Shown: piece after piece, positions 1 through 64,000 of the stretch
Layout: each line of letters begins with the position of its first letter
Position numbering within the stretch: the stretch's first letter is position 1
Origin: Halogranum gelatinilyticum
GTDB taxonomy: Archaea; Halobacteriota; Halobacteria; Halobacteriales; Haloferacaceae
Assembly: GCF_900103715.1 (NCBI RefSeq)
Contig: NZ_FNHL01000002.1
Span: 806,001 to 870,000, forward strand
Reading direction: 5' to 3'
DNA length: 64,000 nt
Made by a program: the position numbers and the translations under genes
Notes under the pieces: model-generated
What the model was told of the DNA's origin: nothing
Seen by the model: the letters and a program-made list of their open reading frames with translations, nothing else
Databases searched by the model: none

Positions 1-248
1 ATGTCGAAGCCGCTGACGTACATCGTCATCACCGCGCGCGTGAGTTCGTCGCCTTCGAGGTTCGAGATGTCGAGCGTTCCTTCGGTCCGCTCTTCCTCGG
101 TGCGTGGGGTGAGAAAGAGGGAGTCACCCTCGGGGTAGAACTCGACTTCGCTCCCGGCACTGACACCGTTCTCGGTGGCCCAGTCTTTCGGAATCGACAC
201 CGTGTACGTCGACCCACCCGTGACTTGCACCTTGCGTGTCTCCACCAT
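1..248 (-). CDS. AbrB/SpoVT-domain phosphate regulator, PhoU-like (5' part only)
   Basis: Only the first 82 codons are in the window; the gene runs off the left edge. Residues 1-45 read as a SpoVT/AbrB swapped-hairpin DNA-binding domain (VQVTGGSTYTVSIPKDWA, then GVSAGSEVEFYPEGDSLFL). The remaining residues start an acidic helical segment. Haloarchaeal proteins with this N-terminus beside pst genes usually carry a PhoU domain after it, which is inferred here, not seen. It is divergent from pstS and probably reports phosphate status to the pst promoter. A TATA-like TTTATAGT on the minus strand (278-271) lies about 27 bases before the ATG, so the transcript is probably leaderless. Confidence 0.8.
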   Translation of the reverse strand, partial: MVETRKVQVTGGSTYTVSIPKDWATENGVSAGSEVEFYPEGDSLFLTPRTEEERTEGTLDISNLEGDELTRAVMTMYVSGFD

Positions 249-576
249 ATCACACGATGATACACTAGATACTATAAATCTGCCCCTCTCTATATACGGC
301 GTCAAGATACTCTGGTGTCGAACCGCGTTCGAGCCATGAAAGCGTGTCAACGACGAAACCGTTTCTTGTTTTCGGTACTCTCCAGAGAGTCACGGAGAAA
401 CCCGGGAAACAAGCGTTAGAACCCGAAAGGCGGCGACAGAGGCCAGTTTAATTGTGTCGTGAGAGACCGTCGAGAGCCCACTCAGGGGAGCAGTAGGTAC
501 GAGATGCGTACGCAAACGTAGAACTATATATTTGTCATAGTAGCGTATTTATGGATATCTCGGCTCGATACAGGTG
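249..576. promoter_or_regulatory. Divergent promoter region between the AbrB/PhoU regulator and pstS
   Basis: No gene is seen here. The leftward TATA-like box is at 271-278. The rightward box is ACTATATATT around 523-532, placing the pstS start of transcription near 550-555. Just upstream of the rightward box is a perfect inverted repeat GTACG-AGATG-CGTAC (497-511), in the position where haloarchaeal activators or repressors commonly bind. Linking it to phosphate control is inference from the neighbouring genes. Confidence 0.55.
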
Positions 577-1608
577 ATGACGCGAAAGACGCTGACGGAC
601 GCTGTCTCCCGGCGCAAGTTCATGATGACAACCGGTGCCGCAGGCTCCATCGCCATCGCTGGCTGTACGAGCGAGTCGAGCGACGGTGGCTCCGGCGACG
701 GCGGCAGTTCCGACGGCGGCTCCGGTGACGGCGGTTCGGGCGGCGACGGGCTCTCGGGAACCATTGAGATTTCGGGTTCGTCGACGGTCTACCCGCTCGC
801 GACGGCCGTCTCCGAACTGTTCCGTCAGGAGCATCCCGACGTCTCCATCAACGTGCGCTCGACGGGGTCCGGCGGTGGCTTCAACAACTTCTTCTGCGAG
901 GGGCAGACCTCGTTCAACAACGCCTCCCGTCCAATCAAGGAGGAAGAGACGCAGCTCTGTAGCGACAACGACGTCACGCCAGTCGAGCTCAAGGTCGCGA
1001 CCGACGCGCTGACCATCGTCGCCAACCCCGAGAACGACTTCCTCGACTGTCTCACCGTCGAAGAAATCTCGATGATCTTCAGCGGCGACGCCGTCCAGCA
1101 GTGGAGCGACGTCCGCAGCGAGTGGCCCGACGAGGACATCGAGCGCTACGGTGCCGCCGAGACCTCCGGAACCTTCGACTACCTTACCGAGGTTATGGGC
1201 GAGGACGCCGGCCACACCGACGACTACCAGGCGACCGAGGACGACAACATCATCGTCGAAGGTGTCTCCGGCTCCGAGTACGCCATCGGGTACCTCGGCT
1301 TCGCGTACTACACGAACAACGAGGAGGCCGTCAAGGCGGTCAGCATCGACAACGGTGACGGCTGTATCGCTCCGACGCTGGAGACGGCCAAGGGCGGCCA
1401 GTACACGCCGCTGGCCCGACCGCTCTTCACCTACCCCGCGCAGTCGGCACTCGCTCAGGAGCACATCGCCGAGTTCGCCCGCTTCTTCGTCGAGCAGTCG
1501 ACGAACGAGGAACTCGTCGCCAACACCATCGGCTACGTCCCGAACAGTGACGAGGAACAAGAAGAGATGATGTCGCGGCTCGAAGAGGCCATCTCGAACG
1601 CACAGTAG
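577..1608 (+). CDS. pstS: Phosphate ABC transporter substrate-binding lipoprotein PstS
   Basis: It captures phosphate outside the cell and hands it to PstC/PstA. The N-terminus has a Tat motif (SRRKFMM) followed by a lipobox AIAGC with Cys30 as the lipidated residue, then a Gly/Ser/Asp-rich tether to about residue 57. The mature part starts with GSSTVYPLA and contains STGSGGG and FNNASRPI, the phosphate-binding loops typical of PstS. I chose the ATG at 577; a GTG lies directly before it at 574, and AGGTG overlaps both. It is the first gene of the pst operon, 119 bases before pstC. Confidence 0.95.
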   Translation: MTRKTLTDAVSRRKFMMTTGAAGSIAIAGCTSESSDGGSGDGGSSDGGSGDGGSGGDGLSGTIEISGSSTVYPLATAVSELFRQEHPDVSINVRSTGSGGGFNNFFCEGQTSFNNASRPIKEEETQLCSDNDVTPVELKVATDALTIVANPENDFLDCLTVEEISMIFSGDAVQQWSDVRSEWPDEDIERYGAAETSGTFDYLTEVMGEDAGHTDDYQATEDDNIIVEGVSGSEYAIGYLGFAYYTNNEEAVKAVSIDNGDGCIAPTLETAKGGQYTPLARPLFTYPAQSALAQEHIAEFARFFVEQSTNEELVANTIGYVPNSDEEQEEMMSRLEEAISNAQ

Positions 1609-1727
1609 AATCTGACGCTCTACTGAGACCTCCCGAATCTATATCCGGGTGTTTTTGTCTATGAACGACAGACACCGGATATGGTCTGGAGCGTCGCACG
1701 ATCACCACTCATTCATACTACATACCC

Positions 1728-2699
1728 ATGACAGAACAGTCCCAGCCCCCAGACTTGTCGGGCAACCGGGGAGCGCAACAGGTTCGTGAGAAGATCTATC
1801 ACGGTCTCTTCTTTACGGCCGCCGCGCTCTCGGTGCTCACCACACTCGGCATCATCGCGGCGTTGCTCGGTGACGCGCTGTCGTTCTTCGGCGCGTACTC
1901 CATCGGCTCGTTCCTCACCGGGACCCAGTGGTCGGTCCTGTCGAACAACTACGGCGTGCTCCCGTTGGTGTACGGGACGCTCATCGTCACCTTCGGCTCG
2001 GCACTCATCGCCATGCCGCTCGGCCTCCTCACGGCCATCTACCTCAGCGAGTACGCCTCGAAACGGATGCGCTCGATCCTGAAGCCGATGCTCGAAGTGC
2101 TGGCCGGCGTCCCGACGGTCGTCTACGGCTTCTTCGCCATCGTCTACATCACGCCGTTCCTCGAAGGGACGCTCTTCCCGAGCATCAGTACCTTCAACGC
2201 GCTGTCGGCGTCCATCGTCGTCGGCATCATGATCATCCCGATGGTCGCGTCCATCAGTGAGGACGCGATGAGTGCCGTCCCCGACTCGCTGCGACAGGCG
2301 GGCTACGGCCTCGGCGCGACGAAGTTCAACGTCTCGACGCGCATCGTCGTCCCGGCGGCCATCTCGGGTATCGCCTCGTCGTTCATCCTCGCGCTCTCGC
2401 GCGCAATCGGCGAGACGATGGCCGTCACGCTGGCGATGGGGAGTAAGCCGAGTCTCCCGGACGTCTCGATGGCCTCGCTGGCTGGGATTCCGATTCCGTT
2501 CGTCCACCCCGGCGACATGTTCCTGCGACCCTACTCGTCGATGACCGCCCAGATGGTCAACACCATCAACGGCGAGCTCTCCGGTGGGTCGCTGGCCTAC
2601 GAGGCCGTCTTCGCCGTCGGGCTCGTCCTGTTCGTCATCACGCTCGTCATGAACGTCATCAGCGACGCGATCGCCAGCCGCTACCGGGAGGAGTACTGA
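1728..2699 (+). CDS. pstC: Phosphate ABC transporter permease PstC
   Basis: Inner-membrane subunit of the high-affinity phosphate importer. The 323-residue protein has an N-terminal membrane segment near residue 25-50 and then the BPD_transp_1 permease core with segments such as GVLPLVYGTLIVTFGSALIA. The EAA-type cytoplasmic loop that contacts the ATPase is visible around residues 185-205 (SLRQAGYGLGATKFN) followed by ILALSRAIGETMAV. Size and motifs match the family. The stop is one base before the pstA start, so the two are co-transcribed. Confidence 0.95.
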   Translation: MTEQSQPPDLSGNRGAQQVREKIYHGLFFTAAALSVLTTLGIIAALLGDALSFFGAYSIGSFLTGTQWSVLSNNYGVLPLVYGTLIVTFGSALIAMPLGLLTAIYLSEYASKRMRSILKPMLEVLAGVPTVVYGFFAIVYITPFLEGTLFPSISTFNALSASIVVGIMIIPMVASISEDAMSAVPDSLRQAGYGLGATKFNVSTRIVVPAAISGIASSFILALSRAIGETMAVTLAMGSKPSLPDVSMASLAGIPIPFVHPGDMFLRPYSSMTAQMVNTINGELSGGSLAYEAVFAVGLVLFVITLVMNVISDAIASRYREEY

Positions 2700-2700
2700 G

Positions 2701-4293
2701 ATGGCGACAGAAACACAGGATTCCGGCTTCGGCGAAGTCAGCCAACTGAAGGGGAAGGTCTTCGAGTATCTGTCGCTCGGTGCCTCCTTCGTCGGCATCT
2801 TCATGCTGGCTGTCCTCTTGGTCTACGTCACCGTCGACGCCTTCGGCCTCGACCAGGCTGGGCCGCTGTGGTGGCTCATCTACTTCGCGACGCTCGTCGT
2901 CCCGACGCTCGGCTTCACCGCCTACGCGGTTCGGAACCGTACCGTCGGCCGCGTGGCTGGTGGCGCGCTCTTACGCATCTTCGGTGGACTCGCCGCGACG
3001 ACGGCTATCTCCATCGTCTTCATCATCTTCGACGTCCAGCAGTGGCTGCTGGTCTACACGGTGGGTCTCCTGCCCGCAGGTCTCGTCTTCTTCTACGGCC
3101 GTCTCAAGGAGTGGCCGCAGGCGAACCTGCTCGCGCCCGTCGTCCTCGTGGTCGGCTCGGCGCTCGGCGTCTTCCTCAAGGGACCGCTGTCGGCGTTCCC
3201 GCAGAACTGGCTCATCTATCTCTGGACGCTCGCCGTCCCGATGGCCGCCTACATGGCGTCGAACGAATTCGACCGCTCGGGCCGCGACGGCGCGCTCGCC
3301 GTCGGCGGGGGCGTCGTCGGCATCGCGGTCGCCGCGGCGTTCATCGGTCCCGCACTCGCCGGTCTCAACAGTGATCTCGCGCTACTCCTCGGCGTGCTGT
3401 TCGTCGCGCCGACGGTCGCCTTCGTCGTCCGCACGGTGCAGTCCCGCGAGGGCCTCGTCGGGCTGGCGTTCCCGGTCGTCCTCTTCGGCGGCGCGCTGCT
3501 CGGTGCGTTCCTCGTCGGGCAGCTCGGAGCCGCCCAGCCGGACTCGTGGCTCACCTGGTCGTACGTCACCAACCCGCCGTCGCAGCTCGACGCGCGCGAA
3601 GCCGGACTGTTCCCGGCCATCGTCGGCTCGGTGTTCGTCATCACGAACGTCGCCGTGTTGACGCTCGTGCTCGGCGTCGCGACCTCCATCTACCTCGAGG
3701 AGTACGCCGCGAGTTCGGGCACGCTCGGCAAGGTTACGAACCTGATTCAGGTCAACATTTCCAACCTCGCAGGCGTCCCCTCGGTCGTCTACGGGCTGCT
3801 CGGACTCGGGCTGTTCATCAATCTGCTCGGCTTCGGCATCGGCATCGTCCTCGTGGCCTCGATCACGCTGGCGTTGCTCATCCTGCCCATCGTCATCATC
3901 TCCTCGCAGGAGGCCATCCGGTCGGTCCCGACGGATCTCCGGCAGGCCTCCTACGGGATGGGGGCGACGCGCTGGCAGACGATTCGGAACGTCGTCCTGC
4001 CCGAGGCACTGCCCGGTATCCTGACCGGGACCATCCTCGCGCTGGGGCGAGCCATCGGTGAGACGGCTCCGCTCCTGATGATCGGTGCGGCGACGACGAC
4101 GTTCGCCGCCCCGACGGGCTACTTCGACAGCGTCACCGTGATGCCGCTGCAGATCTACGCCTGGTCGTCCCAGCCGAGTGATGCCTTCCGATACGGTGTC
4201 GTCGCCGCGGGTGTCGTGACGTTGCTCATCGTCCTCCTGACGATGAACTCCATCGCGATCTACGTGCGCAACAAATATGAGAACGAGAACTAA
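2701..4293 (+). CDS. pstA: Phosphate ABC transporter permease PstA with long N-terminal membrane extension
   Basis: Second permease subunit of the phosphate importer. The recognisable PstA core begins near residue 295 (AGLFPAIVGSVFVITNVAVL) and carries the coupling loop DLRQASYGMGATRWQT near 415 and ILALGRAIGETAPLLMIGAA. At 530 residues it is far longer than the usual 280-300. The extra 290 residues are hydrophobic with about eight predicted membrane segments and no motif I recognise. No frameshift is visible and codon use is the same throughout. Such long forms occur in haloarchaea, as far as I recall; the role of the extension is unknown. Confidence 0.93.
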   Translation: MATETQDSGFGEVSQLKGKVFEYLSLGASFVGIFMLAVLLVYVTVDAFGLDQAGPLWWLIYFATLVVPTLGFTAYAVRNRTVGRVAGGALLRIFGGLAATTAISIVFIIFDVQQWLLVYTVGLLPAGLVFFYGRLKEWPQANLLAPVVLVVGSALGVFLKGPLSAFPQNWLIYLWTLAVPMAAYMASNEFDRSGRDGALAVGGGVVGIAVAAAFIGPALAGLNSDLALLLGVLFVAPTVAFVVRTVQSREGLVGLAFPVVLFGGALLGAFLVGQLGAAQPDSWLTWSYVTNPPSQLDAREAGLFPAIVGSVFVITNVAVLTLVLGVATSIYLEEYAASSGTLGKVTNLIQVNISNLAGVPSVVYGLLGLGLFINLLGFGIGIVLVASITLALLILPIVIISSQEAIRSVPTDLRQASYGMGATRWQTIRNVVLPEALPGILTGTILALGRAIGETAPLLMIGAATTTFAAPTGYFDSVTVMPLQIYAWSSQPSDAFRYGVVAAGVVTLLIVLLTMNSIAIYVRNKYENEN

Positions 4294-4296
4294 TAC

Positions 4297-5175
4297 ATGA
4301 GCCAAGACAACATGACCACGAACGACCCGACGACTGAGGCCGCGGACGCGGACCAGCTCATCACCACCGACCCGGGTCGGAGTGGACTGGACGAATCGAA
4401 CGAGCGGGGCAGCGTCACCGACGCACAGACCGTCATCGAGGCACGGAACGTCAACGTCTGGTACAACGACGACCAGGCACTGAACGACATCAACATGAAG
4501 ATTCCCGAGAACCAGGTGACGGCGATGATCGGTCCCTCGGGCTGTGGGAAGTCGACGTTCCTCCGGTGTATCAACCGGATGAACGACCTCGTCGACGCCG
4601 CCCGCATCGAGGGCGACCTGCTGTTCAAGGGCAAGAACGTCTACGACAAGGACGTCGACCCCGTCGCGCTCCGTCGCCGCATCGGGATGGTCTTCCAGCA
4701 TCCCAACCCGTTCCCGAAGAGCATCTACGACAACGTCGCCTACGGCCTGCGCCTGCAGGGCAAGACCGACAACCTCGACCAGAAGGTCGAACAGGCCCTG
4801 AAGAGCGCGGCACTCTGGGACGAGGTCAAAGACCGCCTCGACAAGTCCGGCACGGACCTCTCCGGTGGTCAGCAACAGCGGCTCTGTATCGCCCGCGCCA
4901 TCGCGCCCGACCCGGAAGTCCTGCTCATGGACGAGCCCGCCTCGGCACTCGACCCCGTGGCGACCTCGCAGGTCGAAGACCTCATCGACGACCTCTCACA
5001 GGAGTATACGGTCGTCATCGTCACGCACAACATGCAGCAGGCGGCCCGCATCTCCGACAAGACGGCCGTCTTCCTCACCGGTGGCGAACTCGTCGAGTTC
5101 AACGACACCGCGACTATCTTCGAGAACCCCGACAGCCAGCGCGTCGAAGACTACATCACCGGCAAGTTCGGATAG
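4297..5175 (+). CDS. pstB: Phosphate ABC transporter ATP-binding protein PstB
   Basis: Cytoplasmic ATPase that powers PstC/PstA. After about 45 acidic, low-complexity residues the ABC domain shows Walker [10 protein letters not shown] (residues 79-87), signature LSGGQQQRL (about 188), Walker [13 protein letters not shown] (about 208) and the switch histidine in VIVTHNM. The phrase [11 protein letters not shown] is characteristic of PstB. The start is three bases after the pstA stop. The acidic N-terminal tail is common in haloarchaeal PstB. Confidence 0.96.
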
Positions 5176-5385
5176 CCGGCTGCGACCTTTCTCAGTTCTC
5201 CGCCGTCGCGAGCGGCGACATTCCACCCGTCTCACCCGTCCAGCGTCGACAGCGCGGCACGGGACGACAGGACCAATGTTGCATCCACGAGCAGCGACGG
5301 AACGTCTCCGGAAGTCGCTCCCTCGGGACAGATATCCGGGCAAATTGTCATACTACTATTGCTATTGTTGGCAATATATAACACA

Positions 5386-5420
5386 GTATATTTAAAAACG
5401 AAGCGAGCAAAGCCTCAGAC
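5386..5420 (+). promoter_or_regulatory. Probable phoU promoter
   Basis: The 245-base gap after pstB is AT-rich near its end. TATATTTAAAAA (5387-5398) is centred about 27 bases before the phoU ATG, the spacing of a TATA box for a leaderless transcript. phoU therefore may be expressed separately from pstSCAB. Confidence 0.55.
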
Positions 5421-6095
5421 ATGCCCAGAGTCGAATATCAGAAGCGATTGGAGAACCTGCGCGAGGACGTTCTCTACATGAGCGAGGTCGTCGGAGAACG
5501 GCTTCGCATGGGTCTCGACGCCCTCGAACAGAAAGACGCACAGCTCGCCGAAGAGGTCATCGAAGGCGACGGCGAGATCAACCGGATGTATCTCGACCTC
5601 GAACAGGACTGCGTCGACCTCGTCGCCCTCCAGCAGCCGGTCGCCGGCGACCTCCGCTTTATCGCCGCCTCGTTCAAGATCATCACCGACCTCGAACGGA
5701 TCGCCGACCTCGCGACCAACCTCGGCCAGTACGCCCAGAACGCCGAACAGGACGTCTTCCCCGACGTCGACATCCAGCGGCTCGGCGAAGTCACCCTGGA
5801 GATGCTAGACAAGGCGATGGAGGCCTACAGCAACGAGGAGCCGGACCTCTGTTACGAGGTCGCCGCCCGCGACGACGACCTCGACGAGATGTGCGAGGCC
5901 GCGAGCGAAGTCGTCGTCCGCGACCTGCTGGAGAACGACCCGCTGGACGAGAACACGGACACGGAAGCCCTCATGGGCGAGGTCTCGCGGCTGTTCCTGA
6001 CCGTCCGCGACATCGAGCGCGTCGGCGACCACACGGTCAACATCGCCGCGCGGACGCTCTACATGCTCGAGAACAACGACGAACTGCTCTACTAA
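5421..6095 (+). CDS. phoU: Phosphate signalling/uptake regulator PhoU
   Basis: Cytoplasmic helical protein that ties transporter activity to phosphate regulation. The 224 residues contain two PhoU three-helix repeats (about 10-100 and 115-210). The family motifs are visible: metal-binding acidic clusters, QQPVAGDLRFI in the first repeat with KIITDLERIADLATNL after it, and FLTVRDIERVGDHTVNIA in the second. The length is standard. Being last in the pst block fits its role; no DNA-binding domain is present, unlike the divergent regulator at the left edge. Confidence 0.95.
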   Translation: MPRVEYQKRLENLREDVLYMSEVVGERLRMGLDALEQKDAQLAEEVIEGDGEINRMYLDLEQDCVDLVALQQPVAGDLRFIAASFKIITDLERIADLATNLGQYAQNAEQDVFPDVDIQRLGEVTLEMLDKAMEAYSNEEPDLCYEVAARDDDLDEMCEAASEVVVRDLLENDPLDENTDTEALMGEVSRLFLTVRDIERVGDHTVNIAARTLYMLENNDELLY

Positions 6096-6150
6096 TCCGA
6101 CCTTTTTCTGCGTCGGGTCGCCTTCGGCGACCACTCCTTGAAAAACGTCG

Positions 6151-6254
6151 TCTTCGCGGTTTCACCGCGAGGCCTGACAGACGCGACGCGTCTGTCCCTG
6201 ATGAAAAAAGGCCGCTCGTTCGGGCCGATAGGCCCGAGCCTCGCGGCCTTTTTT
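6151..6254. terminator. Cluster of hairpins ending in a bidirectional A/T-flanked terminator
   Basis: Between convergent phoU and cdc48 three inverted repeats follow each other: TCGCGGT-ttc-ACCGCGA near 6154-6170, GACAGACGCG-a-CGCGTCTGTC (6176-6196), and AAAAAAGGCCGC (6204-6215) pairing with GCGGCCTTTTTT (6243-6254) around an inner GGGCC/GGCCC stem. The last one gives an oligo-T end on either strand, so it can stop both transcripts. A further hairpin GCGGGTACC/GGTACCCGC lies near 6281-6301. Confidence 0.75.
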
Positions 6255-6328
6255 GACCTACATTTTTTGGCGGGGGTTGAGCGGGTACCGGAGGTACCCG
6301 CGATGCCTCCGTGAAAAAAGGTGGTTCT

Positions 6329-8554
6329 TTATTGGAACCCGATCCGGCCGTCGCGGCGCTCGGCGAACTGCTCGCGAGAGCCGCCCTTGAACTGCTCTTC
6401 CATCTGTTCGTAGTAGTTGAGCAGGTCCTCGGAGATGGTCGGCCGCACGGACTCCATCGCCTTGCGGAAGTGCCGCATCTCGACCTCTTGGGCGTCGCCG
6501 TCTTCTCGAAGTGCCTCGATGGCGGCCTCGCGACCGATGGATTCGAGGTCCGAGCCGACGTAGCCCTCGGTGATCTCGGCGATTTCGCGGAGGCTGACGT
6601 CGGGCGCGAGCGGCATCCCGGCCGTGTGAATGTTGAGGATCTGTTCGCGACCCTCCTCGCCGGGCGAGCCGATCATGACGAGCCGGTCGAACCGCCCCGA
6701 GCGGATGAGCGCGGGGTCGATCATATCTGGTCTATTAGTCGCGCCGATGACCATCACGTTGCCGCGCTCTTCGAGACCGTCCAGTTCGGTGAGGAGCTGG
6801 TTGACGACGCGCTCGGAGACGTTGTTGCCCATCTCCTGGCCCCGGCTGGGCGCGAGGCTGTCGAGTTCGTCGAAGAAGATGATACACGGCGACACCTGCC
6901 GCGCCTTGCGGAAGGTCTGCCGGATGGCCTTCTCCGATTCGCCGACCCACTTCGAGAGCAGCTGCGGGCCACGCACCGAGATGAAGTTGGCGTTCGTCTC
7001 GTTGGCGACGGCCTTCGCCATCAGGGTCTTGCCCGTGCCGGGCGGGCCGTAGAGCAGCACGCCCGCCGGGGGTTCAATGCCCATCCGGCTGAACTTCTCG
7101 CGGTCGGTCAACGGCCACTCGACGCTCTCTTTGACCTTCTGTTTGGCCCCTTCGAGCCCACCGACGTCGTTCCAGGTGATCTTCGGCAGTTCGACGAGCA
7201 CCTCGCGCATCGCGCTCGGTTCGACCTCGCCGAGGGCACCGTCGAAGTCGTCGCGTTTGACGATCATCCGGTCGATGAGACTCGGCGGGATGTCCTCCTC
7301 GTCGAGGTCGATCTCGGGGAGGTACCGCCGGAGTGCCTTCATCGCCGCCTCCTTCGTCAGGCTCTCGATGTCGGCACCCACGAAGCCGTGGGTCTCGTCG
7401 GCGAGGTAGTCCAGGCTGACGTCGTCCGACAGCGGCATCCCGCGGGTGTGGACCTGCAGGATCTCCTTGCGGCCCACCTCGTCCGGCACACCGATCTCGA
7501 TCTCGCGGTCGAACCGGCCCGGACGACGGAGTGCGGGGTCGACGGAGTCGACACGGTTCGTCGCCGCGATGACGATGACCTGCCCCCGGGCTTCGAGCCC
7601 GTCCATCATCGTCAACAGCTGGGCGACGACACGGCGTTCGACTTCGCCGGTGACGTCCTCACGCTTGGGCGCGATGGAGTCCAGTTCGTCGATGAAGATG
7701 ATGGCCGGCGACTCTTCTTTCGCGTCCTCGAAGATTTCGCGGAGCTGTTGTTCGGACTCACCGTAGTACTTCGAGATGATCTCCGGCCCGGCGATGGAGA
7801 AGAAACTCGCCGAGGTCTCGTTGGCGACCGCCTTCGCCAAGAGGGTCTTCCCGGTGCCCGGCGGACCGTGGAGCAGGACACCCTGCGGCGGCTCGATGCC
7901 GAGCTTCTTGAAGATCTGCGGATGCTTCATCGGTAGCTCGACCATCTCGCGGACGCGCTGAATCTCGCCCTGGAGTCCACCGATGTCCTCGTACGTGATG
8001 CCGCCGCTGGCCTTTTCGAAGCCCGAGATGGGCTCCTCGCGGAGTTCGACTTCCGTATCTTCGGTGACGAGGACGACCCCTTCGGGTTCGGTCTCGACCG
8101 CGATGAGCGGGATGGCCTGGCCGGGCGACCGCATGAAGGGATGGTTCGTGCTCGACATCACGGGGACGATGTCGCGCTCGACGACCGGCCGCTTCAGAAT
8201 CTGGCGTTTGACCATGCCGGCGGCGTCGGAGCCGAACTGGACGCTCGCCTCTTCGGGCGGTGCGAGGACCAGTGTATCGGCCTTCTTCGCCTCCGCCTTC
8301 CGGATGGTCACGCGCTCGCCGATACCGACGTCCGCGTTCTGACGGGTGAAGCCGTCGATGCGGACCGTGTCCGTGTTCCAGTCTTGCCGGTCGGCACGCC
8401 AGACCTTGGCGGCCGTCGTCTCGGCACCCTCGATCTCGATGATATCTCCCGGTGAGAGTTTGAGATGCAGCAGGGTATCCGGGTCAAGACGGGCGATACC
8501 GCGACCCGAATCGTTCGGGTACGCCTTCGCCACTTCGAGTTGCACTTCGTTCAT
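6329..8554 (-). CDS. cdc48: AAA+ ATPase Cdc48 (p97/VCP family)
   Basis: Hexameric ATP-driven unfoldase. Residues 1-185 are the double-psi-barrel/CDC48 N domain ([12 protein letters not shown]). Two AAA modules follow: D1 with Walker A GPPGTGKT near 229 and [12 protein letters not shown], and D2 with GPPGTGKT near 501 and [15 protein letters not shown]. Both have arginine-finger regions ([26 protein letters not shown]). At 741 residues it matches archaeal Cdc48; there is no intein. A TATA-like CACTTAAC (minus strand, about 8597-8605) lies upstream of the ATG. Haloarchaea carry several paralogues, so the exact one is not decided here. Confidence 0.95.
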
Positions 8555-8754
8555 AATTGACTCGCGGGGATACGTTCACCTCCGCCTCGGCACCGGTTAA
8601 GTGCTTTGCTAGCCCCAGTTTGCGGGTGGTTGTATGACATCTGTTAGCACATAGGACAGGGTCCTACAAATCCCTACCGGGTTCGGCAGACGAGGACGCG
8701 ATACGCCTGCCGTCAGACGGGGACGCTTTTGGCCTTGCACCCGCCTTCTCCTGT

Positions 8755-10104
8755 ATGCACACACTCGCGTTCGACGGCCGGATGGGTGCCAGCGGCGACA
8801 TGCTGCTCGCCGCTCTCATCGCGGCCGGTGCGGACCCCGACGCCCTCGCCCCCGTCGAGGACGCACTCGACGTCCGCTACGAGGTCGGCGAGACCGACAA
8901 GAACGGTATCCGAGCGGCGACCGTCGACGTGCTGTTGACGGGTGACAGTGGCGACGGCGACGACGAGGGAGACGCCGGTAGCGACGAGCACGGTCACGAC
9001 GACGGCTCTCAGGAGAGCCACAACCACGACCACCACGAGCATTCTCACGACGAGAGTGACCACACGCACGACGGCCACGACGACCACGACCACACCCACG
9101 CCGAGGGGCACGGCCCCCACCGAACCTACGCAGAAGTGGTCGAACTGGTCGAAGACATGGCCCTCCCGACCAACGTCGAGCGCGACGCCCGCGCCGTCTT
9201 CGAGATTCTGGGCGAAGCCGAGTCGTCGGTCCACGGCACGAACTTGGAAGAAACCCACTTCCACGAGGTCGGCGCGGACGACGCCATCGCCGACATCGTC
9301 GGTGCCTGCCTCCTCGTCGACGACCTCGGCGTCGAACGCGTCGTGACGACGCCGCTCGCGACGGGCGGCGGCGAGGTCGACATCGCCCACGGCGTCTACC
9401 CCGTCCCGACGCCCGCCGTCGTCGAGATCGCCCAGCGCGCCGACTGGTCGCTGCAGGGCGGTCCCGTCGAGGCGGAACTCCTGACACCCACCGGTGCGGC
9501 CATCCTCGCGCATTTCGCGGAGGGTGTCGAGAGTCTGCCTCCGCTGAAACTTGAGGAGTCAGGCTACGGCGCGGGCGGCTACACCTTCCCCGACCATCCG
9601 AACGTCCTCCGGACGCTCGTCGGCGACGGCGGCGGCCGACTCAGCCGCGACGAGATCACAGTCTTGGAGACGAATCTCGACGACGCAGCCCCGGAAGTGC
9701 TCGGCAGTCTGCAGGAGACCTTGACGGCTGTCGGCGCGCGCGACGTCTCGATTCTCCCGGCGACGATGAAGAAGTCCCGACCCGGCCATCTCGTGAAGGT
9801 CATCGTCAAACCCGAGGACGCCGAGCGCGTCGCCCGCAAGCTGGCCGAAGAGACGGGAACGCTGGGCATCCGCGAACACGGCGCGGGCCACCGCTGGGTC
9901 GCCTCGCGCGCCTTCGAGACGGCGACGCTCGAAATCGAGGGCGAGCACTACGACGTGGTGGTCAAAGTCGCCAGCGACGCAGCCGGTGATGTCTACGACT
10001 ACAGCGCGGAGTACGACGACGCGCTGGCCGTCGCGCTCGACACGGACCTGTCGGTGCGTGAAGTGATGCGACGGGCAGAAGAAGCCGTGCGGCCGACCAA
10101 CTAG
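8755..10104 (+). CDS. larC: Nickel-pincer cofactor biosynthesis protein LarC
   Basis: LarC inserts nickel into the pyridinium-bisthiocarboxylic mononucleotide precursor to make the nickel-pincer cofactor of lactate racemase-type enzymes. The start HTLAFDGRMGASGDMLLAAL, the central HFHEVGADDAIADIVGA and GGGEVDIAHGVYPVPTPA, and a C-terminal KKSRPGHLVKVIV are family hallmarks. A histidine/aspartate-rich insert (about residues 75-125, more than 15 His) probably stores or binds metal. The gene is one continuous frame; some bacterial larC genes are split by a programmed frameshift. larB and larE are not in the window. Confidence 0.92.
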   Translation: MHTLAFDGRMGASGDMLLAALIAAGADPDALAPVEDALDVRYEVGETDKNGIRAATVDVLLTGDSGDGDDEGDAGSDEHGHDDGSQESHNHDHHEHSHDESDHTHDGHDDHDHTHAEGHGPHRTYAEVVELVEDMALPTNVERDARAVFEILGEAESSVHGTNLEETHFHEVGADDAIADIVGACLLVDDLGVERVVTTPLATGGGEVDIAHGVYPVPTPAVVEIAQRADWSLQGGPVEAELLTPTGAAILAHFAEGVESLPPLKLEESGYGAGGYTFPDHPNVLRTLVGDGGGRLSRDEITVLETNLDDAAPEVLGSLQETLTAVGARDVSILPATMKKSRPGHLVKVIVKPEDAERVARKLAEETGTLGIREHGAGHRWVASRAFETATLEIEGEHYDVVVKVASDAAGDVYDYSAEYDDALAVALDTDLSVREVMRRAEEAVRPTN

Positions 10105-10109
10105 TCCAA

Positions 10110-10859
10110 CTAGTCCAGTTTCTCCTCGTCCGACCCGTCGCGGTGCGTCGCCAACGCCTCCTCGATAGTCAACTCGCCCGCGGCGACCCGGCGGGCCAGC
10201 GCCTCGTCGATGGTGCGGTTGTCCGCGGACTGCTCGCGCGACTCGTTTTTGATACGCTGGAGTTCTCCCCGCGTCGGTTCGATCTCGCGGCGGTCGACGG
10301 GGTCACCCTCAAGCCGCGCGATGTTGACCGCGGCGAGCACGTCACCCATCCCGCGAGCACCGGTCCCGAGGTAGGGCGTCGTCCCCGTCTCGTCGACCAT
10401 CTCGACGCGCACGTCCTGCAGTTCGTTGATGAGTTTGGCACTCTGGAGCCGGTCGCCGTCGCCGACGCGGACGACGGCGTCGGGCGTGTCCTCGATCTCG
10501 CGGTGGACGACCTCGACGGCGTCCGTAATGGGCACGTGGAAGGCCGCGACGACGACGTCGCCGACGAGCACCGCGATGCCGGGGCGGGGCCCGGGGTCGA
10601 CGCCGACGACGGTTCGGCCCTCGCTGCCGCGGAGGGACGCGAGTGCCTCCTCGACGCCGTGGCGGGCCGCGTCGGCGTGGACGACGACGTGGTCGACTCC
10701 GTCGACGCTGAGCTTGTCCGTCGGCGCGGAGATGACGACGCGGGTCCCGTCCGGCAGCTCCTCGTCCGGGCGAACCGTCGTGAAAGAGACTCCGCGTTCG
10801 CGGAGTTCACCCACGGCCTCGTGGTAGAGTTCGAAGTCATCGGTGGCGACGACGATCAC
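10110..10859 (-). CDS. Conserved haloarchaeal protein with RNase H-like fold
   Basis: A 249-residue soluble protein. After an N-terminal Rossmann-like part (IVVATDDFELYHEAV) comes GRTVVGVDPGPRPGIAVLVG (about 81-100), the first strand pair and Asp of an RNase H/RuvC-like fold, followed by VAAFHVP. A second acidic residue set is plausible but I cannot fix a full catalytic tetrad, so nuclease activity is not claimed. It is convergent with larC with five bases between the stops. Function unknown. Confidence 0.75.
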   Translation of the reverse strand: MIVVATDDFELYHEAVGELRERGVSFTTVRPDEELPDGTRVVISAPTDKLSVDGVDHVVVHADAARHGVEEALASLRGSEGRTVVGVDPGPRPGIAVLVGDVVVAAFHVPITDAVEVVHREIEDTPDAVVRVGDGDRLQSAKLINELQDVRVEMVDETGTTPYLGTGARGMGDVLAAVNIARLEGDPVDRREIEPTRGELQRIKNESREQSADNRTIDEALARRVAAGELTIEEALATHRDGSDEEKLD

Positions 10860-11020
10860 AGGCGGGATTGGCCGGGTGACAGAAAAAGGCTACCGGGAGT
10901 GACCCCGCCGCGCGTCCGGGCGGATACGTCACGCCGGAGTCGGTTTTCTCGACGGGCCAGTTCTCGAAATCGAGAACCGGAGACGAAACTATATGGGGGC
11001 GGTATGGCTCGAAAAACCCA

Positions 11021-13372
11021 ATGGAATTGCCGCTACTCTCCGACCGCCAGCTCTCGGGGTTCGTCCCGCGGGCGGTCAGACGGAGTGTGCTTCGGAAGTT
11101 CCTCGTCGTTCTCGCCGTCGTCACCGTCGTCATCGGCGGTGTCGGTCTCTACACTGTCGACCGGACGGCGGCGGAACTCGACGAGGACGTACAGACGGAC
11201 CTGACAAGCGTCGCCGAACTCCAGGCCACGGAGATCGCCGAGTGGCACGACGAACGCAGCCAACTCGTGCGGATGCTCTCACAGTACCAGGTGTTCCGCC
11301 AGGACGACACCGACAGCGTCGAGGCGTTCCTCGTCGCCGAGCGGGCGAAACTGCCCATCGATATCCGGGCGGTCCACTACGTCGAGCGCGACACGGGACT
11401 CGTCCTCGGGTCGACGGGGCAGTCGGTCGTGAGCGACCCGCCGTGGGCCAACGGCTTCAGCGTCGGCACCGACGACTCGGTGTACGTCTCCTCGGTCTAC
11501 CAGCGCGGCGGGATGCCCGTCATCGCCTTCGCCAGTGCCGTCCCCGGCTCGGACCGCGGGGTCGTCGTCGTCTCCGACGTCGCCCAGGTCGCCGACTCCT
11601 TCGAGCAGTCGACGGGCCGGTTCACACAGGTCGTCGCCGACGACGGCACCATCACGTTCTCCGCGGAGTCGAGCGACGTCCTCCTGGGATACAGCGGAGC
11701 CGAATCGTCCGCGTTTGCCAGCGCGGTCGACGGCGACACCGCCTTCGCGTCGGACGTCGACCTCGGCGCGACCGTCGAGGAGGCGCACGTCGCCGCCTAC
11801 GCGCCCGTCGACGGCACCGACTGGGTCGTCGCGGTCCACACACCGACGGCCGTCGCCTACTCGCTGGAGACGTCGATCACCCGCAACATCGGCGCGCTCA
11901 TCGCCGTCGCGCTCGCGGGCTTTCTCGCCGTCGGACTCGTCGTCGCCCGGCCGACGGCCCGAGCACTCGACCGGCTGAGCGAGCGGGCCAGGGCGCTGGA
12001 GGCGGGCGACCTCGACACGGACCTCGACACCGAACGGATCGACGAGGTCGGCACGCTCTACGCCGCCTTCGACGGGATGCGCACGTCGCTGAAGGCCCGC
12101 ATCGTCGAGGCCGACCGCGCGACCGCGGAGGCGACCGAGCAGGCCGAACTCGCGGCCGCCGAGCGCGAGCAGGCGACCCGACGGAAGCGGAACCTCGAAG
12201 CGCGGGCCGCCGAGTTCGGCCGGGCGATGGGCCGGTGTGCGCAGGGCGACCTCACCGTCCGACTCGACGAAGAGACCGACAACGACGCGCTCGCGACCGT
12301 CGCGACCGCGTTCAACGAGATGGTCGACGACCTCGAAGCGACGGTTCGGGAGGTTCGGACCTTCGCCGACGGCGTCACCGACCTGAGCGAGCAGACCGCG
12401 ACGAGCACCGACGAGATCGCCCGCGTCGGCGAGGACGTCAGTGACTCGGTGCAGGCCATCGCCGACGGTGCCGACCGCCAGCACGAGAACGTCGACGAGG
12501 TGACGAGCGAGATGACCGGCCTGTCGGCGACGGTCCAGGAGATCGCCGCCTCGGCCGACGAACTCGCGACGCTCTCGGCGCGGGCGGTCGACCGAGGGAC
12601 CGAGGCGAACGAGTTGGCGACCGCCGCGGTCGACGAGATGGACGACGTCGAGTCGAGCACCGAACGGACGGCCGCGGAGATCGGTCGGCTCGAAGCCGAG
12701 ATGGGAGAGGTCGGCGAGGTCGCGGAACTCATCGACGACATCGCCGCTCAGACGAACCTCCTCGCGCTCAACGCTTCCATCGAGGCGGCGCGGGCGGGCG
12801 AAGCGGGTGACGGCTTCGCCGTCGTCGCCACCGAGATCAAGGCACTCGCCGAGCAGACCGCGACGGCGACGGGCGAGATCGAGACGCTCGTCGAGGGGTT
12901 GCAGGCGACGACGACGGACGCGGCCGAGGATATGCGCGAGACGCGCGAGCGGGTCGCCGAGGGCATCGACACGGTCGAGGCGGCACTCGGGGCACTGGAC
13001 GACGTCGTCGACCATCTGGAGGACGCCGACGCCGGTGCGCGCTCCATCGACGACGCGACCGACGAACAGGCGAGTGCCAGCCAGCAGGTCGTCGTCATGG
13101 CCGAGGAAGTCGCCGACATCAGCGAGGCGACGGCCGACGAGTCCTCGACCGTCGCGGCCGCCGCCGAGGAGCAGGCGGCCTCTCTCAGTGAGGTGTCCGA
13201 TGGCATCGACACGCTGTCGCGCCGCGCCAGCGACCTCCGTGAGCTGCTCTCGCGGTTCGAGGTGTCGGCGGTCGGCGACGGTGAGGTCGGCCGGAGCCGG
13301 ACCCCTGTCGCCCGAACGACACACACCGACGGCGGCCACGACGGCGACGGCTTCGTCTTCGGTAGGGAGTGA
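11021..13372 (+). CDS. Methyl-accepting chemotaxis-type transducer (Htr) with extracellular sensor domain
   Basis: Membrane receptor that would signal to CheA/CheW. Domains in order: TM1 at about 24-46, an extracellular dCache-like sensor 50-285 ([16 protein letters not shown]), TM2 at about 291-315, HAMP 316-370 and a second HAMP-like stretch 395-450, then the coiled-coil signalling domain. Its conserved hairpin tip is at about 571-610 ([20 protein letters not shown], then [10 protein letters not shown]). The ligand cannot be told from sequence. TATA-like ACTATAT at 10988-10994 is about 29 bases before the ATG, indicating a leaderless transcript. No che genes are nearby. Confidence 0.92.
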
Positions 13373-13418
13373 ACGCACACACCGGGGGCTTTTTGCGGAG
13401 AACGCGCGAACTCCGGCC

Positions 13419-14120
13419 GTGAGCGAGTCCCTCTCTACCGGCTGCGCGCCGCTCGACGACCTCTTGGAAGGCGGCTTCGAACGCGGCACCGTGACACAGG
13501 TGTACGGCCCGCCGGCGGCTGGCAAGACGAACCTCGCGCTCTCGGCGGCCGTCGAGGTCGCCACGGCCGGTGGCACCGTCGTATACATCGACAGCGAAGG
13601 GCTCTCTATCGACCGGTTCCGCCAGCTCGTCGAGGCCCGCACCGACGACGCAACGGAATTCGAGGAGATCGCCTCCCGGCTCATCATCACCGAGGTCTAC
13701 GACTTCGACGAACAGGAGGAGGCCGTCCGCGACGCCGCCGAGTTCGCCGAACAGGCGGACCTCATCGTCCTCGACAGCGCGACGGGCTTCTACCGGCTGG
13801 AACGGACGGGCGGCGGCGGCGACGACGGCGAGTCGCTCCGTCGAGTCGCCCGCCAGGTGACGCATCTGCTGTCGCTGGCGCGGAAGCACGATTTGGCCGT
13901 GGTCCTCACCAACCAGGTCTACTCGGACCCCGACAGCGACATGACGCGGGCACTCGGCGGCCACACGCTGGAGCACTGGACCGGGGCGGTCGTCCGCCTC
14001 GACCGCTTCCGCGGCGGCAACCGCCGGGCGACGCTGGAGAAACACCGCGCGAAACCCGCCGGTGAGTCGGTCACGTTCAAGATCACCGACGGTGGGATGG
14101 CGGCGACGGACCAGCGCTGA
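13419..14120 (+). CDS. radB: DNA repair and recombination protein RadB
   Basis: RecA/RadA-family paralogue that assists RadA-mediated recombination; it lacks the N-terminal helix-hairpin-helix domain of RadA. The 233 residues start SESLSTGCAPLDDLLEGG and contain Walker A GPPAAGKTN near residue 30, VVYIDSEGLS, the Walker B-like LIVLDSATGFY and VVLTNQVYSD with GGHTLEHWTG near the C-terminus. The start is a GTG; the frame is open much further upstream inside the transducer gene, but homology and the 46-base gap favour this GTG. Confidence 0.93.
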   Translation: MSESLSTGCAPLDDLLEGGFERGTVTQVYGPPAAGKTNLALSAAVEVATAGGTVVYIDSEGLSIDRFRQLVEARTDDATEFEEIASRLIITEVYDFDEQEEAVRDAAEFAEQADLIVLDSATGFYRLERTGGGGDDGESLRRVARQVTHLLSLARKHDLAVVLTNQVYSDPDSDMTRALGGHTLEHWTGAVVRLDRFRGGNRRATLEKHRAKPAGESVTFKITDGGMAATDQR

Positions 14121-14199
14121 GCACTCCTACCTGCTGCTCAACGCGCTCGCTCGTCGGCTGTGAAAAAAGCGAAAATCGAAACCGGCTGTCGTCCTGTGC

Positions 14200-15342
14200 T
14201 CAGAGTTCGCCGAGCTTGCGGAGCAGCTGGCCGCGGTACTCCTCGTCGGCGTTCAGTCCCTTGAGTTCGAGGACGTTCCGCTCCAGCTTGTCGAGCGCGA
14301 CGCGGAAGGCGTGTTCGGCACCGTAGCCCTCGCCCGAGCCAGCGACCTGTCCGTGGCTGGTCCGGAGGCGGACCTGCGCCTGGATGAGCGGCGTGCCGCG
14401 GAGCTTCTCCTTGTGCTCGTGGAAGCGGACGTGGGCGTGGTGGACCTGCATCTCCTGGTATTTGTCGACGACGTCGGTGATCGACTGGACGAGTGCCTCG
14501 CGGCTCATCGTGTCCACGAGGTCGATGTTCGTCACCTGCACGTCCATCTGCTCCTCTTCGGTGTAGGTCAGCGCGCGAAGGACGTCGGTCTTGGTCAGGA
14601 CGCCGATGACCTCCGAATCGCTGTCGGTCGGCGTGACGACGAGACCGGCGACGTTGCGCTCGAACATCTTCGCGACGGCGTCGTCGACCTTCTCGCCGGG
14701 GGTCGTCGTGAACACCGGACTCGACATCAGGTCGTAGACCGGCAGGTCGAGCATCCGGTCGATGTCGCCGCGACGGTCGCCCTTGCCCTGGCGGTTCATC
14801 TTGCGGACGACGAAGTCGACGATGTCGTGGGTCGTCACGACGCCGGTCAGCCTGCCGTTCTCGTTGACGACGGGGAGCCGCGAGATGCCGTGTTCGCGCA
14901 GGAGGTTGATGACCTTGCCCACGCGGTCCTCCTCGCTGACGGTGACGACGTCGTCCGTGTAGATCTGGTCGACGGTCAGCGCGTCGAGGTTGTCGATGAC
15001 GGCTTCGAGGATGGCGTCACCCGTGATGATGCCCCAGAGCTTCTCACCCTCGTAGACGGGCGCAATCTGCGTGTTGCCCTCGACGAGCATCCGTGCGGCC
15101 TCACGGACGTCTTCGCGCCGGTCGATCTTCGGGGCCGACTGCATCAGTGCCGCCGCCTTCGTGTCGTCGTCGATGTGCGACTGGACGAGCTGCTTCTCGC
15201 CGATGACGCCCGCGTATCCCTCGCCGTCGACGACGATGAGGCCGCGGGGGTTCTCGCGCTCGAAGATGGAGCGAATCTTTCCCAGTCGTTCGTCCGACTC
15301 GACTTCGATGTAGTCCGGAACCGCAATATCAATAATATTCAT
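14200..15342 (-). CDS. CBS-domain protein with two CBS pairs and a C-terminal HPF/S30AE-like segment
   Basis: A 380-residue cytoplasmic protein. Four CBS motifs occupy about residues 1-285 (for example VDQIYTDDVVTVSEEDRVG and VYDLMSSPVFTTTPGE), suggesting adenosine-nucleotide sensing. The C-terminal hundred residues (VVDKYQEMQVHHAHVRFHEH) look like a ribosome-hibernation-factor/S30AE-type domain ending in EEYRGQLLRKLGEL. I set the start at MNIIDIAVPDY, preceded by GGAG, rather than the 36-residue upstream extension, which is proline/arginine-rich. Partner or ligand is unknown. It is convergent with radB. Confidence 0.85.
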   Translation of the reverse strand: MNIIDIAVPDYIEVESDERLGKIRSIFERENPRGLIVVDGEGYAGVIGEKQLVQSHIDDDTKAAALMQSAPKIDRREDVREAARMLVEGNTQIAPVYEGEKLWGIITGDAILEAVIDNLDALTVDQIYTDDVVTVSEEDRVGKVINLLREHGISRLPVVNENGRLTGVVTTHDIVDFVVRKMNRQGKGDRRGDIDRMLDLPVYDLMSSPVFTTTPGEKVDDAVAKMFERNVAGLVVTPTDSDSEVIGVLTKTDVLRALTYTEEEQMDVQVTNIDLVDTMSREALVQSITDVVDKYQEMQVHHAHVRFHEHKEKLRGTPLIQAQVRLRTSHGQVAGSGEGYGAEHAFRVALDKLERNVLELKGLNADEEYRGQLLRKLGEL

Positions 15343-15743
15343 GGAGCAATCTCCTGCTACTGCGCGTGGAGGCGTGAAAGGTCTTCCGCCGCCACCAACG
15401 CGCGGTCGGTTTTCCACTCGCTGCGGCCGGGTCGGTGGGCCCGCAGACACCGCGCGAACCGGCCGGTGGACGTCCGCCGGACGCTCCGCTCGATGTCTCG
15501 GGTCACAGTCGGTAGTTGACCCCTCGGAAACGTATATCTTCTGGCTGCGGAACCGTGGGACGGGACCGCTTTCGAGCGGGCTGTCTCAGCGCGTCGACGC
15601 CGGCGCGGGTCGCCCGCAACTCGTCGACGTCGCTGTCGCCGCTGACGTCGTCGCGTCCGGAACGCGGATACGTGAGTGCGCTCGCTGCTCCGGCGGTGAC
15701 GGGACGGTGCGGTCGTTGCCTCGAACCACGGTCCGGAAGTCGG
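15343..15743. other. Non-coding interval, nothing recognised
   Basis: Four hundred bases between the CBS-protein start and a membrane-protein stop. Open frames here have arginine/serine-rich shadow composition. I see no RNA gene; the right part could hold the 5' leader of the CBS gene. Confidence 0.5.
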
Positions 15744-16229
15744 TCAGCTATAGAGCCCGGTTTCGACGAGGAAGACCGTAACGAACCCGAACAACGCCTG
15801 TACGACGGGACCGAGGAGTAGCGTGGCGATAGCAGTACGACCGGTGCGTCGGGCCGCGAGCACGTAGACGGCCGAGAGTCCGAGCACGAACCACAGGAAC
15901 ATCCCGAAGTCGTAGAGGACCATCTCCGTCGGGGTCAGTGGCCGGGGAAGGTAGTAGCCGACGACGCGGAGGTAGACGCCGAGGACGGCGAGCCCCGAAC
16001 CGACGACACCCCACCCGAGGAGCGCGAGCACCTGCTGTCGGGTGGTGGCTCGCAGCCGGACGTAGAGCAGCGTCGCCACTACCGGCGCGGTCAGGAGGAG
16101 TGGAATCGGGCCGGCACGGACGAAAAGCATCTGGTCGACCGCATGCGCAAGCGTTCCCAGGAGGAACGCCACGACGACCGAGGCGAGCGAAATTTGCGGC
16201 CGAAACCGTCGACCGGTATCGGTAGCCAT
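15744..16229 (-). CDS. Predicted four-to-five-helix membrane protein of unknown function
   Basis: 161 residues with hydrophobic segments at about 15-33 (SLASVVVAFLLGTLA), 42-58 (PLLLTAPVVATLLYVRL), 68-90, 108-125 and 135-156. There is an RR near the N-terminus but no cleavage site, so it is an integral membrane protein. No conserved catalytic residues are evident. It stands alone, with the tRNA genes upstream. Confidence 0.75.
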   Translation of the reverse strand: MATDTGRRFRPQISLASVVVAFLLGTLAHAVDQMLFVRAGPIPLLLTAPVVATLLYVRLRATTRQQVLALLGWGVVGSGLAVLGVYLRVVGYYLPRPLTPTEMVLYDFGMFLWFVLGLSAVYVLAARRTGRTAIATLLLGPVVQALFGFVTVFLVETGLYS

Positions 16230-16288
16230 TGCAGTATCTACGGTAACGAGTCACAAAAGAATGCGGCCGTCGGCCCTATCGCACCGAG

Positions 16289-16349
16289 GGGTTGGGGCAG
16301 ATTTGAACCACGGTCGCTCACTGGCGTTCGCTCCCTGGTTCAAACTGCC
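16289..16349. repeat. Partial copy of the tRNA-Val 3' end inside an inverted repeat
   Basis: Bases 16289-16308 are identical over 20 bases to the acceptor and T-arm end of the two tRNA-Val genes that follow. The same piece is then repeated in inverted form: GGCAGATTTGAACCA (16297-16311) against TGGTTCAAACTGCC (about 16336-16349), one base shorter. It could be an attachment-site remnant of an integrated element or a decayed tRNA copy. Confidence 0.7.
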
Positions 16350-16433
16350 GTCTCCATTTTCGATTCCACGGACTCCTCGCTCTGCTCGCGGCTACGCCGC
16401 TCGCTCCGCTCGTCGTTGCGAGGAATCAGAAAA

Positions 16434-16508
16434 TGGGTTGGGGCAGATTTGAACTGCCGGTCTCCTCCATGTCAAGGAGGTGTCATAACCAGACTAGACT
16501 ACCAACCC
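16434..16508 (-). tRNA. tRNA-Val (anticodon GAC)
   Basis: Read on the minus strand the gene starts GGGTTGG, which pairs with CCAACCC at the 3' end. The anticodon stem CCTCC/GGAGG encloses loop TTGACAT, giving anticodon GAC. The T arm is GGCAG..CTGCC with loop GTTCAAATC. The discriminator is A and no CCA is encoded. TTTTCTGATT follows directly and may terminate the transcript. Confidence 0.95.
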
Positions 16509-16546
16509 GGTGTTGCGTACTCGCTCGACGGTTCGTGAAGAAGCAG

Positions 16547-16621
16547 TGGGTTGGGGCAGATTTGAACTGCCGGCCTCCTCCATGTCAAGGAGGTGTCATA
16601 ACCAGACTAGACCACCAACCC
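16547..16621 (-). tRNA. tRNA-Val (anticodon GAC), second copy
   Basis: Near-identical to the copy 38 bases downstream on the same strand, with two base differences. Same acceptor stem GGGTTGG/CCAACCC, same anticodon loop TTGACAT and T arm. The two are probably transcribed together with this one first. No CCA encoded. Confidence 0.95.
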
Positions 16622-16840
16622 GGTCTGTGCTTACATCGCGCCCGTCTGAGCGCATCCATTGCTACCGCCGATTGGTAATTGAACCTTTCGGAATCCCCTC
16701 TCGCCGGGCGATTTCAGCGATGCGGATGGGTTGGCCCTCCCGTACACCGGATTCGGGAACTATCCGCGTCGAGGCGTGCGCCGCGCCGACAGTCCCCGTG
16801 TGCGGATGGTCCTCTCGCACGGACCTCCCCCGACGACAGC

Positions 16841-16868
16841 CTTAAGTTGATGTACGAATTTGTACATC
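16841..16868 (+). promoter_or_regulatory. trp operon promoter with TGTAC palindromic operator
   Basis: CTTAAGTT (16841-16848) is the likely TATA element. Immediately after it is a perfect dyad GATGTAC-GAATTT-GTACATC (16849-16868), so a bound repressor would sit between the TATA box and the start of transcription. A further half-like CGTACAA follows at 16881-16887. TGTACA is the TRP-box core bound by the archaeal repressor TrpY in Methanothermobacter; a haloarchaeal counterpart acting here is inference. Confidence 0.65.
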
Positions 16869-16898
16869 GTAAGACGAACTCGTACAACGGTGACTACA

Positions 16899-17918
16899 AT
16901 GCAGGATTACATCGAGCGGGTGACGGACGGTAACGACCTGGACCTCGACGAGGCACGCGACGCGGCGCGGCTCGTCTTCGAAGAGGCCACAGAAGCACAG
17001 ATCGGCGCGCTGCTGGCGGCACTGCGAGCCAAGGGCGAGACGGAGGCCGAGATCGCGGGCTTCGCACAGGGGATGCGCGACGCCGCGCGGACCATCGACC
17101 CCGACCGGACGCCGCTCGTCGACACCTGCGGCACCGGCGGCGACGACTACGACACCATCAATGTCTCGACGACGAGTGCCATCGTCGCCGCGGGCGCAGG
17201 CGCGGCGGTCGCCAAGCACGGCAACTACTCCGTCTCTTCTTCCTCCGGGAGTGCCGACGTGCTTGAGGTCGCTGGCGTCGACGTCGAGGCCGAGCCGCCC
17301 GCCGTCGAGAAGGCCATCGAACGCGACGGCATCGGCTTCATGCTCGCGCCGGTGTTCCACCCGGCGATGAAGGCCGTCATCGGCCCACGCAAGGAGCTGG
17401 GGATGCGGACCGTCTTCAACATCCTCGGCCCGCTGACCAACCCCGCCGGTGCGGAGGCGCAGGTCCTCGGCGTCTACGACCCGGACCTCGTCCCCGTCAT
17501 CGCTCGCGCGCTCGCTCACATGCCCGTCGAGCACGCGCTGGTCGTCCACGGCTCCGGCATGGACGAGATCTGTATCCACGACGAGACGGTCGTCGCCGAG
17601 GTCGAAGGCGAGGACATCACCGAGTACACGCTCACTCCCTCCGACCTCGGGCTGGAGCAGGCCCCCGTCTCGGCCGTCGCCGGTGGCACGCCCCAGGAGA
17701 ACGCCGCGGACCTGCGAGGAATCGTCACGGGCGACGTGACGGGCGCGAAGCGCGACATCATCCTCGCGAACGCGGGGGCGGCGGTCTACGTCGCCGGGCT
17801 CGCAGACTCGCTGGAGGGTGGGGTCGACCAGGCGCGTGCGGCCATCGACTCCGGAGCCGCCGCCGAGAAACTCGAAGACCTCTGTGGGGGAACGCTCGAA
17901 GCCCCCCAGAGCGACTGA
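16899..17918 (+). CDS. trpD: Anthranilate phosphoribosyltransferase
   Basis: Transfers phosphoribose from PRPP to anthranilate, second step from chorismate to tryptophan. Motifs: DTCGTGGDDYDTINVSTTSA (about 77-96, PRPP/Mg site), KHGNYSVSSSSGSADVLE (about 107), a Tyr where many homologues have Arg, and FNILGPLTNPAGA. At 339 residues the length is normal. I start at MQDYIERV; an in-frame ATG 13 codons upstream lies in the operator. The stop overlaps trpF by one base, so translation is coupled. Confidence 0.95.
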   Translation: MQDYIERVTDGNDLDLDEARDAARLVFEEATEAQIGALLAALRAKGETEAEIAGFAQGMRDAARTIDPDRTPLVDTCGTGGDDYDTINVSTTSAIVAAGAGAAVAKHGNYSVSSSSGSADVLEVAGVDVEAEPPAVEKAIERDGIGFMLAPVFHPAMKAVIGPRKELGMRTVFNILGPLTNPAGAEAQVLGVYDPDLVPVIARALAHMPVEHALVVHGSGMDEICIHDETVVAEVEGEDITEYTLTPSDLGLEQAPVSAVAGGTPQENAADLRGIVTGDVTGAKRDIILANAGAAVYVAGLADSLEGGVDQARAAIDSGAAAEKLEDLCGGTLEAPQSD

Positions 17919-18565
17919 TGACCCGCGTCAAAGTCTGCGGGATCACCCGCGAGACCGACCTCCGAGCGGCCGTCGACGCCGGAGCCGACGCGGTCGGTCT
18001 CATCAGCGACGTCCCGGTCGACACGCCCCGCGATATCGACCCGAGCGTCGCTGCCGACCTCGCCGCCGCGGCCCCGCCGTTCGTCTCGACGACGCTCGTC
18101 TTGATGCCCGACTCCCCCGAGCACGCGGTCGGTCTCGCACAGGTCGTCAAGCCCGACGTCGTCCAACTGCACGGCGTCTTCGACCCCGAAGAACTCCAGT
18201 ACGTCCGCGCCGAGTCGGGCTGTAAGGTCGTCCCCGTCGTCGACTGCGACGACGAAGCCCTCGCCCACGAGTACGACGACGTCGCCGACGCGATTCTCGT
18301 CGACTCGACCTCGGAGGACGGCGCGGGCGGCACCGGCGAGACCCACGACTGGGAACGGACCCGCGACCTCGCGCGCGAGCTCGACTCGCCGGTCGTCCTC
18401 GCCGGCGGCCTCACGCCAGAGAACGTCGCCGAAGCCGTCGCGACCGTCGACCCCTTCGCCGTCGACGTCGCCAGCGGCGTCGAGAGCACCGGCGGAATCA
18501 AGGACCCGACAGCGGTGGAAACCTTCGTCGCCAATGCTGTCCGGTCTCCGGAGGTTGCCCGATGA
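17918..18565 (+). CDS. trpF: Phosphoribosylanthranilate isomerase
   Basis: Amadori isomerisation of phosphoribosylanthranilate to CdRP, a cytoplasmic TIM-barrel enzyme. The start TRVKVCGITRETDLRAAVDA has the catalytic Cys in KVCGIT, and VVPVVDCDD, ILVDSTSEDGAGGTG and VLAGGLTPENV give the phosphate-binding loops. Catalytic Asp is expected in the LVDS strand. 215 residues is usual. It overlaps trpD by one base and trpE by four (ATGA). Confidence 0.95.
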   Translation: MTRVKVCGITRETDLRAAVDAGADAVGLISDVPVDTPRDIDPSVAADLAAAAPPFVSTTLVLMPDSPEHAVGLAQVVKPDVVQLHGVFDPEELQYVRAESGCKVVPVVDCDDEALAHEYDDVADAILVDSTSEDGAGGTGETHDWERTRDLARELDSPVVLAGGLTPENVAEAVATVDPFAVDVASGVESTGGIKDPTAVETFVANAVRSPEVAR

Positions 18566-20172
18566 GCCAACAGCCGAAACCGCGGGCGACCGACGTGACG
18601 CTCGACCGCTCGCAGGCCGAGGTCGCAGAGCTGCTCGGCGACGCCGACGGTCCCGCCGTCGTCCGCATCGAGGCCAGCCTCGACGTCGACATCGCGCCGC
18701 TCACCGCCTACGCCGCGCTCGGCGACGAGTCGGAGTACAGCTTCCTCTTGGAGAGTGCCGAGAAGGTCGCCTCCAGCGACCCGGCGGGCGCGTTCTCGCC
18801 GAGCGATTCGACCGGGTCGGCGGACCGCCACGCCCGTTTCTCCTTCGTCGGCTACGACCCCGAGGCCGTCGTGACGGTCACGCCCGAAGGGACCGAGGTC
18901 GACGCCTTCGACGACCGCGTCGCCGACCTCCTCGCACCCGGCGAGGGCGACGTGCTCGACCAACTCCGCGGGACGCTTCCGGACGTCGAACGGCTCGGCT
19001 TCCCCGCCTCTGACCGCCAACATCTCGACGGCGGGCTCGTCGGCTTTCTCGCCTACGACGCCGTCTACGACCTGTGGCTGGACGAGGTCGGCGTGGAGCG
19101 GCCCGAAGCAATATTACCGGACGCCCAGTTCGTCCTCACCACCAAGACGCTCGTCTTCGACGAGGCCGAAGAGTCGCTGTCGCTCGTCTGCACGCCCATC
19201 GTCCGCCCGGACGACGACCCCGAGGCAGTCTACGACGACGTGCTGGCCGAGGCGACCCGCGTCGCCGACGCCCTCGCCGACGCCGAACCGCCCGAGACGG
19301 GGGGCTTCCGTCGGACCGACGAGACCGCCGGCCCGCAGGAGGAGTACGAGGAGGCCGTCAGGACGGCCAAACAGCACGTCCTCGACGGCGACATCTACCA
19401 AGGCGTCATCTCCCGCAAGCGCGAGCTCTACGGCGACGTCGACACGCTCGGCTTCTACGAGGCACTGCGGGCGGTCAACCCCTCGCCGTACATGTATCTC
19501 CTGAAGCACGGTGACCGCTCTATCGTCGGTGCCAGTCCCGAGACCCTCGTCTCGGTGCAGGGCCGCCGCATCGTCTCGAACCCCATCGCGGGCACCTGCT
19601 CTCGTGGTACCAGCCCCGTCGAAGACCGTCGGCTGGCGGGCGAGATGCTCGCCGACGACAAGGAACGCTCCGAGCACACGATGCTCGTCGACCTCGCGCG
19701 CAACGACGTTCGCCGGGTCTCCGAGGCCGGGAGCGTCCGCGTCGAGGAGTTCATGAACGTCCTGAAATACTCCCACGTCCAGCACATCGAGTCGACCGTG
19801 ACGGGCACGATGGCCGACGAGTACGACGCCTTCGACGCGACGCGCGTGACGTTCCCCGCGGGGACGCTCTCGGGCGCGCCGAAGGTCCGGGCGATGGAGA
19901 TCATCGACGACCTCGAATTGAGTCCGCGCGGCGTCTACGGCGGCGGCGTCGGCTACTACTCGTGGACCGGCGACGCCGACTTCGCCATCGTCATCCGGAC
20001 GGCGACCATCGACCACGGGGTCGAGACGGAGCGCGGTCGGGAGGACAGAATAACCGTCCAGGCGGGCGCAGGCATCGTCGCCGACAGCGACCCCACGAGC
20101 GAGTACGAGGAGACCGAGAAGAAGATGGGCGGCGTGTTGGCCGCCATCAAGGAGATCGAGGAGGAGCCATGA
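18562..20172 (+). CDS. trpE: Anthranilate synthase component I
   Basis: Converts chorismate plus ammonia to anthranilate, with TrpG supplying ammonia. The N-terminal third carries the feedback-site fold (an LLES-type motif, FLLESAEK, near 57). The chorismate-binding domain shows VLDGDIYQGVISRKRELY (about 274), NPSPYMYLL, the SPETLV motif, PIAGTCSRG (most homologues have GTRPRG), DLARNDVRRV and PAGTLSGAPKVRAMEIID. 536 residues. It is ATGA-coupled to both trpF and trpG, so subunits TrpE and TrpG should be made in step. Confidence 0.95.
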   Translation: MSQQPKPRATDVTLDRSQAEVAELLGDADGPAVVRIEASLDVDIAPLTAYAALGDESEYSFLLESAEKVASSDPAGAFSPSDSTGSADRHARFSFVGYDPEAVVTVTPEGTEVDAFDDRVADLLAPGEGDVLDQLRGTLPDVERLGFPASDRQHLDGGLVGFLAYDAVYDLWLDEVGVERPEAILPDAQFVLTTKTLVFDEAEESLSLVCTPIVRPDDDPEAVYDDVLAEATRVADALADAEPPETGGFRRTDETAGPQEEYEEAVRTAKQHVLDGDIYQGVISRKRELYGDVDTLGFYEALRAVNPSPYMYLLKHGDRSIVGASPETLVSVQGRRIVSNPIAGTCSRGTSPVEDRRLAGEMLADDKERSEHTMLVDLARNDVRRVSEAGSVRVEEFMNVLKYSHVQHIESTVTGTMADEYDAFDATRVTFPAGTLSGAPKVRAMEIIDDLELSPRGVYGGGVGYYSWTGDADFAIVIRTATIDHGVETERGREDRITVQAGAGIVADSDPTSEYEETEKKMGGVLAAIKEIEEEP

Positions 20173-20795
20173 AGCTGACCGTCGTCGACAACTTCGACTC
20201 GTTCACGTACAACCTCGTCGAGTATCTCTCCGAACAGCGCGTGAACGGCGCGCCCCTCGACATCGAGGTGCTGAAGAACACCGCTACGCTCGACGAGGTC
20301 CGTGCGACCGAGCCGGACGCACTCGTCATCAGCCCCGGTCCCGGCCATCCGGCCAACGACCGCGACGTGGGCGTCACGGCCGACGTGCTTCAAGAGCTGA
20401 GCCCCGAGATTCCGACGCTCGGCGTCTGTCTCGGGCTCGAAGCCGCCGTCTACGAGTACGGCGGCTCCGTCGGCCACGCGCCCGAACCCATCCACGGCAA
20501 GGCGTTCCCCGTCGACCACGACGGGAAGGGCGTCTTCACCGGCTTGGAGCAGGGCTTTCAGGCGGGTCGCTACCACTCGCTCGTCGCCACCGAGGTTCCC
20601 GACTGCTTCGAGATTTCGGCGACGACCGACCACAAAGGGACGGAGTTAGTGATGGGCGTCCGCCACCGCGAGTATCCCATCGAGGCGGTCCAGTTCCATC
20701 CCGAGAGCGTGCTGACTGCCGTCGGCCACGACGTCGTCCGGAACTTCCTGACCGAGTGTGTCGGGAGCCGACGGTCCACGACTGCCTCTCGCTGA
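20169..20795 (+). CDS. trpG: Anthranilate synthase component II (glutamine amidotransferase)
   Basis: Class-I glutaminase delivering ammonia to TrpE. It starts KLTVVDNFDSFTYNLVEYL; the oxyanion/nucleophile elbow is GVCLGLEA (catalytic Cys about 86, with Leu-Glu where most have His-Gln), and the His/Glu pair is in VQFHPES. 208 residues, standard length. The frame is open upstream inside trpE, but the ATG overlapping the trpE stop matches the family N-terminus. Last gene of the operon; trpA, trpB and trpC are not here. Confidence 0.95.
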   Translation: MKLTVVDNFDSFTYNLVEYLSEQRVNGAPLDIEVLKNTATLDEVRATEPDALVISPGPGHPANDRDVGVTADVLQELSPEIPTLGVCLGLEAAVYEYGGSVGHAPEPIHGKAFPVDHDGKGVFTGLEQGFQAGRYHSLVATEVPDCFEISATTDHKGTELVMGVRHREYPIEAVQFHPESVLTAVGHDVVRNFLTECVGSRRSTTASR

Positions 20796-20947
20796 CGCTG
20801 TAGCTACGCTTTTTGACACGGGTTCGTCACGCACGGCGAGACGGCCGTCAAACGGTTCGTTGCGACACGCCGAGCACACGACAGCCTCGGCTGTCGGTGT
20901 CGGCTGTCTTCACAGAAAGTCGGCTCGTCGACTGGTTCGCCGGACGC

Positions 20948-21169
20948 TCACAACAGGCCGGGGACGAACATCGACACGAGAAGCAGGATGCCGACGATGA
21001 CGGCCGCGATGGTGACGAGTCGCCACGCCACGCGGAGCACGAGCCGACCGATCAGGACGACCGCGCCGATGCCGACGATGACGACGAGCAGCTGGCCGAG
21101 CGGCGAGTCGAGTAGCCCACCGAGCTGTAGGATGGGGACGAGCATGCTCACGAGTGCGGGGTCGAACAT
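20948..21169 (-). CDS. Small two-to-three-helix membrane protein
   Basis: 73 residues, nearly all hydrophobic: FDPALVSMLVPILQLGGLLD, then GQLLVVIVGIGAVVLIGRLV and a third segment VTIAAVIVGILLLVSMF. It is convergent with trpG and divergent from the nrdJ leader region. No family recognised; composition and codon positions look like a real gene. Confidence 0.65.
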   Translation of the reverse strand: MFDPALVSMLVPILQLGGLLDSPLGQLLVVIVGIGAVVLIGRLVLRVAWRLVTIAAVIVGILLLVSMFVPGLL

Positions 21170-21245
21170 ACCTCACAGAAGTCCCACCGAGGAGATAAGT
21201 CTGTGGGCAGATGGGGTTCACTTTCCCGCAGTTTTGATGGATGTC

Positions 21246-21392
21246 ATACCCACTGCACGGCTAGTAACGAGCGAAGCGACTCCGCCGCGCTCCGGGCGCG
21301 ACAAGTTGCCTATCCACTGCTTTGTTCAAGTGGATTTGTGGTAGCACAAGTAAAAACGCGCAAACCCGCACCGTTTATGAGGGTGGCTCAGC
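21246..21392 (+). repeat. nrdJ-type leader, first copy (direct repeat A)
   Basis: About 145 bases that recur before nrdJ. Shared stretches include CCCACTGCACGGCTAGTAAC, CGAGCGAAGCGACT, a CCACTGCTTTGT..AAGTG stem, GTAGCACAAGTA and a long identical block around 21359-21385 containing TTTATGA, a TATA-like element. Weaker similarity extends back to about 21191. It ends at the ATG of a small ORF, as does copy B. Confidence 0.85.
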
Positions 21393-21500
21393 ATGAGTAT
21401 TTCGACGCAAGCCCAGACAGAACAACCGGGTACACCGGTTTTGGAAGCTGGTCCTCCGGTTGTTCCATCCGGCAGTGGCGACTCTGTCTCTGCCATCTGA
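21393..21500 (+). CDS. Small ORF (35 aa) after leader copy A
   Basis: Begins MSISTQAQTEQPGTPVLEAG and ends in a Ser/Gly stretch. It starts at the same point relative to the repeated leader as the small ORF before nrdJ. A second trace of its middle (GTPVLEA, from GGCACACCGGTTTTGGAAGC) is found near 21694 without a start. Whether it is translated is uncertain, since a TATA-like element lies only about 15 bases before its ATG. Function unknown. Confidence 0.4.
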   Translation: MSISTQAQTEQPGTPVLEAGPPVVPSGSGDSVSAI

Positions 21501-21522
21501 GGTCTTGCTCAGGAGGTGAGAA

Positions 21523-21636
21523 ATGGATCTTAATATCGAAATCAAGCACATCACTATCACCGTGAAAATGCGAATCGCGGTCGCGACGGCGGTTGCTATC
21601 GCGCTCGTGACAGTGGTGGCTCAAGCCGCTCTGTAG
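21523..21636 (+). CDS. Small single-pass membrane protein (37 aa) with strong ribosome binding site
   Basis: Begins MDLNIEIKHITITVKM, then a membrane helix RIAVATAVAIALVTVVAQAA to the C-terminus. A near-perfect Shine-Dalgarno AGGAGGTGA (21511-21519) is three bases before the ATG, unusual in this window where many genes look leaderless. It is 22 bases after the previous small ORF, suggesting a two-gene transcript from leader copy A. No homologue recognised. Confidence 0.6.
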   Translation: MDLNIEIKHITITVKMRIAVATAVAIALVTVVAQAAL

Positions 21637-21898
21637 CGGTATAACCACCGCTAGAAGTATCAAAGTCGAGTGTGTCCAACCTATCAGACGGCCGGGCACA
21701 CCGGTTTTGGAAGCAGTCATTGGTCAACAGCGTGCGGTCTTAAAGGTAGCGTTGGTGAACCATTTGGAGCAATGCATTGAGAACACCAGTTTAGGAGACG
21801 GTACCGAGTACACCTGAGAGTGTAGGTGTGAGTATGGACCCACCAGAGAGAAATCTGTAGGCAGACGCGTCCACTTTCGCTGGCACGGACGACACTTT

Positions 21899-21937
21899 GG
21901 GTCGAGAGACGAGGTGCGGTAACACGGTCTCTCGTCC
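21899..21937. terminator. Hairpin between the two leader copies
   Basis: GGG-t-CGAGAGAC (21899-21910) pairs with GTCTCTCG-t-CCC (21927-21937) around a 16-base loop, with one T-T mismatch. No T tract follows. It may end the small-ORF transcript or be part of the leader of nrdJ. Confidence 0.4.
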
Positions 21938-21977
21938 CGAAGTCGAAAATCACTTTCACCCCGGTCTAAATACTATT

Positions 21978-22128
21978 ATACCCACTGCACGGCTAGTAAC
22001 GAGCGAAGCGACTGCGCCCCCACGCTCCGGCCGCGAGAAAACTGCCGAGCCACTGCTTTGTCCAAGTGAGTTTGTAGTAGCACAAGTAGACACGCGCAAA
22101 CCCGCACCGTTTATGAGGGTGGCTTCGT
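21978..22128 (+). repeat. nrdJ leader, second copy (direct repeat B)
   Basis: Same sequence blocks as copy A in the same order, with substitutions and short indels; the last 27 or so bases including CCCGCACCGTTTATGAGGGT are identical. It includes the probable nrdJ promoter. With TTTATGA (22110-22116) as TATA box, transcription would start near 22140, just before the ATG at 22147. Confidence 0.85.
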
Positions 22129-22221
22129 ATGAGTATCCCGTTACAAATGAGCGCAGAGCAGACCACAGCAGACTACGGAATCCGACGGTATACGGGGCGT
22201 ACCGGCGAGGAGGAGCAGTAG
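22129..22221 (+). CDS. Small ORF (30 aa, or 24 from an inner ATG) directly before nrdJ
   Basis: Begins MSIPLQMSAEQTTADYGIRR and ends in GEEEQ, its TAG touching the nrdJ ATG. The inner ATG at 22147 suits a leaderless transcript from the TATA element in the repeat. The end of the ORF (GGCGAGGAGGAG) is at the same time the Shine-Dalgarno of nrdJ, so translation of the small ORF could control nrdJ, as an upstream ORF would. Not conserved in sequence with the ORF after copy A beyond the first residues. Confidence 0.45.
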   Translation: MSIPLQMSAEQTTADYGIRRYTGRTGEEEQ

Positions 22222-25200
22222 ATGAGTAACGCGGACCTCTCTGCGGAAGAACTGGTACTTCCGATCAAACGGACCGACGGGGAGACGCTCGAAGAGCGCA
22301 TGACCGGCAACGCGTACAACAACATCCTGCCGGCGCGCTACCTGCGGAAGAACGCCGACGGCGAACTCGTCGAGACGCAGGAGGACCTGTTCAAGCGCGT
22401 CGCGAAGAACATCGCGCTCGCCGAGGCCGTCTTCGCCGCCGAAGGGCGCGACATCGAGATCACGGTCACCCCCGACCAGCTGAAGCCGGGCCACCCGCGC
22501 CGCGACGAACTCGCCGCGGAGGTCTTCGGCACGGGGACGACCGCCGAGGACGACGCCGAGACGACGCTCTCGGTCTACAACGTCAACAAGTTCGCCTACG
22601 ACACCATCGTCCCGGAACTCCCGGCCGACATCCGCGCGGTCGTCGAGGAGAAGCGCGAGACGTTCCAGGACCTGATGGAGAACCTCTCGTTCATCCCGAA
22701 CTCGCCGACGCTGATGAACGCGGGCGACGAACTCCAGCAGCTCTCGGCCTGTTTCGTCGACTCCCCGGACGACGACATCACGGACATCCACCAGACGGCC
22801 AAGGAAGCCGCAGAGGTCTTCCAGTCCGGCGGTGGGATGGGCTACGCCTTCTGGCGGCTCCGCCCGTACGGTGACGCGGTCGGCTCGACCGGCGGAATCG
22901 CTTCGGGTCCCATCACGTTCATGCGGACGTTCGACCAGATGTGTGAGACCATCGCACAGGGCGGCGCGCGACGCGGTGCCCAGATGGGCGTCATGCGCGT
23001 CAGCCACCCCGACGTCATCCAGTTCATCCACGCGAAGAACAAGGACGTCTCGCTGGCCAACACGCTGCGACTGAACGACCCCGACGACTTCACGCACACG
23101 AAGTTCGCCGACGCGCTCGACGAGGCGCGCGAACTCATCGACGACGAGGGGAAGGTCCCGAAGCATCTCCGTAACGCCGTCGAGGGCCACCTCTCGAACT
23201 TCAACATCTCCGTCGGCGTCACCGACGACTTCATGGAGGCACTCTACAACGACGAGGAGTTCACCTTCACCAACCCGCGGACCGAAGAGCCGCACGTCGC
23301 CACGCCGCAGACGAAGGAGCTCTACGACATGTTCGGTCTCGGCGAGCACGTCGAGGTCGGCGAGGTCCTCTCCATCCCGGCGAAGAAGCTCTGGGACCAG
23401 ATCGTCGACGGTGCCCACGAGAACGGCGAACCGGGCATCATCTACCTCGAGCGTGTCAACAAGCAGCACTCCTTCGACGTCGAGGAGCATCCCGACCACC
23501 GCATCCTCGCGACGAACCCCTGTGGCGAGCAGCCCCTGGAGGAGTACGAGGCGTGTAACCTCGGCCACATCAACCTCTCGACGGTCGCCGCCGAGGACGC
23601 CCCCGACTGGCGTGTCTGGTCCGAGGAGCATCTCGACGAGTACGACTCCCACGAGGCGGCCGTCGAGGCCTTCCTCGACGACGCGCTCGACTGGGACGAG
23701 TTCGACCACCGCATCGAGAACGGGACGCGCTTCCTCGAGAACGTCGTCACGATGTCGGACTTCCCGGTCCCCGAAATCGAAGAGAAGGTGCGGGACATGC
23801 GGAAGATCGGTCTCGGCATCATGGGACTGGCCCAGCTCTACATCCAGCTCGGCATCCGCTACGGTTCGGACGCGGGTAACGAGGTCGCAGAGCAGGTCAT
23901 GACCCACATCAACTACGGCTCGAAGTGGGCCTCCCACGAACTGGCCGAGGAGCGCGGCCCGTTCAACGACTGGGACGACTCGAAGTACGCGAACCCGACC
24001 GAGTACCGCGAGTGGTTCGAGCACTACACCGGTCTCGACGCCGACGAGTGGGAAGACGGCTTCACCGTCCGCAACCACAACACGACCACCATCGCCCCGA
24101 CGGGCACGACCTCGATGGTCGGCAACACGACGGGTGGCTGTGAGCCCATCTACAACGTCGCCTACTACAAGAACGTCTCCGACGACGTGCAGGGCGACGA
24201 GATGCTCGTCGAGTTCGACGACTACTTCCTCCGTGTCTTGGAGGCCAACGACATCGACGTCGAGGCCGTCAAGCTCGAGGCCCAAGAGCAGATGTCCAAC
24301 AACGAGTTCGACGGCGTCTCCTCGCTGCCGTCGGTTCCGGACGCCATCGGCGAGCTGTTCGTCGTCACCTCGGACCTGAGCGGCATCGACCACGCGGCGG
24401 TCCAGTGTGCCTGCCAGCAGGGCGTCGACTCCGCCATCTCGAAGACCTGTAACTTCCCGAACTCCGCGACGAAGGAGGACATGGACGAGGTCTACCGCTA
24501 CATCTACGACAACGGCGGCAAGGGCGTCACCGTCTACCGCGACGGGACCCGCTCGAAGCAGGTCCTGACGACGCGTGCGAAGAACGCCGAGTTCTCCGAC
24601 GACGCCGAAGCAGCCGAGACGCTCGTCGGCCAGATTCAGGAGGTCTTCGGCGGTCTCGAAGGCTTCCTCGACAACGAGGAGGTCCGCGCCGCGCTCGGCG
24701 AGGAGTTCAGCCTCGAGGACCGCACCGGTGCGGCATACGCCCAGGAGCGGCCGCGGCCGGACGTGCTCCACGGCGTCACCCAGCGCATCGACACCGGCTA
24801 CGGGAAGATGTACGTCAACATCAACGAGGACGACGAGGGCGAACCGTTCGAGCTGTTCGCCACCATCGGCAACTCCGGTGGCTTCACTAACTCCTTCACC
24901 GAAGCACTCGCGAAGGTCATCAGCTACGCTCTGCGCTCGGGCGTCGACCCCAACGAGATCGCAGGCGACCTGCAGGGCATCCGGAGCCCGAAGGTCGCGT
25001 GGGACAAGGGCGAGCAGATCAACTCCATCCCGGACGCCATCGGCGTCGCCATGCGCCGCTATCTCGACGGCGAGATCGACAAGCCGTATCCGAAACAGCA
25101 GAACCTGACCGAGATCGAGAGCGAGTCCGTGGGCATCGACGCGCCCGAACCGGACGGCGGTGCGACGACGGCACCCGCTCCCGAGGACGACACCTCGGCG

Positions 25201-25341
25201 GCTCCCGGTGTCTCGGACGACGCGACACAGGACCTGCTCGACGCGGGCGAAAGCCCCGAGTGTCCCGAGTGTGGCAACATGACGCTGTACTTCTCGGAAG
25301 GCTGCAAGACGTGTGAGTCCTGTGGCTGGTCCGAGTGCTAA
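22222..25341 (+). CDS. nrdJ: Adenosylcobalamin-dependent ribonucleotide reductase (class II)
   Basis: Makes deoxyribonucleotides with a cobalamin-derived radical, needing no oxygen or small subunit. After an ATP-cone-like N-terminus the barrel shows VFQSGGGMGYAFWRLRP, the thiyl-radical region NPCGEQPLEEYEACNLG (about 431), NTTTIAPTGTTSMV and NFPNSATKEDMDEVY. A TSCPD-type domain follows (ELFATIGNSGGFTNSF near 875), then a linker and a C-terminal zinc ribbon CPECGN..CKTCESCGWSEC (from 1013) with the redox cysteines. 1039 residues; no intein, although this family is a frequent intein host. Confidence 0.95.
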   Translation: MSNADLSAEELVLPIKRTDGETLEERMTGNAYNNILPARYLRKNADGELVETQEDLFKRVAKNIALAEAVFAAEGRDIEITVTPDQLKPGHPRRDELAAEVFGTGTTAEDDAETTLSVYNVNKFAYDTIVPELPADIRAVVEEKRETFQDLMENLSFIPNSPTLMNAGDELQQLSACFVDSPDDDITDIHQTAKEAAEVFQSGGGMGYAFWRLRPYGDAVGSTGGIASGPITFMRTFDQMCETIAQGGARRGAQMGVMRVSHPDVIQFIHAKNKDVSLANTLRLNDPDDFTHTKFADALDEARELIDDEGKVPKHLRNAVEGHLSNFNISVGVTDDFMEALYNDEEFTFTNPRTEEPHVATPQTKELYDMFGLGEHVEVGEVLSIPAKKLWDQIVDGAHENGEPGIIYLERVNKQHSFDVEEHPDHRILATNPCGEQPLEEYEACNLGHINLSTVAAEDAPDWRVWSEEHLDEYDSHEAAVEAFLDDALDWDEFDHRIENGTRFLENVVTMSDFPVPEIEEKVRDMRKIGLGIMGLAQLYIQLGIRYGSDAGNEVAEQVMTHINYGSKWASHELAEERGPFNDWDDSKYANPTEYREWFEHYTGLDADEWEDGFTVRNHNTTTIAPTGTTSMVGNTTGGCEPIYNVAYYKNVSDDVQGDEMLVEFDDYFLRVLEANDIDVEAVKLEAQEQMSNNEFDGVSSLPSVPDAIGELFVVTSDLSGIDHAAVQCACQQGVDSAISKTCNFPNSATKEDMDEVYRYIYDNGGKGVTVYRDGTRSKQVLTTRAKNAEFSDDAEAAETLVGQIQEVFGGLEGFLDNEEVRAALGEEFSLEDRTGAAYAQERPRPDVLHGVTQRIDTGYGKMYVNINEDDEGEPFELFATIGNSGGFTNSFTEALAKVISYALRSGVDPNEIAGDLQGIRSPKVAWDKGEQINSIPDAIGVAMRRYLDGEIDKPYPKQQNLTEIESESVGIDAPEPDGGATTAPAPEDDTSAAPGVSDDATQDLLDAGESPECPECGNMTLYFSEGCKTCESCGWSEC

Positions 25342-25382
25342 GTCGGCGACGTAACTGACGACTCGACGCTCACGACGGCGTC

Positions 25383-25450
25383 ACTCTCTGTGCTCTCTCA
25401 CGTTCTTTCTCTCTCAGTGCTTTTTGGCTCTCTCTGTGCTCTCTATCTCG
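25383..25450 (+). terminator. Pyrimidine-rich 3' region of nrdJ
   Basis: CTCTCTGTGCTCTCT occurs twice (about 25384 and 25432) around CAGTGCTTTTTGGC. T-rich, hairpin-poor tracts like this end many archaeal transcripts; termination here is inferred. Confidence 0.4.
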
Positions 25451-25538
25451 CTTTCGACCGATGAGCGACGGCCGTCCACGGACTGCTGAGACGACCTGAG
25501 AGAGCAACACTCAACAGCGTTGCCCCGAAGAAGTAGCC

Positions 25539-25667
25539 ATGGCCGACGAGAGCGAACCGAAGGGGCGGCCGTGTCCGTTCTGCGGGGCGTCGATGATGCA
25601 CCGCCACTGCAAGTACGTCTGTCCGCAACACGGCGTCGTCTACGACTGTGCGGACACCTTTTACTGA
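25539..25667 (+). CDS. Very small zinc-finger protein
   Basis: 42 residues with two zinc-binding knuckles: CPFCG near residue 12 and HRHCKYVCPQHG near 22-33, plus a last Cys in YDCADTFY. This matches a family of tiny haloarchaeal zinc-finger proteins found next to phytoene synthase (I recall the name HVO_2523 family). Role unknown, perhaps protein-protein or nucleic-acid contact. It precedes crtB by 166 bases. Confidence 0.8.
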   Translation: MADESEPKGRPCPFCGASMMHRHCKYVCPQHGVVYDCADTFY

Positions 25668-25833
25668 CTGTCGGGAATCTAGAAGAACCGCCCGACTGCC
25701 CCCGTCCGGTTGCCGATTTCCGGTTCGCCGTGGCGCGAAACGTTATGTCGGAGCCACCCTTAGGATGGTCATACGATATGTGCGGACTTGACATGACTCG
25801 GCGAACGAGAGTGCCGCTCATCTCCACCCCCCC

Positions 25834-26787
25834 ATGGTAGACGACGACCAAATCGAACAGAGCAAGTCGATTCAACAGCGGACCGGGAAGACCTTCCATC
25901 TCGCGACCCGTGTACTCCCGAAGCGGGTCCGAGAGGCGACGTACGTCCTCTACGCCTTCTTCCGGGTCGCCGACGAGGTCGTCGACGACGCTGACCGCGA
26001 TACCCCCGAACAGCAGCGCGCAACCCTCGAACGGCTCCGTGCGGAGGCACTCGGCGAGCAGCCGACTGACGACCCCGTCCTCGCCGCCTTCTCCGAGATG
26101 CGCGAGCAGTACGGCATCGCCGATGAGGACGTGAACGTCTTCATCGACGCCATGCTGACGGACATCACGAAGAGCCGCTACGAGACCTACGACGAACTCG
26201 AAGCCTACATGGACGGCTCGGCGGCCGCCGTCGGCCGGATGATGACCGCCGTCATGGACCCCGGCGAGGCCGACAAGGCACTGCCGCACGCGACCGCCCT
26301 CGGCGAGGCGTTCCAGCTCTCGAACTTCCTCCGTGACGTCCGCGAGGACGTCGTCGAGCGCGACCGCATCTACCTGCCGCAGACGACGCTCGACGAGTAC
26401 GGTGTCACCGACGAGCAGATCCGAAACTTCGAGATGGACGAGCAGTTCGCGGCCGTCATGCGCGCGGAACTCCACCGCGCCGAACATCTCTACAAGAAGG
26501 GCGTCGCGGGCATCAAGTTCCTCCCCGACGACTGCCAGTTCGCCGTCCTCCTCGCGGCCGTGCTCTACGCCGAGCACCACCGGCTGATCCGACGGCGGAA
26601 CTACGACGTGCTCTCGAAGACGCCGCAGCTGAGCGGTCCCCGAAAGGCACTGCTCGGTGCGAAGACGTGGCTCCGCTGGCAGTTCACGAAGGACCCCGAA
26701 GTCGTGTTCAAGAAGGTGAGCACCGTCTCGTACCACGACTCGCGGTCGAGCACGCCCGAACCGGCAGAACGGCTGCCGACGCGCTGA
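25834..26787 (+). CDS. crtB: Phytoene synthase
   Basis: Condenses two geranylgeranyl diphosphates to phytoene, the first committed step of carotenoid and bacterioruberin synthesis. The trans-prenyltransferase motifs are clear: YAFFRVADEVVDD (about 40-52) and LRDVREDVVERDRIYLP (about 165-181). 317 residues, normal. The start is MVDDDQIEQSK, giving the expected short N-terminus. Its stop abuts the stop of cruF on the other strand, so the carotenoid genes face each other. Confidence 0.94.
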   Translation: MVDDDQIEQSKSIQQRTGKTFHLATRVLPKRVREATYVLYAFFRVADEVVDDADRDTPEQQRATLERLRAEALGEQPTDDPVLAAFSEMREQYGIADEDVNVFIDAMLTDITKSRYETYDELEAYMDGSAAAVGRMMTAVMDPGEADKALPHATALGEAFQLSNFLRDVREDVVERDRIYLPQTTLDEYGVTDEQIRNFEMDEQFAAVMRAELHRAEHLYKKGVAGIKFLPDDCQFAVLLAAVLYAEHHRLIRRRNYDVLSKTPQLSGPRKALLGAKTWLRWQFTKDPEVVFKKVSTVSYHDSRSSTPEPAERLPTR

Positions 26788-27669
26788 TCAGTTCTCTTCT
26801 CGACGGCGGCGCAGGGCAGGAATCCGGAACAGCCGCGAGTCGAACCGCTCGGTCCGGAGCAGCCCAACACCGAACGCGACGGCGACGGCGACGGCCGCCC
26901 AGTTGCCGAACCAGGCGTTGATGCCGCCCCACAGGATGACGAAGCTCACGAGGTCGTCAAGCATGAACTCACACGACGAGAGCCGCGCGAGCAGGTCGCC
27001 ACGGTCGAACGCCCAGTCCATGACGACGACGGCCACAGTGGCGGAGAGCACCCAGCCCGCGTAGTTCGACAGCGGAACGCCGTAGAACGCCCCACCCTCG
27101 GGGTAGACCCAGAAGCCGAGCGCGACCGCGCCGGGGTCGAGCACCACGTCCATGAGCAGGACGGTCCCGATGACGACAGGCAGCCGGACGAGGAGCCGCT
27201 CGGCCCGTGGGCCCAAGAGGAGCAAGCAGAGGAGATAGGCGTTCATCACGAGCGGGAGGAAGAACACCGGGAGGGCGGCCGGGATGCCCGCGACCGTCGG
27301 GCCGAGGTCGACGCCGTAGAAGAACTCGCCGTAGGGCCAGCCGGTGTGGACGCCGACGTACTCGATAGTGTAGGCGTAGGCCGCGAGCGCGGCGACGCCA
27401 GCGAGTGCCTTCCTGCCCATCGTCGGGACCACCCCTGCGATGAGCGGCGCGCGCATCACGAGCGTCCCGAAGAGGACGAGGAAGGGGTTGAACGCCAGCG
27501 GCTCGGGCAGCCAACCCATCGCGCTGGCGACGAGCAGGATTGCGCCATTGAGCGGGAAGAACACCGAGATGGTGAAGCGGTTCTCCCGGATGAGGTGGTC
27601 GAGCCGTGCCTCGGCCTCCTTGCGCGTCGACGGGACCGAGCCGAACGCCGAGAGATCGACGTCAGCCAT
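26788..27669 (-). CDS. cruF: Bisanhydrobacterioruberin hydratase CruF
   Basis: Membrane enzyme hydrating the two end groups in the last step to bacterioruberin. 293 residues with about seven membrane segments and the carotenoid-biosynthesis (DUF422) signature: AYAYTIEYVGVHTGWPYGEF (about 98-117), LMDVVLDPGAVALGFW and GVPLSNYAGW. I start at MADVDLSAF, which overlaps the lyeJ stop by eight bases; a start seven codons upstream is also possible. Last gene of crtD-lyeJ-cruF. Confidence 0.93.
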   Translation of the reverse strand: MADVDLSAFGSVPSTRKEAEARLDHLIRENRFTISVFFPLNGAILLVASAMGWLPEPLAFNPFLVLFGTLVMRAPLIAGVVPTMGRKALAGVAALAAYAYTIEYVGVHTGWPYGEFFYGVDLGPTVAGIPAALPVFFLPLVMNAYLLCLLLLGPRAERLLVRLPVVIGTVLLMDVVLDPGAVALGFWVYPEGGAFYGVPLSNYAGWVLSATVAVVVMDWAFDRGDLLARLSSCEFMLDDLVSFVILWGGINAWFGNWAAVAVAVAFGVGLLRTERFDSRLFRIPALRRRREEN

Positions 27670-28495
27670 AGACGACCTCCCAGAGGCCACCGAGCGTCAT
27701 GACCATTCCAACCACCGTGTTGAGCGCGGGATACCACCAGTAGGCGCGGGCGACGTCGACCGACGAGCGGACGATAGCGAAGACGGCGACCGGGTAGGCC
27801 AAGAGGAGCGCGCCCGCCCGCCAGTCGAGCGTTCCGAAGGCGACCGCGGCCGCGAGCCAGCAGGCCGCACAGTACCAGTACGTGCGGGACTCGCCGAGAT
27901 AGGTCGCCGTCGTCCGGATGCCCGCCTCGCGGTCGGGTTCGATGTCGGGGATGGCCGAGAAGGTGTGCATCCCCATCGTCCAGAGCCAGCCGCCCGCGAC
28001 GGCCGCGAGTGGGGGGTTCGTCCCGGCCAGCGCGGCGTAGGCGGCGACGCCCGGCAGGATGTAGAGGCCGTTCGACACCGAGTCGAGGAAAGGCGTCGTC
28101 TTGAACCGTAGCGGCGGCGCGCTGTACTGGACGCCGAGGACGAAGAAGCCGGCCAGCCACGGCCACGCGACGGGCGGCGTGATGGCGAACGTCGCAAGCC
28201 CGAGCAGGCCGCTGGCGACGACGGCCGCGGGAACGAGCAGCCCGCCGCCGTAGCGGACCTCCTTCTCGTCTTTCTTCGGGTTCGCCTCGTCGACGTCGGC
28301 GTCGAAGACGTCGTTGACGCCGTAGAGCAGCACGTTCGCTGGGAGCAGGAAGTAGGCGAAGAGCGCGACGGCGACGGGCGCGAAGAGGTCACTGGGCGTC
28401 TCGGCCGCGAACGCGACGCCGACGACGACAGGCCCCGCCAGATAGAGCCAGAACCGCGGCCGCGAGAGCTTCAGCAGATACCGGAGTCCAGTCAT
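27662..28495 (-). CDS. lyeJ: Lycopene elongase/hydratase (UbiA-type prenyltransferase)
   Basis: Adds C5 isoprenyl units to both ends of lycopene, building the C50 bacterioruberin skeleton. 277 residues with eight or so membrane helices. UbiA Asp-rich motifs are visible: YGVNDVFDADVDEANPKK (about 57-74) and DIEPDREAGIRTTA. The start is MTGLRYLLKLSRPRFW. It begins ten bases after crtD ends and overlaps cruF. Confidence 0.93.
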   Translation of the reverse strand: MTGLRYLLKLSRPRFWLYLAGPVVVGVAFAAETPSDLFAPVAVALFAYFLLPANVLLYGVNDVFDADVDEANPKKDEKEVRYGGGLLVPAAVVASGLLGLATFAITPPVAWPWLAGFFVLGVQYSAPPLRFKTTPFLDSVSNGLYILPGVAAYAALAGTNPPLAAVAGGWLWTMGMHTFSAIPDIEPDREAGIRTTATYLGESRTYWYCAACWLAAAVAFGTLDWRAGALLLAYPVAVFAIVRSSVDVARAYWWYPALNTVVGMVMTLGGLWEVVYG

Positions 28496-28505
28496 CCTCC
28501 GGTCC

Positions 28506-30113
28506 TCACTCTGCCGGGGTGGTCTTGCCCACCGCTTCGGCGGTCAGCCGCCCGCTGATGAGACACATCGGGACGCCGATGCCGGGCGTCGTGAACGAGC
28601 CGGTGAAGTACAGCCCGTCGACGGTCTGCGAGACGTGCGGCGGCCGGAGCAGGGCGGTCTGCGTCAGGGTGTGAGCGAGACCGAGGGCGGTCCCCTGCTC
28701 GCTGTTGTAGCGGTCGGCGAAGTCGTTGACACAGAAGCTCTCTTCGAGGACGATTCGGTCGCGGAGGTCGACGCCGGTGTTCTCGGCGATGTCGTCGAGG
28801 ACGAGGTCGCGGTACTCCTGGCGAATTTCAGGGGTGTCCTCCAGCCCGGCGGCGATGGGGACGAGCGCGAACAGGTTCGAATGTCCCTCGGGGGCGACGG
28901 TGTCGTCGGTCTTCGAGGGGACACAGAGGTAGTACGCGGGGTCGTCGGGCCACTCGGGGTTCTCGAAGATACGGTCGAAATGGTCGTCCCAGTCGGTCGG
29001 CAACACGAGCGTGTGGTGTTCCAACTCCTCGACGTCGCCCTCGACGCCGAGATACAGCAGGAAGGCCGAAGGGGCGTAGGTTCGCGAATCCCAGTAGTCG
29101 GCACTATACTGGCGTTTCTCCGGGGGCAGCAGTTCCTGTTCGGTGTGGGCGTAGTCGGCGTCGCTAACGACGAGGTCCGCGAGATACTCCTCCTCGTCGG
29201 TGCGGACGACGAAGCCGCCACGACGGCCTCTGATCTGCTGCACTTCGGCGTCGGTGTGGAACGTCACGCCGAGTTCTTCCGCGAGGTCGACCATGCCGTC
29301 GACGACGGCCCCGAGTCCGCCCTCGGGGTAGTAGACGCCGAGGTTGAAGTCGACGTGGCTCATGAGGTTGTAGAGCGCGGGGGTGTTGGTCGGCGCGCCG
29401 CCGAGGAAAACCAGCGTGTACTGCATGATCTGCTGGAGCTTCGGATGGTCGAAGTACTGCTCGACGTGCCGTTGCATCGAGCCGACGAGCGACAGCCCCC
29501 AGGCGTGGCGCATCACGTCGGTGTCGATGTAGTCGGTCAGCTTCGGCCGGTCGGTGTAGACGAAGTGGTCCATCCCGATCTGGTAGTTGCGCTTCGACTT
29601 CACCAGATAGTCGTCGAAGGCGTCGGCCGCGCCGGGTTCGTACGCCTCGAACGTTTTCCGGTTCTCGTCGAGGTCTTGGACCATGTCGACGCGGTCGCCG
29701 TCTTTGAAGAAGATTCGGTAGTGGGGGTCGAGCCGGGTGAGTCCGTAGTACTCGGAGGGGTGTTTGCCGAAGTCGGCGAAGAAGTGCTCGAAGACGTCGG
29801 GCATCAGATACCACGACGGGCCCATGTCGAACCGGAAGCCGTCGCGTTCCAGGCGGCTGGCCCGGCCGCCGAGCTGTTCGTTCTTCTCCAGGACCGTGAC
29901 GTCGGCCCCGGCCTGTGCGAGATAGCAGGCCGTCGACAGCCCGCCGAAGCCGCTGCCGACGACGACGACGGATTTCCCGTCGACGCCGCCGAGGTCGGCC
30001 GTGAGATGACGCTTCTCGGGGTCGAGTCCCGAGGTACCGTCGAAGTCGTACCGCCGAGAAGTGTCAGCAGAGACTGACGAAGAGCTACTCTCGTAGCCAG
30101 AGACCGAATCCAT
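28506..30113 (-). CDS. crtD: Carotenoid 3,4-desaturase (CrtI/CrtD-type)
   Basis: FAD-dependent desaturase in the conversion of lycopene derivatives to bacterioruberin. After about 48 residues of Ser-rich N-terminus comes the dinucleotide fold VVVVGSGFGGLSTACYLA and VLEKNEQLGGRASRLERDGF, and near the C-terminus GLYFTGSFTTPGIGVPMCL. 535 residues. Neighbours lyeJ and cruF make CrtD more likely than the phytoene desaturase CrtI, to which it is closely related. A Shine-Dalgarno AAGGAGGTG lies just before the ATG. Confidence 0.92.
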   Translation of the reverse strand: MDSVSGYESSSSSVSADTSRRYDFDGTSGLDPEKRHLTADLGGVDGKSVVVVGSGFGGLSTACYLAQAGADVTVLEKNEQLGGRASRLERDGFRFDMGPSWYLMPDVFEHFFADFGKHPSEYYGLTRLDPHYRIFFKDGDRVDMVQDLDENRKTFEAYEPGAADAFDDYLVKSKRNYQIGMDHFVYTDRPKLTDYIDTDVMRHAWGLSLVGSMQRHVEQYFDHPKLQQIMQYTLVFLGGAPTNTPALYNLMSHVDFNLGVYYPEGGLGAVVDGMVDLAEELGVTFHTDAEVQQIRGRRGGFVVRTDEEEYLADLVVSDADYAHTEQELLPPEKRQYSADYWDSRTYAPSAFLLYLGVEGDVEELEHHTLVLPTDWDDHFDRIFENPEWPDDPAYYLCVPSKTDDTVAPEGHSNLFALVPIAAGLEDTPEIRQEYRDLVLDDIAENTGVDLRDRIVLEESFCVNDFADRYNSEQGTALGLAHTLTQTALLRPPHVSQTVDGLYFTGSFTTPGIGVPMCLISGRLTAEAVGKTTPAE

Positions 30114-30150
30114 GGCACCTCCTTAGGCCGTGGGAAGCATAAAACGACTG
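30114..30150 (-). promoter_or_regulatory. Promoter and ribosome binding site of crtD-lyeJ-cruF
   Basis: On the minus strand CGTTTTATGC (about 30137-30146) is TATA-like and is followed after some 20 bases by AAGGAGGTG and the ATG. The short leader with Shine-Dalgarno contrasts with the leaderless-looking genes elsewhere. Confidence 0.55.
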
Positions 30151-30257
30151 ACCTACCCACGGGGCTGCCGCCACCGACGTTGCGGGCGGCCGAAGCCGGG
30201 AGCCGGAGTCCCACACGGACACAACGCTCATGCGTCCGACCCGAGTCGGTAGGAGAC

Positions 30258-31283
30258 GTGCTCGAAATCGACGGCGGCGACGGCGGCGGCCAGATCCTCC
30301 GAACGGCACTCGCGCTGTCGATGGTGACCGACACGCCCGTCGAAGTCACCGACATCCGGGGGTCGCGGTCGACGCCCGGTCTCCGGCCACAGCATCTCGC
30401 GGGCGTCCGCGTCGCCGAGGCGGTCAGCGACGCCGACGTGTCGGCTGTCGAGGTCGGCGCGACCGACCTCACCTTCGTCCCCGACGAACCCAGCGGCGGC
30501 GACTACCACGCCGACATCGGCACGGCGGGCAGCGTCACCCTCCTCTTCGAGACCGTCCTCCCGCTCGCGACGACGCTCGACGAGCCGCTGACGCTGGCCG
30601 CGACGGGTGGCACCGACGTCAAGTGGTCGCCGACGGCCGCGTACTACGAGCGAGTGAAGCTCCCGTTGCTCGCACGGTTCGGTCTCGATGCGGCCGTTAC
30701 GCTCCACCACAGCGGCTTCTATCCGGCCGGTGGGGGCGAGGCGACGCTCCGGCTCGCGCCCTCGTCGCTCTCGGCTCTCGACCTGACGGCACGCGGTCCG
30801 CTGGAGCGGGTCGTCGTTCACTCGAAGGCCAGCACGTCGCTGGAGAACAAGTCCGTGGCAGTGCGGCAGGCGGCGGCCGCCGAGAAACGACTGTCGAGTC
30901 TCGGCGTCGACTACGCCGTTGAGCAGCCTGTTTACGTTCCGGCAACGTCGCCGGGGTCGGCACTGTTACTCGAAGCGCGGTACGCCGAGAGTGTCGTCGG
31001 CTTCGACGCGCTCGGCGAACGCGGGAAATCCTCCGAACAGGTGGCCGACGAGGCCGTGGACGCGTTCGAGGCGTTCACGGCCACCGACGCCGCCGTCGAC
31101 GAGCAGCTGGCCGACCAAGTGATGCTCCCGCTGGCGCTCGCGGGGGGCGAGGTGCGGATTCCGCGCGTCACGGCCCACGTACGGACGAACCTCGCCGCCG
31201 TCCAGGCGTTCGGACTCGACCTCTCGCTGTCGGAAGCGAGCGACGGGACCGCGCTCCTGACTGCTCCCGGCTACGATTCATGA
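30258..31283 (+). CDS. rtcA: RNA 3'-terminal-phosphate cyclase
   Basis: ATP-dependent conversion of RNA 3'-phosphate to a 2',3'-cyclic phosphate. It begins LEIDGGDGGGQILRTALALS, the family N-terminus, and contains GFYPAGGGEATLRL (about 155) and the C-terminal AHVRTNLAAVQAF, whose His is the adenylylated residue in this family. I start at a GTG with AGGAG three to seven bases before it; an upstream in-frame ATG adds an implausible Arg-rich tail. 341 residues, standard. Confidence 0.92.
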   Translation: MLEIDGGDGGGQILRTALALSMVTDTPVEVTDIRGSRSTPGLRPQHLAGVRVAEAVSDADVSAVEVGATDLTFVPDEPSGGDYHADIGTAGSVTLLFETVLPLATTLDEPLTLAATGGTDVKWSPTAAYYERVKLPLLARFGLDAAVTLHHSGFYPAGGGEATLRLAPSSLSALDLTARGPLERVVVHSKASTSLENKSVAVRQAAAAEKRLSSLGVDYAVEQPVYVPATSPGSALLLEARYAESVVGFDALGERGKSSEQVADEAVDAFEAFTATDAAVDEQLADQVMLPLALAGGEVRIPRVTAHVRTNLAAVQAFGLDLSLSEASDGTALLTAPGYDS

Positions 31284-31407
31284 GTCTGGTCACGATTCCT
31301 GACTCCCAGTGACGACGAGTGAGCGCGCGAGACGGCCGCCCGGACGCTCCCAGAATGTGTGACAGACTACCAACTCGTTCTTGTCCGTCGGCTGCGTATC
31401 CCCTGTC

Positions 31408-32583
31408 ATGGCTCTCTCCGACGAAGTCGCCCTCATCGACGCCGCCCGGACTCCCCACGGCAGCTTTCTTGGGTCGCTCACCGACCACTCGGCGGTCGAC
31501 CTCGGAGCCGTCGCTTTGGAGGGGCTGTTCGAGCGAACCGACGTCGACCCGGACCTCGTCGACTGGGTCGGGCTCGGCCACGCGATTCAGGCAGGTCTCG
31601 GCCAGGCACCCGCCAGACAGGCCGTCCTGAACGCCGGGCTGCCGAAGACGGTGCCCGCGACGACGATCAACGAGGCGTCCGGCTCGGGACTGCGGGCCAT
31701 CGCGCTCGGCGCGGACAGACTCGTCGCCGGGAGTCGCGAATTCGTCGTCGCCGGGGGGATGGAGTCGATGTCGAACGCGCCGTTCGTCCTCGGTGGGATG
31801 CGCGCGGGGCGACGGTACGGCGACGCGGAACTCGTGGACTCGATGATTCGCGACGGGCTGTGGGACCTCACGAACGACGCCCACATGGGCGAGTTGACCG
31901 AGGCACTGGTCGACCGCGTCGGGATGTCTCGGGAGGCCCAAGACGAGTACGCCCTCCAGAGCCACCAGCGCGCCGCAGCGGCCGTCGAACGCGGGACCTT
32001 CGACGACGAGCTCGTCGCCGTCCCGCTGGGCCACGACGACGTCCTCGACCGCGACGAGGGACCACGCGCGGACACGACGCTGGAGGGGCTGGCGAAGCTC
32101 TCGCCCGCGTTCGCAAAGGACGGGACCATCACCGCGGGCAACGCCTCCGACCTGAGCGACGGCGCGGGCGTCGTCCTCCTCGGGTCGGAGACGGCGACGC
32201 TCGATGCGGGATTCGACCCGCTGGCGTGGGTCGTCGACTACCACGTCTCCTACCGGAGTCCGAAGTGGTTCGGGATGGCCGTCGCCGACGCGGTGCAGGG
32301 ACTCCTCCGGGCGAACGGGCTAACCGTCGACGACGTCGACCTCTTCGAGCTGAACGAGGCGTTCGCGGCCCAGATGGTCTACGTCCGCGAACGGCTCGGC
32401 GTGCCGAACGAGAAGCTGAACGTCAACGGCGGAGCCATCGCGCTCGGCCACCCCATCGGCGCGAGCGGCGGGATGCTCACCACGTCGCTGGCGCACGCGA
32501 TGGCCGACCGCGTGGCGACCTACGGCGTCGTCGGCATGAGTATCGGTGGCGGCGGCGGAATCGCGATGCTGTTGCGCCGGTGA
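31408..32583 (+). CDS. Thiolase-family protein with both catalytic cysteines replaced by serine
   Basis: 391 residues with a full bacterial-type thiolase frame: NEAFAAQ (about 314), GHPIGASGG with the catalytic His, and FVVAGGMESMSNAP. In the nucleophile motif, normally N-x-x-C-x-S-G, the sequence is NEASGSGL, and in the C-terminal C-x-G-G motif it is GMSIGGGGG. Both changes (TCC and AGT codons) are one base away from Cys. Acyl transfer by the normal mechanism is therefore doubtful. I recall that haloarchaeal PHA ketothiolases also use Ser as nucleophile, so activity is not excluded. No OB-fold partner gene is adjacent. Start at MALSDEVALIDAAR. Confidence 0.88.
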   Translation: MALSDEVALIDAARTPHGSFLGSLTDHSAVDLGAVALEGLFERTDVDPDLVDWVGLGHAIQAGLGQAPARQAVLNAGLPKTVPATTINEASGSGLRAIALGADRLVAGSREFVVAGGMESMSNAPFVLGGMRAGRRYGDAELVDSMIRDGLWDLTNDAHMGELTEALVDRVGMSREAQDEYALQSHQRAAAAVERGTFDDELVAVPLGHDDVLDRDEGPRADTTLEGLAKLSPAFAKDGTITAGNASDLSDGAGVVLLGSETATLDAGFDPLAWVVDYHVSYRSPKWFGMAVADAVQGLLRANGLTVDDVDLFELNEAFAAQMVYVRERLGVPNEKLNVNGGAIALGHPIGASGGMLTTSLAHAMADRVATYGVVGMSIGGGGGIAMLLRR

Positions 32584-32721
32584 ACGAAGGGGATGGCGAC
32601 GCTGTCGTATCGATGAACGCCAGTGGCACCGAGACGCTCTCGTGTCGGCGAGGAGCCGGAACGCGGCGTAAGACCTCCGAACGCGCCGAAGAGCTATGTC
32701 GATTCGGCCGGTCCACACGGT

Positions 32722-33123
32722 ATGGTCCACGCGTTCGACGACGGCGAGCCGACTCCTATCGAATCCGTCGAAGACATCGACCTCGAACTGCTCCAGCAGG
32801 GGACGATCAGACTCGACAGGTCGCCGCAGCTGCCGCCGCCGACCGAGTGGGGGTTCGGTCTCGAACCGTCGACACTCGGCTTTCCCGACGGTGCGAACCG
32901 GATGTACCGCGACGGCCGGAGCGACGACAGCCTCCAGGTCCGCGAGTACGACGACTACTATCTGATCCAACTCGACCACGCGAACCCGACGGTCGGGGGC
33001 GTGGACAACCTCGTCGCCCACTACGAACTCGACGTCCCGCCGAAGCAGCGACGGCTGTTGGTCGTCGCCGCCGTCGCCGTGGTTCTCGTCGCACTCCTCC
33101 TCGTCTGGCTCCTGTTCGGGTAG
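32722..33123 (+). CDS. Small protein with C-terminal membrane anchor
   Basis: 133 residues: an acidic soluble part (VHAFDDGEPTPIESVEDIDL; a region DDYYLIQLDHANPTVGGVDN) followed by a single membrane helix at about 110-131 (LLVVAAVAVVLVALLLVWLL) near the C-terminus. It is a tail-anchored protein with the bulk probably in the cytoplasm. No family recognised. It lies 138 bases after the thiolase gene. Confidence 0.7.
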   Translation: MVHAFDDGEPTPIESVEDIDLELLQQGTIRLDRSPQLPPPTEWGFGLEPSTLGFPDGANRMYRDGRSDDSLQVREYDDYYLIQLDHANPTVGGVDNLVAHYELDVPPKQRRLLVVAAVAVVLVALLLVWLLFG

Positions 33124-33221
33124 TCGAGAGTGGGACGGGAGCCGGAGGGCGACCCCGACGCTCTCGCTGTCCCGTTCGGCCGAACCGCACGAACGGCTTT
33201 GGCACTCGCCGTGGTACGTGT

Positions 33222-33314
33222 ATGGGTACCATGAACTCAGTCGCGCTCGCGTCCGGTCTCTTCCACGCGAACCGTCGTCCGGACCGGCGGTTCGGTGGGT
33301 GGACGCCGCTATGA
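33222..33314 (+). CDS. Small ORF (30 aa) overlapping the next membrane-protein gene by ATGA
   Basis: Begins MGTMNSVALASGLFHANRRP; the stop TGA overlaps the ATG of the following gene, the arrangement seen for coupled genes in the trp operon. GTGGTACGTG before it is not a clear ribosome binding site. It may be a leader ORF or chance. Confidence 0.3.
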   Translation: MGTMNSVALASGLFHANRRPDRRFGGWTPL

Positions 33315-33703
33315 CCCAGAAGCCGTTGCTCGCGCGGCTCGCTGCCCAGCGCCAACGGCTTCGCGGCGGTCTCGTCGCGACGGTCGGCTTCATCCTCTCG
33401 CCGCTATCGTGGTGGAACGACCTGCTCGTGAACGTCCCGCTGGCAGTCGCGTTCGCGTGGGTCGTCGCGCTCGTCGACTCGCGGCTGTTCGTCCCCGGCG
33501 TCGTCGTCGGCTACTGGCTGACGAACGTCCTCGGGTTCGTCATGCTCCACGTCGGCGCGGAGGGCGCGCTCACGGGGTCGACACCGGCCTACACCCGACG
33601 ACGGCTCGCGCGCGATCTCCTCCTGTCCGTGGGCTACACGCTGCTCGTCGTCCTGCTGCTGTCGCTCGGAATCGTCTCGCTTCCCGCGGGCATCTTCGGG
33701 TAG
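33311..33703 (+). CDS. Small three-helix membrane protein
   Basis: 130 residues. After MTQKPLLARLAAQRQRLRGG come hydrophobic segments near 21-35, 40-62 (LLVNVPLAVAFAWVVALV), 65-82 and 103-125 (LLLSVGYTLLVVLLLSLGIV). The loops are basic on the N-terminal side. No known family. I use the ATG in the ATGA overlap instead of an upstream start that would add an Arg/Pro-rich tail. Its stop is one base from that of the convergent glycosyltransferase. Confidence 0.7.
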   Translation: MTQKPLLARLAAQRQRLRGGLVATVGFILSPLSWWNDLLVNVPLAVAFAWVVALVDSRLFVPGVVVGYWLTNVLGFVMLHVGAEGALTGSTPAYTRRRLARDLLLSVGYTLLVVLLLSLGIVSLPAGIFG

Positions 33704-33704
33704 T

Positions 33705-34748
33705 TCACCGCTCGCCCGTCGAGAGGTCCGAGACCAGCACTTCCAGATCCGCCGACTGGCGCGCGTCGACGACGGCGGCCAGAAGCGAGAAGAAGCCACC
33801 GGCCGCGAGCACGCCGAGGACGAGCCAGCCGTCGACGGTGGCGACCCCGAGCCCGAGCGCGCTCGACAGGAACGCGAGACCGACGACGACCCCCATCAGG
33901 ACGCCGACGCCGCCGAGCGCGTAGTAGAGCACGGTGGGGTGGAACCGCGGGACGACGTACTTCACCTTCAGCCGGTAGAGGAAGTTCCAGAGCAAGAGCA
34001 GCGAGACGGTTCGGATGAAGTTGGGGTAGCTGATGCCGCTTCGCTCGCCGCCGTAGCGCGCCGGATGCGGGACGTCGGCGACGCGGAGGTCGTGGACGTT
34101 CAGCTCCGTCAGGAGGTCGTTGAGGAAGCCGTAGCGTTCGTAGAGACCGTCGAGGTCGATGGTTTCGAGCGCGTGTCGCGAGATCGCGGTGTAGCCGTTC
34201 TGGGAGTCCGAGACGTGCCAGTAGCCGCTGGAGACTCTGGTCAGGAACGTCAGCGTCCAGTTGCCGAACAGCCGCCACGCGCTCATCCCGAGTCGCTCCG
34301 GACTGTCGCGGAGGCGGTTACCCTTCGCGTAGTCAGCCCGACCGTCGACGATGGGGTCGAGGATGCGCGGGAGCACGTCGGGGTCCATCTGGCCGTCGCC
34401 GTTGAGGACCGCGACGACGTCCGCGCCGTCCGCGAGTGCTCGTCGGTAGCCCGTCGTGATGGAGTAGCCGACGCCGCGGTTCTCGGGGTTGCGGATCGCC
34501 GTGACGAACTCGTCGTCGGGCCCGCGCGGACCGTCCATCCCAGCCGAGTCGCCCTCGACGAGCAGTCGGCGGGCCGTGTTGGCTGCGGCCGCGTGGCGTT
34601 GCATCTCCTCGAAGGTGCTGTCGGTCGAACAGTCGTCGACGACGTAGGCACGGTCAACGAACGAGGGGAGCGTGTCGACGACGCCGCCGACGAAGCCCGC
34701 CTCGTTGTACGCCGGGACGACCACCGCGACGGTCTGTCCGCGGTACAT
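33705..34748 (-). CDS. GT2 glycosyltransferase, dolichol-phosphate-sugar synthase type
   Basis: Probably transfers a nucleotide sugar to dolichol phosphate or a lipid-linked glycan at the cytoplasmic face. The GT-A fold shows VAVVVPAYNEAGFVGGVV, VVDDCSTDST and the metal-binding LNGDGQMDP, with GYRRALADGAD between; these resemble DPM1/AglD-type enzymes. The C-terminal hundred residues hold two or three membrane helices (VLYYALGGVGVLMGVVVGL; WLVLGVLAAGGFFSLLAA). 347 residues. It is the leftmost gene of the surface-polysaccharide region. Confidence 0.88.
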   Translation of the reverse strand: MYRGQTVAVVVPAYNEAGFVGGVVDTLPSFVDRAYVVDDCSTDSTFEEMQRHAAAANTARRLLVEGDSAGMDGPRGPDDEFVTAIRNPENRGVGYSITTGYRRALADGADVVAVLNGDGQMDPDVLPRILDPIVDGRADYAKGNRLRDSPERLGMSAWRLFGNWTLTFLTRVSSGYWHVSDSQNGYTAISRHALETIDLDGLYERYGFLNDLLTELNVHDLRVADVPHPARYGGERSGISYPNFIRTVSLLLLWNFLYRLKVKYVVPRFHPTVLYYALGGVGVLMGVVVGLAFLSSALGLGVATVDGWLVLGVLAAGGFFSLLAAVVDARQSADLEVLVSDLSTGER

Positions 34749-35438
34749 CGTCAGGTCCTCCCGGTAGCGTCACTCGTCGTGGGCGGTTCGCTCGTCGGCC
34801 GGGAGAGTAATGTCGTCATTGGTGGACGTACGCTTCGTCGTGACGGAGCGTTGGTATGCGTGAACAGAGCAGTGTCCGTTGCTTTGTTATACGGCCACTT
34901 CTGCGGAACAGCCGGTCCCTACGCGCCGTCGGGGCGTCTACGAGCCGGTCTGTCGCCCGCCGGGGCCACCACTCGCGCCGTCGAACGCGGCGGCGAGCAG
35001 GACCGAGCGATGGGCGGGCATCTCCGGCTCCTGTCGGTTCGACGTGTCAATCAGCGTTGAGAAGACGAGCGAATCCGTACCAGTTATGTGGGGGAGTCAC
35101 AAACCAGCAGCCAACCGCGACGAGCGACGACCGAAAACGGTCGGTCTGTGCAGACTGACTGGCCGAGGAGAGTTTTTTCGGATCCGTCCACAGTCGCCCG
35201 CGTCGCTCCGGGCGCACGGAACACACCACGACACCCCCGCTACGTCGTGCGTAATCCTCGGGTTTATGGCGATTAATCATAACCTTATTTTCTGTTTCTG
35301 ATTCTGACTGTTCAGCCGAAAGAACTGTCTGTTCTTCCAGATAGTCTGGATATTTATGTTATTTTCGAGCCACTATCGTGTAATCTGATACACGTTATTA
35401 TCAGAACATTTATTGAGTGTTTCCCGTAACGGTGGGGT
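34749..35438. other. Long non-coding interval with AT-rich promoter end
   Basis: About 690 bases without a convincing gene. A TTTGTTATAC block at 34883-34892 (GTATAACAAA on the minus strand) may be the TATA element of the leftward glycosyltransferase, leaving a leader of about 110 bases. From about 35260 the sequence turns AT-rich; ACATTTATTG (35406-35415) is placed for a leaderless start of the rightward gene at 35439. Confidence 0.5.
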
Positions 35439-38270
35439 ATGGCACGCGAACCGGTAAGCAGAGAAGACCAGAGAGAGGCGTCGATGAGCAAGGATTCGCT
35501 CCTTGCCCGTCGTGACTATCTTCGGCTCGGTGCGGCGACCGCCGCCGTCGTGACCAGCGGTGCAGCACTCACGGGCGTTGCGGGCGCGGCGAACGAACAC
35601 CGCGGCATCGGTTTCGACCGCGTCGTCGATGCGGTCGACGACCTCGGGATGGACGCGTCCGGCTCGGACCCCATCGACAGCGCGCTCGGGTCGGCCCTCG
35701 AATCGGGGACGCTGATTCGCTTCCCCGAAGGCGAGTTCCGGGTGACGGACGACTTCTACATCGGCGACACGTCGAACGTCGGCATCCTGGGCGCGGGCTC
35801 GGGGTCGACCACGTTCGTCTTCGATAGCGGCTACAACGCCGAGTTCTTCAAAGCGTCGGGCGGGACGGACGTCCTGCTCGAAGGCTTCGCGCTCGACACG
35901 ACGGCCTCACACAACACGGCAGTGAACCTCACCGTCCGCGTCGACGACGGGCTCGAGATCCACGACATCGAGTGGCTCGGCTTCACGCCGAACGCCGCGA
36001 ACTTCGTCGCGAACCTCGTCCCCTACGTCGAGACGGTCGACGGCGTCGGCCACGCCAGCGGCGTCAAGATGGCTGGCGGCGGCGTCGAAGGCACGTATCC
36101 CGACCGGACGAGCGGGGTGTTCATCGGCACCGCCCATCTCGGCGAGATCATCTGTACCGACTTCCACATCGAGGAGATGGGGTCGACGGCCTTCTCCGCA
36201 CGCGGTCGCAAAGGGGCCATCAAGATCGAAGACAGCTACTTCGCCAACAACGACAACAGCTCCATCCGCATCGGCGGGAACCAACACCCCTCGAAGGAGT
36301 CGTGGGCGAAGAACTGTACCGTGGTCGCCGACGCCGACCTCGTCGACCATCTCGACTCCGACGAGGAGTACGGCAACACCGACCTCATCCGCGTCGGTGG
36401 CGGCCAGGAGGAGGTCCACGGCGTCATCATCGAGGATTGTACCCTCGAATACCGCTCGCATCCGCGCGGTGCCTTCTCCCGCGCTGCAATCGCGCGCCCC
36501 TCGTTCAGCGAGAACGGCGCGTTCACCGTCCGCGGCTGTACCATCGCCATCGACGCCGACGGCGTCCCCGCCATCAAGGCGACTGACGCGACGTCGAGCG
36601 TCCCGGCGGACGTCACCGTCACCGACACGCACATCACCGGCTCGGTGTCGCAGACGAACGCCGACGCGGCGATCTACGCCGAGGACAGCGACGGGACGAC
36701 CATCGAGAACATCTGCATGAGCCTGCCGAACCTCGATACGGGTGTCCTCATCGAGAACTCCACGGACTGTGAAATCACGTCCTCGGACATCTACACCGCT
36801 GGCGAGGCAACCAAGTTCGTCGACAGCAACGTCGCCACCTCGGACATCACGAACGACGGTGCTTGTCGGGTTCCGGGCGAGTCCGACGATTCGACGGACG
36901 ACTCGACCGACGACAGTACGACTGACGACAGTACGACCGACGACAGCACTACGGACGGGTCGACCGACGGCTCCACGGACGACAGCACGACTGACGACAG
37001 TACGACCGACGACACCACGTCCGACACCGAGGGGCTTCCCAACTCGCTCCGTCTCACTGGAAAGGGGACGTCGACCAACTACCGCTTTACCGTCTCCGAG
37101 CAGCTCAAGGCCGACCCGCAGGTCTCGGACCTCGAATCCTGGGACGACATCTCCGGCTCGACCGCCGACGGCTGGGTGACCAGCGAGTCGAACGTCGACA
37201 GCTACGCCTTCTCCGGCTCCGTTACCGACTTCGAGTTCGTCGAAGGCGACGCGACCGTCGAGCTGAACGGTAAGGTCGTCGACCCGTCGACGCTCGGCAG
37301 TACCGACGACAGCACGTCCGATGGGTCGACCGACGATTCGACTGATGGCTCCACGGACGGGTCGACCGACGACACCACCGACGGTTCCACGGACGGCTCG
37401 ACCGACGACAGTACGACCGACGGTTCCACTGACGACACCACCGACGGTTCCACTGACGGCTCGACCGACGACACCACCGACGGCTCCACCGACGACACTC
37501 ACACGGTTTCGATCTCCGGAACGGGCACGAGCACGAACTACCGCTTCACCGTCTCCGGCGACCTCGCTGCCGAGTCCGACGCGAACGACCTCGAATCGTG
37601 GGACGACATCACCGAGTCGACCGCGGACGGCTGGGTCACGACGGCGTCGAACGTCGACACCTACGAGTTCACCGGCGACATCGTCGAGTTCGAGTTCGTC
37701 GAGGGCGAGGGCACGGTCGAAGTCGACGGCGAGGTCGTCGACCCCTCGGCTCTCGGTCTCAGCCGGACGCTCCGTATCGTCGGCTACGACGGAGGGACGA
37801 CGGCGACCTACGAGGTCACGACGAGTGGGTCGATTCGCGCCACCTCGGACGGCGACGCTGCCGCGACCTCGACCGTCGAGGACGCGATCATCGACGGCAG
37901 CCACAGCTACGAGTTCGGTGGCGACATCTCCTACTTCTCGCTCGACGGCGACGCGGAGGTCTACGTCGACGGCCGCCAGGTCGACCCCGACGCGCTGGCC
38001 AACGGCGAGCTCGTCGCCTACGAGAACCTGCTCGTCGTCGACGGCTCGGCGAACAACGGCAAGACGAAATACCAGTTCGCGGTCACGGGCGAGGTTGCCC
38101 GCAGCCCCGACCTCGGCTCCGCGGAGACCGAGGACGTCATCTCGGGCGGAACCGTCGTCGGCTCCGTCAAGGGCGACGTCGACGGCTACCGCTTCACCGG
38201 TAACATCGTCACCCTCGACGTGAACGGCTCTGCCAGCGTCGAGTTCGGCACCGCCGAAGACGGGAACTAA
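35439..38270 (+). CDS. Tat-exported right-handed beta-helix protein with four tandem C-terminal modules
   Basis: 943 residues. A Tat signal (ARRDYLRLGAATAAVV, Ala-rich h-region ending in AGAAN) is followed by a pectin-lyase-like beta-helix (about 60-480; repeated short Asn/Gly/Asp strands, for example EDSYFANNDNSSIRIGG). A Ser/Thr/Asp linker (482-530) leads to a module of about 90 residues (TSTNYRFTVSEQLKADPQ; DLESWDDISGSTADGWVT), a second linker (624-687), a second near-identical module, and two divergent ones (773-855, 856-943). It is likely a surface polysaccharide lyase, binder or structural protein. No C-terminal anchor is seen. A start 15 codons later is possible. Confidence 0.85.
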   Translation: MAREPVSREDQREASMSKDSLLARRDYLRLGAATAAVVTSGAALTGVAGAANEHRGIGFDRVVDAVDDLGMDASGSDPIDSALGSALESGTLIRFPEGEFRVTDDFYIGDTSNVGILGAGSGSTTFVFDSGYNAEFFKASGGTDVLLEGFALDTTASHNTAVNLTVRVDDGLEIHDIEWLGFTPNAANFVANLVPYVETVDGVGHASGVKMAGGGVEGTYPDRTSGVFIGTAHLGEIICTDFHIEEMGSTAFSARGRKGAIKIEDSYFANNDNSSIRIGGNQHPSKESWAKNCTVVADADLVDHLDSDEEYGNTDLIRVGGGQEEVHGVIIEDCTLEYRSHPRGAFSRAAIARPSFSENGAFTVRGCTIAIDADGVPAIKATDATSSVPADVTVTDTHITGSVSQTNADAAIYAEDSDGTTIENICMSLPNLDTGVLIENSTDCEITSSDIYTAGEATKFVDSNVATSDITNDGACRVPGESDDSTDDSTDDSTTDDSTTDDSTTDGSTDGSTDDSTTDDSTTDDTTSDTEGLPNSLRLTGKGTSTNYRFTVSEQLKADPQVSDLESWDDISGSTADGWVTSESNVDSYAFSGSVTDFEFVEGDATVELNGKVVDPSTLGSTDDSTSDGSTDDSTDGSTDGSTDDTTDGSTDGSTDDSTTDGSTDDTTDGSTDGSTDDTTDGSTDDTHTVSISGTGTSTNYRFTVSGDLAAESDANDLESWDDITESTADGWVTTASNVDTYEFTGDIVEFEFVEGEGTVEVDGEVVDPSALGLSRTLRIVGYDGGTTATYEVTTSGSIRATSDGDAAATSTVEDAIIDGSHSYEFGGDISYFSLDGDAEVYVDGRQVDPDALANGELVAYENLLVVDGSANNGKTKYQFAVTGEVARSPDLGSAETEDVISGGTVVGSVKGDVDGYRFTGNIVTLDVNGSASVEFGTAEDGN
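36885..37500 (+). repeat. Ser/Thr/Asp-coding repeat tracts flanking a duplicated module
   Basis: Two imperfect arrays of 9-to-15-base units (GACGACAGTACGACTGAC types) at about 36885-37025 and 37305-37500 encode acidic DDSTTDDST linkers. The module between them is copied after the second array. Such tracts favour slippage and recombination, which can vary linker length. Confidence 0.8.
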
Positions 38271-38341
38271 CGAACTGACACCGGCTGAATCCGCTGGGGC
38301 GTCGTGCCGACCCGTTCTACCCCTCCACCGCTCTTTTCTCG

Positions 38342-39286
38342 TCAGAAGGTGCCGCTGAACCGCCGTTTGACCCGTCGGCCGTAGCGGTTCGTGAGCGGGC
38401 CGCCGAGTGCGACCGCGAGAAAGAGATACGTCCGTGTCTGTGTCGGGTCCGCCCGGAGGGATTTGAACAGATACCGGACGGCATCCCGGTAGCGACCGGC
38501 GTGGAGTGCCGACGTCCCGAGCGTCCGGGTGAGGAGTGCCACGAACTGCCGCTCGCCCCGTCGCCCCCGCTCGGCGGCGACGTACTCACGGTGAGCCTCC
38601 AAGAGACGCGGATACGAGACGTCGCGTCGCTCCTCGAAGTCGTCGGTGATCTGCTCGTGGTCGCCCTCGGTCCTGACCACGAGCGGCTCCGGAACCGAGG
38701 CGAACCGACAGTGGCGCGCGAGTCTAAACTGCCACTCCCAGTCCTGCCACGACGGCAGCCCCTCGTCCGGTAGCCCGGCCGCCTCGACGACCTCCCGCGT
38801 GACGGCGAACCGCGAGAACGAGCCGACGAGCGAGCCACCGAGGAGGACGTCGAGTGCGTCGCCGCTGAACCGCGGGAGGTTGAGACCGATCTGCGCGCCC
38901 GAACTGTCCTCGATGCGGACGCCGACCGAGACGAGACCGACGTCGGACGGCGACTCGCGGAACGTCTCGACGTACCGTTCGACGGCTGTCGGTTCCCACC
39001 GGTCGTCGTCGTCGAGGAAGGCCACGATGTCGCCGCGGCTCTCGCGGATACCCGTGTTGCGGGCGGCGTTTGCCCCGCGATTTACCTCGTGGCGACGACA
39101 GACCGTCCGCACGAGCGCGCTCGTGTCGACCTGTTCGAGTGCCGGCGCGACCGCTTCCGGCGAGTGGTCGTCGACGACGAAGAGTTCGATTCGCTTGTAC
39201 GTCTGGGCAGCGACGCTCTCGACCGCTCGGACGACGAACTCCGGGCGACCGTACGTCGGGATGACGACACTCACGAGCGGATCCAT
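38342..39286 (-). CDS. GT2 glycosyltransferase
   Basis: 314 residues, GT-A fold at the cytoplasmic face: VSVVIPTYGRPEFVVRAVES, FVVDDHSPE, NRGANAARNTGI and the metal site FLDDDDRWEP near 95. The acceptor side has WQDWEWQFRLARH, a typical ED/WD motif. No membrane helices. The C-terminal region includes a short TPR-like stretch (SALHAGRYRDAVRYLFKSLR) as in some polysaccharide synthases. Sugar and acceptor are unknown. It shares orientation with the next GT2. Confidence 0.9.
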   Translation of the reverse strand: MDPLVSVVIPTYGRPEFVVRAVESVAAQTYKRIELFVVDDHSPEAVAPALEQVDTSALVRTVCRRHEVNRGANAARNTGIRESRGDIVAFLDDDDRWEPTAVERYVETFRESPSDVGLVSVGVRIEDSSGAQIGLNLPRFSGDALDVLLGGSLVGSFSRFAVTREVVEAAGLPDEGLPSWQDWEWQFRLARHCRFASVPEPLVVRTEGDHEQITDDFEERRDVSYPRLLEAHREYVAAERGRRGERQFVALLTRTLGTSALHAGRYRDAVRYLFKSLRADPTQTRTYLFLAVALGGPLTNRYGRRVKRRFSGTF

Positions 39287-39328
39287 TGTCCGACTGTTCT
39301 CCTCCGACGGGCTTGGTTAGGTCGTCCT

Positions 39329-40120
39329 TTACGCGCGTCCGTGCCTGGAGAGCGACTCCTCCGGGCCGGGCGGCGGCGGTTCCTGCGTTCCCTTCCGAAG
39401 CATCCCGCGGGTCCGTCCGACGAACCGCGCGACGTTGCCGCCGCCGCGAGCGAGGGCGTGCTCCGGCGAGAAGCCGAGATAGTTCGCCGGATTGAGCAGG
39501 GGGAAGACGACGTTCATCCACTGTCGCGTCGTCGACAGCCCCGCCTTGTCCCAGAGATACGGCGTCTGTAGCTCCAGTTGGTACTGTTTCCGCCAGTAGT
39601 CCCGAACCGAGTCGGCGTAGGAGTGAGTGATCGCCAGCTCCGGGTCGTAGTAGATGGGATACTTCAGCAGTATCCGCTCGGCGAGTTCTTTCTCCTCGTG
39701 TCCCCAGGAGATGCGCTCGTCCCAGAGACCGACCTCGTCGAATACCTCGCGGCGACACGCGACGTTACAGCCCCAGAAGCGCGTCACGTACTTCGGCACG
39801 TCGCCGCGGTCGTAGTGGCCCGTAAACCGCTTGATGACGTCGTTTCGAGGGTGGTGGATGCGGCCGGTGACGACCGGATGCTCGTCCAAGAGTGCCGCGG
39901 CTCGTTCGAGGTAGTCCGCGACGGGATGGGAGTCGTCGTCGAGGAAGACGAGCTTGTCCGCCTTCGCTCGCCTGATGCCCGCGTTGCGGGCTTTCGTCGC
40001 CGAGTCCTCGCTCTGGATGAGGACCTCGTAGTCGTCGTACGTCCCCGCTTCGAGGGCTGCGACCGATTCGACCTCGGCAGGGGGCTTGAGTGTTGGAATG
40101 ATTACGCTGAGTTCGACCAT
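39329..40120 (-). CDS. GT2 glycosyltransferase
   Basis: 263 residues. Motifs: LSVIIPTLKPPAEVESVAAL, KARNAGIRRAKADKLVFLDD followed by DSHPVADYLERAA, and WGCNVACRREVFDEVGLWDE with WGHEEKELAERIL, the acceptor-binding motif of rhamnosyl-type GT2 enzymes. A final basic/proline-rich tail ends the protein. It lies 42 bases upstream of the other GT2 gene and 60 bases after the HPr-kinase-like gene, all in one direction, likely one operon. Confidence 0.9.
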   Translation of the reverse strand: MVELSVIIPTLKPPAEVESVAALEAGTYDDYEVLIQSEDSATKARNAGIRRAKADKLVFLDDDSHPVADYLERAAALLDEHPVVTGRIHHPRNDVIKRFTGHYDRGDVPKYVTRFWGCNVACRREVFDEVGLWDERISWGHEEKELAERILLKYPIYYDPELAITHSYADSVRDYWRKQYQLELQTPYLWDKAGLSTTRQWMNVVFPLLNPANYLGFSPEHALARGGGNVARFVGRTRGMLRKGTQEPPPPGPEESLSRHGRA

Positions 40121-40180
40121 CTGTTTCGTTGTCTCCGTGTTCGTCGTCGGTACGCCGTCGTCGCCGCGCGGGAGCGCGAG

Positions 40181-41314
40181 TCAGTCACTCGCCTCCACCT
40201 TGCGGGGAGCGAGCGAGCGGATCGCGTCGACCATCTCCCGGTCGGTGCCGGTCTCTCCCCAGTTGGACTTCCGCGGGACCAGTGCGCGGTGGGTTCCGAC
40301 GGTCTCGAACAGCTCGGCGAACACCCGGTTCTCCGCCTCGACGACGTACTCGAGATGTTTGACGGCCGAGCCGCCGGGGACGAGCGCGTCGTACGCCCGG
40401 AAATACTCCTCGAGGCGTTCGTTCCACTCGTAGAAGCTGATGGCCCGCATCGCGTCCAGTGCCGCCTCGTCGGTGAGTTCCTCGATGGTCACCCGGTCTG
40501 CCGAGGGGGCGGCCATCAGGAACACCAGATCGTCGACGGTCGAGTCGTCGATATACTTCGCCGTCGGAAACAGCCTCGAAACCTTGGTGAAGCTCCGACT
40601 CCGCTCTTTGATGTAGTAGCGGTTGAGGAACGTCACCGCCTTCCCGACGAACGAGCCGCTGGGGTCGACCTTGTCCTCGATGAGCCGGCTTACCCGCCGA
40701 CGCAGGTTCTTGTCGGAGTCGTCGAACTGCGCCTGTACCGCCGGGAACGATTCGATGTTGTACGGCTGGAGGTTGACCGACAGCGGGAACCCCCGGACGC
40801 TGCCGTCGGCACCGACCCACAGCCGGTCGTCGGCGAGGAAGTTCCCGCCCGCTTCCAGCAGCGAGATGAGCGTGTTCGTCTTGCCGCCGCCGCGCCACGC
40901 GGGGAACAGGACCGTCCGGCCGTCGAGTTCCACCCCGGAGGCGTGGATCAGTGCCTGTCGGTCCTCGACCAGCGCGCTCCGCAGCTGGAACTCGATGGGG
41001 TAGATGGCGTAGAACGGCTCCCAGTTGGGCGTCACGTAGATGTGTTTCCACCCCGGCTCGACCGCCATATACTCCGAGCCCTTCCGCACGACGAACCGGC
41101 TTCCGGTCCAGCCGAAGTGGTCGTCGGGGTTGCCGAGCACGGTCTGCACCGAGAGCGGCTCTGTCGTCCGTTCGACGACGACGTCGGGTTCTCTATCGGG
41201 ATTGACCACCTCGTAGTGGTCGTACATCGTGCGGAACTGGCCGGTCGACCGTCCGCCTTCGCCTCTGACCTCCAGCAACAGTTTGCCGAAGAAGTCGTAG
41301 TAGTTCGTTTTCAT
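40181..41314 (-). CDS. HPr-kinase-like P-loop protein
   Basis: 377 residues. At about 136-167 the sequence PAWRGGGKTNTLISLLE followed by GGNFLADDRLWVG matches the HPr kinase/phosphorylase and PEP-carboxykinase-like P-loop (G-x-G-K-[ST] then a DD pair some 20 residues later). The first 110 residues form a separate domain (MKTNYYDFFGKLLLEVRG). Related HprK-like kinases sit in bacterial EPS gene clusters and may phosphorylate a sugar or small acceptor. No HPr protein is in the window. Substrate unknown. Confidence 0.72.
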   Translation of the reverse strand: MKTNYYDFFGKLLLEVRGEGGRSTGQFRTMYDHYEVVNPDREPDVVVERTTEPLSVQTVLGNPDDHFGWTGSRFVVRKGSEYMAVEPGWKHIYVTPNWEPFYAIYPIEFQLRSALVEDRQALIHASGVELDGRTVLFPAWRGGGKTNTLISLLEAGGNFLADDRLWVGADGSVRGFPLSVNLQPYNIESFPAVQAQFDDSDKNLRRRVSRLIEDKVDPSGSFVGKAVTFLNRYYIKERSRSFTKVSRLFPTAKYIDDSTVDDLVFLMAAPSADRVTIEELTDEAALDAMRAISFYEWNERLEEYFRAYDALVPGGSAVKHLEYVVEAENRVFAELFETVGTHRALVPRKSNWGETGTDREMVDAIRSLAPRKVEASD

Positions 41315-41354
41315 TGTCTTGAGTTGGTTTCTGTGGTGTCTGGTGTCGGTTCGG

Positions 41355-42986
41355 TTACTTGGTCCGCCGGAGGGCGATGAGGCTGACGAGGAGCAACGCC
41401 ACGATGACAGCTATGACGCCGAACCCCGGCGCGCTGCCGCCGGAGATTCCCCCGGCTTGTGGCCCGTCGTCGTCGACCGTCGTCGCGACGGCTTCGAGCG
41501 ACGAAACCGGTGTCCCCGTGGTCTGTGTCGCCGTCGGCTCGGTCATCGGCACGGCCGTCGCCTCCGAGGTCGGCGAGGGGGTCGGCTCCGGCGTCGGTGG
41601 CTCGCTCACCACCAGTTGGCCGACGACCTCCGTCTCACCCAGTGTGAGATTGTACGTGCCAGCAGTGCCAGCGGCGTAGGTGACCTCGAACTCGGCCGTC
41701 TTACCGGCGGCCACCGTCGCGGTCAGCGTCTCGAGGAGCTCGTCGCCGACGGACAGCGTCTCCTCGTACGTCCCTTTCGCGTCACCCTCGTTTGCGACGA
41801 CGACCAGTACGGTGGTCGTGTCCCCCGGTTCGAGGGCCGCAGCCGTCACGGTCACGTTGCGGACGACGAACGCCGGTTCGGGCGAGTCGGTCGTCTTGGA
41901 GTCACCGCCGCTGCTCCCGCCGCTGCTTCCGCCGCTGCTACCTCCGCCACTGCTACCGCCGCCACCCGAACCGCTTGGCGTCGCGGTTGGTGTCGCGGTC
42001 GGTGTTGCCGTCGGCGTCGCGGTCGGTGTTGCCGTCGGCGTGGGGGTGGCCGTCGGCGTTGCGGTGGGCGTCGCTGTCGGAGTGGCCGTCGGCGTTGGCG
42101 TCGGCGTCGGCGTCACGGTCGGTGTCGCTGTTGGCGTCGCTGTCGGAGTGGCCGTCGGCGTTGGCGTCGGCGTCGGCGTCACGGTCGGTGTCGCTGTTGG
42201 CGTCGCGGTTGGTGTTGCTGTCGGCGTCGGCGTCGGCGTCGCGGTCGGCGTTGGCGTTGGCGTCACGGTCGGCGTTGGCGTCGGCGTCGGGGTTGGCGTC
42301 ACGGTCGGTGTCGGGGTTGGCGTCGGCGTTGGCGTCGGCGTTGGCGTTGGCGTCGGCGTCGGCGTTGGCGTCGGCGTCGGCGTTGGCGTCGGCGTTGGCG
42401 TTGGCGTCGCGGTCGGGGTTGGCGTCGGCGTCGGCGTCACGGTCGGCGTCGGGGTTGGCGTCGGGGTTGGCGTCGGCGTCGGGTCCGCGGCGATACTGAC
42501 TGTGACGCCCTCGAACGCGCTGGGAGCGACGGACTCCCCGCTCGCGCTGGACAGGACCGTGTCGCCCTCGACGAACGCGAGACTGGTCTCTTGGCCGCTC
42601 GTCCCCACCAGTTCGAGCGTCAGTTCGGCGAGCACCGGCCCGTCGACGCCGCCGACCCGCAGCTGATTGAACGTGACCCATCCCGTCTCGTTGTCGATGG
42701 TCTGGACAGGGTCTGCGAAGTCCGCACTCCCGTCGACAGCCGTGACCTGCACGACGCTGGGGTCGAACGTCAGCTTGGCCTGGTAGCCAGCGACGTTTCG
42801 CGCGTCCGTCCAGACCTGGACCGTGACCACGTCGTTCGCCGCCCCCGAGACCGGGGTGCCGTCGCCGACGTGAACCGAGACTGCATCCGAGAACGCGAAG
42901 CCGGGGATGCTCAGGCCGACCGCCGCAGTGAGCAGCACGGCCACGAGTATCGCGGCCTGCAGCCGCGTGCGGGTGGGGGCGGTCAC
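41355..42986 (-). CDS. Surface-anchored cohesin-domain protein with Pro-Thr stalk and PGF-CTERM tail
   Basis: 543 residues. A signal peptide (about 1-32) is followed by a cohesin-type domain (about 33-165; [40 protein letters not shown]). Next is a Pro-Thr stalk of about 170 residues, a Gly/Ser stretch, a CARDB-like beta domain (about 367-458; [20 protein letters not shown]), a second P/T linker, and a C-terminal APGFG motif, membrane helix ([16 protein letters not shown]) and RRTK. That tail is the PGF-CTERM signal processed by archaeosortase A to give lipid attachment. The gene directly upstream, two bases away, ends in a dockerin, so the two proteins are probably bound to each other on the cell surface. 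Confidence 0.87.
41977..42486. repeat. Pro-Thr-coding microsatellite-like array
   Basis: About 510 bases of imperfect GGCGTC/GGTGTT hexamers (read on the plus strand) with higher-order units of 60-66 bases seen repeated near 42040-42200 (the phrase GTCGCTGTCGGAGTGGCCGT occurs twice). It encodes the P/T stalk of the cohesin protein and must be prone to length change. Confidence 0.9.
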
Positions 42987-42988
42987 GG

Positions 42989-44287
42989 TTAGCTCCCTCC
43001 GAGGTAGTTGTTCAGCGAGACGGCGTCGGCGATGTCGACGCGGCCGTCACCGTTGACGTCCGCCATCGACTGGTCGACGGAGCCGCCGCGCCCGGCGAGA
43101 TGGTTCTGAATCCGAGCGACGTCGTCGCCGTCCAGATCGCCGTCGCCGTCGACGTCACCCACCCACGAGGCGGGATCGAACCGTTCGTCGAAGCGGAGGT
43201 CGAAGCTGAACTGGCTGTCGGCGTCGGTTTGGTATTCGTCGAGACTCGGCGAGTAGGTGACGAAGCTGATTCGGTCGGTTCCGCCCGCCCCGCCGCCGGG
43301 GACGAACTGGACGAGCCGCATCCAGCCGTTGCCGCCGTTCGGGTAGTCCTGGTAGTCCGCGAGTGCCTCGAAGACGGGGAGTCCCGCGTCGTTCTCGAAC
43401 ACCTGGTGGTACTCACCATCCGGCCTGTGGTCGTGCCCACAGCAGACGAGGAAGACCTGTGGGTTCCGCCTAATGAGCTTCTCCCAGACCTGCTCCCCGG
43501 TGTTGCCGATTCCGTTTTTTTCGAAGAGCTCGGTCGAACGTTCCCCTTTCTCCTGACGTTTTTCCTCCAGGTAGTAGTGGGTCGTCAGAATCGTGGGCAG
43601 GAACCGGTTGCTGTCGAGCACCCGCTGGGCCCAGCCGAGCGACGTCGACGCTTGGTCGGTTTCACCCGGCGGCTCCAGTTCCAGTGCCAGATGCAGGAAC
43701 TCGTAGTCGCCGCCGGAGAAGTACTGATAGAAGTTCAGCGGCTTCTCCCGCGGCCCGGACCCCCCGAACCAGTCGTAGCCGTCGTACCGGCTGGCACCGA
43801 AGTACGTCTGGAAGTTCTCGATGGACGACGTTCTGTCGCCCTGGACCGCCCAGTCGTGGTTCCCCGGAATCGCCGAGTACGGCACGACGCCGTCGAGTCT
43901 CGACATCACCGCGTCGATGCGGTCCCACTCCCCGACGTCGTCACCGTTCTCGACGAGGTCGCCCTCGTGGGTGACGAACCTGATGTTCTCGGCGTCGCGG
44001 TTGTCGACGACCCACTGTGTCTGGTCGTGGGCGTACGGGATCAGTTCGTCCGTCTCGGTGTAGAACTGGGTATCCGGCATCACGGCGACGGTCCAGTAGC
44101 CCGGGTCGGCACTGACCGGGCCGCTCGTCATCGGCAGGGCGGAGAGTCCGATACCGGCACCGACGGTGCGGATGACGTCGCGGCGAGTGAGCCCGGACGA
44201 CGGCGGCTCGCTCTCGCTGGACGGCAGGGTAGTGTCCTCTGTGGCCGTGAGGCGGGGACGATGCTTCGGCTGGTGTCTGTACTTCAT
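42989..44287 (-). CDS. Tat-exported calcineurin-like metallophosphoesterase with C-terminal dockerin
   Basis: 432 residues. The N-terminus has a Tat signal ([20 protein letters not shown]). The phosphoesterase domain (about 55-365) shows the metal ligands [28 protein letters not shown] and [10 protein letters not shown]. The last 60 residues are a type-I dockerin: two calcium loops [14 protein letters not shown] and [20 protein letters not shown]. Dockerins bind cohesins; the next gene, two bases downstream, encodes one. The pair predicts a cell-surface phosphoesterase held by a lipid-anchored scaffold. Substrate could be phosphodiester or phosphorylated polysaccharide; unknown. Confidence 0.9.
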
Positions 44288-44649
44288 ACTCGTCTGTCAC
44301 CGACATAAGGGGGAAGAATTCCCAAAGTAATGGAGTAGATAACCGATGGCGGCCGGATTCGGCGGCTCCGACCACCGCTGGTAGCTGTCGAATACCGCCG
44401 ACGGCTGTGTCGCCCCCGTCGTTCACATCTCCCCCCGCGCCGACGGTTCGACTGGCGCGACTGGCGCGACTGGCGACGGGCGACACGCCTCGTGCAACGA
44501 CGGGAATGCGATGGAGGCACTGCCGTCGCTGTCACGGGAGAGCGCGGTGGTCGAAAGGAAACAGAACAGTCGAAAAGAAGCGAGACAGTCGAAACAGAGT
44601 GTGGTGGTCGAAAGGAAACGAGACGGTCCGACGGGTCGAGGGGGTGCGG
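44288..44649. repeat. Non-coding interval with short direct repeats
   Basis: No gene. GTGGTCGAAAGGAAAC occurs twice (about 44548 and 44602), with AGTCGAAA-type pieces between them, and ACTGGCGCG is repeated in tandem near 44452-44475. The promoter of the phosphoesterase gene must lie at the left end; no clear TATA box is seen. Confidence 0.6.
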
Positions 44650-46494
44650 CTACTCGAACTGTTCGTCGTACCGCTCTTTGACCGCCTGTTTCTGGTCGGC
44701 GTTCAGCGAGTCGAAGTCGGTGCCGTACATCGACTGAGCCAGCTCCTCCCACGACTCGTAGCGGTCGCCGTCGTCGCTGGTGAACTGGGCGTCGAAGTCG
44801 GCTTCGATCTGCTGTTGGAGTTCGACGTCCAGCGAACCGAAGTCGAAGTGCCGAGTCGGCGTCTCGACGCCGTACGTCTGGCGGGCGATCTCCTCGCGAG
44901 TCAGGACATCGGTCACGGTGTATCCCGGTGCGAACGGCTGTCGGCTGTACAGTTCGTCGACCTGGGCGATGGTCTCGCCGCTGAGATCCTCGTAGTAGAT
45001 GCCGTACTTCGACTGAGTGATTTCGCTGAGCGTTGCAATCCGGCTCGGCTCGGTGTCGTCGTCGGCAGTGTCGTCGCCGCCGTCACTCCCGCCCGACGAA
45101 CTGCTCCGGTCCGGGTCGCCTTCGACCGCGAACGCGTCGGTCTCACCCTCGTAGTCGGTGAAGATACCGTAGACGTACGTCCCGACCGGGAGCTTGAGCG
45201 GGGTGTCTCCGGACTTCATCTCCGTGGCGAGTTCGAACGAGACCCACTCCTGTTCGCCGACGCCCAGTTTCAGCGACTCGTTGAGCCCGATCCGCTCGGG
45301 TCTGTCGTCGCCGTCGAGGTCGAGCTGTAGCCACACCGTCTGGCGGTCTTCGACGTCACCGGTGTTGGTGATTCGAGCCTCGATCTCGACCGAGAGGTCG
45401 TCGCCGTTGTAACTCCTCTTGTCGTGTCTGAGCCGCGAGACCTCGAACTGGCTGTCCTTCACGTAGACGGTCGCTGCGTCGTTCACGTCGGCAACGGTCG
45501 CCACCACCGTGGTGTTCCCGCGCGACTCGTTGGCCGTGGCGAGACTCACGTTTCGAACCAGCTGCTCACCGGCCGCGAGCGTGACGTTCTCGGTGGGGTT
45601 CTGGTGTCCGTCTTCGAATCCGACGGCGAACGTCGTCGTCCCGGCGACCTCGCCGGTGTTCGTGAGCATGACCGTCGCGTTGAGCGGCTCACCTCTGGTC
45701 ACGTTGTCCGGTACCGAGGCGAACTCGACGCCGAACGTCGCTGGCTGCAGGACGGTCAACTGTCCGTCTCTGGCGTCCGTCTCCGTCTGGACCCGGTACG
45801 CGTGCGTGCCGAGCGGCAACGTCTCCGTCGAGGCCGACAGCGAGACCGTCTTCGTCTGGTTCGCCCCGAGTTCGAGGACCGTCACGTTGAGTGCCTCGCT
45901 GGTGTCGAAGCTGCCGTCGCCGTCCGTATCCACCACGAGGCTCACGAGGCGGCTTCGCGCCTCGTCGCCGAGGTTCGTCACGTCGAACGAGACGGTCAAC
46001 GTGTCACCGCTGACGACGTCGGGGTCCGTCGGCACCGCCGAGAGCTGGAACCGGGGCGGCTGTTGGATGTCCACGGTTACGGCGTGGTGCTGTTCGCCCG
46101 TCTCCTCGTTACCGTCCGCGAAGACGGCGTAGCGGTACTGGCCGCTGCTCATGCGCTCGGTGCCCTGCTCGAACGTCACGAGCAGTCGCTCGGCTCCGTT
46201 GAAAGTGACCTCTCGACGTTCGGAGGTCGTCTCGAACGTCCCGTCGCCGTCGGCGTCGAACCGGAGCGAGACAGTGCCCGTCCGGGCGTCCGGCGTGGGA
46301 TTCGTGACCTCCGCTGAGACACGTAACAGGCCGTCCTCGTGGCTCGTGCTGACGTTTCCGATCTCGAATGACTGGGCGGCGTCGGCCGTGGCAGCGTCGT
46401 CCGACTGTGTGCCGAAGAACACCCCACCGACCAGGACGCCGATTACGATGATGCCGAGCAGGCCGAGTCCTGCCAGACCACTCTGTGTAGACAT
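44650..46494 (-). CDS. Membrane-anchored Ig/CARDB-repeat protein with triple C-terminal Y-G repeat
   Basis: 614 residues. An N-terminal membrane helix (LAGLGLLGIIVIGVLVGGVF) anchors a large outer part with four or five Ig/CARDB-like beta domains (for example LTVSFDVTNLGDEARSRLVS; EPLNATVMLTNTGEVAGTT; VEIEARITNTGDVEDRQTVW) containing several N-x-S/T sequons. After an Asp/Ser linker the last 130 residues hold three copies of a helical repeat: TQSKYGIYYEDLSG, ARQTYGVETPTRHFDFGSLD, AQSMYGTDFDSLNADQKQAV. I do not recognise this repeat. I start at MSTQSGLAGL; a TATA-like GTATAACAAAG lies 28 bases upstream. Confidence 0.85.
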   Translation of the reverse strand: MSTQSGLAGLGLLGIIVIGVLVGGVFFGTQSDDAATADAAQSFEIGNVSTSHEDGLLRVSAEVTNPTPDARTGTVSLRFDADGDGTFETTSERREVTFNGAERLLVTFEQGTERMSSGQYRYAVFADGNEETGEQHHAVTVDIQQPPRFQLSAVPTDPDVVSGDTLTVSFDVTNLGDEARSRLVSLVVDTDGDGSFDTSEALNVTVLELGANQTKTVSLSASTETLPLGTHAYRVQTETDARDGQLTVLQPATFGVEFASVPDNVTRGEPLNATVMLTNTGEVAGTTTFAVGFEDGHQNPTENVTLAAGEQLVRNVSLATANESRGNTTVVATVADVNDAATVYVKDSQFEVSRLRHDKRSYNGDDLSVEIEARITNTGDVEDRQTVWLQLDLDGDDRPERIGLNESLKLGVGEQEWVSFELATEMKSGDTPLKLPVGTYVYGIFTDYEGETDAFAVEGDPDRSSSSGGSDGGDDTADDDTEPSRIATLSEITQSKYGIYYEDLSGETIAQVDELYSRQPFAPGYTVTDVLTREEIARQTYGVETPTRHFDFGSLDVELQQQIEADFDAQFTSDDGDRYESWEELAQSMYGTDFDSLNADQKQAVKERYDEQFE

Positions 46495-46847
46495 GTGGGA
46501 GAAATAACAGCGAAAACAGACTTTGTTATACTCTCTGAAACCACACTGACCAGCCGATGCGACGTTCCGACGTCCGGCGAGCCACGCTCCGCCGCCGATG
46601 AATGGCCGACTGCATCGGTTCGTCGGCGTCAACCCGCCGGGACAGCGCGGCCGGTAGCCACTGGATACCCGTGAGCGATGAGTAGTAAGCAGCGAACAAT
46701 GGGCAGTGAACGGTGAGCGACGAGCGGCGAGCAGTGAACAGCGAACAGCGAACAATGAGTGGTGAGAGGAGGCAGCGAACAATGAGCAGTGAACAGCGAA
46801 CAATGAGTGGTGAGAGGAGGCAGCGAGCAGCGAACGGTGTGGCCCGC
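46495..46847. promoter_or_regulatory. Promoter of the Ig-repeat gene and flanking repeat-rich spacer
   Basis: On the minus strand GTATAACAAAG (46531-46521) is centred about 30 bases before the ATG at 46494, suiting a leaderless transcript. From 46673 on the spacer is a minisatellite (listed separately). No gene seen. Confidence 0.6.
46673..46845. repeat. Minisatellite of GCGAACAATGAG-type units
   Basis: Short units (AGCGAACAATGAG, GCAGTGAAC, GGTGAGAGGAGGC) alternate over some 170 bases. A 48-base unit is repeated almost exactly (GCGAACAATGAGTGGTGAGA starting at about 46749 and again at 46797). Spacer-free and too degenerate for CRISPR. It lies between two convergently oriented spacer ends of minus-strand genes. 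Confidence 0.85.
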
Positions 46848-48017
46848 TCAGGAGAGACGGTTGTGCCAGACGTCGACGGTCCGGTGTGCGTAGCCCTTTC
46901 CGACGATGTCCATCGCCCCGTCGCCGTCGAGGTCGACCAGTTTCGCCTCGTGCGTCGGGACGCCGCGTTCGACGACTTCCGGTTCGAAGCGGCCGTCGCC
47001 CTCGTTCCAGAAGACGAACTGCCGCGGGACGTGGCCGGTTTCGAGACCCATCTCCGCGACGTAGATGTCCGGCCGCCCGTCGCCGTCGAGGTCGGCGACC
47101 TGCAACGAGTGTGGGTTCGAGAGGTCGTCGTGGAGGACCGTCAGCTCCCACGTCGGCGGGTCGAAGACCCCGAGACGGGCGCGTCGGTTCCCCTGATACG
47201 GCAGGTCGCCCTCGGTGACGACGATCTCCAGGTCGCCGTCGCCGTCGACGTCGGCCGTCGCGAGCCGCGTCCAGTTCCAGCCCTCCGCGAGCGGTTCGCG
47301 CTTCCACCCGCCGTCGTCGGCGCGGTGAAAGAGGTTCGTCCCGGCGAGGATTTCCGTGCGGCCGTCGCCGTCGATGTCGCCGACTTGGACGCCCTCGACG
47401 TTGAGGTTCTCCGCGACGACGTGGCGGTTCTCGACCGGCCACGGCTCCTGTCGCGGGTTGGTCGGGATGTCGTAGTAGAACACCGTCGCACTCTCCTGGG
47501 AGAGCGCGAGCACTTCGAGTTCGCCGTCGTCGTCGACGTCCGCGACCGCGACGTCGTGATACTTCTCGAAGTCGCTGGTGATGACGCGGCGCGTCCACTC
47601 GTCTCTCGGGTTCGCGGGCTGTTCGAACCAGTAGAGGTCGTTCCGGCCGAGGTTCTGCCCCGCAACGAGGTCGACCCGGCCGTTCCCCGTGATGTCGCCC
47701 AGCGCGCCGCCGACGGAGAGTTCCGGAGCCTTGGCGACGTCGTGACGCTTCCAGCCGGGGTTCTCGTACCAGAAGACGTTCCACTCCAGTCGCTCGATGA
47801 CGTCGCCGACGAGCGGGAGCTTCCGCAGGAAGAGCCGTTTGCCCAGGACCGGCACCGTGACGGGATACGTCCCGCCGACGGCACCGACGAGGATGTCGGG
47901 CCGACCGTTTCCGGTCAGATCCGTCGGGAGACAGAAGCTCATCTGTCCCGCGGGTGGTCGGCCGTCGATACGTTCGTGTCGGAGGTTCAGCCGTCGGTCG
48001 AGTGATGCAGTGGTCAT
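46848..48017 (-). CDS. FG-GAP/VCBS repeat protein, predicted seven-bladed propeller
   Basis: 389 residues with seven evenly spaced calcium-loop repeats: [78 protein letters not shown] and DLDGDGAMDIVGK. Seven repeats suit a closed beta-propeller like those of integrins. No signal peptide, Tat motif or membrane helix is visible at the N-terminus (MTTASLDRRLNLRHERIDG), odd for a family usually exported. TTTGTTATGC (48078-48087) lies about 60 bases upstream. It may bind carbohydrate or protein partners of the cluster. Confidence 0.85.
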   Translation of the reverse strand: MTTASLDRRLNLRHERIDGRPPAGQMSFCLPTDLTGNGRPDILVGAVGGTYPVTVPVLGKRLFLRKLPLVGDVIERLEWNVFWYENPGWKRHDVAKAPELSVGGALGDITGNGRVDLVAGQNLGRNDLYWFEQPANPRDEWTRRVITSDFEKYHDVAVADVDDDGELEVLALSQESATVFYYDIPTNPRQEPWPVENRHVVAENLNVEGVQVGDIDGDGRTEILAGTNLFHRADDGGWKREPLAEGWNWTRLATADVDGDGDLEIVVTEGDLPYQGNRRARLGVFDPPTWELTVLHDDLSNPHSLQVADLDGDGRPDIYVAEMGLETGHVPRQFVFWNEGDGRFEPEVVERGVPTHEAKLVDLDGDGAMDIVGKGYAHRTVDVWHNRLS

Positions 48018-48188
48018 TGGTTGTAATGAAGGATGCCGATTTGGCGTCGGTTGGTCTGTCAGGCGCGAGCCAGTGGCTTTGTTATGCGTCGGTGAGCAGC
48101 CGGTAACGACTACTTAAGCCCCGGTCGGTTGCCGGGCGGAACGGCGTCAGTGAGCCGGCGCGCGATGGCGACGAAGACGGCCGCCCGG

Positions 48189-49712
48189 TCACTCCGAGGG
48201 GTCGGGCGAGAGGCTCTCGAGCATCCGTCCGAAGTTCCGGCGGATCTCCCACCCGAAGAGCGACTCCAGTACGACGACGGCAATCGCGTAGAGAACGGTG
48301 CCCGCGCCGACGAGCAGCACGAAGTTGAGAAGCGACCCGAACGGCAGCTGCGTCTGGACGTACCAGACGCCAACGCCCATGAAGATGCTCGCGAGACCGG
48401 GGTAGAGGAACTCGTAGAGGATGTCCGTCACGCGCATCTCCAGCTCCCGTGCGGTGATGAGGATGTCGAGCGGCATCATCGGGAAGACGAAGATGATCGT
48501 GATGGCGAGTGCCGTTCCCGTGATGCCGTAGCGCGCCGTCAGGGGGTAGATGATGATCGCCATGAGGACGACGCGGAGCGCCGAGAGCTTCGTGATGTAG
48601 TCGGGGCGGCCGACGGCCTTCCAGACCGGGCTGAAGGTCCGGCCGATAGCCCGGAGCAGCCCGTAGATGGCGAGTACCTGCATCGCCGGGACGGCGACCA
48701 TCCACTCCTCGCCGAAGAACGCCATGATGAACGTGGGAGTGACGACGGCGATCCCGACCGACGCCGGGAACGCGAAGAGTGCGGTCATCCGGAGCGTCTT
48801 CAGATACGCCCGCCGGAAACTGGGCATATTGCCCTGGAGTTTCGAGAACGCGGGGAACATGACGCTCTCGACGATGCCGGAGATCTCCGTCGCTGGCGCG
48901 TTCGCAAACCGGTAGGTGTACTGGTAGAACGCCAGCATGGTCGGGTTCAGGAACCAGCCGACGAACGCGTCGTCGCCCTCGCTGTAGAGGAAGTAGAGGA
49001 TCGACGAGCCAGTCAGCCACTTGCCGTAGCCGACGAGCTCCTTCGCGATCTCCAGGTCGAACTCGGGCCACGGCCGGTAGTCGTGGATGAGATACGAGAT
49101 GAACAGCCGGAGGACGTCCGCGGCGAGGAAGCCCGCGACGAACGACCACGCGTCCGGCGACACCAGTGCCCAGCCGACGCTGACGGCGAACTGCGCCCCG
49201 TCGCCGACGATCTTGTAGGCGAACTCCTTGTGGAAGTCGAGGTTCTTCTGGAAGTAGACGAGACCGGGGTTCTGGAAGGCGAGGATGACCGGCGAGAGCG
49301 CGATTGCCCGGATGGGCCACGTCGCCGCCGGCTCGCCGAACACCGTCGTCGCCAACACCGGCGCGGCGAGGAACAACACGACGCCGATGAGGAGTCCGCG
49401 GGCGATTTCGAGCACCCACGTCGTGTTCAGGTGGGAGTCGACGTCCGCCTGCTCCTTTTGAATCAATGCTGCGTTCAGTCCGATGTTGGTGAACTTCCGC
49501 ATCGCGCTCAGTCCGAGGAGACCGATGCCGACGATGCCAAGTTCACGGGGACCGATGAGACGGGCCAAAATCACCAGCATGGAGAGTTGGAGCACTCGGC
49601 TGGTCACGTTCTGTCCCGCCAGCCAGACGATACTCTTCGCGACCCGCTCTCCGACCGACCCGGAGGGGCTCAGTCTGCTGATAAGTGCCCGGACTCTCTC
49701 GATGGGGCTCAT
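48189..49712 (-). CDS. Polysaccharide/oligosaccharide flippase (Wzx/MOP family)
   Basis: 507 residues with about 12-14 membrane helices (for example LQLSMLVILARLIGPRELGI, GIAVVTPTFIMAFFGEEWMV). The motif ARLIGPRELGIVGIGLL and the following alternating helices match polysaccharide transport proteins that flip lipid-linked glycans across the membrane. The N-terminal cytoplasmic tail precedes SIVWLAGQNVTSRVLQ. Within the cluster this is the likely exporter of the repeat unit made by the glycosyltransferases. Confidence 0.9.
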   Translation of the reverse strand: MSPIERVRALISRLSPSGSVGERVAKSIVWLAGQNVTSRVLQLSMLVILARLIGPRELGIVGIGLLGLSAMRKFTNIGLNAALIQKEQADVDSHLNTTWVLEIARGLLIGVVLFLAAPVLATTVFGEPAATWPIRAIALSPVILAFQNPGLVYFQKNLDFHKEFAYKIVGDGAQFAVSVGWALVSPDAWSFVAGFLAADVLRLFISYLIHDYRPWPEFDLEIAKELVGYGKWLTGSSILYFLYSEGDDAFVGWFLNPTMLAFYQYTYRFANAPATEISGIVESVMFPAFSKLQGNMPSFRRAYLKTLRMTALFAFPASVGIAVVTPTFIMAFFGEEWMVAVPAMQVLAIYGLLRAIGRTFSPVWKAVGRPDYITKLSALRVVLMAIIIYPLTARYGITGTALAITIIFVFPMMPLDILITARELEMRVTDILYEFLYPGLASIFMGVGVWYVQTQLPFGSLLNFVLLVGAGTVLYAIAVVVLESLFGWEIRRNFGRMLESLSPDPSE

Positions 49713-50018
49713 CTGCCCTGTAGTGTCTTCGGTGGGGGACGGGGTCGGTTGCTGTTCATATCAAGAATCATATCTGTATCGCGTAAGAGTACGATTGCGC
49801 TCTGTGGTCCATTGTTATGACTCGATTATCCTCAGCCGGTCGACATCGGCGGGGGTTAGCAGCCGTATACCCGGCGGACTGCACGGTGGTACGCACGGGA
49901 TACCACCCCGGACGTCGGTCGGCGGAAACGCCGGAGACGGGCGATTCGCACAAACCGGTCAGCGGTCTGTCAGCCGACACGGGGAGTCTGTCCCCGCTGT
50001 CGGCGACGGGCCGGTCGT
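49713..50018. other. Non-coding interval, promoter of the flippase gene
   Basis: Three hundred bases; the left half is AT-rich. ATTGTTATGA (49811-49820) is another instance of the TTGTTAT element, about 100 bases before the flippase ATG. No gene or RNA seen. Confidence 0.45.
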
Positions 50019-51212
50019 TCACTCGGCGTCCCGGCGGAGATAGTGGGCCAGCCCGTGGGCCATCGTCGCCTCACACCACCGCATGAGCGTGATCCGCTTC
50101 GTGTAATATCGTCGCCGCTCGTAATAGAAGCGACCCTTGCCGTTCGAGAGGTTTTCGACGGCCCACCTGATCACCGGCTGGGCGAACTCGTCGCCGAGCA
50201 TCGAGAAGACGACGGCCCCCTGTGCCGAGGAGTGGACGTCGCGGGGATACTCGTGTCGCTCGTCGTTGTGCGGCGCGCCCGCGTCGGTGAACAGCCCCCG
50301 GTAGAACGGAAGTGCCGTGTCGAGCGTGCTCGCGTACCGCTCCGAGCCGGTGACGTCACCGTACCGGAGGAACGACTCGACGATGAAGCCGTTGTGGAAG
50401 TTGTCCTTCGAGAGATGCGACGACTCCGGCGGGTCGCGGTAGAGCCAGCCGCCCTCGGGTGTCTGTTGGGCGGCGACGTAGTCGAGGATGTTCGTCGCCG
50501 CCTCGCGGAGCCGGGAATCGCCCGACGCCTCGTAGAGGTTTATCAGGAGCCGCGCGCCCAGCGCGTTGGCGTTGAGCGTGTAGTTCTCCCCCGTGTCGAG
50601 GGGTTTGTACTTGATGCGCGCGCCGTCGGGATGCGTCGCGTACTCCAGATCCTCGAAGACGAAGTCGGCGGCGGTGAGCGCGACCTCGCGGTACCGGTCG
50701 TCAACGTGGGCCGCCGCCAAGAGCAGTGCCTCGACGGCGTACGCCGTGCCGACGATGCCGGGGACGTTCGGCTCGTTGCGGTAGTCGAGACCCTGCAGCG
50801 GATGTTTGTGGCCGCCGCAGAAGCCGCTGTAGCCCGTGCTCCGGTTGTCGACGAGCCACTCGACCAGCTCCCGGCCGTCGTCGAGGAACCGTCGCTGGCC
50901 GGTCAGCTCGTAGGCCCGGAAGTTCGCGATAGCGAAGAGCGCGATGCCCATGAAGTTCCGCCGCTGTTCGACGCGGAGCAGCGGGCGGACGTTGACCGGG
51001 GCGCGGCGGACGGCCTGCTGAAACACGAGGTTCAGCCACTTGTTGTCGACAGGCAGTGCTCGGAGAAGCCGGCTGCTCTCGCCGTCGTACAGGTCCCAGC
51101 CGCGGTAATCCCGCGCTCGGGCGTAGTCGAGGACGTTGACGAGCTGGTGGAGTACCCACTCGTCGTGGAGGTGGTCGGTGGCGTCGGAAAGAGTGCCGTA
51201 GTCGAGGCTCAT
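50019..51212 (-). CDS. Alpha/alpha-barrel protein, epimerase or glycan-hydrolase type
   Basis: 397 residues of paired helices with conserved aromatic/Gly-rich turns (VEWLVDNRSTGYSGFCGGHK, EGGWLYRDPPESSHLSKDNF, NGFIVESFLRYGDV), as in six-hairpin glycosidases and glucuronyl C5-epimerase-like proteins. No signal peptide, so it probably acts on cytoplasmic sugar intermediates. I start at MSLDYGTLSDATDHL, whose ATG overlaps the stop of the upstream gene (ATGA). It is the last gene of a coupled three-gene unit. Catalytic residues not assigned. Confidence 0.72.
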   Translation of the reverse strand: MSLDYGTLSDATDHLHDEWVLHQLVNVLDYARARDYRGWDLYDGESSRLLRALPVDNKWLNLVFQQAVRRAPVNVRPLLRVEQRRNFMGIALFAIANFRAYELTGQRRFLDDGRELVEWLVDNRSTGYSGFCGGHKHPLQGLDYRNEPNVPGIVGTAYAVEALLLAAAHVDDRYREVALTAADFVFEDLEYATHPDGARIKYKPLDTGENYTLNANALGARLLINLYEASGDSRLREAATNILDYVAAQQTPEGGWLYRDPPESSHLSKDNFHNGFIVESFLRYGDVTGSERYASTLDTALPFYRGLFTDAGAPHNDERHEYPRDVHSSAQGAVVFSMLGDEFAQPVIRWAVENLSNGKGRFYYERRRYYTKRITLMRWCEATMAHGLAHYLRRDAE

Positions 51213-52735
51213 TCGAGGTAGCCGAGGTCTTCGAGTCGCCGTTCGAGTTCGTCGGTGTCTTTGGTCTCTCGGCCGCCGTATGCCTCGAGTGGCTCTCGGG
51301 TACCCGTCTCGGGGAGCCCGTCGCGGAACGGTTCGGCGAACGCGACGCCGTCCATGTCGGTCGGAACCGGACAGTCCAGATAGCGAAGGACCGTCGGCGC
51401 GACGTCGAGAATCGACTGCATCGGAAGCTCGCCCGCCGTCACGTCGGGACCGTGGACGAGGAGGACGCCAACGGGATGGTTGCCCGAGGTCCACGAGGTG
51501 ACCTGCCGCTCGACGACCGAGGGGGTCACCCCGCCGTAGATCTCCCAGGAGTCGGCGGCGGTGAGCAGCAGGTCCGGTGCCTCGTCGAGATGCGGGCCTT
51601 CGTAGACGTCTTCGGCGTAGTTGACCGCAGCGAACGGACACGCGCCGTCGACTCTGATTGCTTCGAGTTCAGCCTTCAGCTCGTCGCGGAACCGCTCGTA
51701 GTCGTCGCCGAGGCGGTCGCGGTTGATGTAGAGGGGACCCTGGCTGAGGGCGACGGCGTCCGACTCGTCCCACTGGACGCGGTTGGCGAGTTCGAACGTC
51801 GGAATCGGATAGCCGGACGCGACGAGTCGCTCGTAGAGTGCCGTCGGGAGCACCGTCCGGGCGACGGCACCGACTGTCCGCGGCGAGAGGCCGACTCGCT
51901 TCAACAGCGTGTAGAGACCGCCGGAGATGTCGTCCCCGGTCCGCCGTTCGATGGAGAGATGGCCCTCGTCGAGCAGATACTTGTTCAGCACGAAGGTGTG
52001 CTCGATGTGCGAGTGGCCGTGGTCGGAGTAGACGATCTTCGTCAGGTCGTCCGGCAGCTTGCCGAGATACTCGTCGATGAGCATCCAGCCGCGTTCGGTC
52101 TCCGGGCCGTCGCCGAACTGGTGCTGGAGGACGTTGATGTAGAACACCGTCAGGTGGATGTAGTCGTAGCCCTCCTCGAGCAGGTCGAGCAGGAGGTCGA
52201 ACCGCGAACGGATCAGGTCGAGCGCGTCGTCGACGCCGCTGGACGCGTGGACGTCGTCGACGCCGACCTGCCAGCCGTACTGCTCTTCGAGGAGCGACTG
52301 GACTTCGGGCGGATACGTCATCGGCTCGTCGTCGAGAGCGACCTCGAAGGGCGCGCCGAAGCCCGAGACCATCGTCCCGTTCAGCGGCGAGGGGGGATAC
52401 GTCATCGGGACGTTGAGGACGGCACACCGCTTGCCCGCCTCCGAGAGGTAGTCCCAGGTATCCGCGGTGTCGAACGACCGCGCGTCGGGCGCGGTGATAC
52501 GGCCGGATTCGCGGTCGAGGTTCAGCCACCAGTAGACGCCGAGCTTGCCGGGGTTCTTCCCCGAGGTCGAACACCGCCAGGCGGGACAGGTCACGGGCGG
52601 GACGACGGTCTGCAGCGGTGCGCGGCTGCCCTCCGCGACGAGTCGCGAGAGGTTCGGCAGCTTCCCCTCGTCCATCATGCGGTCCAGCTTGTGCCAGGCG
52701 GCCCCGTCGAGTCCGAGCGTGAGCAGTCGCGTCAT
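51209..52735 (-). CDS. Alkaline-phosphatase-superfamily phosphodiesterase/transferase
   Basis: 508 residues. The fold of type-I phosphodiesterases is visible: LLTLGLDGAAWHKLDRMMDE (first metal Asp), the nucleophile region TVVPPVTCPAWRC with Thr, YINVLQHQFGD, VYSDHGHSHIEHTF with metal ligands DHGH, and a late SGNHPVGVLL with His. No export signal. Members act as nucleotide pyrophosphatases or transfer phospho-groups; in a glycan cluster it may modify a polymer precursor. Starts in the ATGA overlap with the FemAB-like gene and ends in one with the barrel gene. Confidence 0.85.
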   Translation of the reverse strand: MTRLLTLGLDGAAWHKLDRMMDEGKLPNLSRLVAEGSRAPLQTVVPPVTCPAWRCSTSGKNPGKLGVYWWLNLDRESGRITAPDARSFDTADTWDYLSEAGKRCAVLNVPMTYPPSPLNGTMVSGFGAPFEVALDDEPMTYPPEVQSLLEEQYGWQVGVDDVHASSGVDDALDLIRSRFDLLLDLLEEGYDYIHLTVFYINVLQHQFGDGPETERGWMLIDEYLGKLPDDLTKIVYSDHGHSHIEHTFVLNKYLLDEGHLSIERRTGDDISGGLYTLLKRVGLSPRTVGAVARTVLPTALYERLVASGYPIPTFELANRVQWDESDAVALSQGPLYINRDRLGDDYERFRDELKAELEAIRVDGACPFAAVNYAEDVYEGPHLDEAPDLLLTAADSWEIYGGVTPSVVERQVTSWTSGNHPVGVLLVHGPDVTAGELPMQSILDVAPTVLRYLDCPVPTDMDGVAFAEPFRDGLPETGTREPLEAYGGRETKDTDELERRLEDLGYLE

Positions 52736-53754
52736 CGGAACCTGCGGTAGAGGTCGGAGACGACGTTCATCGTCCGCGTGCCGCGTTCGATCTCGAAGTA
52801 GAGGTTCGTCTCCGGGTTGAACTTCGCCTTGTACTTGCTGATGTGGGGGGTGTTCGCCCCGACGAAGCTGTACGTGGTCTTGCCCGCCTCGATGCCGTCG
52901 ACGATGGACTCCCAGACGAGAATGTCGTTGACGTTCAGGTCGGTCTCGACGGTCGGCTTCGGCGACCCCTGCCAGAGCATCACGCTGTCCGTATCGTGAA
53001 GCATCAGGTTGCCGCTGACGGGCTCGCCGTCGATATCCAGCACGTAGACGAGGAGGCTATCCTCGGGCAGGGCGTGATAGAGGTCTTCGATGTACGCCGA
53101 GTCGAGGACGAGACCGCCGTCACCCTCGTCGTACCGGGAGTTGACGCGGCCGAGGACGTACTCGAGGCCTTCCAAGCCTCGCTCTTCGACGACGTAGGCG
53201 TCCTCCGGCGTGTTCGTCACTGCCGTTCGGGCGTCGCGTGCGAAGCCCTCCAACAGGGCCTCCTCGCCGACGGTGATGTCGAGGTCGTAGGTGTACTTCG
53301 GCATCGTCTTGAAGTCGTTCCACTGGAAGGGCCGGACGTCGTCGTAGCCGGTCTGCGTGACCGTGTGGACGTACTTCGGGTTGAGGTTCGACTCGATCCA
53401 CTTCAGACAGCTCTCGATGAAGCCGAGATTGCGCTTCTCGAAGCGACGCTGTTTGAGATGCTCGTAGTTGAACAGCACCGGGCCGAGATGCGGCACACCC
53501 AGGCCGGGCGGCGGCGAGAAGACCGTCGTCACCGGCCCCTTCGTGACCTCGAAGACGGGGAAGATGCCGACCGGCTCCTGGCCCTTGTAGCCGACGAGGG
53601 GGTGGAGCGTGGCGTCGCTGTGTTCCTCGATGACGCGGAGGACCTCGTAGCGGTGGAACAGCGACCCCATCGGCGACCGCTCGACGAGGTCGTTCCACTC
53701 GCCGTGGAGTCCATCGAGTGTCGCGTCGTGCCGTGGTTCGACGGTGATACTCAT
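52732..53754 (-). CDS. FemAB/GNAT-type acyltransferase
   Basis: 340 residues with the double-GNAT layout of FemAB-like proteins: SLFHRYEVLRVIEEHSDATL, IFPVFEVTKGPVTTVFSPPP, KYTYDLDI, and the second domain LDIDGEPVSGNLMLHDTDSV with NDILVWESIVDGIEAGKTTY. FemAB proteins transfer aminoacyl groups, and related ones occur in exosortase-linked EPS loci. I start at MSITVEPRHD; the frame is open 73 codons further but that part lacks family similarity. First gene of the coupled three-gene unit. GTATAACGATATTG on the minus strand near 53864-53877 is a promoter candidate. Confidence 0.82.
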   Translation of the reverse strand: MSITVEPRHDATLDGLHGEWNDLVERSPMGSLFHRYEVLRVIEEHSDATLHPLVGYKGQEPVGIFPVFEVTKGPVTTVFSPPPGLGVPHLGPVLFNYEHLKQRRFEKRNLGFIESCLKWIESNLNPKYVHTVTQTGYDDVRPFQWNDFKTMPKYTYDLDITVGEEALLEGFARDARTAVTNTPEDAYVVEERGLEGLEYVLGRVNSRYDEGDGGLVLDSAYIEDLYHALPEDSLLVYVLDIDGEPVSGNLMLHDTDSVMLWQGSPKPTVETDLNVNDILVWESIVDGIEAGKTTYSFVGANTPHISKYKAKFNPETNLYFEIERGTRTMNVVSDLYRRFR

Positions 53755-54113
53755 CGCTCCACCTCGGACGGTGAAGACGGCTGGAGGCGGTCGGTGTCGC
53801 AAGTGGTCTGGGGGGACGTACGCATGGGTAACACGATGGGCTGAACCAACGGTACCGTCCAATATCGTTATACGTTGCATACCCCCCTCTCGGCGGGTTT
53901 CGGTCCCGGAAGCTTCGGACGGCAATGGCAGCCAGAGCGGGTCACGCTGCCGTACGCGGCCGTTCAGTGGCACCGACGAGTTCTGCTCCCTCGACCGCGT
54001 CGCCAGCGGGCTGGCCGTCGTCCGTGGTCGCCGAGACGCGCCGGTAGCACCGTCGGGAGACCCGGGTATCTGCTGCTTAACGAGGATGGTAGGGGACGTA
54101 CTCGGCGACAGCC
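53755..54113. promoter_or_regulatory. Divergent spacer between the FemAB-like and DUF354 genes
   Basis: Leftward: the TATAACG-type element near 53864-53877, about 115 bases before the FemAB-like ATG. Rightward: GCTTAACGAGG (about 54071-54081), about 35 bases before the DUF354 gene, is TATA-like. No gene seen. Confidence 0.45.
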
Positions 54114-55202
54114 ATGAGATACGTGTTCTTCACAAACACGCCCGCACACGTCCATCTGTACAAGCACGCGGTCCGCGCGCTCGAAGCCGAGGGCCACGAC
54201 GTCCTCGTCCTCGGGCGGGACTACGGCTGCACCGAAGCACTGCTTGCGTACTACGACCTCCCGTACGAGATCTACGGCAAAGTAGAGACGACCAAGTATT
54301 CGCTGGCCCGCGAGTTGCCGAAACACTACGCGTCGATTCTGCGGAAGGTTCGCGCGTTCGACCCCGACCTCATCTTCGGGATGGGCGGCTATGCGGCGCA
54401 CGCGGGCGCGCTCACCCGGACGCCCGTCGTCCTGATTCTCGACTCCGAACCCACCTCCCTCGACCATCTCGTCTCGCGGCCCTTCGCCGACCTCATCATG
54501 ACGCCGTACACGTTCGGCAAAGACCTCGGCCCCAAACACTACCGCTTCGCCGGGTTCAAAGAGACCGCGTATCTCCACCCCGACGTGTTCGAACCGGCTC
54601 CCGACGTCCGCGAGCAGCTCGGCGTCGCGCCGGACGAACCGTTCGCGCTCGTCCGGTTCAACGCCTTCGGCTCCCACCACGACGTCGGCCACCGCGGGTT
54701 CAGCCCCGCCCAGCGCGTCGAGTTGATCGAACGGCTCGCCGAGCACGTCACGGTGTTCGTCACCGACGAGGGCGACGACCTCGACCTCACCGACCTCCCC
54801 GCCCGGCCGTACGACGTCCACCCCGCGCTCCTCCACGACGTCCTCGCGGAGGCGCGCGTGCTCGTCGCCGACACCCAGACGATGGTGACGGAGGCGGCAC
54901 TCCTCGGAACTCCGGCGATCCGCTCGAACTCCTTCGTCGGCGACGACGACATGGGCAACTTCGTCGAACTCGAAAAGCGGGGACTCGTCCGGAACCTCCG
55001 GTCGTTCGACGACGTCCTGACGACCGCGGTCGCGTTCGCCAGCGACCCCGAGATAGAACGCGAATGGGCGGCCCGCCGAGACGAGTACGTGGGTGGGCTG
55101 ATCAACCTCACCGACCTGATTACGGCCGTAGCGACGGATACGTACAGACGCGGACACGTCGAACGCCCAACCGACGAGTTCGCCCGACAGCTCGGCGTCT
55201 GA
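54114..55202 (+). CDS. DUF354 protein (GT-B-like, UDP-GlcNAc 2-epimerase-related fold)
   Basis: 362 residues. The start RYVFFTNTPAHVHLYKHAVR and FDPDLIFGMGGYAAHAGALT, LILDSEPTSLDHLVSR and the C-terminal VLVADTQTMVTEAALLGTPA with NFVELEKRGL identify DUF354, a two-Rossmann-domain family resembling glycosyltransferase B and UDP-sugar epimerases. No membrane segments. It occurs in many archaeal surface-glycan loci; activity is not established. Confidence 0.85.
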   Translation: MRYVFFTNTPAHVHLYKHAVRALEAEGHDVLVLGRDYGCTEALLAYYDLPYEIYGKVETTKYSLARELPKHYASILRKVRAFDPDLIFGMGGYAAHAGALTRTPVVLILDSEPTSLDHLVSRPFADLIMTPYTFGKDLGPKHYRFAGFKETAYLHPDVFEPAPDVREQLGVAPDEPFALVRFNAFGSHHDVGHRGFSPAQRVELIERLAEHVTVFVTDEGDDLDLTDLPARPYDVHPALLHDVLAEARVLVADTQTMVTEAALLGTPAIRSNSFVGDDDMGNFVELEKRGLVRNLRSFDDVLTTAVAFASDPEIEREWAARRDEYVGGLINLTDLITAVATDTYRRGHVERPTDEFARQLGV

Positions 55203-55239
55203 GCGACGACTCTCTTTCTCTCCTCATTCTCTCGGCTAC

Positions 55240-55390
55240 TGTCCAGACCGTCGCCGATTCCCGCCCCGGTCCATCGCCGCTGCCCATCCGGACCGTCACC
55301 GCTTCCCAGCCCGGGCCATAACCACTGCCCGCCCAGACCGTCGCCGCTTCCCAGCCCGGGCTGTCACCGATTCCCGCCCGGACCGTCTCT
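55240..55390. repeat. GC-rich minisatellite after the DUF354 gene
   Basis: Units of about 25-55 bases built from GACCGTCGCCGCTTCCCAGC, CGATTCCCGCCC and CCACTGCCCGCCC recur five or six times; the phrase CGCTTCCCAGCCCGGGC occurs twice. It fills the gap between two convergent genes and shows no coding sense. Part may fold and end transcription. Confidence 0.8.
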
Positions 55391-55393
55391 GTG

Positions 55394-56284
55394 TTACTCC
55401 TGCCGTCCGAGCGGCAGCCGCTCGTGCTGGACCAGCCACTCGTAGAGTTCGCCGGGGGGACCGACCCAGCCGTCGCTCGCGAGCGCGTACTCGACGAGAT
55501 GGCGGTAGAGCCGTCGGTAGCCGGGGAACTCTGCCTCGTTGAAGTAGCGTGGATGCCAGAGGACGGTCCCGACGGCCTCGTTGGCGGCCGCTTCGTCGAC
55601 CAGTGCCTCGCAGGCCGCCGCGGCCGCCGAGAAGTCGGTTCCGGGGTCGGGGAACGCGACCTCCATCCCCGTCAGGGGGAAGACCACAAACTCGTCGTCG
55701 AAGGGGACGATCGGATCGTAGCCGTGGAGGAAGCCGACCGACGACCGGGAGCCGAGACTCGCGTCGTAGCGAAAGCCGAGGTCACGCTGGACACGCCACG
55801 TCGACGGCCCCAGCTTGAGATGGTGTTGCCGACAGCCAGCCACCTCGTGGCCCAGGAGCGACTCCAGCGTCGCCTTCTCTACTGCCAGCCGGTCGGGGTC
55901 GCTGTCGGTGTGAAACGAACCGTGGACGCCGATCTCCCAGCCGCCCTCGTCGAGCGTCCGGAGCACGCCGACCAGCTCGTCGTCGGTCACGTCGTACCGT
56001 CCGGCGTGTTCGACGAGGTTCTCGACGGACGCCCACTCGCCCGGCGGCCGCGTGGCGAACAGACTCGGCTCGTTCAGGACGTAGAACGCCGAGCGGACGC
56101 CGAGATCAGCCTCCAGCTCCGCGATTGACTCGAACTGCCAGTAGGGGTTCGCCCCCGGCAGGAGCGCGCGCAGATGGGACGGCGACCGCTCACTGAGCGC
56201 GAAAGCCAGGCTCTGATACGTCTTGTACGGCCGGTCGACGTCGTGAGTCAGACAGAGCGCGAACGGCGCGTCGGCTGGGAGCAT
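55394..56284 (-). CDS. Polysaccharide deacetylase-family protein
   Basis: 296 residues. NodB-type motifs: LCLTHDVDRPYKTYQ (about 10-24, first metal Asp pair HDVD), EIGVHGSFHTDSDPDRLAVE (metal His pair, H-x3-H) and GTVLWHPRYFNEAEFPGYRR near the C-terminus. It may N- or O-deacetylate a nascent surface polysaccharide; there is no export signal. I start at MLPADAPFALCLTHD; the frame is open upstream but becomes arginine-rich. Similar genes belong to exosortase-linked EPS loci in bacteria. Confidence 0.87.
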   Translation of the reverse strand: MLPADAPFALCLTHDVDRPYKTYQSLAFALSERSPSHLRALLPGANPYWQFESIAELEADLGVRSAFYVLNEPSLFATRPPGEWASVENLVEHAGRYDVTDDELVGVLRTLDEGGWEIGVHGSFHTDSDPDRLAVEKATLESLLGHEVAGCRQHHLKLGPSTWRVQRDLGFRYDASLGSRSSVGFLHGYDPIVPFDDEFVVFPLTGMEVAFPDPGTDFSAAAAACEALVDEAAANEAVGTVLWHPRYFNEAEFPGYRRLYRHLVEYALASDGWVGPPGELYEWLVQHERLPLGRQE

Positions 56285-56630
56285 ACTCAGCCGCCTCCAA
56301 GCGACGGCTGCGGACCCCGCTGGGCGACCGCTTCGCCCGGTGCTCTCCGGACCGCGGCGCGTCTCGCCCCGGCCGGACGGGACGCTACGAAGGGATACAT
56401 ACGAATATCGACGGCCGACGCGCACGTAGCTATAGCCAGCCTAAACGCCCGGAGGAACGCTGGTGCGAGCCGCTCCGCGGCCAGCACCGCCCGGAGTCCA
56501 TACCCCGCGCGGAACCGGTGGGAAGCCGGAGACGTCGCCCCGTCGCGTCGGCTACTCGCCCGCTCGTCGCCGGCCCTGTGGTTACACGGCTTATAACAAT
56601 ACTGAACGGTCGCGCACTTCCAGAGGATTG
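56285..56630. promoter_or_regulatory. Divergent spacer before the DUF1616 gene
   Basis: CTTATAACAATAC (56590-56602) is a TATA-like element about 35 bases before the rightward ATG, again TATAACAA. The leftward deacetylase promoter is not evident; TATAG and TTTAG pieces near 56430-56455 are far from its ATG. No gene seen. Confidence 0.5.
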
Positions 56631-57761
56631 ATGACCACACATCCACCGAGCCGCCGGGTCGACGACGTCGTCGACATCGTCTGGCCGGTCCTCGTGCTTT
56701 CGGGCCTCCTCGCCGCAGCGACGATGCTCGCTGGAGGGTCGGCGGCGCGGCTCTTACTCACCCTGCTCGCCGTCCTCCTGTTTCCGGGCTACGTACTGTC
56801 GTTGTTCGTGTTCCCGCTAGCGAAGACGCCCGGAGACGACCCCACTGAACGCGTCGGCGACGGGAGCGGGCTTGGTCTGGCAGCTCTCGGGACGACCGAG
56901 CGGTGGGCCGTCGCACTCGGGTTCAGTATCTGTCTGATGCCGCTCTACGGCCTGCTCATCACGCTCGCCGAACTCCCGTTCGCGCTGCGTTCGGTGATGG
57001 GGGTCGTCGTGGGCGTCGTGACGGTGCTCACGGTACTCGCGCTCGTCAGGCGGCTGCGGCTCCGAGTGGACGCGCCCGTCTTGCTCCCTGGCAGGCCGAC
57101 GCCGCTTGCGTCGCTGCGCGCGGCGACCGCCTCCCGGTCGACGGGGCGGGTGGTCTCCAACGCCGTAATCGTCGTGACGCTGTTGGCCGCCGTCTCGGCA
57201 CTGGCCGTCGGTATCACACTCCCACCCGCGGGATCGCAGTACACGACGGCGTCGCTGTTGACAGTCGGAGAGAACGGGTCGTTGGTCGCTGCGGGCTACC
57301 CGCACGACCTCGCACCCGAGGAGACCGCCGAACTCGTGTTGGTGCTCTCCAACAACGAAGGGACCGCGACCGACTACACGGTCGTCGTCCAGTCACAGCG
57401 GGTCGCACTCGACGGGACGGTCACGGAGACGCGGTATCTCGACGAGTTCTCGACCCAGCTACGGAACGGAGAGACCTGGGAGCGTCCACACGAGGTCGCA
57501 CCGCTGCTCGACGGCGACCGCGTCCGGCTCGCCTACCTGGTCTACCGTGGGTCGCCACCGGCCGACCCGACGGTAGAGAACGCGTACCGGAGCCTGACGC
57601 TGTGGGTCCGCGAACCGATGCCGGGTGCGACGTCGGAGACTGAGGCGGCGGCTGTCGTCGCCGTCGACGTCCAGCACGACGTGGCGGGCGGGTTCGACGC
57701 CGCCCGCGTCGAGACGGGATGGACGAGTGCGACGACCCTACCGCCGGTCGTCGTCCGATAG
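56631..57761 (+). CDS. DUF1616 membrane protein
   Basis: 376 residues. Four membrane helices: about 15-33 (VWPVLVLSGLLAAATML), 38-60 (LLLTLLAVLLFPGYVLSLFV), 90-112 and 117-135, then one more near 180-200, and an outer C-terminal beta domain (about 205-376; EETAELVLVLSNNEGTATDY, RNGETWERPHEVAPLLDG) like the DUF1616 family. This family accompanies archaeal surface-glycan and sortase-type loci. I start at the ATG after AGAGGATTG. It is followed after 46 bases by a large membrane protein in the same direction. Confidence 0.82.
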   Translation: MTTHPPSRRVDDVVDIVWPVLVLSGLLAAATMLAGGSAARLLLTLLAVLLFPGYVLSLFVFPLAKTPGDDPTERVGDGSGLGLAALGTTERWAVALGFSICLMPLYGLLITLAELPFALRSVMGVVVGVVTVLTVLALVRRLRLRVDAPVLLPGRPTPLASLRAATASRSTGRVVSNAVIVVTLLAAVSALAVGITLPPAGSQYTTASLLTVGENGSLVAAGYPHDLAPEETAELVLVLSNNEGTATDYTVVVQSQRVALDGTVTETRYLDEFSTQLRNGETWERPHEVAPLLDGDRVRLAYLVYRGSPPADPTVENAYRSLTLWVREPMPGATSETEAAAVVAVDVQHDVAGGFDAARVETGWTSATTLPPVVVR

Positions 57762-57807
57762 CCGATGCGTAACCAAGCGACTAGCGGTACTACCTGAGGA
57801 AAGACAG

Positions 57808-59802
57808 ATGTTACAGACGATTACGACGGCGATGAAGCGACAGACGGGACGGTACTCGTTCCAGACGGGGCTGTCCCTGCAGACCCTGAACACGGTCGCG
57901 TTGGTGCTCGGCAACCTCGTGTTCATCGTGGGGATCTACGCGGCTCGGTCGGTGCCCGCAAGCGGATACGAGGTCGACATCTACCGGGCGACGCCGCTGC
58001 TCTTCTGGGGCAGCGTCGCGTTCGCGCTCGTCGCCGCGCTCTGGGTGCTGACGCATCCCTCCGACCGGCTCTCGTGGGCCGCCGCGCTCACGCTCGCAGC
58101 CGTCGCCGGACTCTCGATACCGGCGGTGCCGCTCCTGCGCGGCTACTTCTTCTACGGGCTGACCGACGCGCTCCACCATCTCGGCTGGGCACGCGAGCTG
58201 CTGGCAGGGGCGACGACGTTCTTCGGCGACCTCTATCCGGCAACACACGTCTTCTCGGCGGTCATCGCGGTCCTCAGCGGGGCGTCTATCGAGCGGAGTA
58301 TGCTCCTCGTCGTCCTGCTTCTGATCTCGGGATACGTCGTCTTCACGACGCTCGTAGTCCGTGAGATACTGCCGGGGCGAACCGCGACGGTCGTCGCGGT
58401 TTTCGTCGGCCTGCTGTTTCTCCCCATCAACCACGTCGCGTTCGGCCCGCACTTCCACACGTACTCTCTCGCGACGTTCTTCTTCCCGTTCCTGCTGTAT
58501 CTCGTGGTCAAACACGTGACGGCGACGCGGCCGGACCCGACGCTCCCCGGCCGTCTCTCGGCGACGGACCTCGGCTTCCTCTTCGCCGGGGCGACGATCG
58601 TCGTCCTCCATCCACAGGTGGCTGCCAACGTCGTCGTCCTGCTCGGGACGTTCGCCGTCGTCCAGTTCGTCGCCCGGTGGCGCGCTCCCGACAGCCGGTT
58701 CGGCCGGTCGAAGCCCGTCTACGGCCAGTTCGTCTTCCTCTCGGCCGTCTTCCTGGCGTGGAACGTCCAGTACGACGCGCTGTTCGGGCTCTCGACGTCA
58801 CTCGCCGACTCGCTTGTCGGCGTCGCCACCGGGACGGGACAGGAGAGTCCACAGCTCATCGCCGACCGTGCAGCGTCGGCGGAGGGTGCCGGGACGAGCG
58901 TGACCGCACTGTTCGGGAAGATCTTCCTCCTCAAGCTGGTGTTCGTCGCCATCGCGGGCACCGTCGTGGCGAGAGACGTCGTCGGCTACCTGAAGAGCCG
59001 CGGGCGTGCGACAGCCGCCCGGTCTGACGGTGGTGACGGCAGTGCACTCGGCGACCGCCTCGCACTCGAAGCTGGCCGGTCGCCCGAAGTTGGCCGTTCA
59101 CTCGGCGTCGACATCGTCGTCGGTCTCCTCACGGTCTCCGGGCTGGCACTCGCGGTGTTCTTCGCCGCCCACTATCTCGGGGGCGTCCAGGGCTACTTCT
59201 TCCGTCACGTCGGGTTCGGGATGGTCCTCGTCTCGTTCCTGGCCGTGGTCGGAATCGTCCGGTTTATCGAGGCGAGCAGGCACACCAGTCCGACCCGGCG
59301 GAGAGCCCTCCGGTCGACCGCCTTCGCGCTGACCGTCGCCGTCCTCGTCGTCTCGATGGCTGCGTTCTTCGCCTCGCCGTACATCTCGCTGCCCAGCAAC
59401 CACGTCTCCGAACAGCAGTACGCTGGCCACGCGACGACGTTCGAATACGGCGTGGACAACGCCGCCTACGCCGCCCTCCGGACCGGGCCGGAACGGTACT
59501 ACGACGCCCGCGGTGCCAACCTCGACAACCGACTCAGCTGGGGTATCGGTCCAGAAGACATGGGAGCGTCGCTCCGAGACGTCCGCGACCACGACTATCC
59601 ACAGGAGGACTTCTACTATCTGTTCATGACGGAGACCGACCGGCAGAAGGAGCTTGTCGCCTACAACGGGCTTCGGTTCTCCGCCGATGACTTCGAGACG
59701 GTCTCCCACCAAGAGGGCGTCAGCCGCGTCGTCACCAACGGCGAGGTCGACGCCTATCAGGTGCTGTACTCGACCGTCGAGGACGACGGTCCCGGCGAGT
59801 AG
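57808..59802 (+). CDS. Large polytopic membrane protein with outer C-terminal domain, GT-C-like
   Basis: 664 residues, about twelve membrane helices up to residue 530 (for example VALVLGNLVFIVGIYAARS, SMLLVVLLLISGYVVFTTLV, ALRSTAFALTVAVLVVSMAA) and an external segment after it (QYAGHATTFEYGVDNAAYA; NRLSWGIGPEDMGASLRDVR). DALHHLGWARELLAGATTFF in the first large loop carries Asp/His/Glu as in GT-C oligosaccharide transferases or polymerases, but I see no definite motif. A polymerase or ligase role in the cluster is inference. Starts after TGAGGAAAG. Confidence 0.75.
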   Translation: MLQTITTAMKRQTGRYSFQTGLSLQTLNTVALVLGNLVFIVGIYAARSVPASGYEVDIYRATPLLFWGSVAFALVAALWVLTHPSDRLSWAAALTLAAVAGLSIPAVPLLRGYFFYGLTDALHHLGWARELLAGATTFFGDLYPATHVFSAVIAVLSGASIERSMLLVVLLLISGYVVFTTLVVREILPGRTATVVAVFVGLLFLPINHVAFGPHFHTYSLATFFFPFLLYLVVKHVTATRPDPTLPGRLSATDLGFLFAGATIVVLHPQVAANVVVLLGTFAVVQFVARWRAPDSRFGRSKPVYGQFVFLSAVFLAWNVQYDALFGLSTSLADSLVGVATGTGQESPQLIADRAASAEGAGTSVTALFGKIFLLKLVFVAIAGTVVARDVVGYLKSRGRATAARSDGGDGSALGDRLALEAGRSPEVGRSLGVDIVVGLLTVSGLALAVFFAAHYLGGVQGYFFRHVGFGMVLVSFLAVVGIVRFIEASRHTSPTRRRALRSTAFALTVAVLVVSMAAFFASPYISLPSNHVSEQQYAGHATTFEYGVDNAAYAALRTGPERYYDARGANLDNRLSWGIGPEDMGASLRDVRDHDYPQEDFYYLFMTETDRQKELVAYNGLRFSADDFETVSHQEGVSRVVTNGEVDAYQVLYSTVEDDGPGE

Positions 59803-59986
59803 TCGTAGTAGTCACCGTCTTACAAGCTGCTAGACAGCCTGCGAACGGCCGACTCGTGGCCGATTCGTCGCTGACTCGTGGCCGGTTCGTCGCCGACCTA
59901 TCGCCGACTCCTCGCTGACTCCGTGGCCGAACGCAACGGTTACGCATACAATTACTTTGCCGTCTCTGAGTCTGTACAGAGATACG

Positions 59987-61111
59987 ATGGAAAAGCTCCG
60001 TGTCCTCGTCGTCGGCCCGGCAAAGCGGCAGTCGGGCGGCATCGCACGCTACATCTCCGAGCAACGCCGACAGCTGGCAGGACACGTCACCGTGGACCTC
60101 TTCGACACCGACACTGGGCCGGTCGACGGTCCGCTCGACCTCCTCCGCGGCGGTCTCACCGCCCTCTCGGGATGGGCGCAGTTCACCCGCTGCCGACGGC
60201 CGGACGTCGTTCACGTCCACAGCTCTCACTACCGCTCGTTCTATCTCTCGTCGTTCTACGTGCTCTACGCGGCCCACGTCTGGAAGCGGCCGGTGATCCT
60301 CCACGTCCACGGCTCGTCGTTCGACGAGTTCGTCCGCGACGCCTCGGGCCCCGTCGCCGCGTTCCAGTCGCTCGTCTTCGACGCCGCCGACACCGTCGTC
60401 GTCCTCTCCGACTACTGGAAGGACATCCTCGCGGCCCGCGTCGACGAGCACAAGCTGGCCGTGCTCCCGAACGCGGTCGTCCACGACGAGTACGACCCCG
60501 TCGAGACGTTCTCAGCCACCGACGACTCGTCGGTCCCGCACGTCGCGTTCGTCTCCAACCACGTCGAGCGGAAGGGCATCAGGGAGACGGTCGAGGCGGT
60601 CGCGGCCCTCTACGACCGCGGCTTCGAGTTCCGGACGACCATCGCTGGCGCGGGACCGCTCTCGGCACACGCGGAGGAACTCGCGGCGCGCTACGAGGAC
60701 GTGGAGTACGTTGGCTTCGTCTCGGAGGCCGACAAACGGCGACTCCTCTGTGAGAGTTCGATCTACGTCCTCCCGACGTACGCCGAGGGACTCCCCATCG
60801 CGATTCTCGAAGCGATGGCCGGAGGGAACGCCATCGTCTCGACGACCGTGGGGAGCATCCCGACCATCGTCGACGACGAGAACGGCGTGCTCGTCCCACC
60901 GGGTGACGCCGACGCGCTCACCGACGGACTCGCACGGCTGCTCACGGACGCCGAGGCGACCCGGCAGATGGGCCGCACGAGTCGGCGGCGGGTCGTCGCC
61001 GACTACTCGTGGGACGGGATGACGGACGAACTCGTCGCGCTCTACGAGCGTCTCGCGGCCGTCGCTCCCCCCGATGTCCGCCCGGAGTCCGACCCGGTGG
61101 CGAACGACTGA
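59987..61111 (+). CDS. GT4 glycosyltransferase
   Basis: 374 residues, GT-B fold: KLRVLVVGPAKRQSGGIARY with the N-terminal Gly-rich loop, VVHVHSSHYRSFYLSSFY, VILHVHGSSFDEF, then the C-terminal donor domain VAFVSNHVERKGIRETVEAV, YVGFVSEADKRRLL and the E-x7-E motif EGLPIAILEAMAGGNAIVST. These define glycosyltransferase family 4. I start at MEKLRVLVVG. The stop lies three bases before an insertion-sequence end. Confidence 0.92.
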   Translation: MEKLRVLVVGPAKRQSGGIARYISEQRRQLAGHVTVDLFDTDTGPVDGPLDLLRGGLTALSGWAQFTRCRRPDVVHVHSSHYRSFYLSSFYVLYAAHVWKRPVILHVHGSSFDEFVRDASGPVAAFQSLVFDAADTVVVLSDYWKDILAARVDEHKLAVLPNAVVHDEYDPVETFSATDDSSVPHVAFVSNHVERKGIRETVEAVAALYDRGFEFRTTIAGAGPLSAHAEELAARYEDVEYVGFVSEADKRRLLCESSIYVLPTYAEGLPIAILEAMAGGNAIVSTTVGSIPTIVDDENGVLVPPGDADALTDGLARLLTDAEATRQMGRTSRRRVVADYSWDGMTDELVALYERLAAVAPPDVRPESDPVAND

Positions 61112-61207
61112 GAAGGCTCTGTTGAAATCATTCGAAAGTGACACATTCTGACCAGGTGTGGTCAGTACGGGGGAAGAGCCAAGAAAAAGCGGCTTGTTAC
61201 ACCCCAC

Positions 61208-61456
61208 ATGAACCAGAGGCGAATCGGGGATATCCTTCTCGGGGTGACGATGGTCTTGATAGGTATTGCCCCGCTGGGACTCGCCCTAACAGGACGGGGA
61301 AACCTGATTGTAGGCTACGGATTCGATGGTATCTCGGGTACTCTCACTACAGTACTTGTCGTGGTTTTCATAGTCTGTGGATCCGTTTTAGCCGTAGCAG
61401 GAGCCAACGTCGTCAAAAATGGCCGCTCCGAGTCAGAGCGTTCTTCACTTTACTAA
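61208..61456 (+). CDS. Small two-helix membrane protein, low GC
   Basis: 82 residues: MNQRRIGDILLGVTMVLIGI with a first helix, then SGTLTTVLVVVFIVCGSVLA as the second. Codon use is less GC-rich than the neighbouring glycan genes, which fits transfer with the flanking IS ends. No family recognised. Confidence 0.65.
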   Translation: MNQRRIGDILLGVTMVLIGIAPLGLALTGRGNLIVGYGFDGISGTLTTVLVVVFIVCGSVLAVAGANVVKNGRSESERSSLY

Positions 61457-61507
61457 GTGGAGAGTCCTTTTGTGACCCCACTAAGATGGCTCTGTTGAAA
61501 TTCTTAG

Positions 61508-61819
61508 GAAGTTACAGGTTCGCCCGGTAGTCTAACCGGATGGAAGCCCTCCCGAAGTCGCGGTTACTCCGATTCGTTGAGATTAGCTCACGAGGAAGAT
61601 GTTCGTCCGGTTATCAGGCATCGAGAGTTCTCGTCACTTCACAGGGCGTGGAACGCTCGGCTGGACGCGGACCTCTACGGGCAACGTAGTCAGAACGAGA
61701 CGGCGAACTCTCGCCTCAAACCGAAATATGGCGCGTTCGTCCGCTCAAGACTCTGGTGGAAGCAGTTCCGTGAACTCACTGTCGGCTGTCTCGCTCACAA
61801 CATCAACAAGACACTCTGA
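61508..61819 (+). pseudogene. C-terminal fragment of a DDE transposase (IS4/IS5 type)
   Basis: About 100 codons without a start. The part DVRPVIRHREFSSLHRAWNA and RSQNETANSRLKPKYGAFVR with WWKQFRELTVGCLAHNINKT matches the C-terminal third of haloarchaeal transposases, including the last catalytic Glu in NETANSRLK. The upstream half with the first Asp residues is missing. Stop at the natural end. Confidence 0.85.
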
Positions 61820-61856
61820 AGGTTAAATGGAGAGTAGCTACACATCGAGCCTGTCT

Positions 61857-62048
61857 CTACTCCCCCGTGTCCTTCCAGATAATAAGGGCGATCCCGAGAA
61901 ACATAATACCCAATCCGAATAGCTGTAGCCAGCTCAGATTGATGCCCGTTGAATAGCTGGTCGCAGGAAGTACATAGCTTGCGAGAACGGCTATTCCAAT
62001 ACCCAAGAGAACTACCAGACCTTCGGGATAACGGAACGAGAGATTCAT
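61857..62048 (-). CDS. Small two-helix membrane protein, low GC
   Basis: 63 residues: PEGLVVLLGIGIAVLASYVL and WLQLFGLGIMFLGIALIIWK with a short loop. AGTTAAGAC on the minus strand (about 62069-62077) is about 25 bases before the ATG, suiting a leaderless transcript. Lower GC than its neighbours. No homology recognised. Confidence 0.6.
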   Translation of the reverse strand: MNLSFRYPEGLVVLLGIGIAVLASYVLPATSYSTGINLSWLQLFGLGIMFLGIALIIWKDTGE

Positions 62049-62200
62049 ACTTCGGAATCGATGGATTGAGTCTTAACTACTTCGTCGGAGACATCTTTGC
62101 TCACCTGTCTAAGGCTGTTTCAGCGGGACAGATGTCGATACAACAGGATTTCAACAGGGCAAAAAACAGTACTCGATGCCGATGCGTCACCGAAGCCGGA

Positions 62201-63964
62201 CTAGTCGTCGAGGACCTGCTGCATGAACAGCTCGACCGTCGTGACCTGTGCGAGGAAGCCGAGCCGGTCCGCCTTCTTGGCCATGTGTTCGGCTCTGAGC
62301 GTCGTGAGCGCGTCGGCGTCGAACACGTCGCGGCTGGCGGCCGACCGGAGCACGTCGTCGAGATACCCCTGGAACGCGTCGTTCTCGCGGTACCAGTTGC
62401 CGATGTCGCTCGAAGACAGCCCCCGCTGGACGACGTTCTTCGCGACGAAGCCGACGCCGTGGGCGAGGTAGGGAGACGACGTCGGGAGCTGCGTGCCCTC
62501 GTACGGGATGTGCGAGAGCCGCCCGTCGCGGTCGAGTGCCCGCATCAGCTTCAGCTTCATCGGCGACGGCACGTGCGGAATCGGCATCCGTCGGTGCAAG
62601 AACGGCTCCGTCCGGTACTCGACCGGGAGCTGGCCCGCGAGTTCGAGCAGGCGGTTGTTCGGCAGCTGCTCGCGGGTCCCGACGCGGGCGCGGGCGATCT
62701 TGTTCGAGAGGAAATGCTTCCGCGGGGTGTAGTTGGCGTGGGTGATGCCGAGGATCTGCGCGTCGCGGCCGGTGAAGGGACTCGCGCGCACCTCGTCGAT
62801 GAACGTGTCCTTCGGCTCGATATTGCTCGCCAGCACGTCCGTCACTAGCTTTCCGTCCCAGAGCGCGTGCATATCGTACAGCACGTCGCCGGGATACGCG
62901 GTCCCGCCGAGTCGCGTCGACCAGACGTGTTCCCCGCAGAGGATGGCCGACCCGGAGCCTTCGCACATGACGCCGACGTCAGTCGGGTCGACGTCGAAGA
63001 CGGCCGAGAGGTTCACCATCGTGTTCCAGCCGACCAGCCCGTCGCTGATGTCGACGAGTTCGCCGATCCGGTCGGCGACGACGTCGGGCGTGTGCGAGAA
63101 GACCTTGTGCTCGACGCCCAGTGCCTCGGAGACCTCGCTCGCGATGTCGACGTCGGTGCGGAACGGGCCGAAGTCAGACCCCAGCGGGCGGTTGTACGTG
63201 TACGTCTTGAACGGTTTTCCGGCGGTGTGCAACGAGGCGGCGAGCATCCGGCTGTCGAGTCCTCCCGAGAGCCAGAGCCCGGTCGGTCCCTCAATGCTCC
63301 GTGCGATGTCGCCGACGGCGTCGTCGTACGCGTTCGCGAAGTCACCGACGAAGTCGAGACCGCGGTACGTGCCGAACGGGAACGACCAGTAGCGTCGTTC
63401 CTCCCAGTGGCCGTCCTGATACAGGACGTAACAGCCCGGCCGGAGCGACTTGACCTCGCGAACGAGCGTCTTGTCGCCCCAGACGTGCGCCATCAGCAGC
63501 ATATCGGAGACGGCCTGTTCGTCGAGCGTCGGGTTATCGACTGCCCGGACGACCGCCGAGAGTTCCGACCCGAAGGTAAAGGGGTCGTCGGCGGTGTAGT
63601 ACATCGGTCTCGTGGCGGTCTTGTCGGTCGCGATGACGATGCGTCCCGAGGCGGTGTCGATACAGGCCATCGAGAAAGGACCGTTCAGTTGGGGGAGCAC
63701 GTCGTCCGGCGTGTCGAGAATCCGGCGGACGAGCTCGGGCGTGAAGTCGATATCCTTGTTGGAGACGACACCGTAGACGACGCCAGCGACCGACCCGTCG
63801 TCGACGATGGTGTGGCCCGTGGGATCCCGCTCACCGTGGTGAATGATCCCAAACGGAACGTCGGTCGACAACCGCTCGTCGACGTGGAACGTCCGTTGAT
63901 ACGTCCCATTAGAGAGAACACTTGCATCAGGCGCGTCTTCGCTTCCGCCAAACAGCCCCGGCAT
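62201..63964 (-). CDS. Asparagine-synthetase-like protein lacking the glutaminase cysteine
   Basis: 587 residues. The N-terminal Ntn-glutaminase-like domain (about 1-165) starts MPGLFGG where active enzymes have Met-Cys-Gly, so glutamine hydrolysis by this domain is unlikely; GVVYGVVSNKDID and FGSELSAVVRAVDNP are still recognisable. The synthetase domain has the PP-loop LWLSGGLDSRMLAASLH (about 230) and later KFxx-like regions, so ATP-dependent amidation or adenylation may continue with free ammonia. Related proteins sit in exosortase-type EPS clusters. Not assigned to cellular asparagine supply. Confidence 0.85.
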   Translation of the reverse strand: MPGLFGGSEDAPDASVLSNGTYQRTFHVDERLSTDVPFGIIHHGERDPTGHTIVDDGSVAGVVYGVVSNKDIDFTPELVRRILDTPDDVLPQLNGPFSMACIDTASGRIVIATDKTATRPMYYTADDPFTFGSELSAVVRAVDNPTLDEQAVSDMLLMAHVWGDKTLVREVKSLRPGCYVLYQDGHWEERRYWSFPFGTYRGLDFVGDFANAYDDAVGDIARSIEGPTGLWLSGGLDSRMLAASLHTAGKPFKTYTYNRPLGSDFGPFRTDVDIASEVSEALGVEHKVFSHTPDVVADRIGELVDISDGLVGWNTMVNLSAVFDVDPTDVGVMCEGSGSAILCGEHVWSTRLGGTAYPGDVLYDMHALWDGKLVTDVLASNIEPKDTFIDEVRASPFTGRDAQILGITHANYTPRKHFLSNKIARARVGTREQLPNNRLLELAGQLPVEYRTEPFLHRRMPIPHVPSPMKLKLMRALDRDGRLSHIPYEGTQLPTSSPYLAHGVGFVAKNVVQRGLSSSDIGNWYRENDAFQGYLDDVLRSAASRDVFDADALTTLRAEHMAKKADRLGFLAQVTTVELFMQQVLDD

Positions 63965-64000
63965 ACACCTCTCTAGTCTTACTCGGGGGATTGTTATATA
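63965..64000 (-). promoter_or_regulatory. Promoter of the asparagine-synthetase-like gene
   Basis: On the minus strand TATATAACAATCCCCC runs from the right window edge (64000) to about 63985, putting a TATA element about 26-30 bases before the ATG: leaderless. It is another TATAACAA element. Confidence 0.55.

Follow-up and report, generated by a model that had tools for sequence, protein, structure and literature searches.

Introduction

Haloarchaea possess CreTA, a CRISPR-regulated toxin RNA pair. The locus described here resembles, in its predicted layout, systems in which a small membrane toxin is held silent by an antisense RNA. In the par locus of pAD1 (Fst/RNA II), two convergent RNAs cross direct repeats, which lets the antisense RNA base-pair with the toxin mRNA leader (PMC7472228). 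In the TisB/IstR-1 and DinQ/AgrB systems of E. coli, a damage-responsive promoter is combined with a small membrane toxin, an inhibitory 5' UTR and an antisense RNA (PMC8309996). Our literature search found no archaeal type I toxin-antitoxin system, an absence that carries little weight, as most subscription journals lie outside the coverage of that search; antisense RNAs to type II loci have been described in Halobacterium (PMC6523106).

In Halobacterium, UV light raises nrdJ expression 2-4-fold (PMC1224876, PMC2556686), and the motif TTTCACTTTCA is reported there for radA1 and other UV-induced genes (PMC2556686); in Haloferax, nrdJ is up 2-fold upon HFTV1 infection (PMC12542753). A literature search for NrdR-type regulation in haloarchaea found nothing. 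Short upstream ORFs (uORFs) of 15-31 codons, ahead of normal genes, were found by dRNA-seq in Haloferax volcanii, nrdJ not being listed among them (PMC4983044, Table 2).

Here, we analyse the region upstream of nrdJ in a 64,000-nucleotide stretch of the Halogranum gelatinilyticum genome (hereafter, the window). The reading that we find, on balance, the most probable is that a par/Fst-like, type I toxin-antitoxin-like locus has arisen on a copy of the nrdJ promoter, a promoter that is UV-inducible in Halobacterium. As in par/Fst, there is a small membrane peptide and there are predicted opposed RNAs across direct repeats; unlike par/Fst, which has two repeat pairs (DRa and DRb), the locus has a single pair, the repeats enclose the whole ORF, the promoter is archaeal, there is no clear shared intrinsic terminator, and toxicity is a prediction. 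No homology to Fst/Ldr peptides was found in Pfam or NCBIfam, so we describe the locus as working like Fst/Ldr and do not file it as a member. The predicted trigger and the antisense layout resemble those of TisB/IstR-1 and DinQ/AgrB; here, however, there is no LexA, the promoter is a copy of a ribonucleotide reductase promoter, and induction is extrapolated from nrdJ of Halobacterium. With CreTA it would share a small haloarchaeal toxin gene (a candidate in our case) and an RNA antitoxin, and it differs in having no CRISPR-like repeat beyond chance and in its lineage-specific repeats, 215-317 nt apart. In the search for CRISPR/CreTA-like repeats, which used two haloarchaeal repeats as queries, 48 and 73 of 100 shuffles did as well as the best match.

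The nrdJ leader is present twice

Self-comparison recovered the nrdJ promoter/leader in two copies, in direct order and 732-736 nt apart, in agreement with the original prediction of a leader of about 150 bases occurring twice at a distance of 730 bases. The paired segments are 21218-21286/21950-22018 (81% identity) and 21307-21400/22043-22136 (88%), which as a single alignment span 159 nt at 86.8% identity (E 2e-51), and the homology of copies A/B extends further 5' (CCCACCGAGGAGATAAGTCTGTGGG / CCCACCAGAGAGAAATCTGTAGG). When the 167-nt leader was compared with the whole 3.77-Mb genome, it matched at copies A and B only, with no third. An exact search with the leader core in a collection of genome contigs gave no match, and the Natronococcus and Halococcus leaders, searched for as dispersed elements, matched at nrdJ only, bar one 31-nt match at chance level. 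The positions of all features are given in Table 1.

The closest comparisons are H. amylolyticum and H. rubrum, whose nrdJ genes are 91% and 90% identical to that of the window. Each has a single leader, adjoining a 73-aa minus-strand gene, and no copy A. Both copies in the window carry an insertion, CGCGCAAACC, that these two relatives lack, indicating that the duplication postdates the split or that the copies have been homogenised since. The 73-aa membrane protein, which scores above cut-off in no curated family, is kept beside nrdJ across many haloarchaeal genera; by tblastn on the nrdJ upstream sequences, it lies 382-666 nt from nrdJ in most genomes that have it and 1052 nt away here. As the original prediction requires, the leader is found beyond this strain: both H. 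rubrum and H. amylolyticum have kept it, its architecture is shared across the class, and its duplication recurs in other genera.

Copy A has kept the proximal promoter and, through a 4-nt deletion, lost the start codon of the uORF described below; its transcription start is predicted at about 21403. A match of at least 9/11 to TTTCACTTTCA occurs in 111 of 187 haloarchaeal nrdJ upstream sequences (25 of them exact) and in 3.5% of shuffles, mostly 220-285 nt 5' of nrdJ. What would correspond here to the damage-inducible promoter of TisB/IstR-1 is the copied nrdJ promoter, with a 9/11 UV-like motif in copy A and an induction known from Halobacterium nrdJ. In the window, copy A has a degraded distal element and may respond less strongly to induction.

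Table 1. Positions of the observed and predicted features around nrdJ in the window
Feature	Position	Strand	Remarks
73-aa membrane protein gene	20948..21169	-	in many haloarchaea the gene normally found 5' of nrdJ; marker of the ancestral order
Leader/promoter copy A	21190..21403	+	nrdJ promoter duplicate, now 5' of the 37-aa membrane ORF
Near match to radA1 UV motif TTTCACTTTCA, copy A	21216..21226	+	9/11
TATA box of copy A, TTTATG	21374..21379	+	predicted from the conserved architecture of 125 nrdJ promoters
35-aa ORF, probably not a gene	21393..21500	+	ATG upstream of the predicted start; no transmembrane segment
DR1, CCGGGTACACCGGTTTTGGAAGC	21426..21448	+	in the 5' UTR of the 37-aa ORF; predicted binding site of the antisense RNA
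Shine-Dalgarno AGGAGGTGA of the 37-aa ORF	21511..21519	+	9-nt exact match to AGGAGGTGATC
37-aa small membrane ORF MDLNIEIKHITITVKMRIAVATAVAIALVTVVAQAAL, candidate toxin	21523..21636	+	
Inverted repeat TAGCGG..CCGCTA	21634..21653	.	directly 3' of the 37-aa ORF; putative shared terminator
DR2	21692..21714	-	the antisense RNA (GCUUCCAAAACCGGUGUGCCCGG...) is predicted to begin at the right edge
Minus-strand TATA box TTTAAG	21739..21744	-	centred 27 nt upstream of the DR2 edge; background frequency 0.0024
Leader/promoter copy B	21840..22139	+	native-type nrdJ promoter
AATCACTTTCA, copy B	21948..21958	+	9/11 match to the radA1 UV motif
nrdJ TATA box TTTATG	22110..22115	+	37 nt 5' of the uORF ATG
Conserved nrdJ uORF, MSAEQTTADYGIRRYTGRTGEEEQ	22147..22221	+	24 codons; stop abuts the nrdJ ATG
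nrdJ Shine-Dalgarno AGGAGG	22208..22213	+	inside the uORF
nrdJ, adenosylcobalamin-dependent class II ribonucleotide reductase	22222..25341	+	TIGR02504 NrdJ_Z, 730.8 bits against a cut-off of 400

A conserved upstream ORF is probably coupled to nrdJ

We gathered 187 distinct haloarchaeal sequences upstream of nrdJ, in 126 of which a CGTYAC-type ATG could be assigned automatically, the other 61 being left unscored. The frame set by this ATG is open up to the nrdJ start in 125 of the 126, whereas the two remaining frames are open in 9 and 72; counted by sequence cluster, the figures are 31.8 of 32 against 4.4 and 21.7. The uORF is about 18-26 codons long across haloarchaea and ends at the nrdJ start, its stop overlapping that start (ATGA) in 79 cases and abutting it, or lying within a few bases of it, in nearly all others. 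Halorubrum, which is among the 61, has a 14-codon ORF with the same endpoint. Within the end of the uORF, an anti-Shine-Dalgarno match of at least 5 nt is found for 106 of 125 nrdJ genes (6 of 125 in a control stretch).

A TATA-like hexamer lies 37-38 nt 5' of the uORF ATG in nearly all of the 125. Because of this spacing, we place the start of the uORF in the window at ATG 22147 and not at 22129; ATG 22129 and its counterpart at 21393 sit about 10 nt upstream of the predicted transcription start, which for nrdJ would fall 6-10 nt 5' of the uORF. The 30-aa ORF of the original prediction thus exists and its stop adjoins the nrdJ ATG, with its start moved to give 24 codons. Likewise, of the claim that each leader copy ends at an ATG opening MSI, the shared sequence (ATGAGTAT, common to both copies) stands and MSI as the start of the nrdJ uORF does not. 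The predicted upstream-ORF control of nrdJ, together with the Shine-Dalgarno in the end of the uORF, is supported, and on this comparative evidence we take the conserved uORF to be real.

By eye, the uORF peptides have no motif in common across haloarchaea, which makes coupling by termination and reinitiation likelier than a peptide-specific arrest. The uORFs of long 5' UTRs in Haloferax volcanii are likewise short ORFs ahead of normal genes (PMC4983044); that of nrdJ differs in being class-wide, near-leaderless, and abutting or overlapping the start of its gene. We also observed that NrdJ of many family members (open frames of 1300-3100 aa) contains large insertions near residues 175, 201 and 239, probably inteins, none of which is present in the 1039-aa NrdJ of the window.

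A small membrane ORF lies between direct repeats, next to a predicted convergent promoter

The two small ORFs of 35 and 37 aa that had been noted behind copy A both exist. The 35-aa ORF is unlikely to be a gene: it is hydrophilic, its ATG precedes the point where the transcript is predicted to start, and the start codon of the ancestral uORF has been deleted. The proposed promoter duplication expressing a new small gene pair is therefore reduced to a duplication with one new small gene. The 37-aa ORF offers the small hydrophobic membrane peptide with a Shine-Dalgarno that is typical of type I toxins: its 19-window Kyte-Doolittle maximum is 2.28, and a value of 2.2 is reached by 1.6% of random ORFs of 30-80 aa. 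It has no match in Pfam or NCBIfam, and as an orphan of one genome its coding status rests on the Shine-Dalgarno and hydropathy.

The original prediction had missed a 23-nt direct repeat, DR1/DR2, that brackets the 37-aa ORF, as well as the predicted minus-strand promoter beside DR2. The score of DR1 was reached in 0 of 60 shuffles, and among 99 family genomes the sequence occurs at this locus only. The minus-strand TATA box outside DR2 was spotted by eye before its test; in the control, none of 97 other repeat pairs in an 800-kb sample of the same genome had such a box, and DR1/DR2 is the only pair with one in the window. An RNA starting at the DR2 edge would be complementary to DR1, the sole difference between the repeats becoming a G-U pair. 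Predicted antisense RNAs fold to strong hairpins near the 5' end. For convergent transcription across repeats, another type I trait, the locus offers significant repeats, a convergent promoter predicted at -27 and two predicted transcripts. Together, the repeats and the minus-strand promoter suggest that an antisense RNA controls the 37-aa peptide.

In sequence and fold, the inverted repeat after the stop codon, examined as a shared bidirectional terminator, lacks a T-run. We rejected a 110-aa minus-strand ORF near DR2 (ATG 21720): its ATG is too close to the TATA box for leaderless initiation, and no equivalent ATG exists in Halococcus or at L010, a locus of the Halogeometricum group.

The arrangement recurs in other haloarchaea

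Self-comparison found duplicated nrdJ leaders in three Natronococcus, in two Halococcus species, in genome G050 (locus L237) and in the window, to which a profile search added L010, making 8 of 187 nrdJ upstream sequences in five genera. Halococcus morrhuae shares the layout of the window. In all eight, the uORF start of copy A has been lost or the uORF reduced to four codons. At every duplicated locus, a small ORF with a membrane segment lies between the copies, unrelated in sequence between genera; these ORFs, chosen by eye from few candidates per segment, have 19-window Kyte-Doolittle maxima of 1.99-2.71, and 1.6 is reached by 5% of random ORFs. The Halococcus ORF is found in its two carriers only among 18 family genomes, and that of L237 in its own genome only among 10. 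Between the two Halococcus species, the 77-aa peptide has dN 0.043 and dS 0.159 (dN/dS 0.27), consistent with purifying selection.

Direct repeats of 18-24 nt bracket the small ORF in the window, L010, Halococcus and L237 (0 of 60 shuffles in each case); the repeats of the four lineages are mutually unrelated, as are their peptides. On the minus strand, a TTTAAG box precedes the downstream repeat in the window and in both Halococcus, 26-27 nt from the outer edge of that repeat (background 0.0024). That of L010 is weaker (background 0.084), so that two of the four genera with bracketing repeats have a strong antisense TATA. Comparison of the repeat sequences over the loci indicates that mRNA-antisense pairing would be retained at four of five differing positions: the window and L010 each have one difference, which would give a U-G pair, and in Halococcus two of the three differences would do likewise. 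Not every locus has the antisense part: L237 has no convincing antisense TATA near its downstream repeat, and a shuffle-tested repeat search found no bracketing repeats at the three Natronococcus loci.

Some Natronococcus loci show further rearrangement. In Natronococcus sp. A-GB7, a leader and a small membrane ORF lie at about -1513 to -1100 from nrdJ, beyond the 73-aa gene, so the leader-ORF unit is not always directly beside nrdJ. In N. jeotgali, at about -650 to -425, the small ORF is broken by an in-frame TGA after MNTKSSSDNTDRVYDPRANKNWSW, possibly as a decayed copy or because an alternative start is used. In Natronococcus A-GB1 and N. jeotgali, the distal leader resembles the nrdJ leaders of relatives and the nrdJ-proximal one has diverged; L010 has the same order, with an ancestral-type copy A and a diverged copy B.

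Discussion

In the mechanism that we propose, the nrdJ control region would comprise a UV-motif-like upstream element and a near-leaderless 24-codon uORF, coupled to nrdJ through the internal Shine-Dalgarno at uORF termination. Copy A, lineage-specific and deprived of the uORF start, would drive an mRNA with a structured 5' UTR of about 120 nt and a 37-aa single-span peptide. A convergent antisense RNA from DR2 would pair with DR1 in the mRNA leader and keep the peptide silent. Upon induction of the nrdJ promoter by DNA damage, dNTP demand or perhaps virus infection, the mRNA would out-titrate the antisense RNA and the peptide would be made, probably depolarising the membrane. The locus would thus combine antisense control of the par/Fst type with a trigger like that of TisB. 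We infer the transcripts, their pairing in vivo, the induction and the toxicity from sequence. Overall, the interpretation of the original prediction is partly supported.

The alternative that fares best, which we nevertheless consider unlikely, is that the small ORF encodes a membrane protein that is not toxic and that shares the regulation of nrdJ by way of the copied promoter; any antisense RNA would then be ordinary riboregulation of a stress peptide. Such a protein would fit with promoter copies that drive small membrane ORFs in five genera, with the purifying selection in Halococcus and with the Natronococcus cases that have no repeats. However, the peptides are unrelated between genera and those searched are orphans, a pattern more like that of fast-turnover toxins, and the repeat and antisense geometry would have no role.

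Young ORFs commonly contain hydrophobic segments. A neutral promoter duplication, with the inter-copy segment as functionless junk or a proto-gene and the repeats as remnants of rearrangement, would draw on this, on the orphan status of the 37-aa ORF and on the lack of copy A in H. rubrum and H. amylolyticum. We regard it as improbable, given the identical layout across several lineages, repeats that enclose the ORF and not the leader duplication, the 9-nt Shine-Dalgarno match, the spacing of the antisense TATA and the dN/dS of the Halococcus peptide.

Searches for related sequences bear on a third possibility, the insertion at the nrdJ promoter of a small element, mobile or integrated, that would end at the direct repeats and bring a replacement promoter with it. 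No match was found in plasmids for the window, Halococcus and Natronococcus segments, in phages for the window segment, or in viral contigs for the DR repeat and the Halococcus peptide; the inter-copy segment has no integrase or transposase, and the repeats differ between lineages, that of the window being absent from the 98 other family genomes. An element of this kind seems very improbable, even with an insertion point near the nrdJ start site and with the ancestral leader as copy A, and the diverged one as copy B, in L010 and two Natronococcus. A duplicated riboswitch or structured leader RNA, for instance one responsive to cobalamin, is barely credible: NrdJ uses B12 and the leader is conserved over about 150 nt, but Rfam covariance models gave no relevant match even at E 5, and transcript starts predicted 6-10 nt before the uORF make the conserved block promoter DNA and not RNA.

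Returning to the type I-like reading, it is tempting to generalise that haloarchaea repeatedly build such loci by duplicating the damage-inducible nrdJ promoter, placing a new membrane peptide under the copy and gaining an antisense antitoxin from a short repeat and the convergent promoter beside it; we offer this tentatively, as a real possibility that stops short of being probable. If true, it would amount to a type I system of archaea, triggered much as TisB is and of independent origin in several lineages. Homology-based toxin search tools would miss such orphan peptides; the copied promoter, the bracketing repeat and the antisense TATA offer a signature that can be searched for. The comparison also brings out a class-wide coupled uORF ahead of a gene for ribonucleotide reductase and carries the radA1 UV motif over to nrdJ, tying the supply of dNTPs to DNA damage and to a possible arrest of growth in archaea.

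Elsewhere in the window, positions 41975-42400 hold a long imperfect tandem repeat of GTCGGYGT-type units with a coding-like frame (VGVAVGVA).

Follow-up and report, generated by a model that had tools for sequence, protein, structure and literature searches.

Porphyromonas gingivalis and Tannerella forsythia have a linking-sugar pathway, Wbp/Vim, that puts an amino acid on a deacetylated diamino-uronic sugar, and VimA matches TIGR03019 (PMC7468200, available part of the text). Glycan editing in haloarchaea has been described for Halobacterium salinarum, where the alkaline-phosphatase-superfamily proteins VNG1056C and VNG1057C, one of them cytosolic, are glycan sulfotransferases that best resembled sulfatases (PMC11980604, available part), and where the nearest folds of Agl32 are epimerases of the AGE superfamily (PMC13308652, likewise in part). 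Our literature search found no paper on FemAB, VimA or Wbp in haloarchaea and none on an archaeosortase with FemAB, and the accessible portions of the exopolysaccharide papers on Haloferax mediterranei give no gene list for the exopolysaccharide cluster (PMC9769981).

We analyzed a stretch of 64,000 nucleotides from Halogranum gelatinilyticum (the window), which contains three adjacent genes, FEM, AP and BAR (the trio), with glycan genes around them:

48189..49712, minus strand: Wzx-type flippase, downstream of BAR (PF13440, 244.6 bits)
50019..51212, minus strand: BAR, 397 aa, (alpha/alpha)-barrel with the N-acylglucosamine 2-epimerase superfamily fold (structure model)
51209..51212, minus strand: ATGA shared by the end of AP and the start of BAR (sequence)
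51209..52735, minus strand: AP, 508 aa, alkaline-phosphatase superfamily, nucleotide pyrophosphatase/phosphodiesterase branch (PF01663, fold, residue tables)
52732..52735, minus strand: ATGA shared by the end of FEM and the start of AP (sequence)
52732..53754, minus strand: FEM, 340 aa, FemABX/VimA-like acyltransferase, first gene of the trio (PF13480, TIGR03019, PDB profile matches)
54114..55202, plus strand: MurG/DUF354-like glycosyltransferase, divergent from FEM (PF04007)
55394..56284, minus strand: CE4, VimE-like deacetylase, upstream of FEM (NF053580, E 2.2e-11, under cut-off; start codon chosen by us)
59957..61111, plus strand: GT4 glycosyltransferase (PF13692), with a homologue in the Haloferax mediterranei cluster
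62201..63964, minus strand: asparagine-synthase-like amidotransferase, possibly for a WbpS-like step (PF00733)

We give roughly even odds (about 0.5) to the reading that the trio is a cytoplasmic sugar-tailoring operon of a surface-glycan pathway akin to Wbp/Vim, in which FEM would carry out a Vim-like amino-acylation. A sequence-only reading had earlier called these genes fused translationally. The four-base ATGA overlaps that it saw at both junctions are present and its families hold (FemAB-like by PF13480, alkaline-phosphatase superfamily by PF01663, alpha/alpha barrel by the BAR model), as does the surface-modification setting, given the glycan genes around the trio and its relatives. The word fused is too strong, as it is the reading frames that overlap, and translational coupling of the three genes can at most be read from this overlap. 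Alone, the four-base overlaps are unremarkable because they occur at four of four junctions in this genome's WbpI-A-B-E-D operon, and the ATGA motif by itself was discarded as evidence. In a Kyte-Doolittle scan no 19-residue window exceeded 1.6 in FEM or AP and one did in BAR (1.65); by these hydropathy windows, the sole measure used, the three proteins show no evident membrane or export segment, in agreement with the earlier reading, and a cytoplasmic location is likely.

The check that had been proposed, co-occurrence of the triplet in other genomes, turned up five further loci with the order FEM-AP-BAR, six in total from three haloarchaeal families; in all six the spacing at the junctions within the trio is -4 to +1 bases. 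In a tree of BAR frames the trio copies and a single additional row grouped together as a clade (support 100/99). This recurrence of order and spacing exceeds chance at the level of sequence and supports a conserved operon of one pathway in a glycan context, and the single pathway suggested earlier thus stands; the fixed stoichiometry suggested beside it finds no support here. Separate occurrence without shared context had been named as what would speak against it: outside the six loci FEM, AP and BAR are indeed apart in most relatives, but mostly inside similar glycan clusters. This separation, and the absence of the trio from both same-genus relatives with BAR (L039 and L040, which have no FEM and no AP adjoining BAR), would also suit the view that three glycan genes common in haloarchaea were joined once and spread as a cassette, each with an independent substrate. 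We regard such a loose grouping as quite unlikely, as the spacing is near-constant across six loci of three families.

For the wider survey, gene classes were assigned by tblastn with queries from the window, Haloferax and a few others, which misses more divergent genes; loci cut by contig ends were scored as without neighbours, and the pooled counts of BAR loci, AP residues, FEM-centred loci and FEM adjacency include some loci more than once (the Salinigranum marinum locus, for example, is L045, L075 and L125). Alignments used subsets chosen for diversity (FEM 34 of 74 frames, AP 24 of 35, CE4 16 of 41) and 43 BAR frames. The BAR loci counted are the best 79 of 512 candidate stretches, and the counts therefore lean toward BARs near the query: FEM was present in 57/79, CE4 in 46/79, a Wbp gene in 44/79, FEM together with CE4 in 42/79 and a DUF354-like glycosyltransferase in the flanks of 50/79. 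No FEM was seen in the other 22 of these best 79, which counts against a Vim-like pathway. The AP gene directly adjoined FEM in 37 of 152 FEM copies and 16 of 18 other gene classes never did, which makes FEM next to AP a recurrent and specific pairing in the sequences compared. The Haloferax mediterranei cluster, on pHME505, holds AsnB, GT4, DUF354, WbpD-E-B-A-I, CE4, BAR and two FEM genes inside 18 kb.

FEM itself scored 47.6 bits against PF13480 (cut-off 22). Its match to TIGR03019 (E 2.5e-8, 33.3 bits) lies under the curated cut-off of 260.35, which leaves FEM outside VimA-type membership, and among the 34 FEM proteins 22 matched TIGR03019 at E≤0.001 and 12 had no match. When a FEM profile was compared with the PDB, all eight sequences found at E≤0.01 were FemX, FmhB or an aminoacyl-tRNA-dependent peptide synthase (best E 1.5e-8), and this profile-level likeness to aminoacyl-tRNA-dependent transferases spans the C-terminal half of FEM. 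To our knowledge archaea have no peptidoglycan, and therefore the acceptor of FEM must differ from that of FemX and FmhB. Amino-acyl transfer, supposed already by the sequence-only reading, is the likely FEM step on these PDB and TIGR03019 matches; the idea in itself is not new, for Porphyromonas already offers a published case in its Wbp/Vim pathway (PMC7468200, in part). On the other hand, the Pfam match of FEM is the GNAT-type PF13480, and among 43 FEM-centred loci without BAR only six hold CE4, 20 any Wbp gene and 13 at least three within the stretch covered. These figures would fit a FemAB-fold, acyl-CoA-dependent acetyl/acyl transferase to polysaccharide, with the trio as an ordinary exopolysaccharide decoration operon without any amino acid. 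We find this doubtful, at perhaps one chance in a few, as the PDB matches are solely to FemX, FmhB and the aminoacyl-tRNA-dependent peptide synthase.

CE4 and FEM share a strand, with CE4 1.6 kb upstream and one opposite-strand gene between them; CE4 is also upstream of FEM in L129, L130, L131 and L133. All 16 CE4 proteins scanned matched VimE and no other NCBIfam family, and with 43 bits against a curated NF053580 cut-off of 440 the window copy is a VimE-like deacetylase near a FemAB gene by likeness, not a family member. The asparagine-synthase-like protein matched TIGR01536 (E 1.1e-24) as well as TIGR03108 (E 1.4e-17), in each case under cut-off. The genome has the Wbp enzymes of the pathway in a WbpI-A-B-E-D operon on the same contig (about 915.6-920.9 kb), where WbpI is above the wecB cut-off and WbpA above that of NDP-sugDHase, and WbpB, WbpE and WbpD were assigned by Pfam and homology to the Haloferax run. 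This operon is beyond the window, about 53 kb from CE4, which counts against a Vim-like pathway.

Taken together, the locus resembles Wbp/Vim in its VimE-related deacetylase, in a FemAB-family protein that shares the TIGR03019 match with VimA, in the Wbp enzymes on its contig and in the asparagine-synthase-like gene of the cluster. It differs in its archaeal host, in matches far under family cut-offs, in the distance to the Wbp genes and in the additional AP and BAR of the haloarchaeal trio. We favour Vim-like amino-acylation because of the trio order and junctions, the BAR clade, the PDB and TIGR03019 matches of FEM, the likeness of CE4 to VimE, the Wbp operon, the co-occurrence counts, the Haloferax cluster and the adjacency of FEM and AP. 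It is weakened by the low scores of FEM and CE4, by the FEM proteins without TIGR03019, by the few CE4 and Wbp genes at FEM-centred loci lacking BAR, by L039 and L040, and by one trio locus (L038) with no CE4 or Wbp gene within its 20 kb.

From gene order, families and context, which the sequence gives, we infer the catalytic steps, the donor, their order and the final glycan as follows. The Wbp enzymes would make UDP-2,3-diacetamido-2,3-dideoxy-uronic acid, the CE4 enzyme would take off one N-acetyl group, and FEM would move an aminoacyl group from aminoacyl-tRNA to the freed amine. AP would probably act next, by moving or cutting a phosphoryl or phosphodiester group of this intermediate, which may be lipid-linked or nucleotide-linked; BAR would probably epimerise a sugar, or isomerise one in some other way, before the flippase exports the intermediate. 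If this is true, archaea have Wbp/Vim-type surface sugars that bear amino acids, it becomes testable which acceptor archaeal FemAB proteins use, and a function can be given to genes whose present annotation is 'GNAT family', 'alkaline phosphatase family' or even 'antibiotic ABC transporter permease'.

No Pfam family reached its cut-off for BAR, and GH88 unsaturated glucuronyl hydrolase was rejected (17 bits, gathering cut-off 26.6). The model (pLDDT 95) is an alpha/alpha barrel with the N-acylglucosamine 2-epimerase superfamily fold over its whole length, closest to the cellobiose 2-epimerase 9l8i_A (Z 32.2, 3.1 Å over 339 residues), although identity is 14% and the family's Pfam match is lacking; a sugar epimerase or isomerase is our guess from the model. 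AGE-superfamily epimerases are thus the nearest folds of both BAR and Agl32 (PMC13308652, in part), and the locus, like Agl32 with VNG1056C/VNG1057C, pairs an AGE-fold with an AP-superfamily protein. Possibly, then, the trio performs heparin-like uronic acid editing, with BAR as an Agl32-like C5-epimerase, AP as a glycan sulfotransferase like those of Halobacterium salinarum, one of them cytosolic (PMC11980604, in part), and FEM as an accessory acylator. We consider this improbable. The Halobacterium proteins are sulfatase-like, whereas AP is in PF01663 and 50/50 folds listed for it are non-sulfatase; their cluster is anchored by aglB, which here sits on another contig. The BAR profile had no match at E≤10 around aglB in 11 genomes (nine of one other family, f12, the window's own and G038), a comparison of aglB neighbourhoods that gives no sequence link to Agl32.

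Under the favoured amino-acylation pathway, a phosphoryl or phosphodiester step for AP is a guess. AP is a PF01663 member by gathering cut-off (114.8 bits, cut-off 23; its only Pfam match) and by fold (7n1s_B, Z 29.2, 3.3 Å over 341 residues), and all 50 folds listed are nucleotide pyrophosphatases/phosphodiesterases, autotaxin or phosphonoacetate hydrolase; a sulfatase-branch (PF00884) sulfotransferase was rejected on both counts. It shares with these enzymes D10, T49 (a Thr at the nucleophile place), H205, D238 and H239, present in 24/24 aligned APs, with the last His ligand ambiguous in the alignment, and differs in a low-confidence stretch (residues 265-309) and in Asn201. This Asn replaces a metal-ligand Asp in all six trio copies, which thereby lack the complete two-metal ligand set of nucleotide pyrophosphatases, and it makes the idea that a cytoplasmic AP-superfamily enzyme was turned into a transferase directly testable. 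It is a long shot that AP is a one-metal cytoplasmic phosphotransferase that lost its water-activating metal ligand, in a haloarchaeal Wbp/Vim-type pathway to an amino-acylated, phosphoryl-modified, epimerised diamino-uronic sugar whose free amine anchors the C-termini of sorted surface proteins in the manner of the type IX system. At the Asn201 position the other AP copies have Asp in 66/71 and Asn in 0/71. This, too, speaks against a loose grouping of the three genes, and the trio-specific Asn together with the near-constant spacing suggests co-adaptation.

The three genes of the trio lie on the minus strand of the window:

50019-51212, minus strand, (alpha/alpha)-barrel protein (BAR, 397 aa), below every Pfam cut-off
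51209-52735, minus strand, alkaline-phosphatase-superfamily enzyme (AP, 508 aa), PF01663
52732-53754, minus strand, FemABX/VimA-like acyltransferase (FEM, 340 aa), PF13480

The ATGA overlaps claimed by the sequence-only reading were seen at both the FEM/AP and the AP/BAR joints, and its statement that export signals are absent held in a hydropathy scan, where no membrane or export segment was found in the three proteins. The overlaps alone are unremarkable, since the WbpI-A-B-E-D operon of the same genome has 4-base overlaps at 4/4 junctions (one with a GTG start). The distinctive point is the FEM-AP-BAR order, which recurs in six loci.

Loci with the FEM-AP-BAR order, with spacing in bases at the two junctions
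Window: -4/-4
L038 (genome G048, same family as the window genome): -4/0
L129 (Halorubrum rubrum): 0/-4
L130 (Halorubrum sp. 48-1-W): 0/-4
L131 (Halospeciosus flavus): -4/-1
L133 (Halorientalis marina): -4/+1

The six BAR copies of these loci form one clade (support 100/99) together with a Halosimplex copy lacking the arrangement, and the clade of trio BARs covers Haloferacaceae, Halobacteriaceae and Haloarculaceae. The window also contains two genes like those of the bacterial Wbp/Vim setting:

55394-56284, VimE-like deacetylase (CE4), with VimE as sole NCBIfam match
62201-63964, asparagine-synthase-like gene (AsnB)

The VimE match of the window CE4 is weak (43 bits, cut-off 440), and each of 16 CE4 proteins scanned from haloarchaea had VimE as its sole NCBIfam match. 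Of the five other trios, four have a CE4 gene on the FEM strand, upstream of FEM, and none was seen in the L038 locus. The Wbp operon lies on the window's contig at ~915.6-920.9 kb, ~53 kb from CE4. On Haloferax mediterranei plasmid pHME505, a stretch of 18 kb carries AsnB, a GT4 glycosyltransferase, a MurG/DUF354-like glycosyltransferase (DUF354), the Wbp genes D, E, B, A and I, CE4, BAR and two FEM genes, and its homologues of the window AsnB, GT4, DUF354, CE4, BAR, FEM and flippase are 30-65% identical. We assigned the Wbp names to these genes from family and gene order; in the records they are annotated as nucleotide sugar dehydrogenase, Gfo/Idh/MocA oxidoreductase, DegT aminotransferase, acyltransferase and WecB. 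The set of a VimE-like CE4, a FemAB gene, a Wbp operon and an asparagine-synthase-like gene in the window genome resembles that of the bacterial Wbp/Vim pathway. We judge the trio to be a genuinely conserved operon, placed in a Wbp/Vim-like haloarchaeal glycan setting.

The genes were also followed outside the trio. Among 119 genomes of the window genome's family, BAR was found in 31 (E<=0.001), FEM in 47 (E<=1e-10) and AP-superfamily proteins in all. Both same-genus relatives (loci L039 and L040) have BAR with neither FEM nor AP adjoining. The genes do occur separately, but not without shared context, the case that the sequence-only reading had set against itself; the kind of context is shared: of 79 named BAR loci (the best of 512 candidates), 57 had FEM in their flanks, 50 DUF354, 46 CE4, 44 at least one Wbp gene and 30 AP. 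FEM directly beside a same-strand AP is a recurrent pairing, seen for 37 of 152 FEM copies (30 AP-FEM, 7 FEM-AP), as compared to 6/123 for BAR (the trios themselves), 3/71 for DUF354 and 0 for the 16 remaining classes, in pooled tblastn counts that include some loci more than once. A set of 43 loci centred on FEM and collected independently of BAR, some likewise included more than once, makes the picture less neat: an adjacent AP was present in 25, but a Wbp gene of any kind in only 20 and CE4 in only 6. In several FEM-less loci BAR is followed by a ~325-aa family with no Pfam or NCBIfam match (L078:13185-14162, L077:13276-14247), which may stand in for FEM. Haloferax loci (e.g. L073:21468-23697) carry two tandem FEM genes, 36% identical, directly after BAR, perhaps for two acyl-transfer steps.

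Among the proposed steps, the amino-acyl step of FEM is the best-supported reading. A profile of 34 FEM proteins gave eight PDB matches at E<=0.01 (the best at 1.5e-8), all of them FmhB, FemX or aminoacyl-tRNA-dependent peptide synthases, and an NCBIfam scan of the same proteins gave TIGR03019 in 22 and FemX in two; the window FEM scored 33.3 bits against TIGR03019, below the cut-off of 260.35. According to one paper (PMC7468200), Porphyromonas VimA is also a TIGR03019 match and sets the choice of serine vs glycine addition, the Wbp enzymes yield a uronic acid with two N-acetyl groups (2,3-di-N-acetyl), VimE would act as a deacetylase, the sugar is joined to the C-termini of proteins, and in other bacteria vimA-like genes adjoin deacetylase, glycosyltransferase and asparagine-synthase-like genes. 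Of the amino-acyl or phospho decoration proposed earlier, the former is favoured by the FemX/FmhB and TIGR03019 matches; a phospho step by AP, like any step by BAR, is a guess. A literature search on FemAB, VimA or Wbp in haloarchaea, with most subscription papers outside its reach, showed no paper on the subject among those listed.

The AP profile matched nucleotide pyrophosphatases as well as phosphonoacetate hydrolase (E 2.5e-14). For the AP model (mean pLDDT 82.6), the top structural alignment was to 7n1s_B, with Z 29.2 and 3.3 A over 341 residues. D10, T49, H205, D238 and H239 were conserved in 24/24 aligned proteins, and N201 occupies the position of an Asp in the 19 non-trio proteins aligned. 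Across 77 mapped copies, Asn was present in 6/6 trio copies and Asp in 66 of the 71 others, the motif as searched being missing from five. By analogy with the Xanthomonas enzyme, LtaS and EptA, the site affected by N201 is presumably the one that activates water, and we take the nucleophile-holding site to be intact. The superfamily's single-metal transferases work with the latter site alone, and with the water-activating site thus weakened it is a fair guess that AP is a transferase.

BAR was modelled as an alpha/alpha barrel (pLDDT 95.0), with cellobiose 2-epimerase 9l8i_A as best fold (Z 32.2, 3.1 A over 339 residues, 14% identity). The model points to a protein of 2-epimerase-like alpha/alpha fold, for which an epimerase function would be the likeliest guess. 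The annotation 'antibiotic ABC transporter permease' carried by BAR homologues in plasmid records H1, H3-H5, H9, H10 and H12-H14 is contradicted by this soluble barrel. Agl32 of Halobacterium salinarum is a C5-epimerase whose nearest folds are like those of BAR, as its authors describe (PMC13308652), and we therefore searched the aglB neighbourhoods of the window genome (G000), genome G038 and nine genomes from a different family, where no BAR match was found at E<=10. Near aglB of the window genome (contig C3, ~9 kb from aglB; L072:9196-10734 and 10794-12215) lie genes for a PF01663 protein and a PF00884 sulfatase-branch protein, which resemble Halobacterium sulfotransferase genes; the PF01663 gene shares 4 bases with an overlapping flippase gene.

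Elsewhere in the window, a cohesin-like protein adjoins a metallophosphatase with a dockerin domain (41355-42986 and 42989-44287). The cohesin-like protein has a PGF-CTERM-like tail at its C-terminus and matches PF00963 just below the cut-off (E 4.8e-5), and the dockerin domain matches PF00404 (E 2e-10), so the two may form an archaeal cohesin-dockerin pair.
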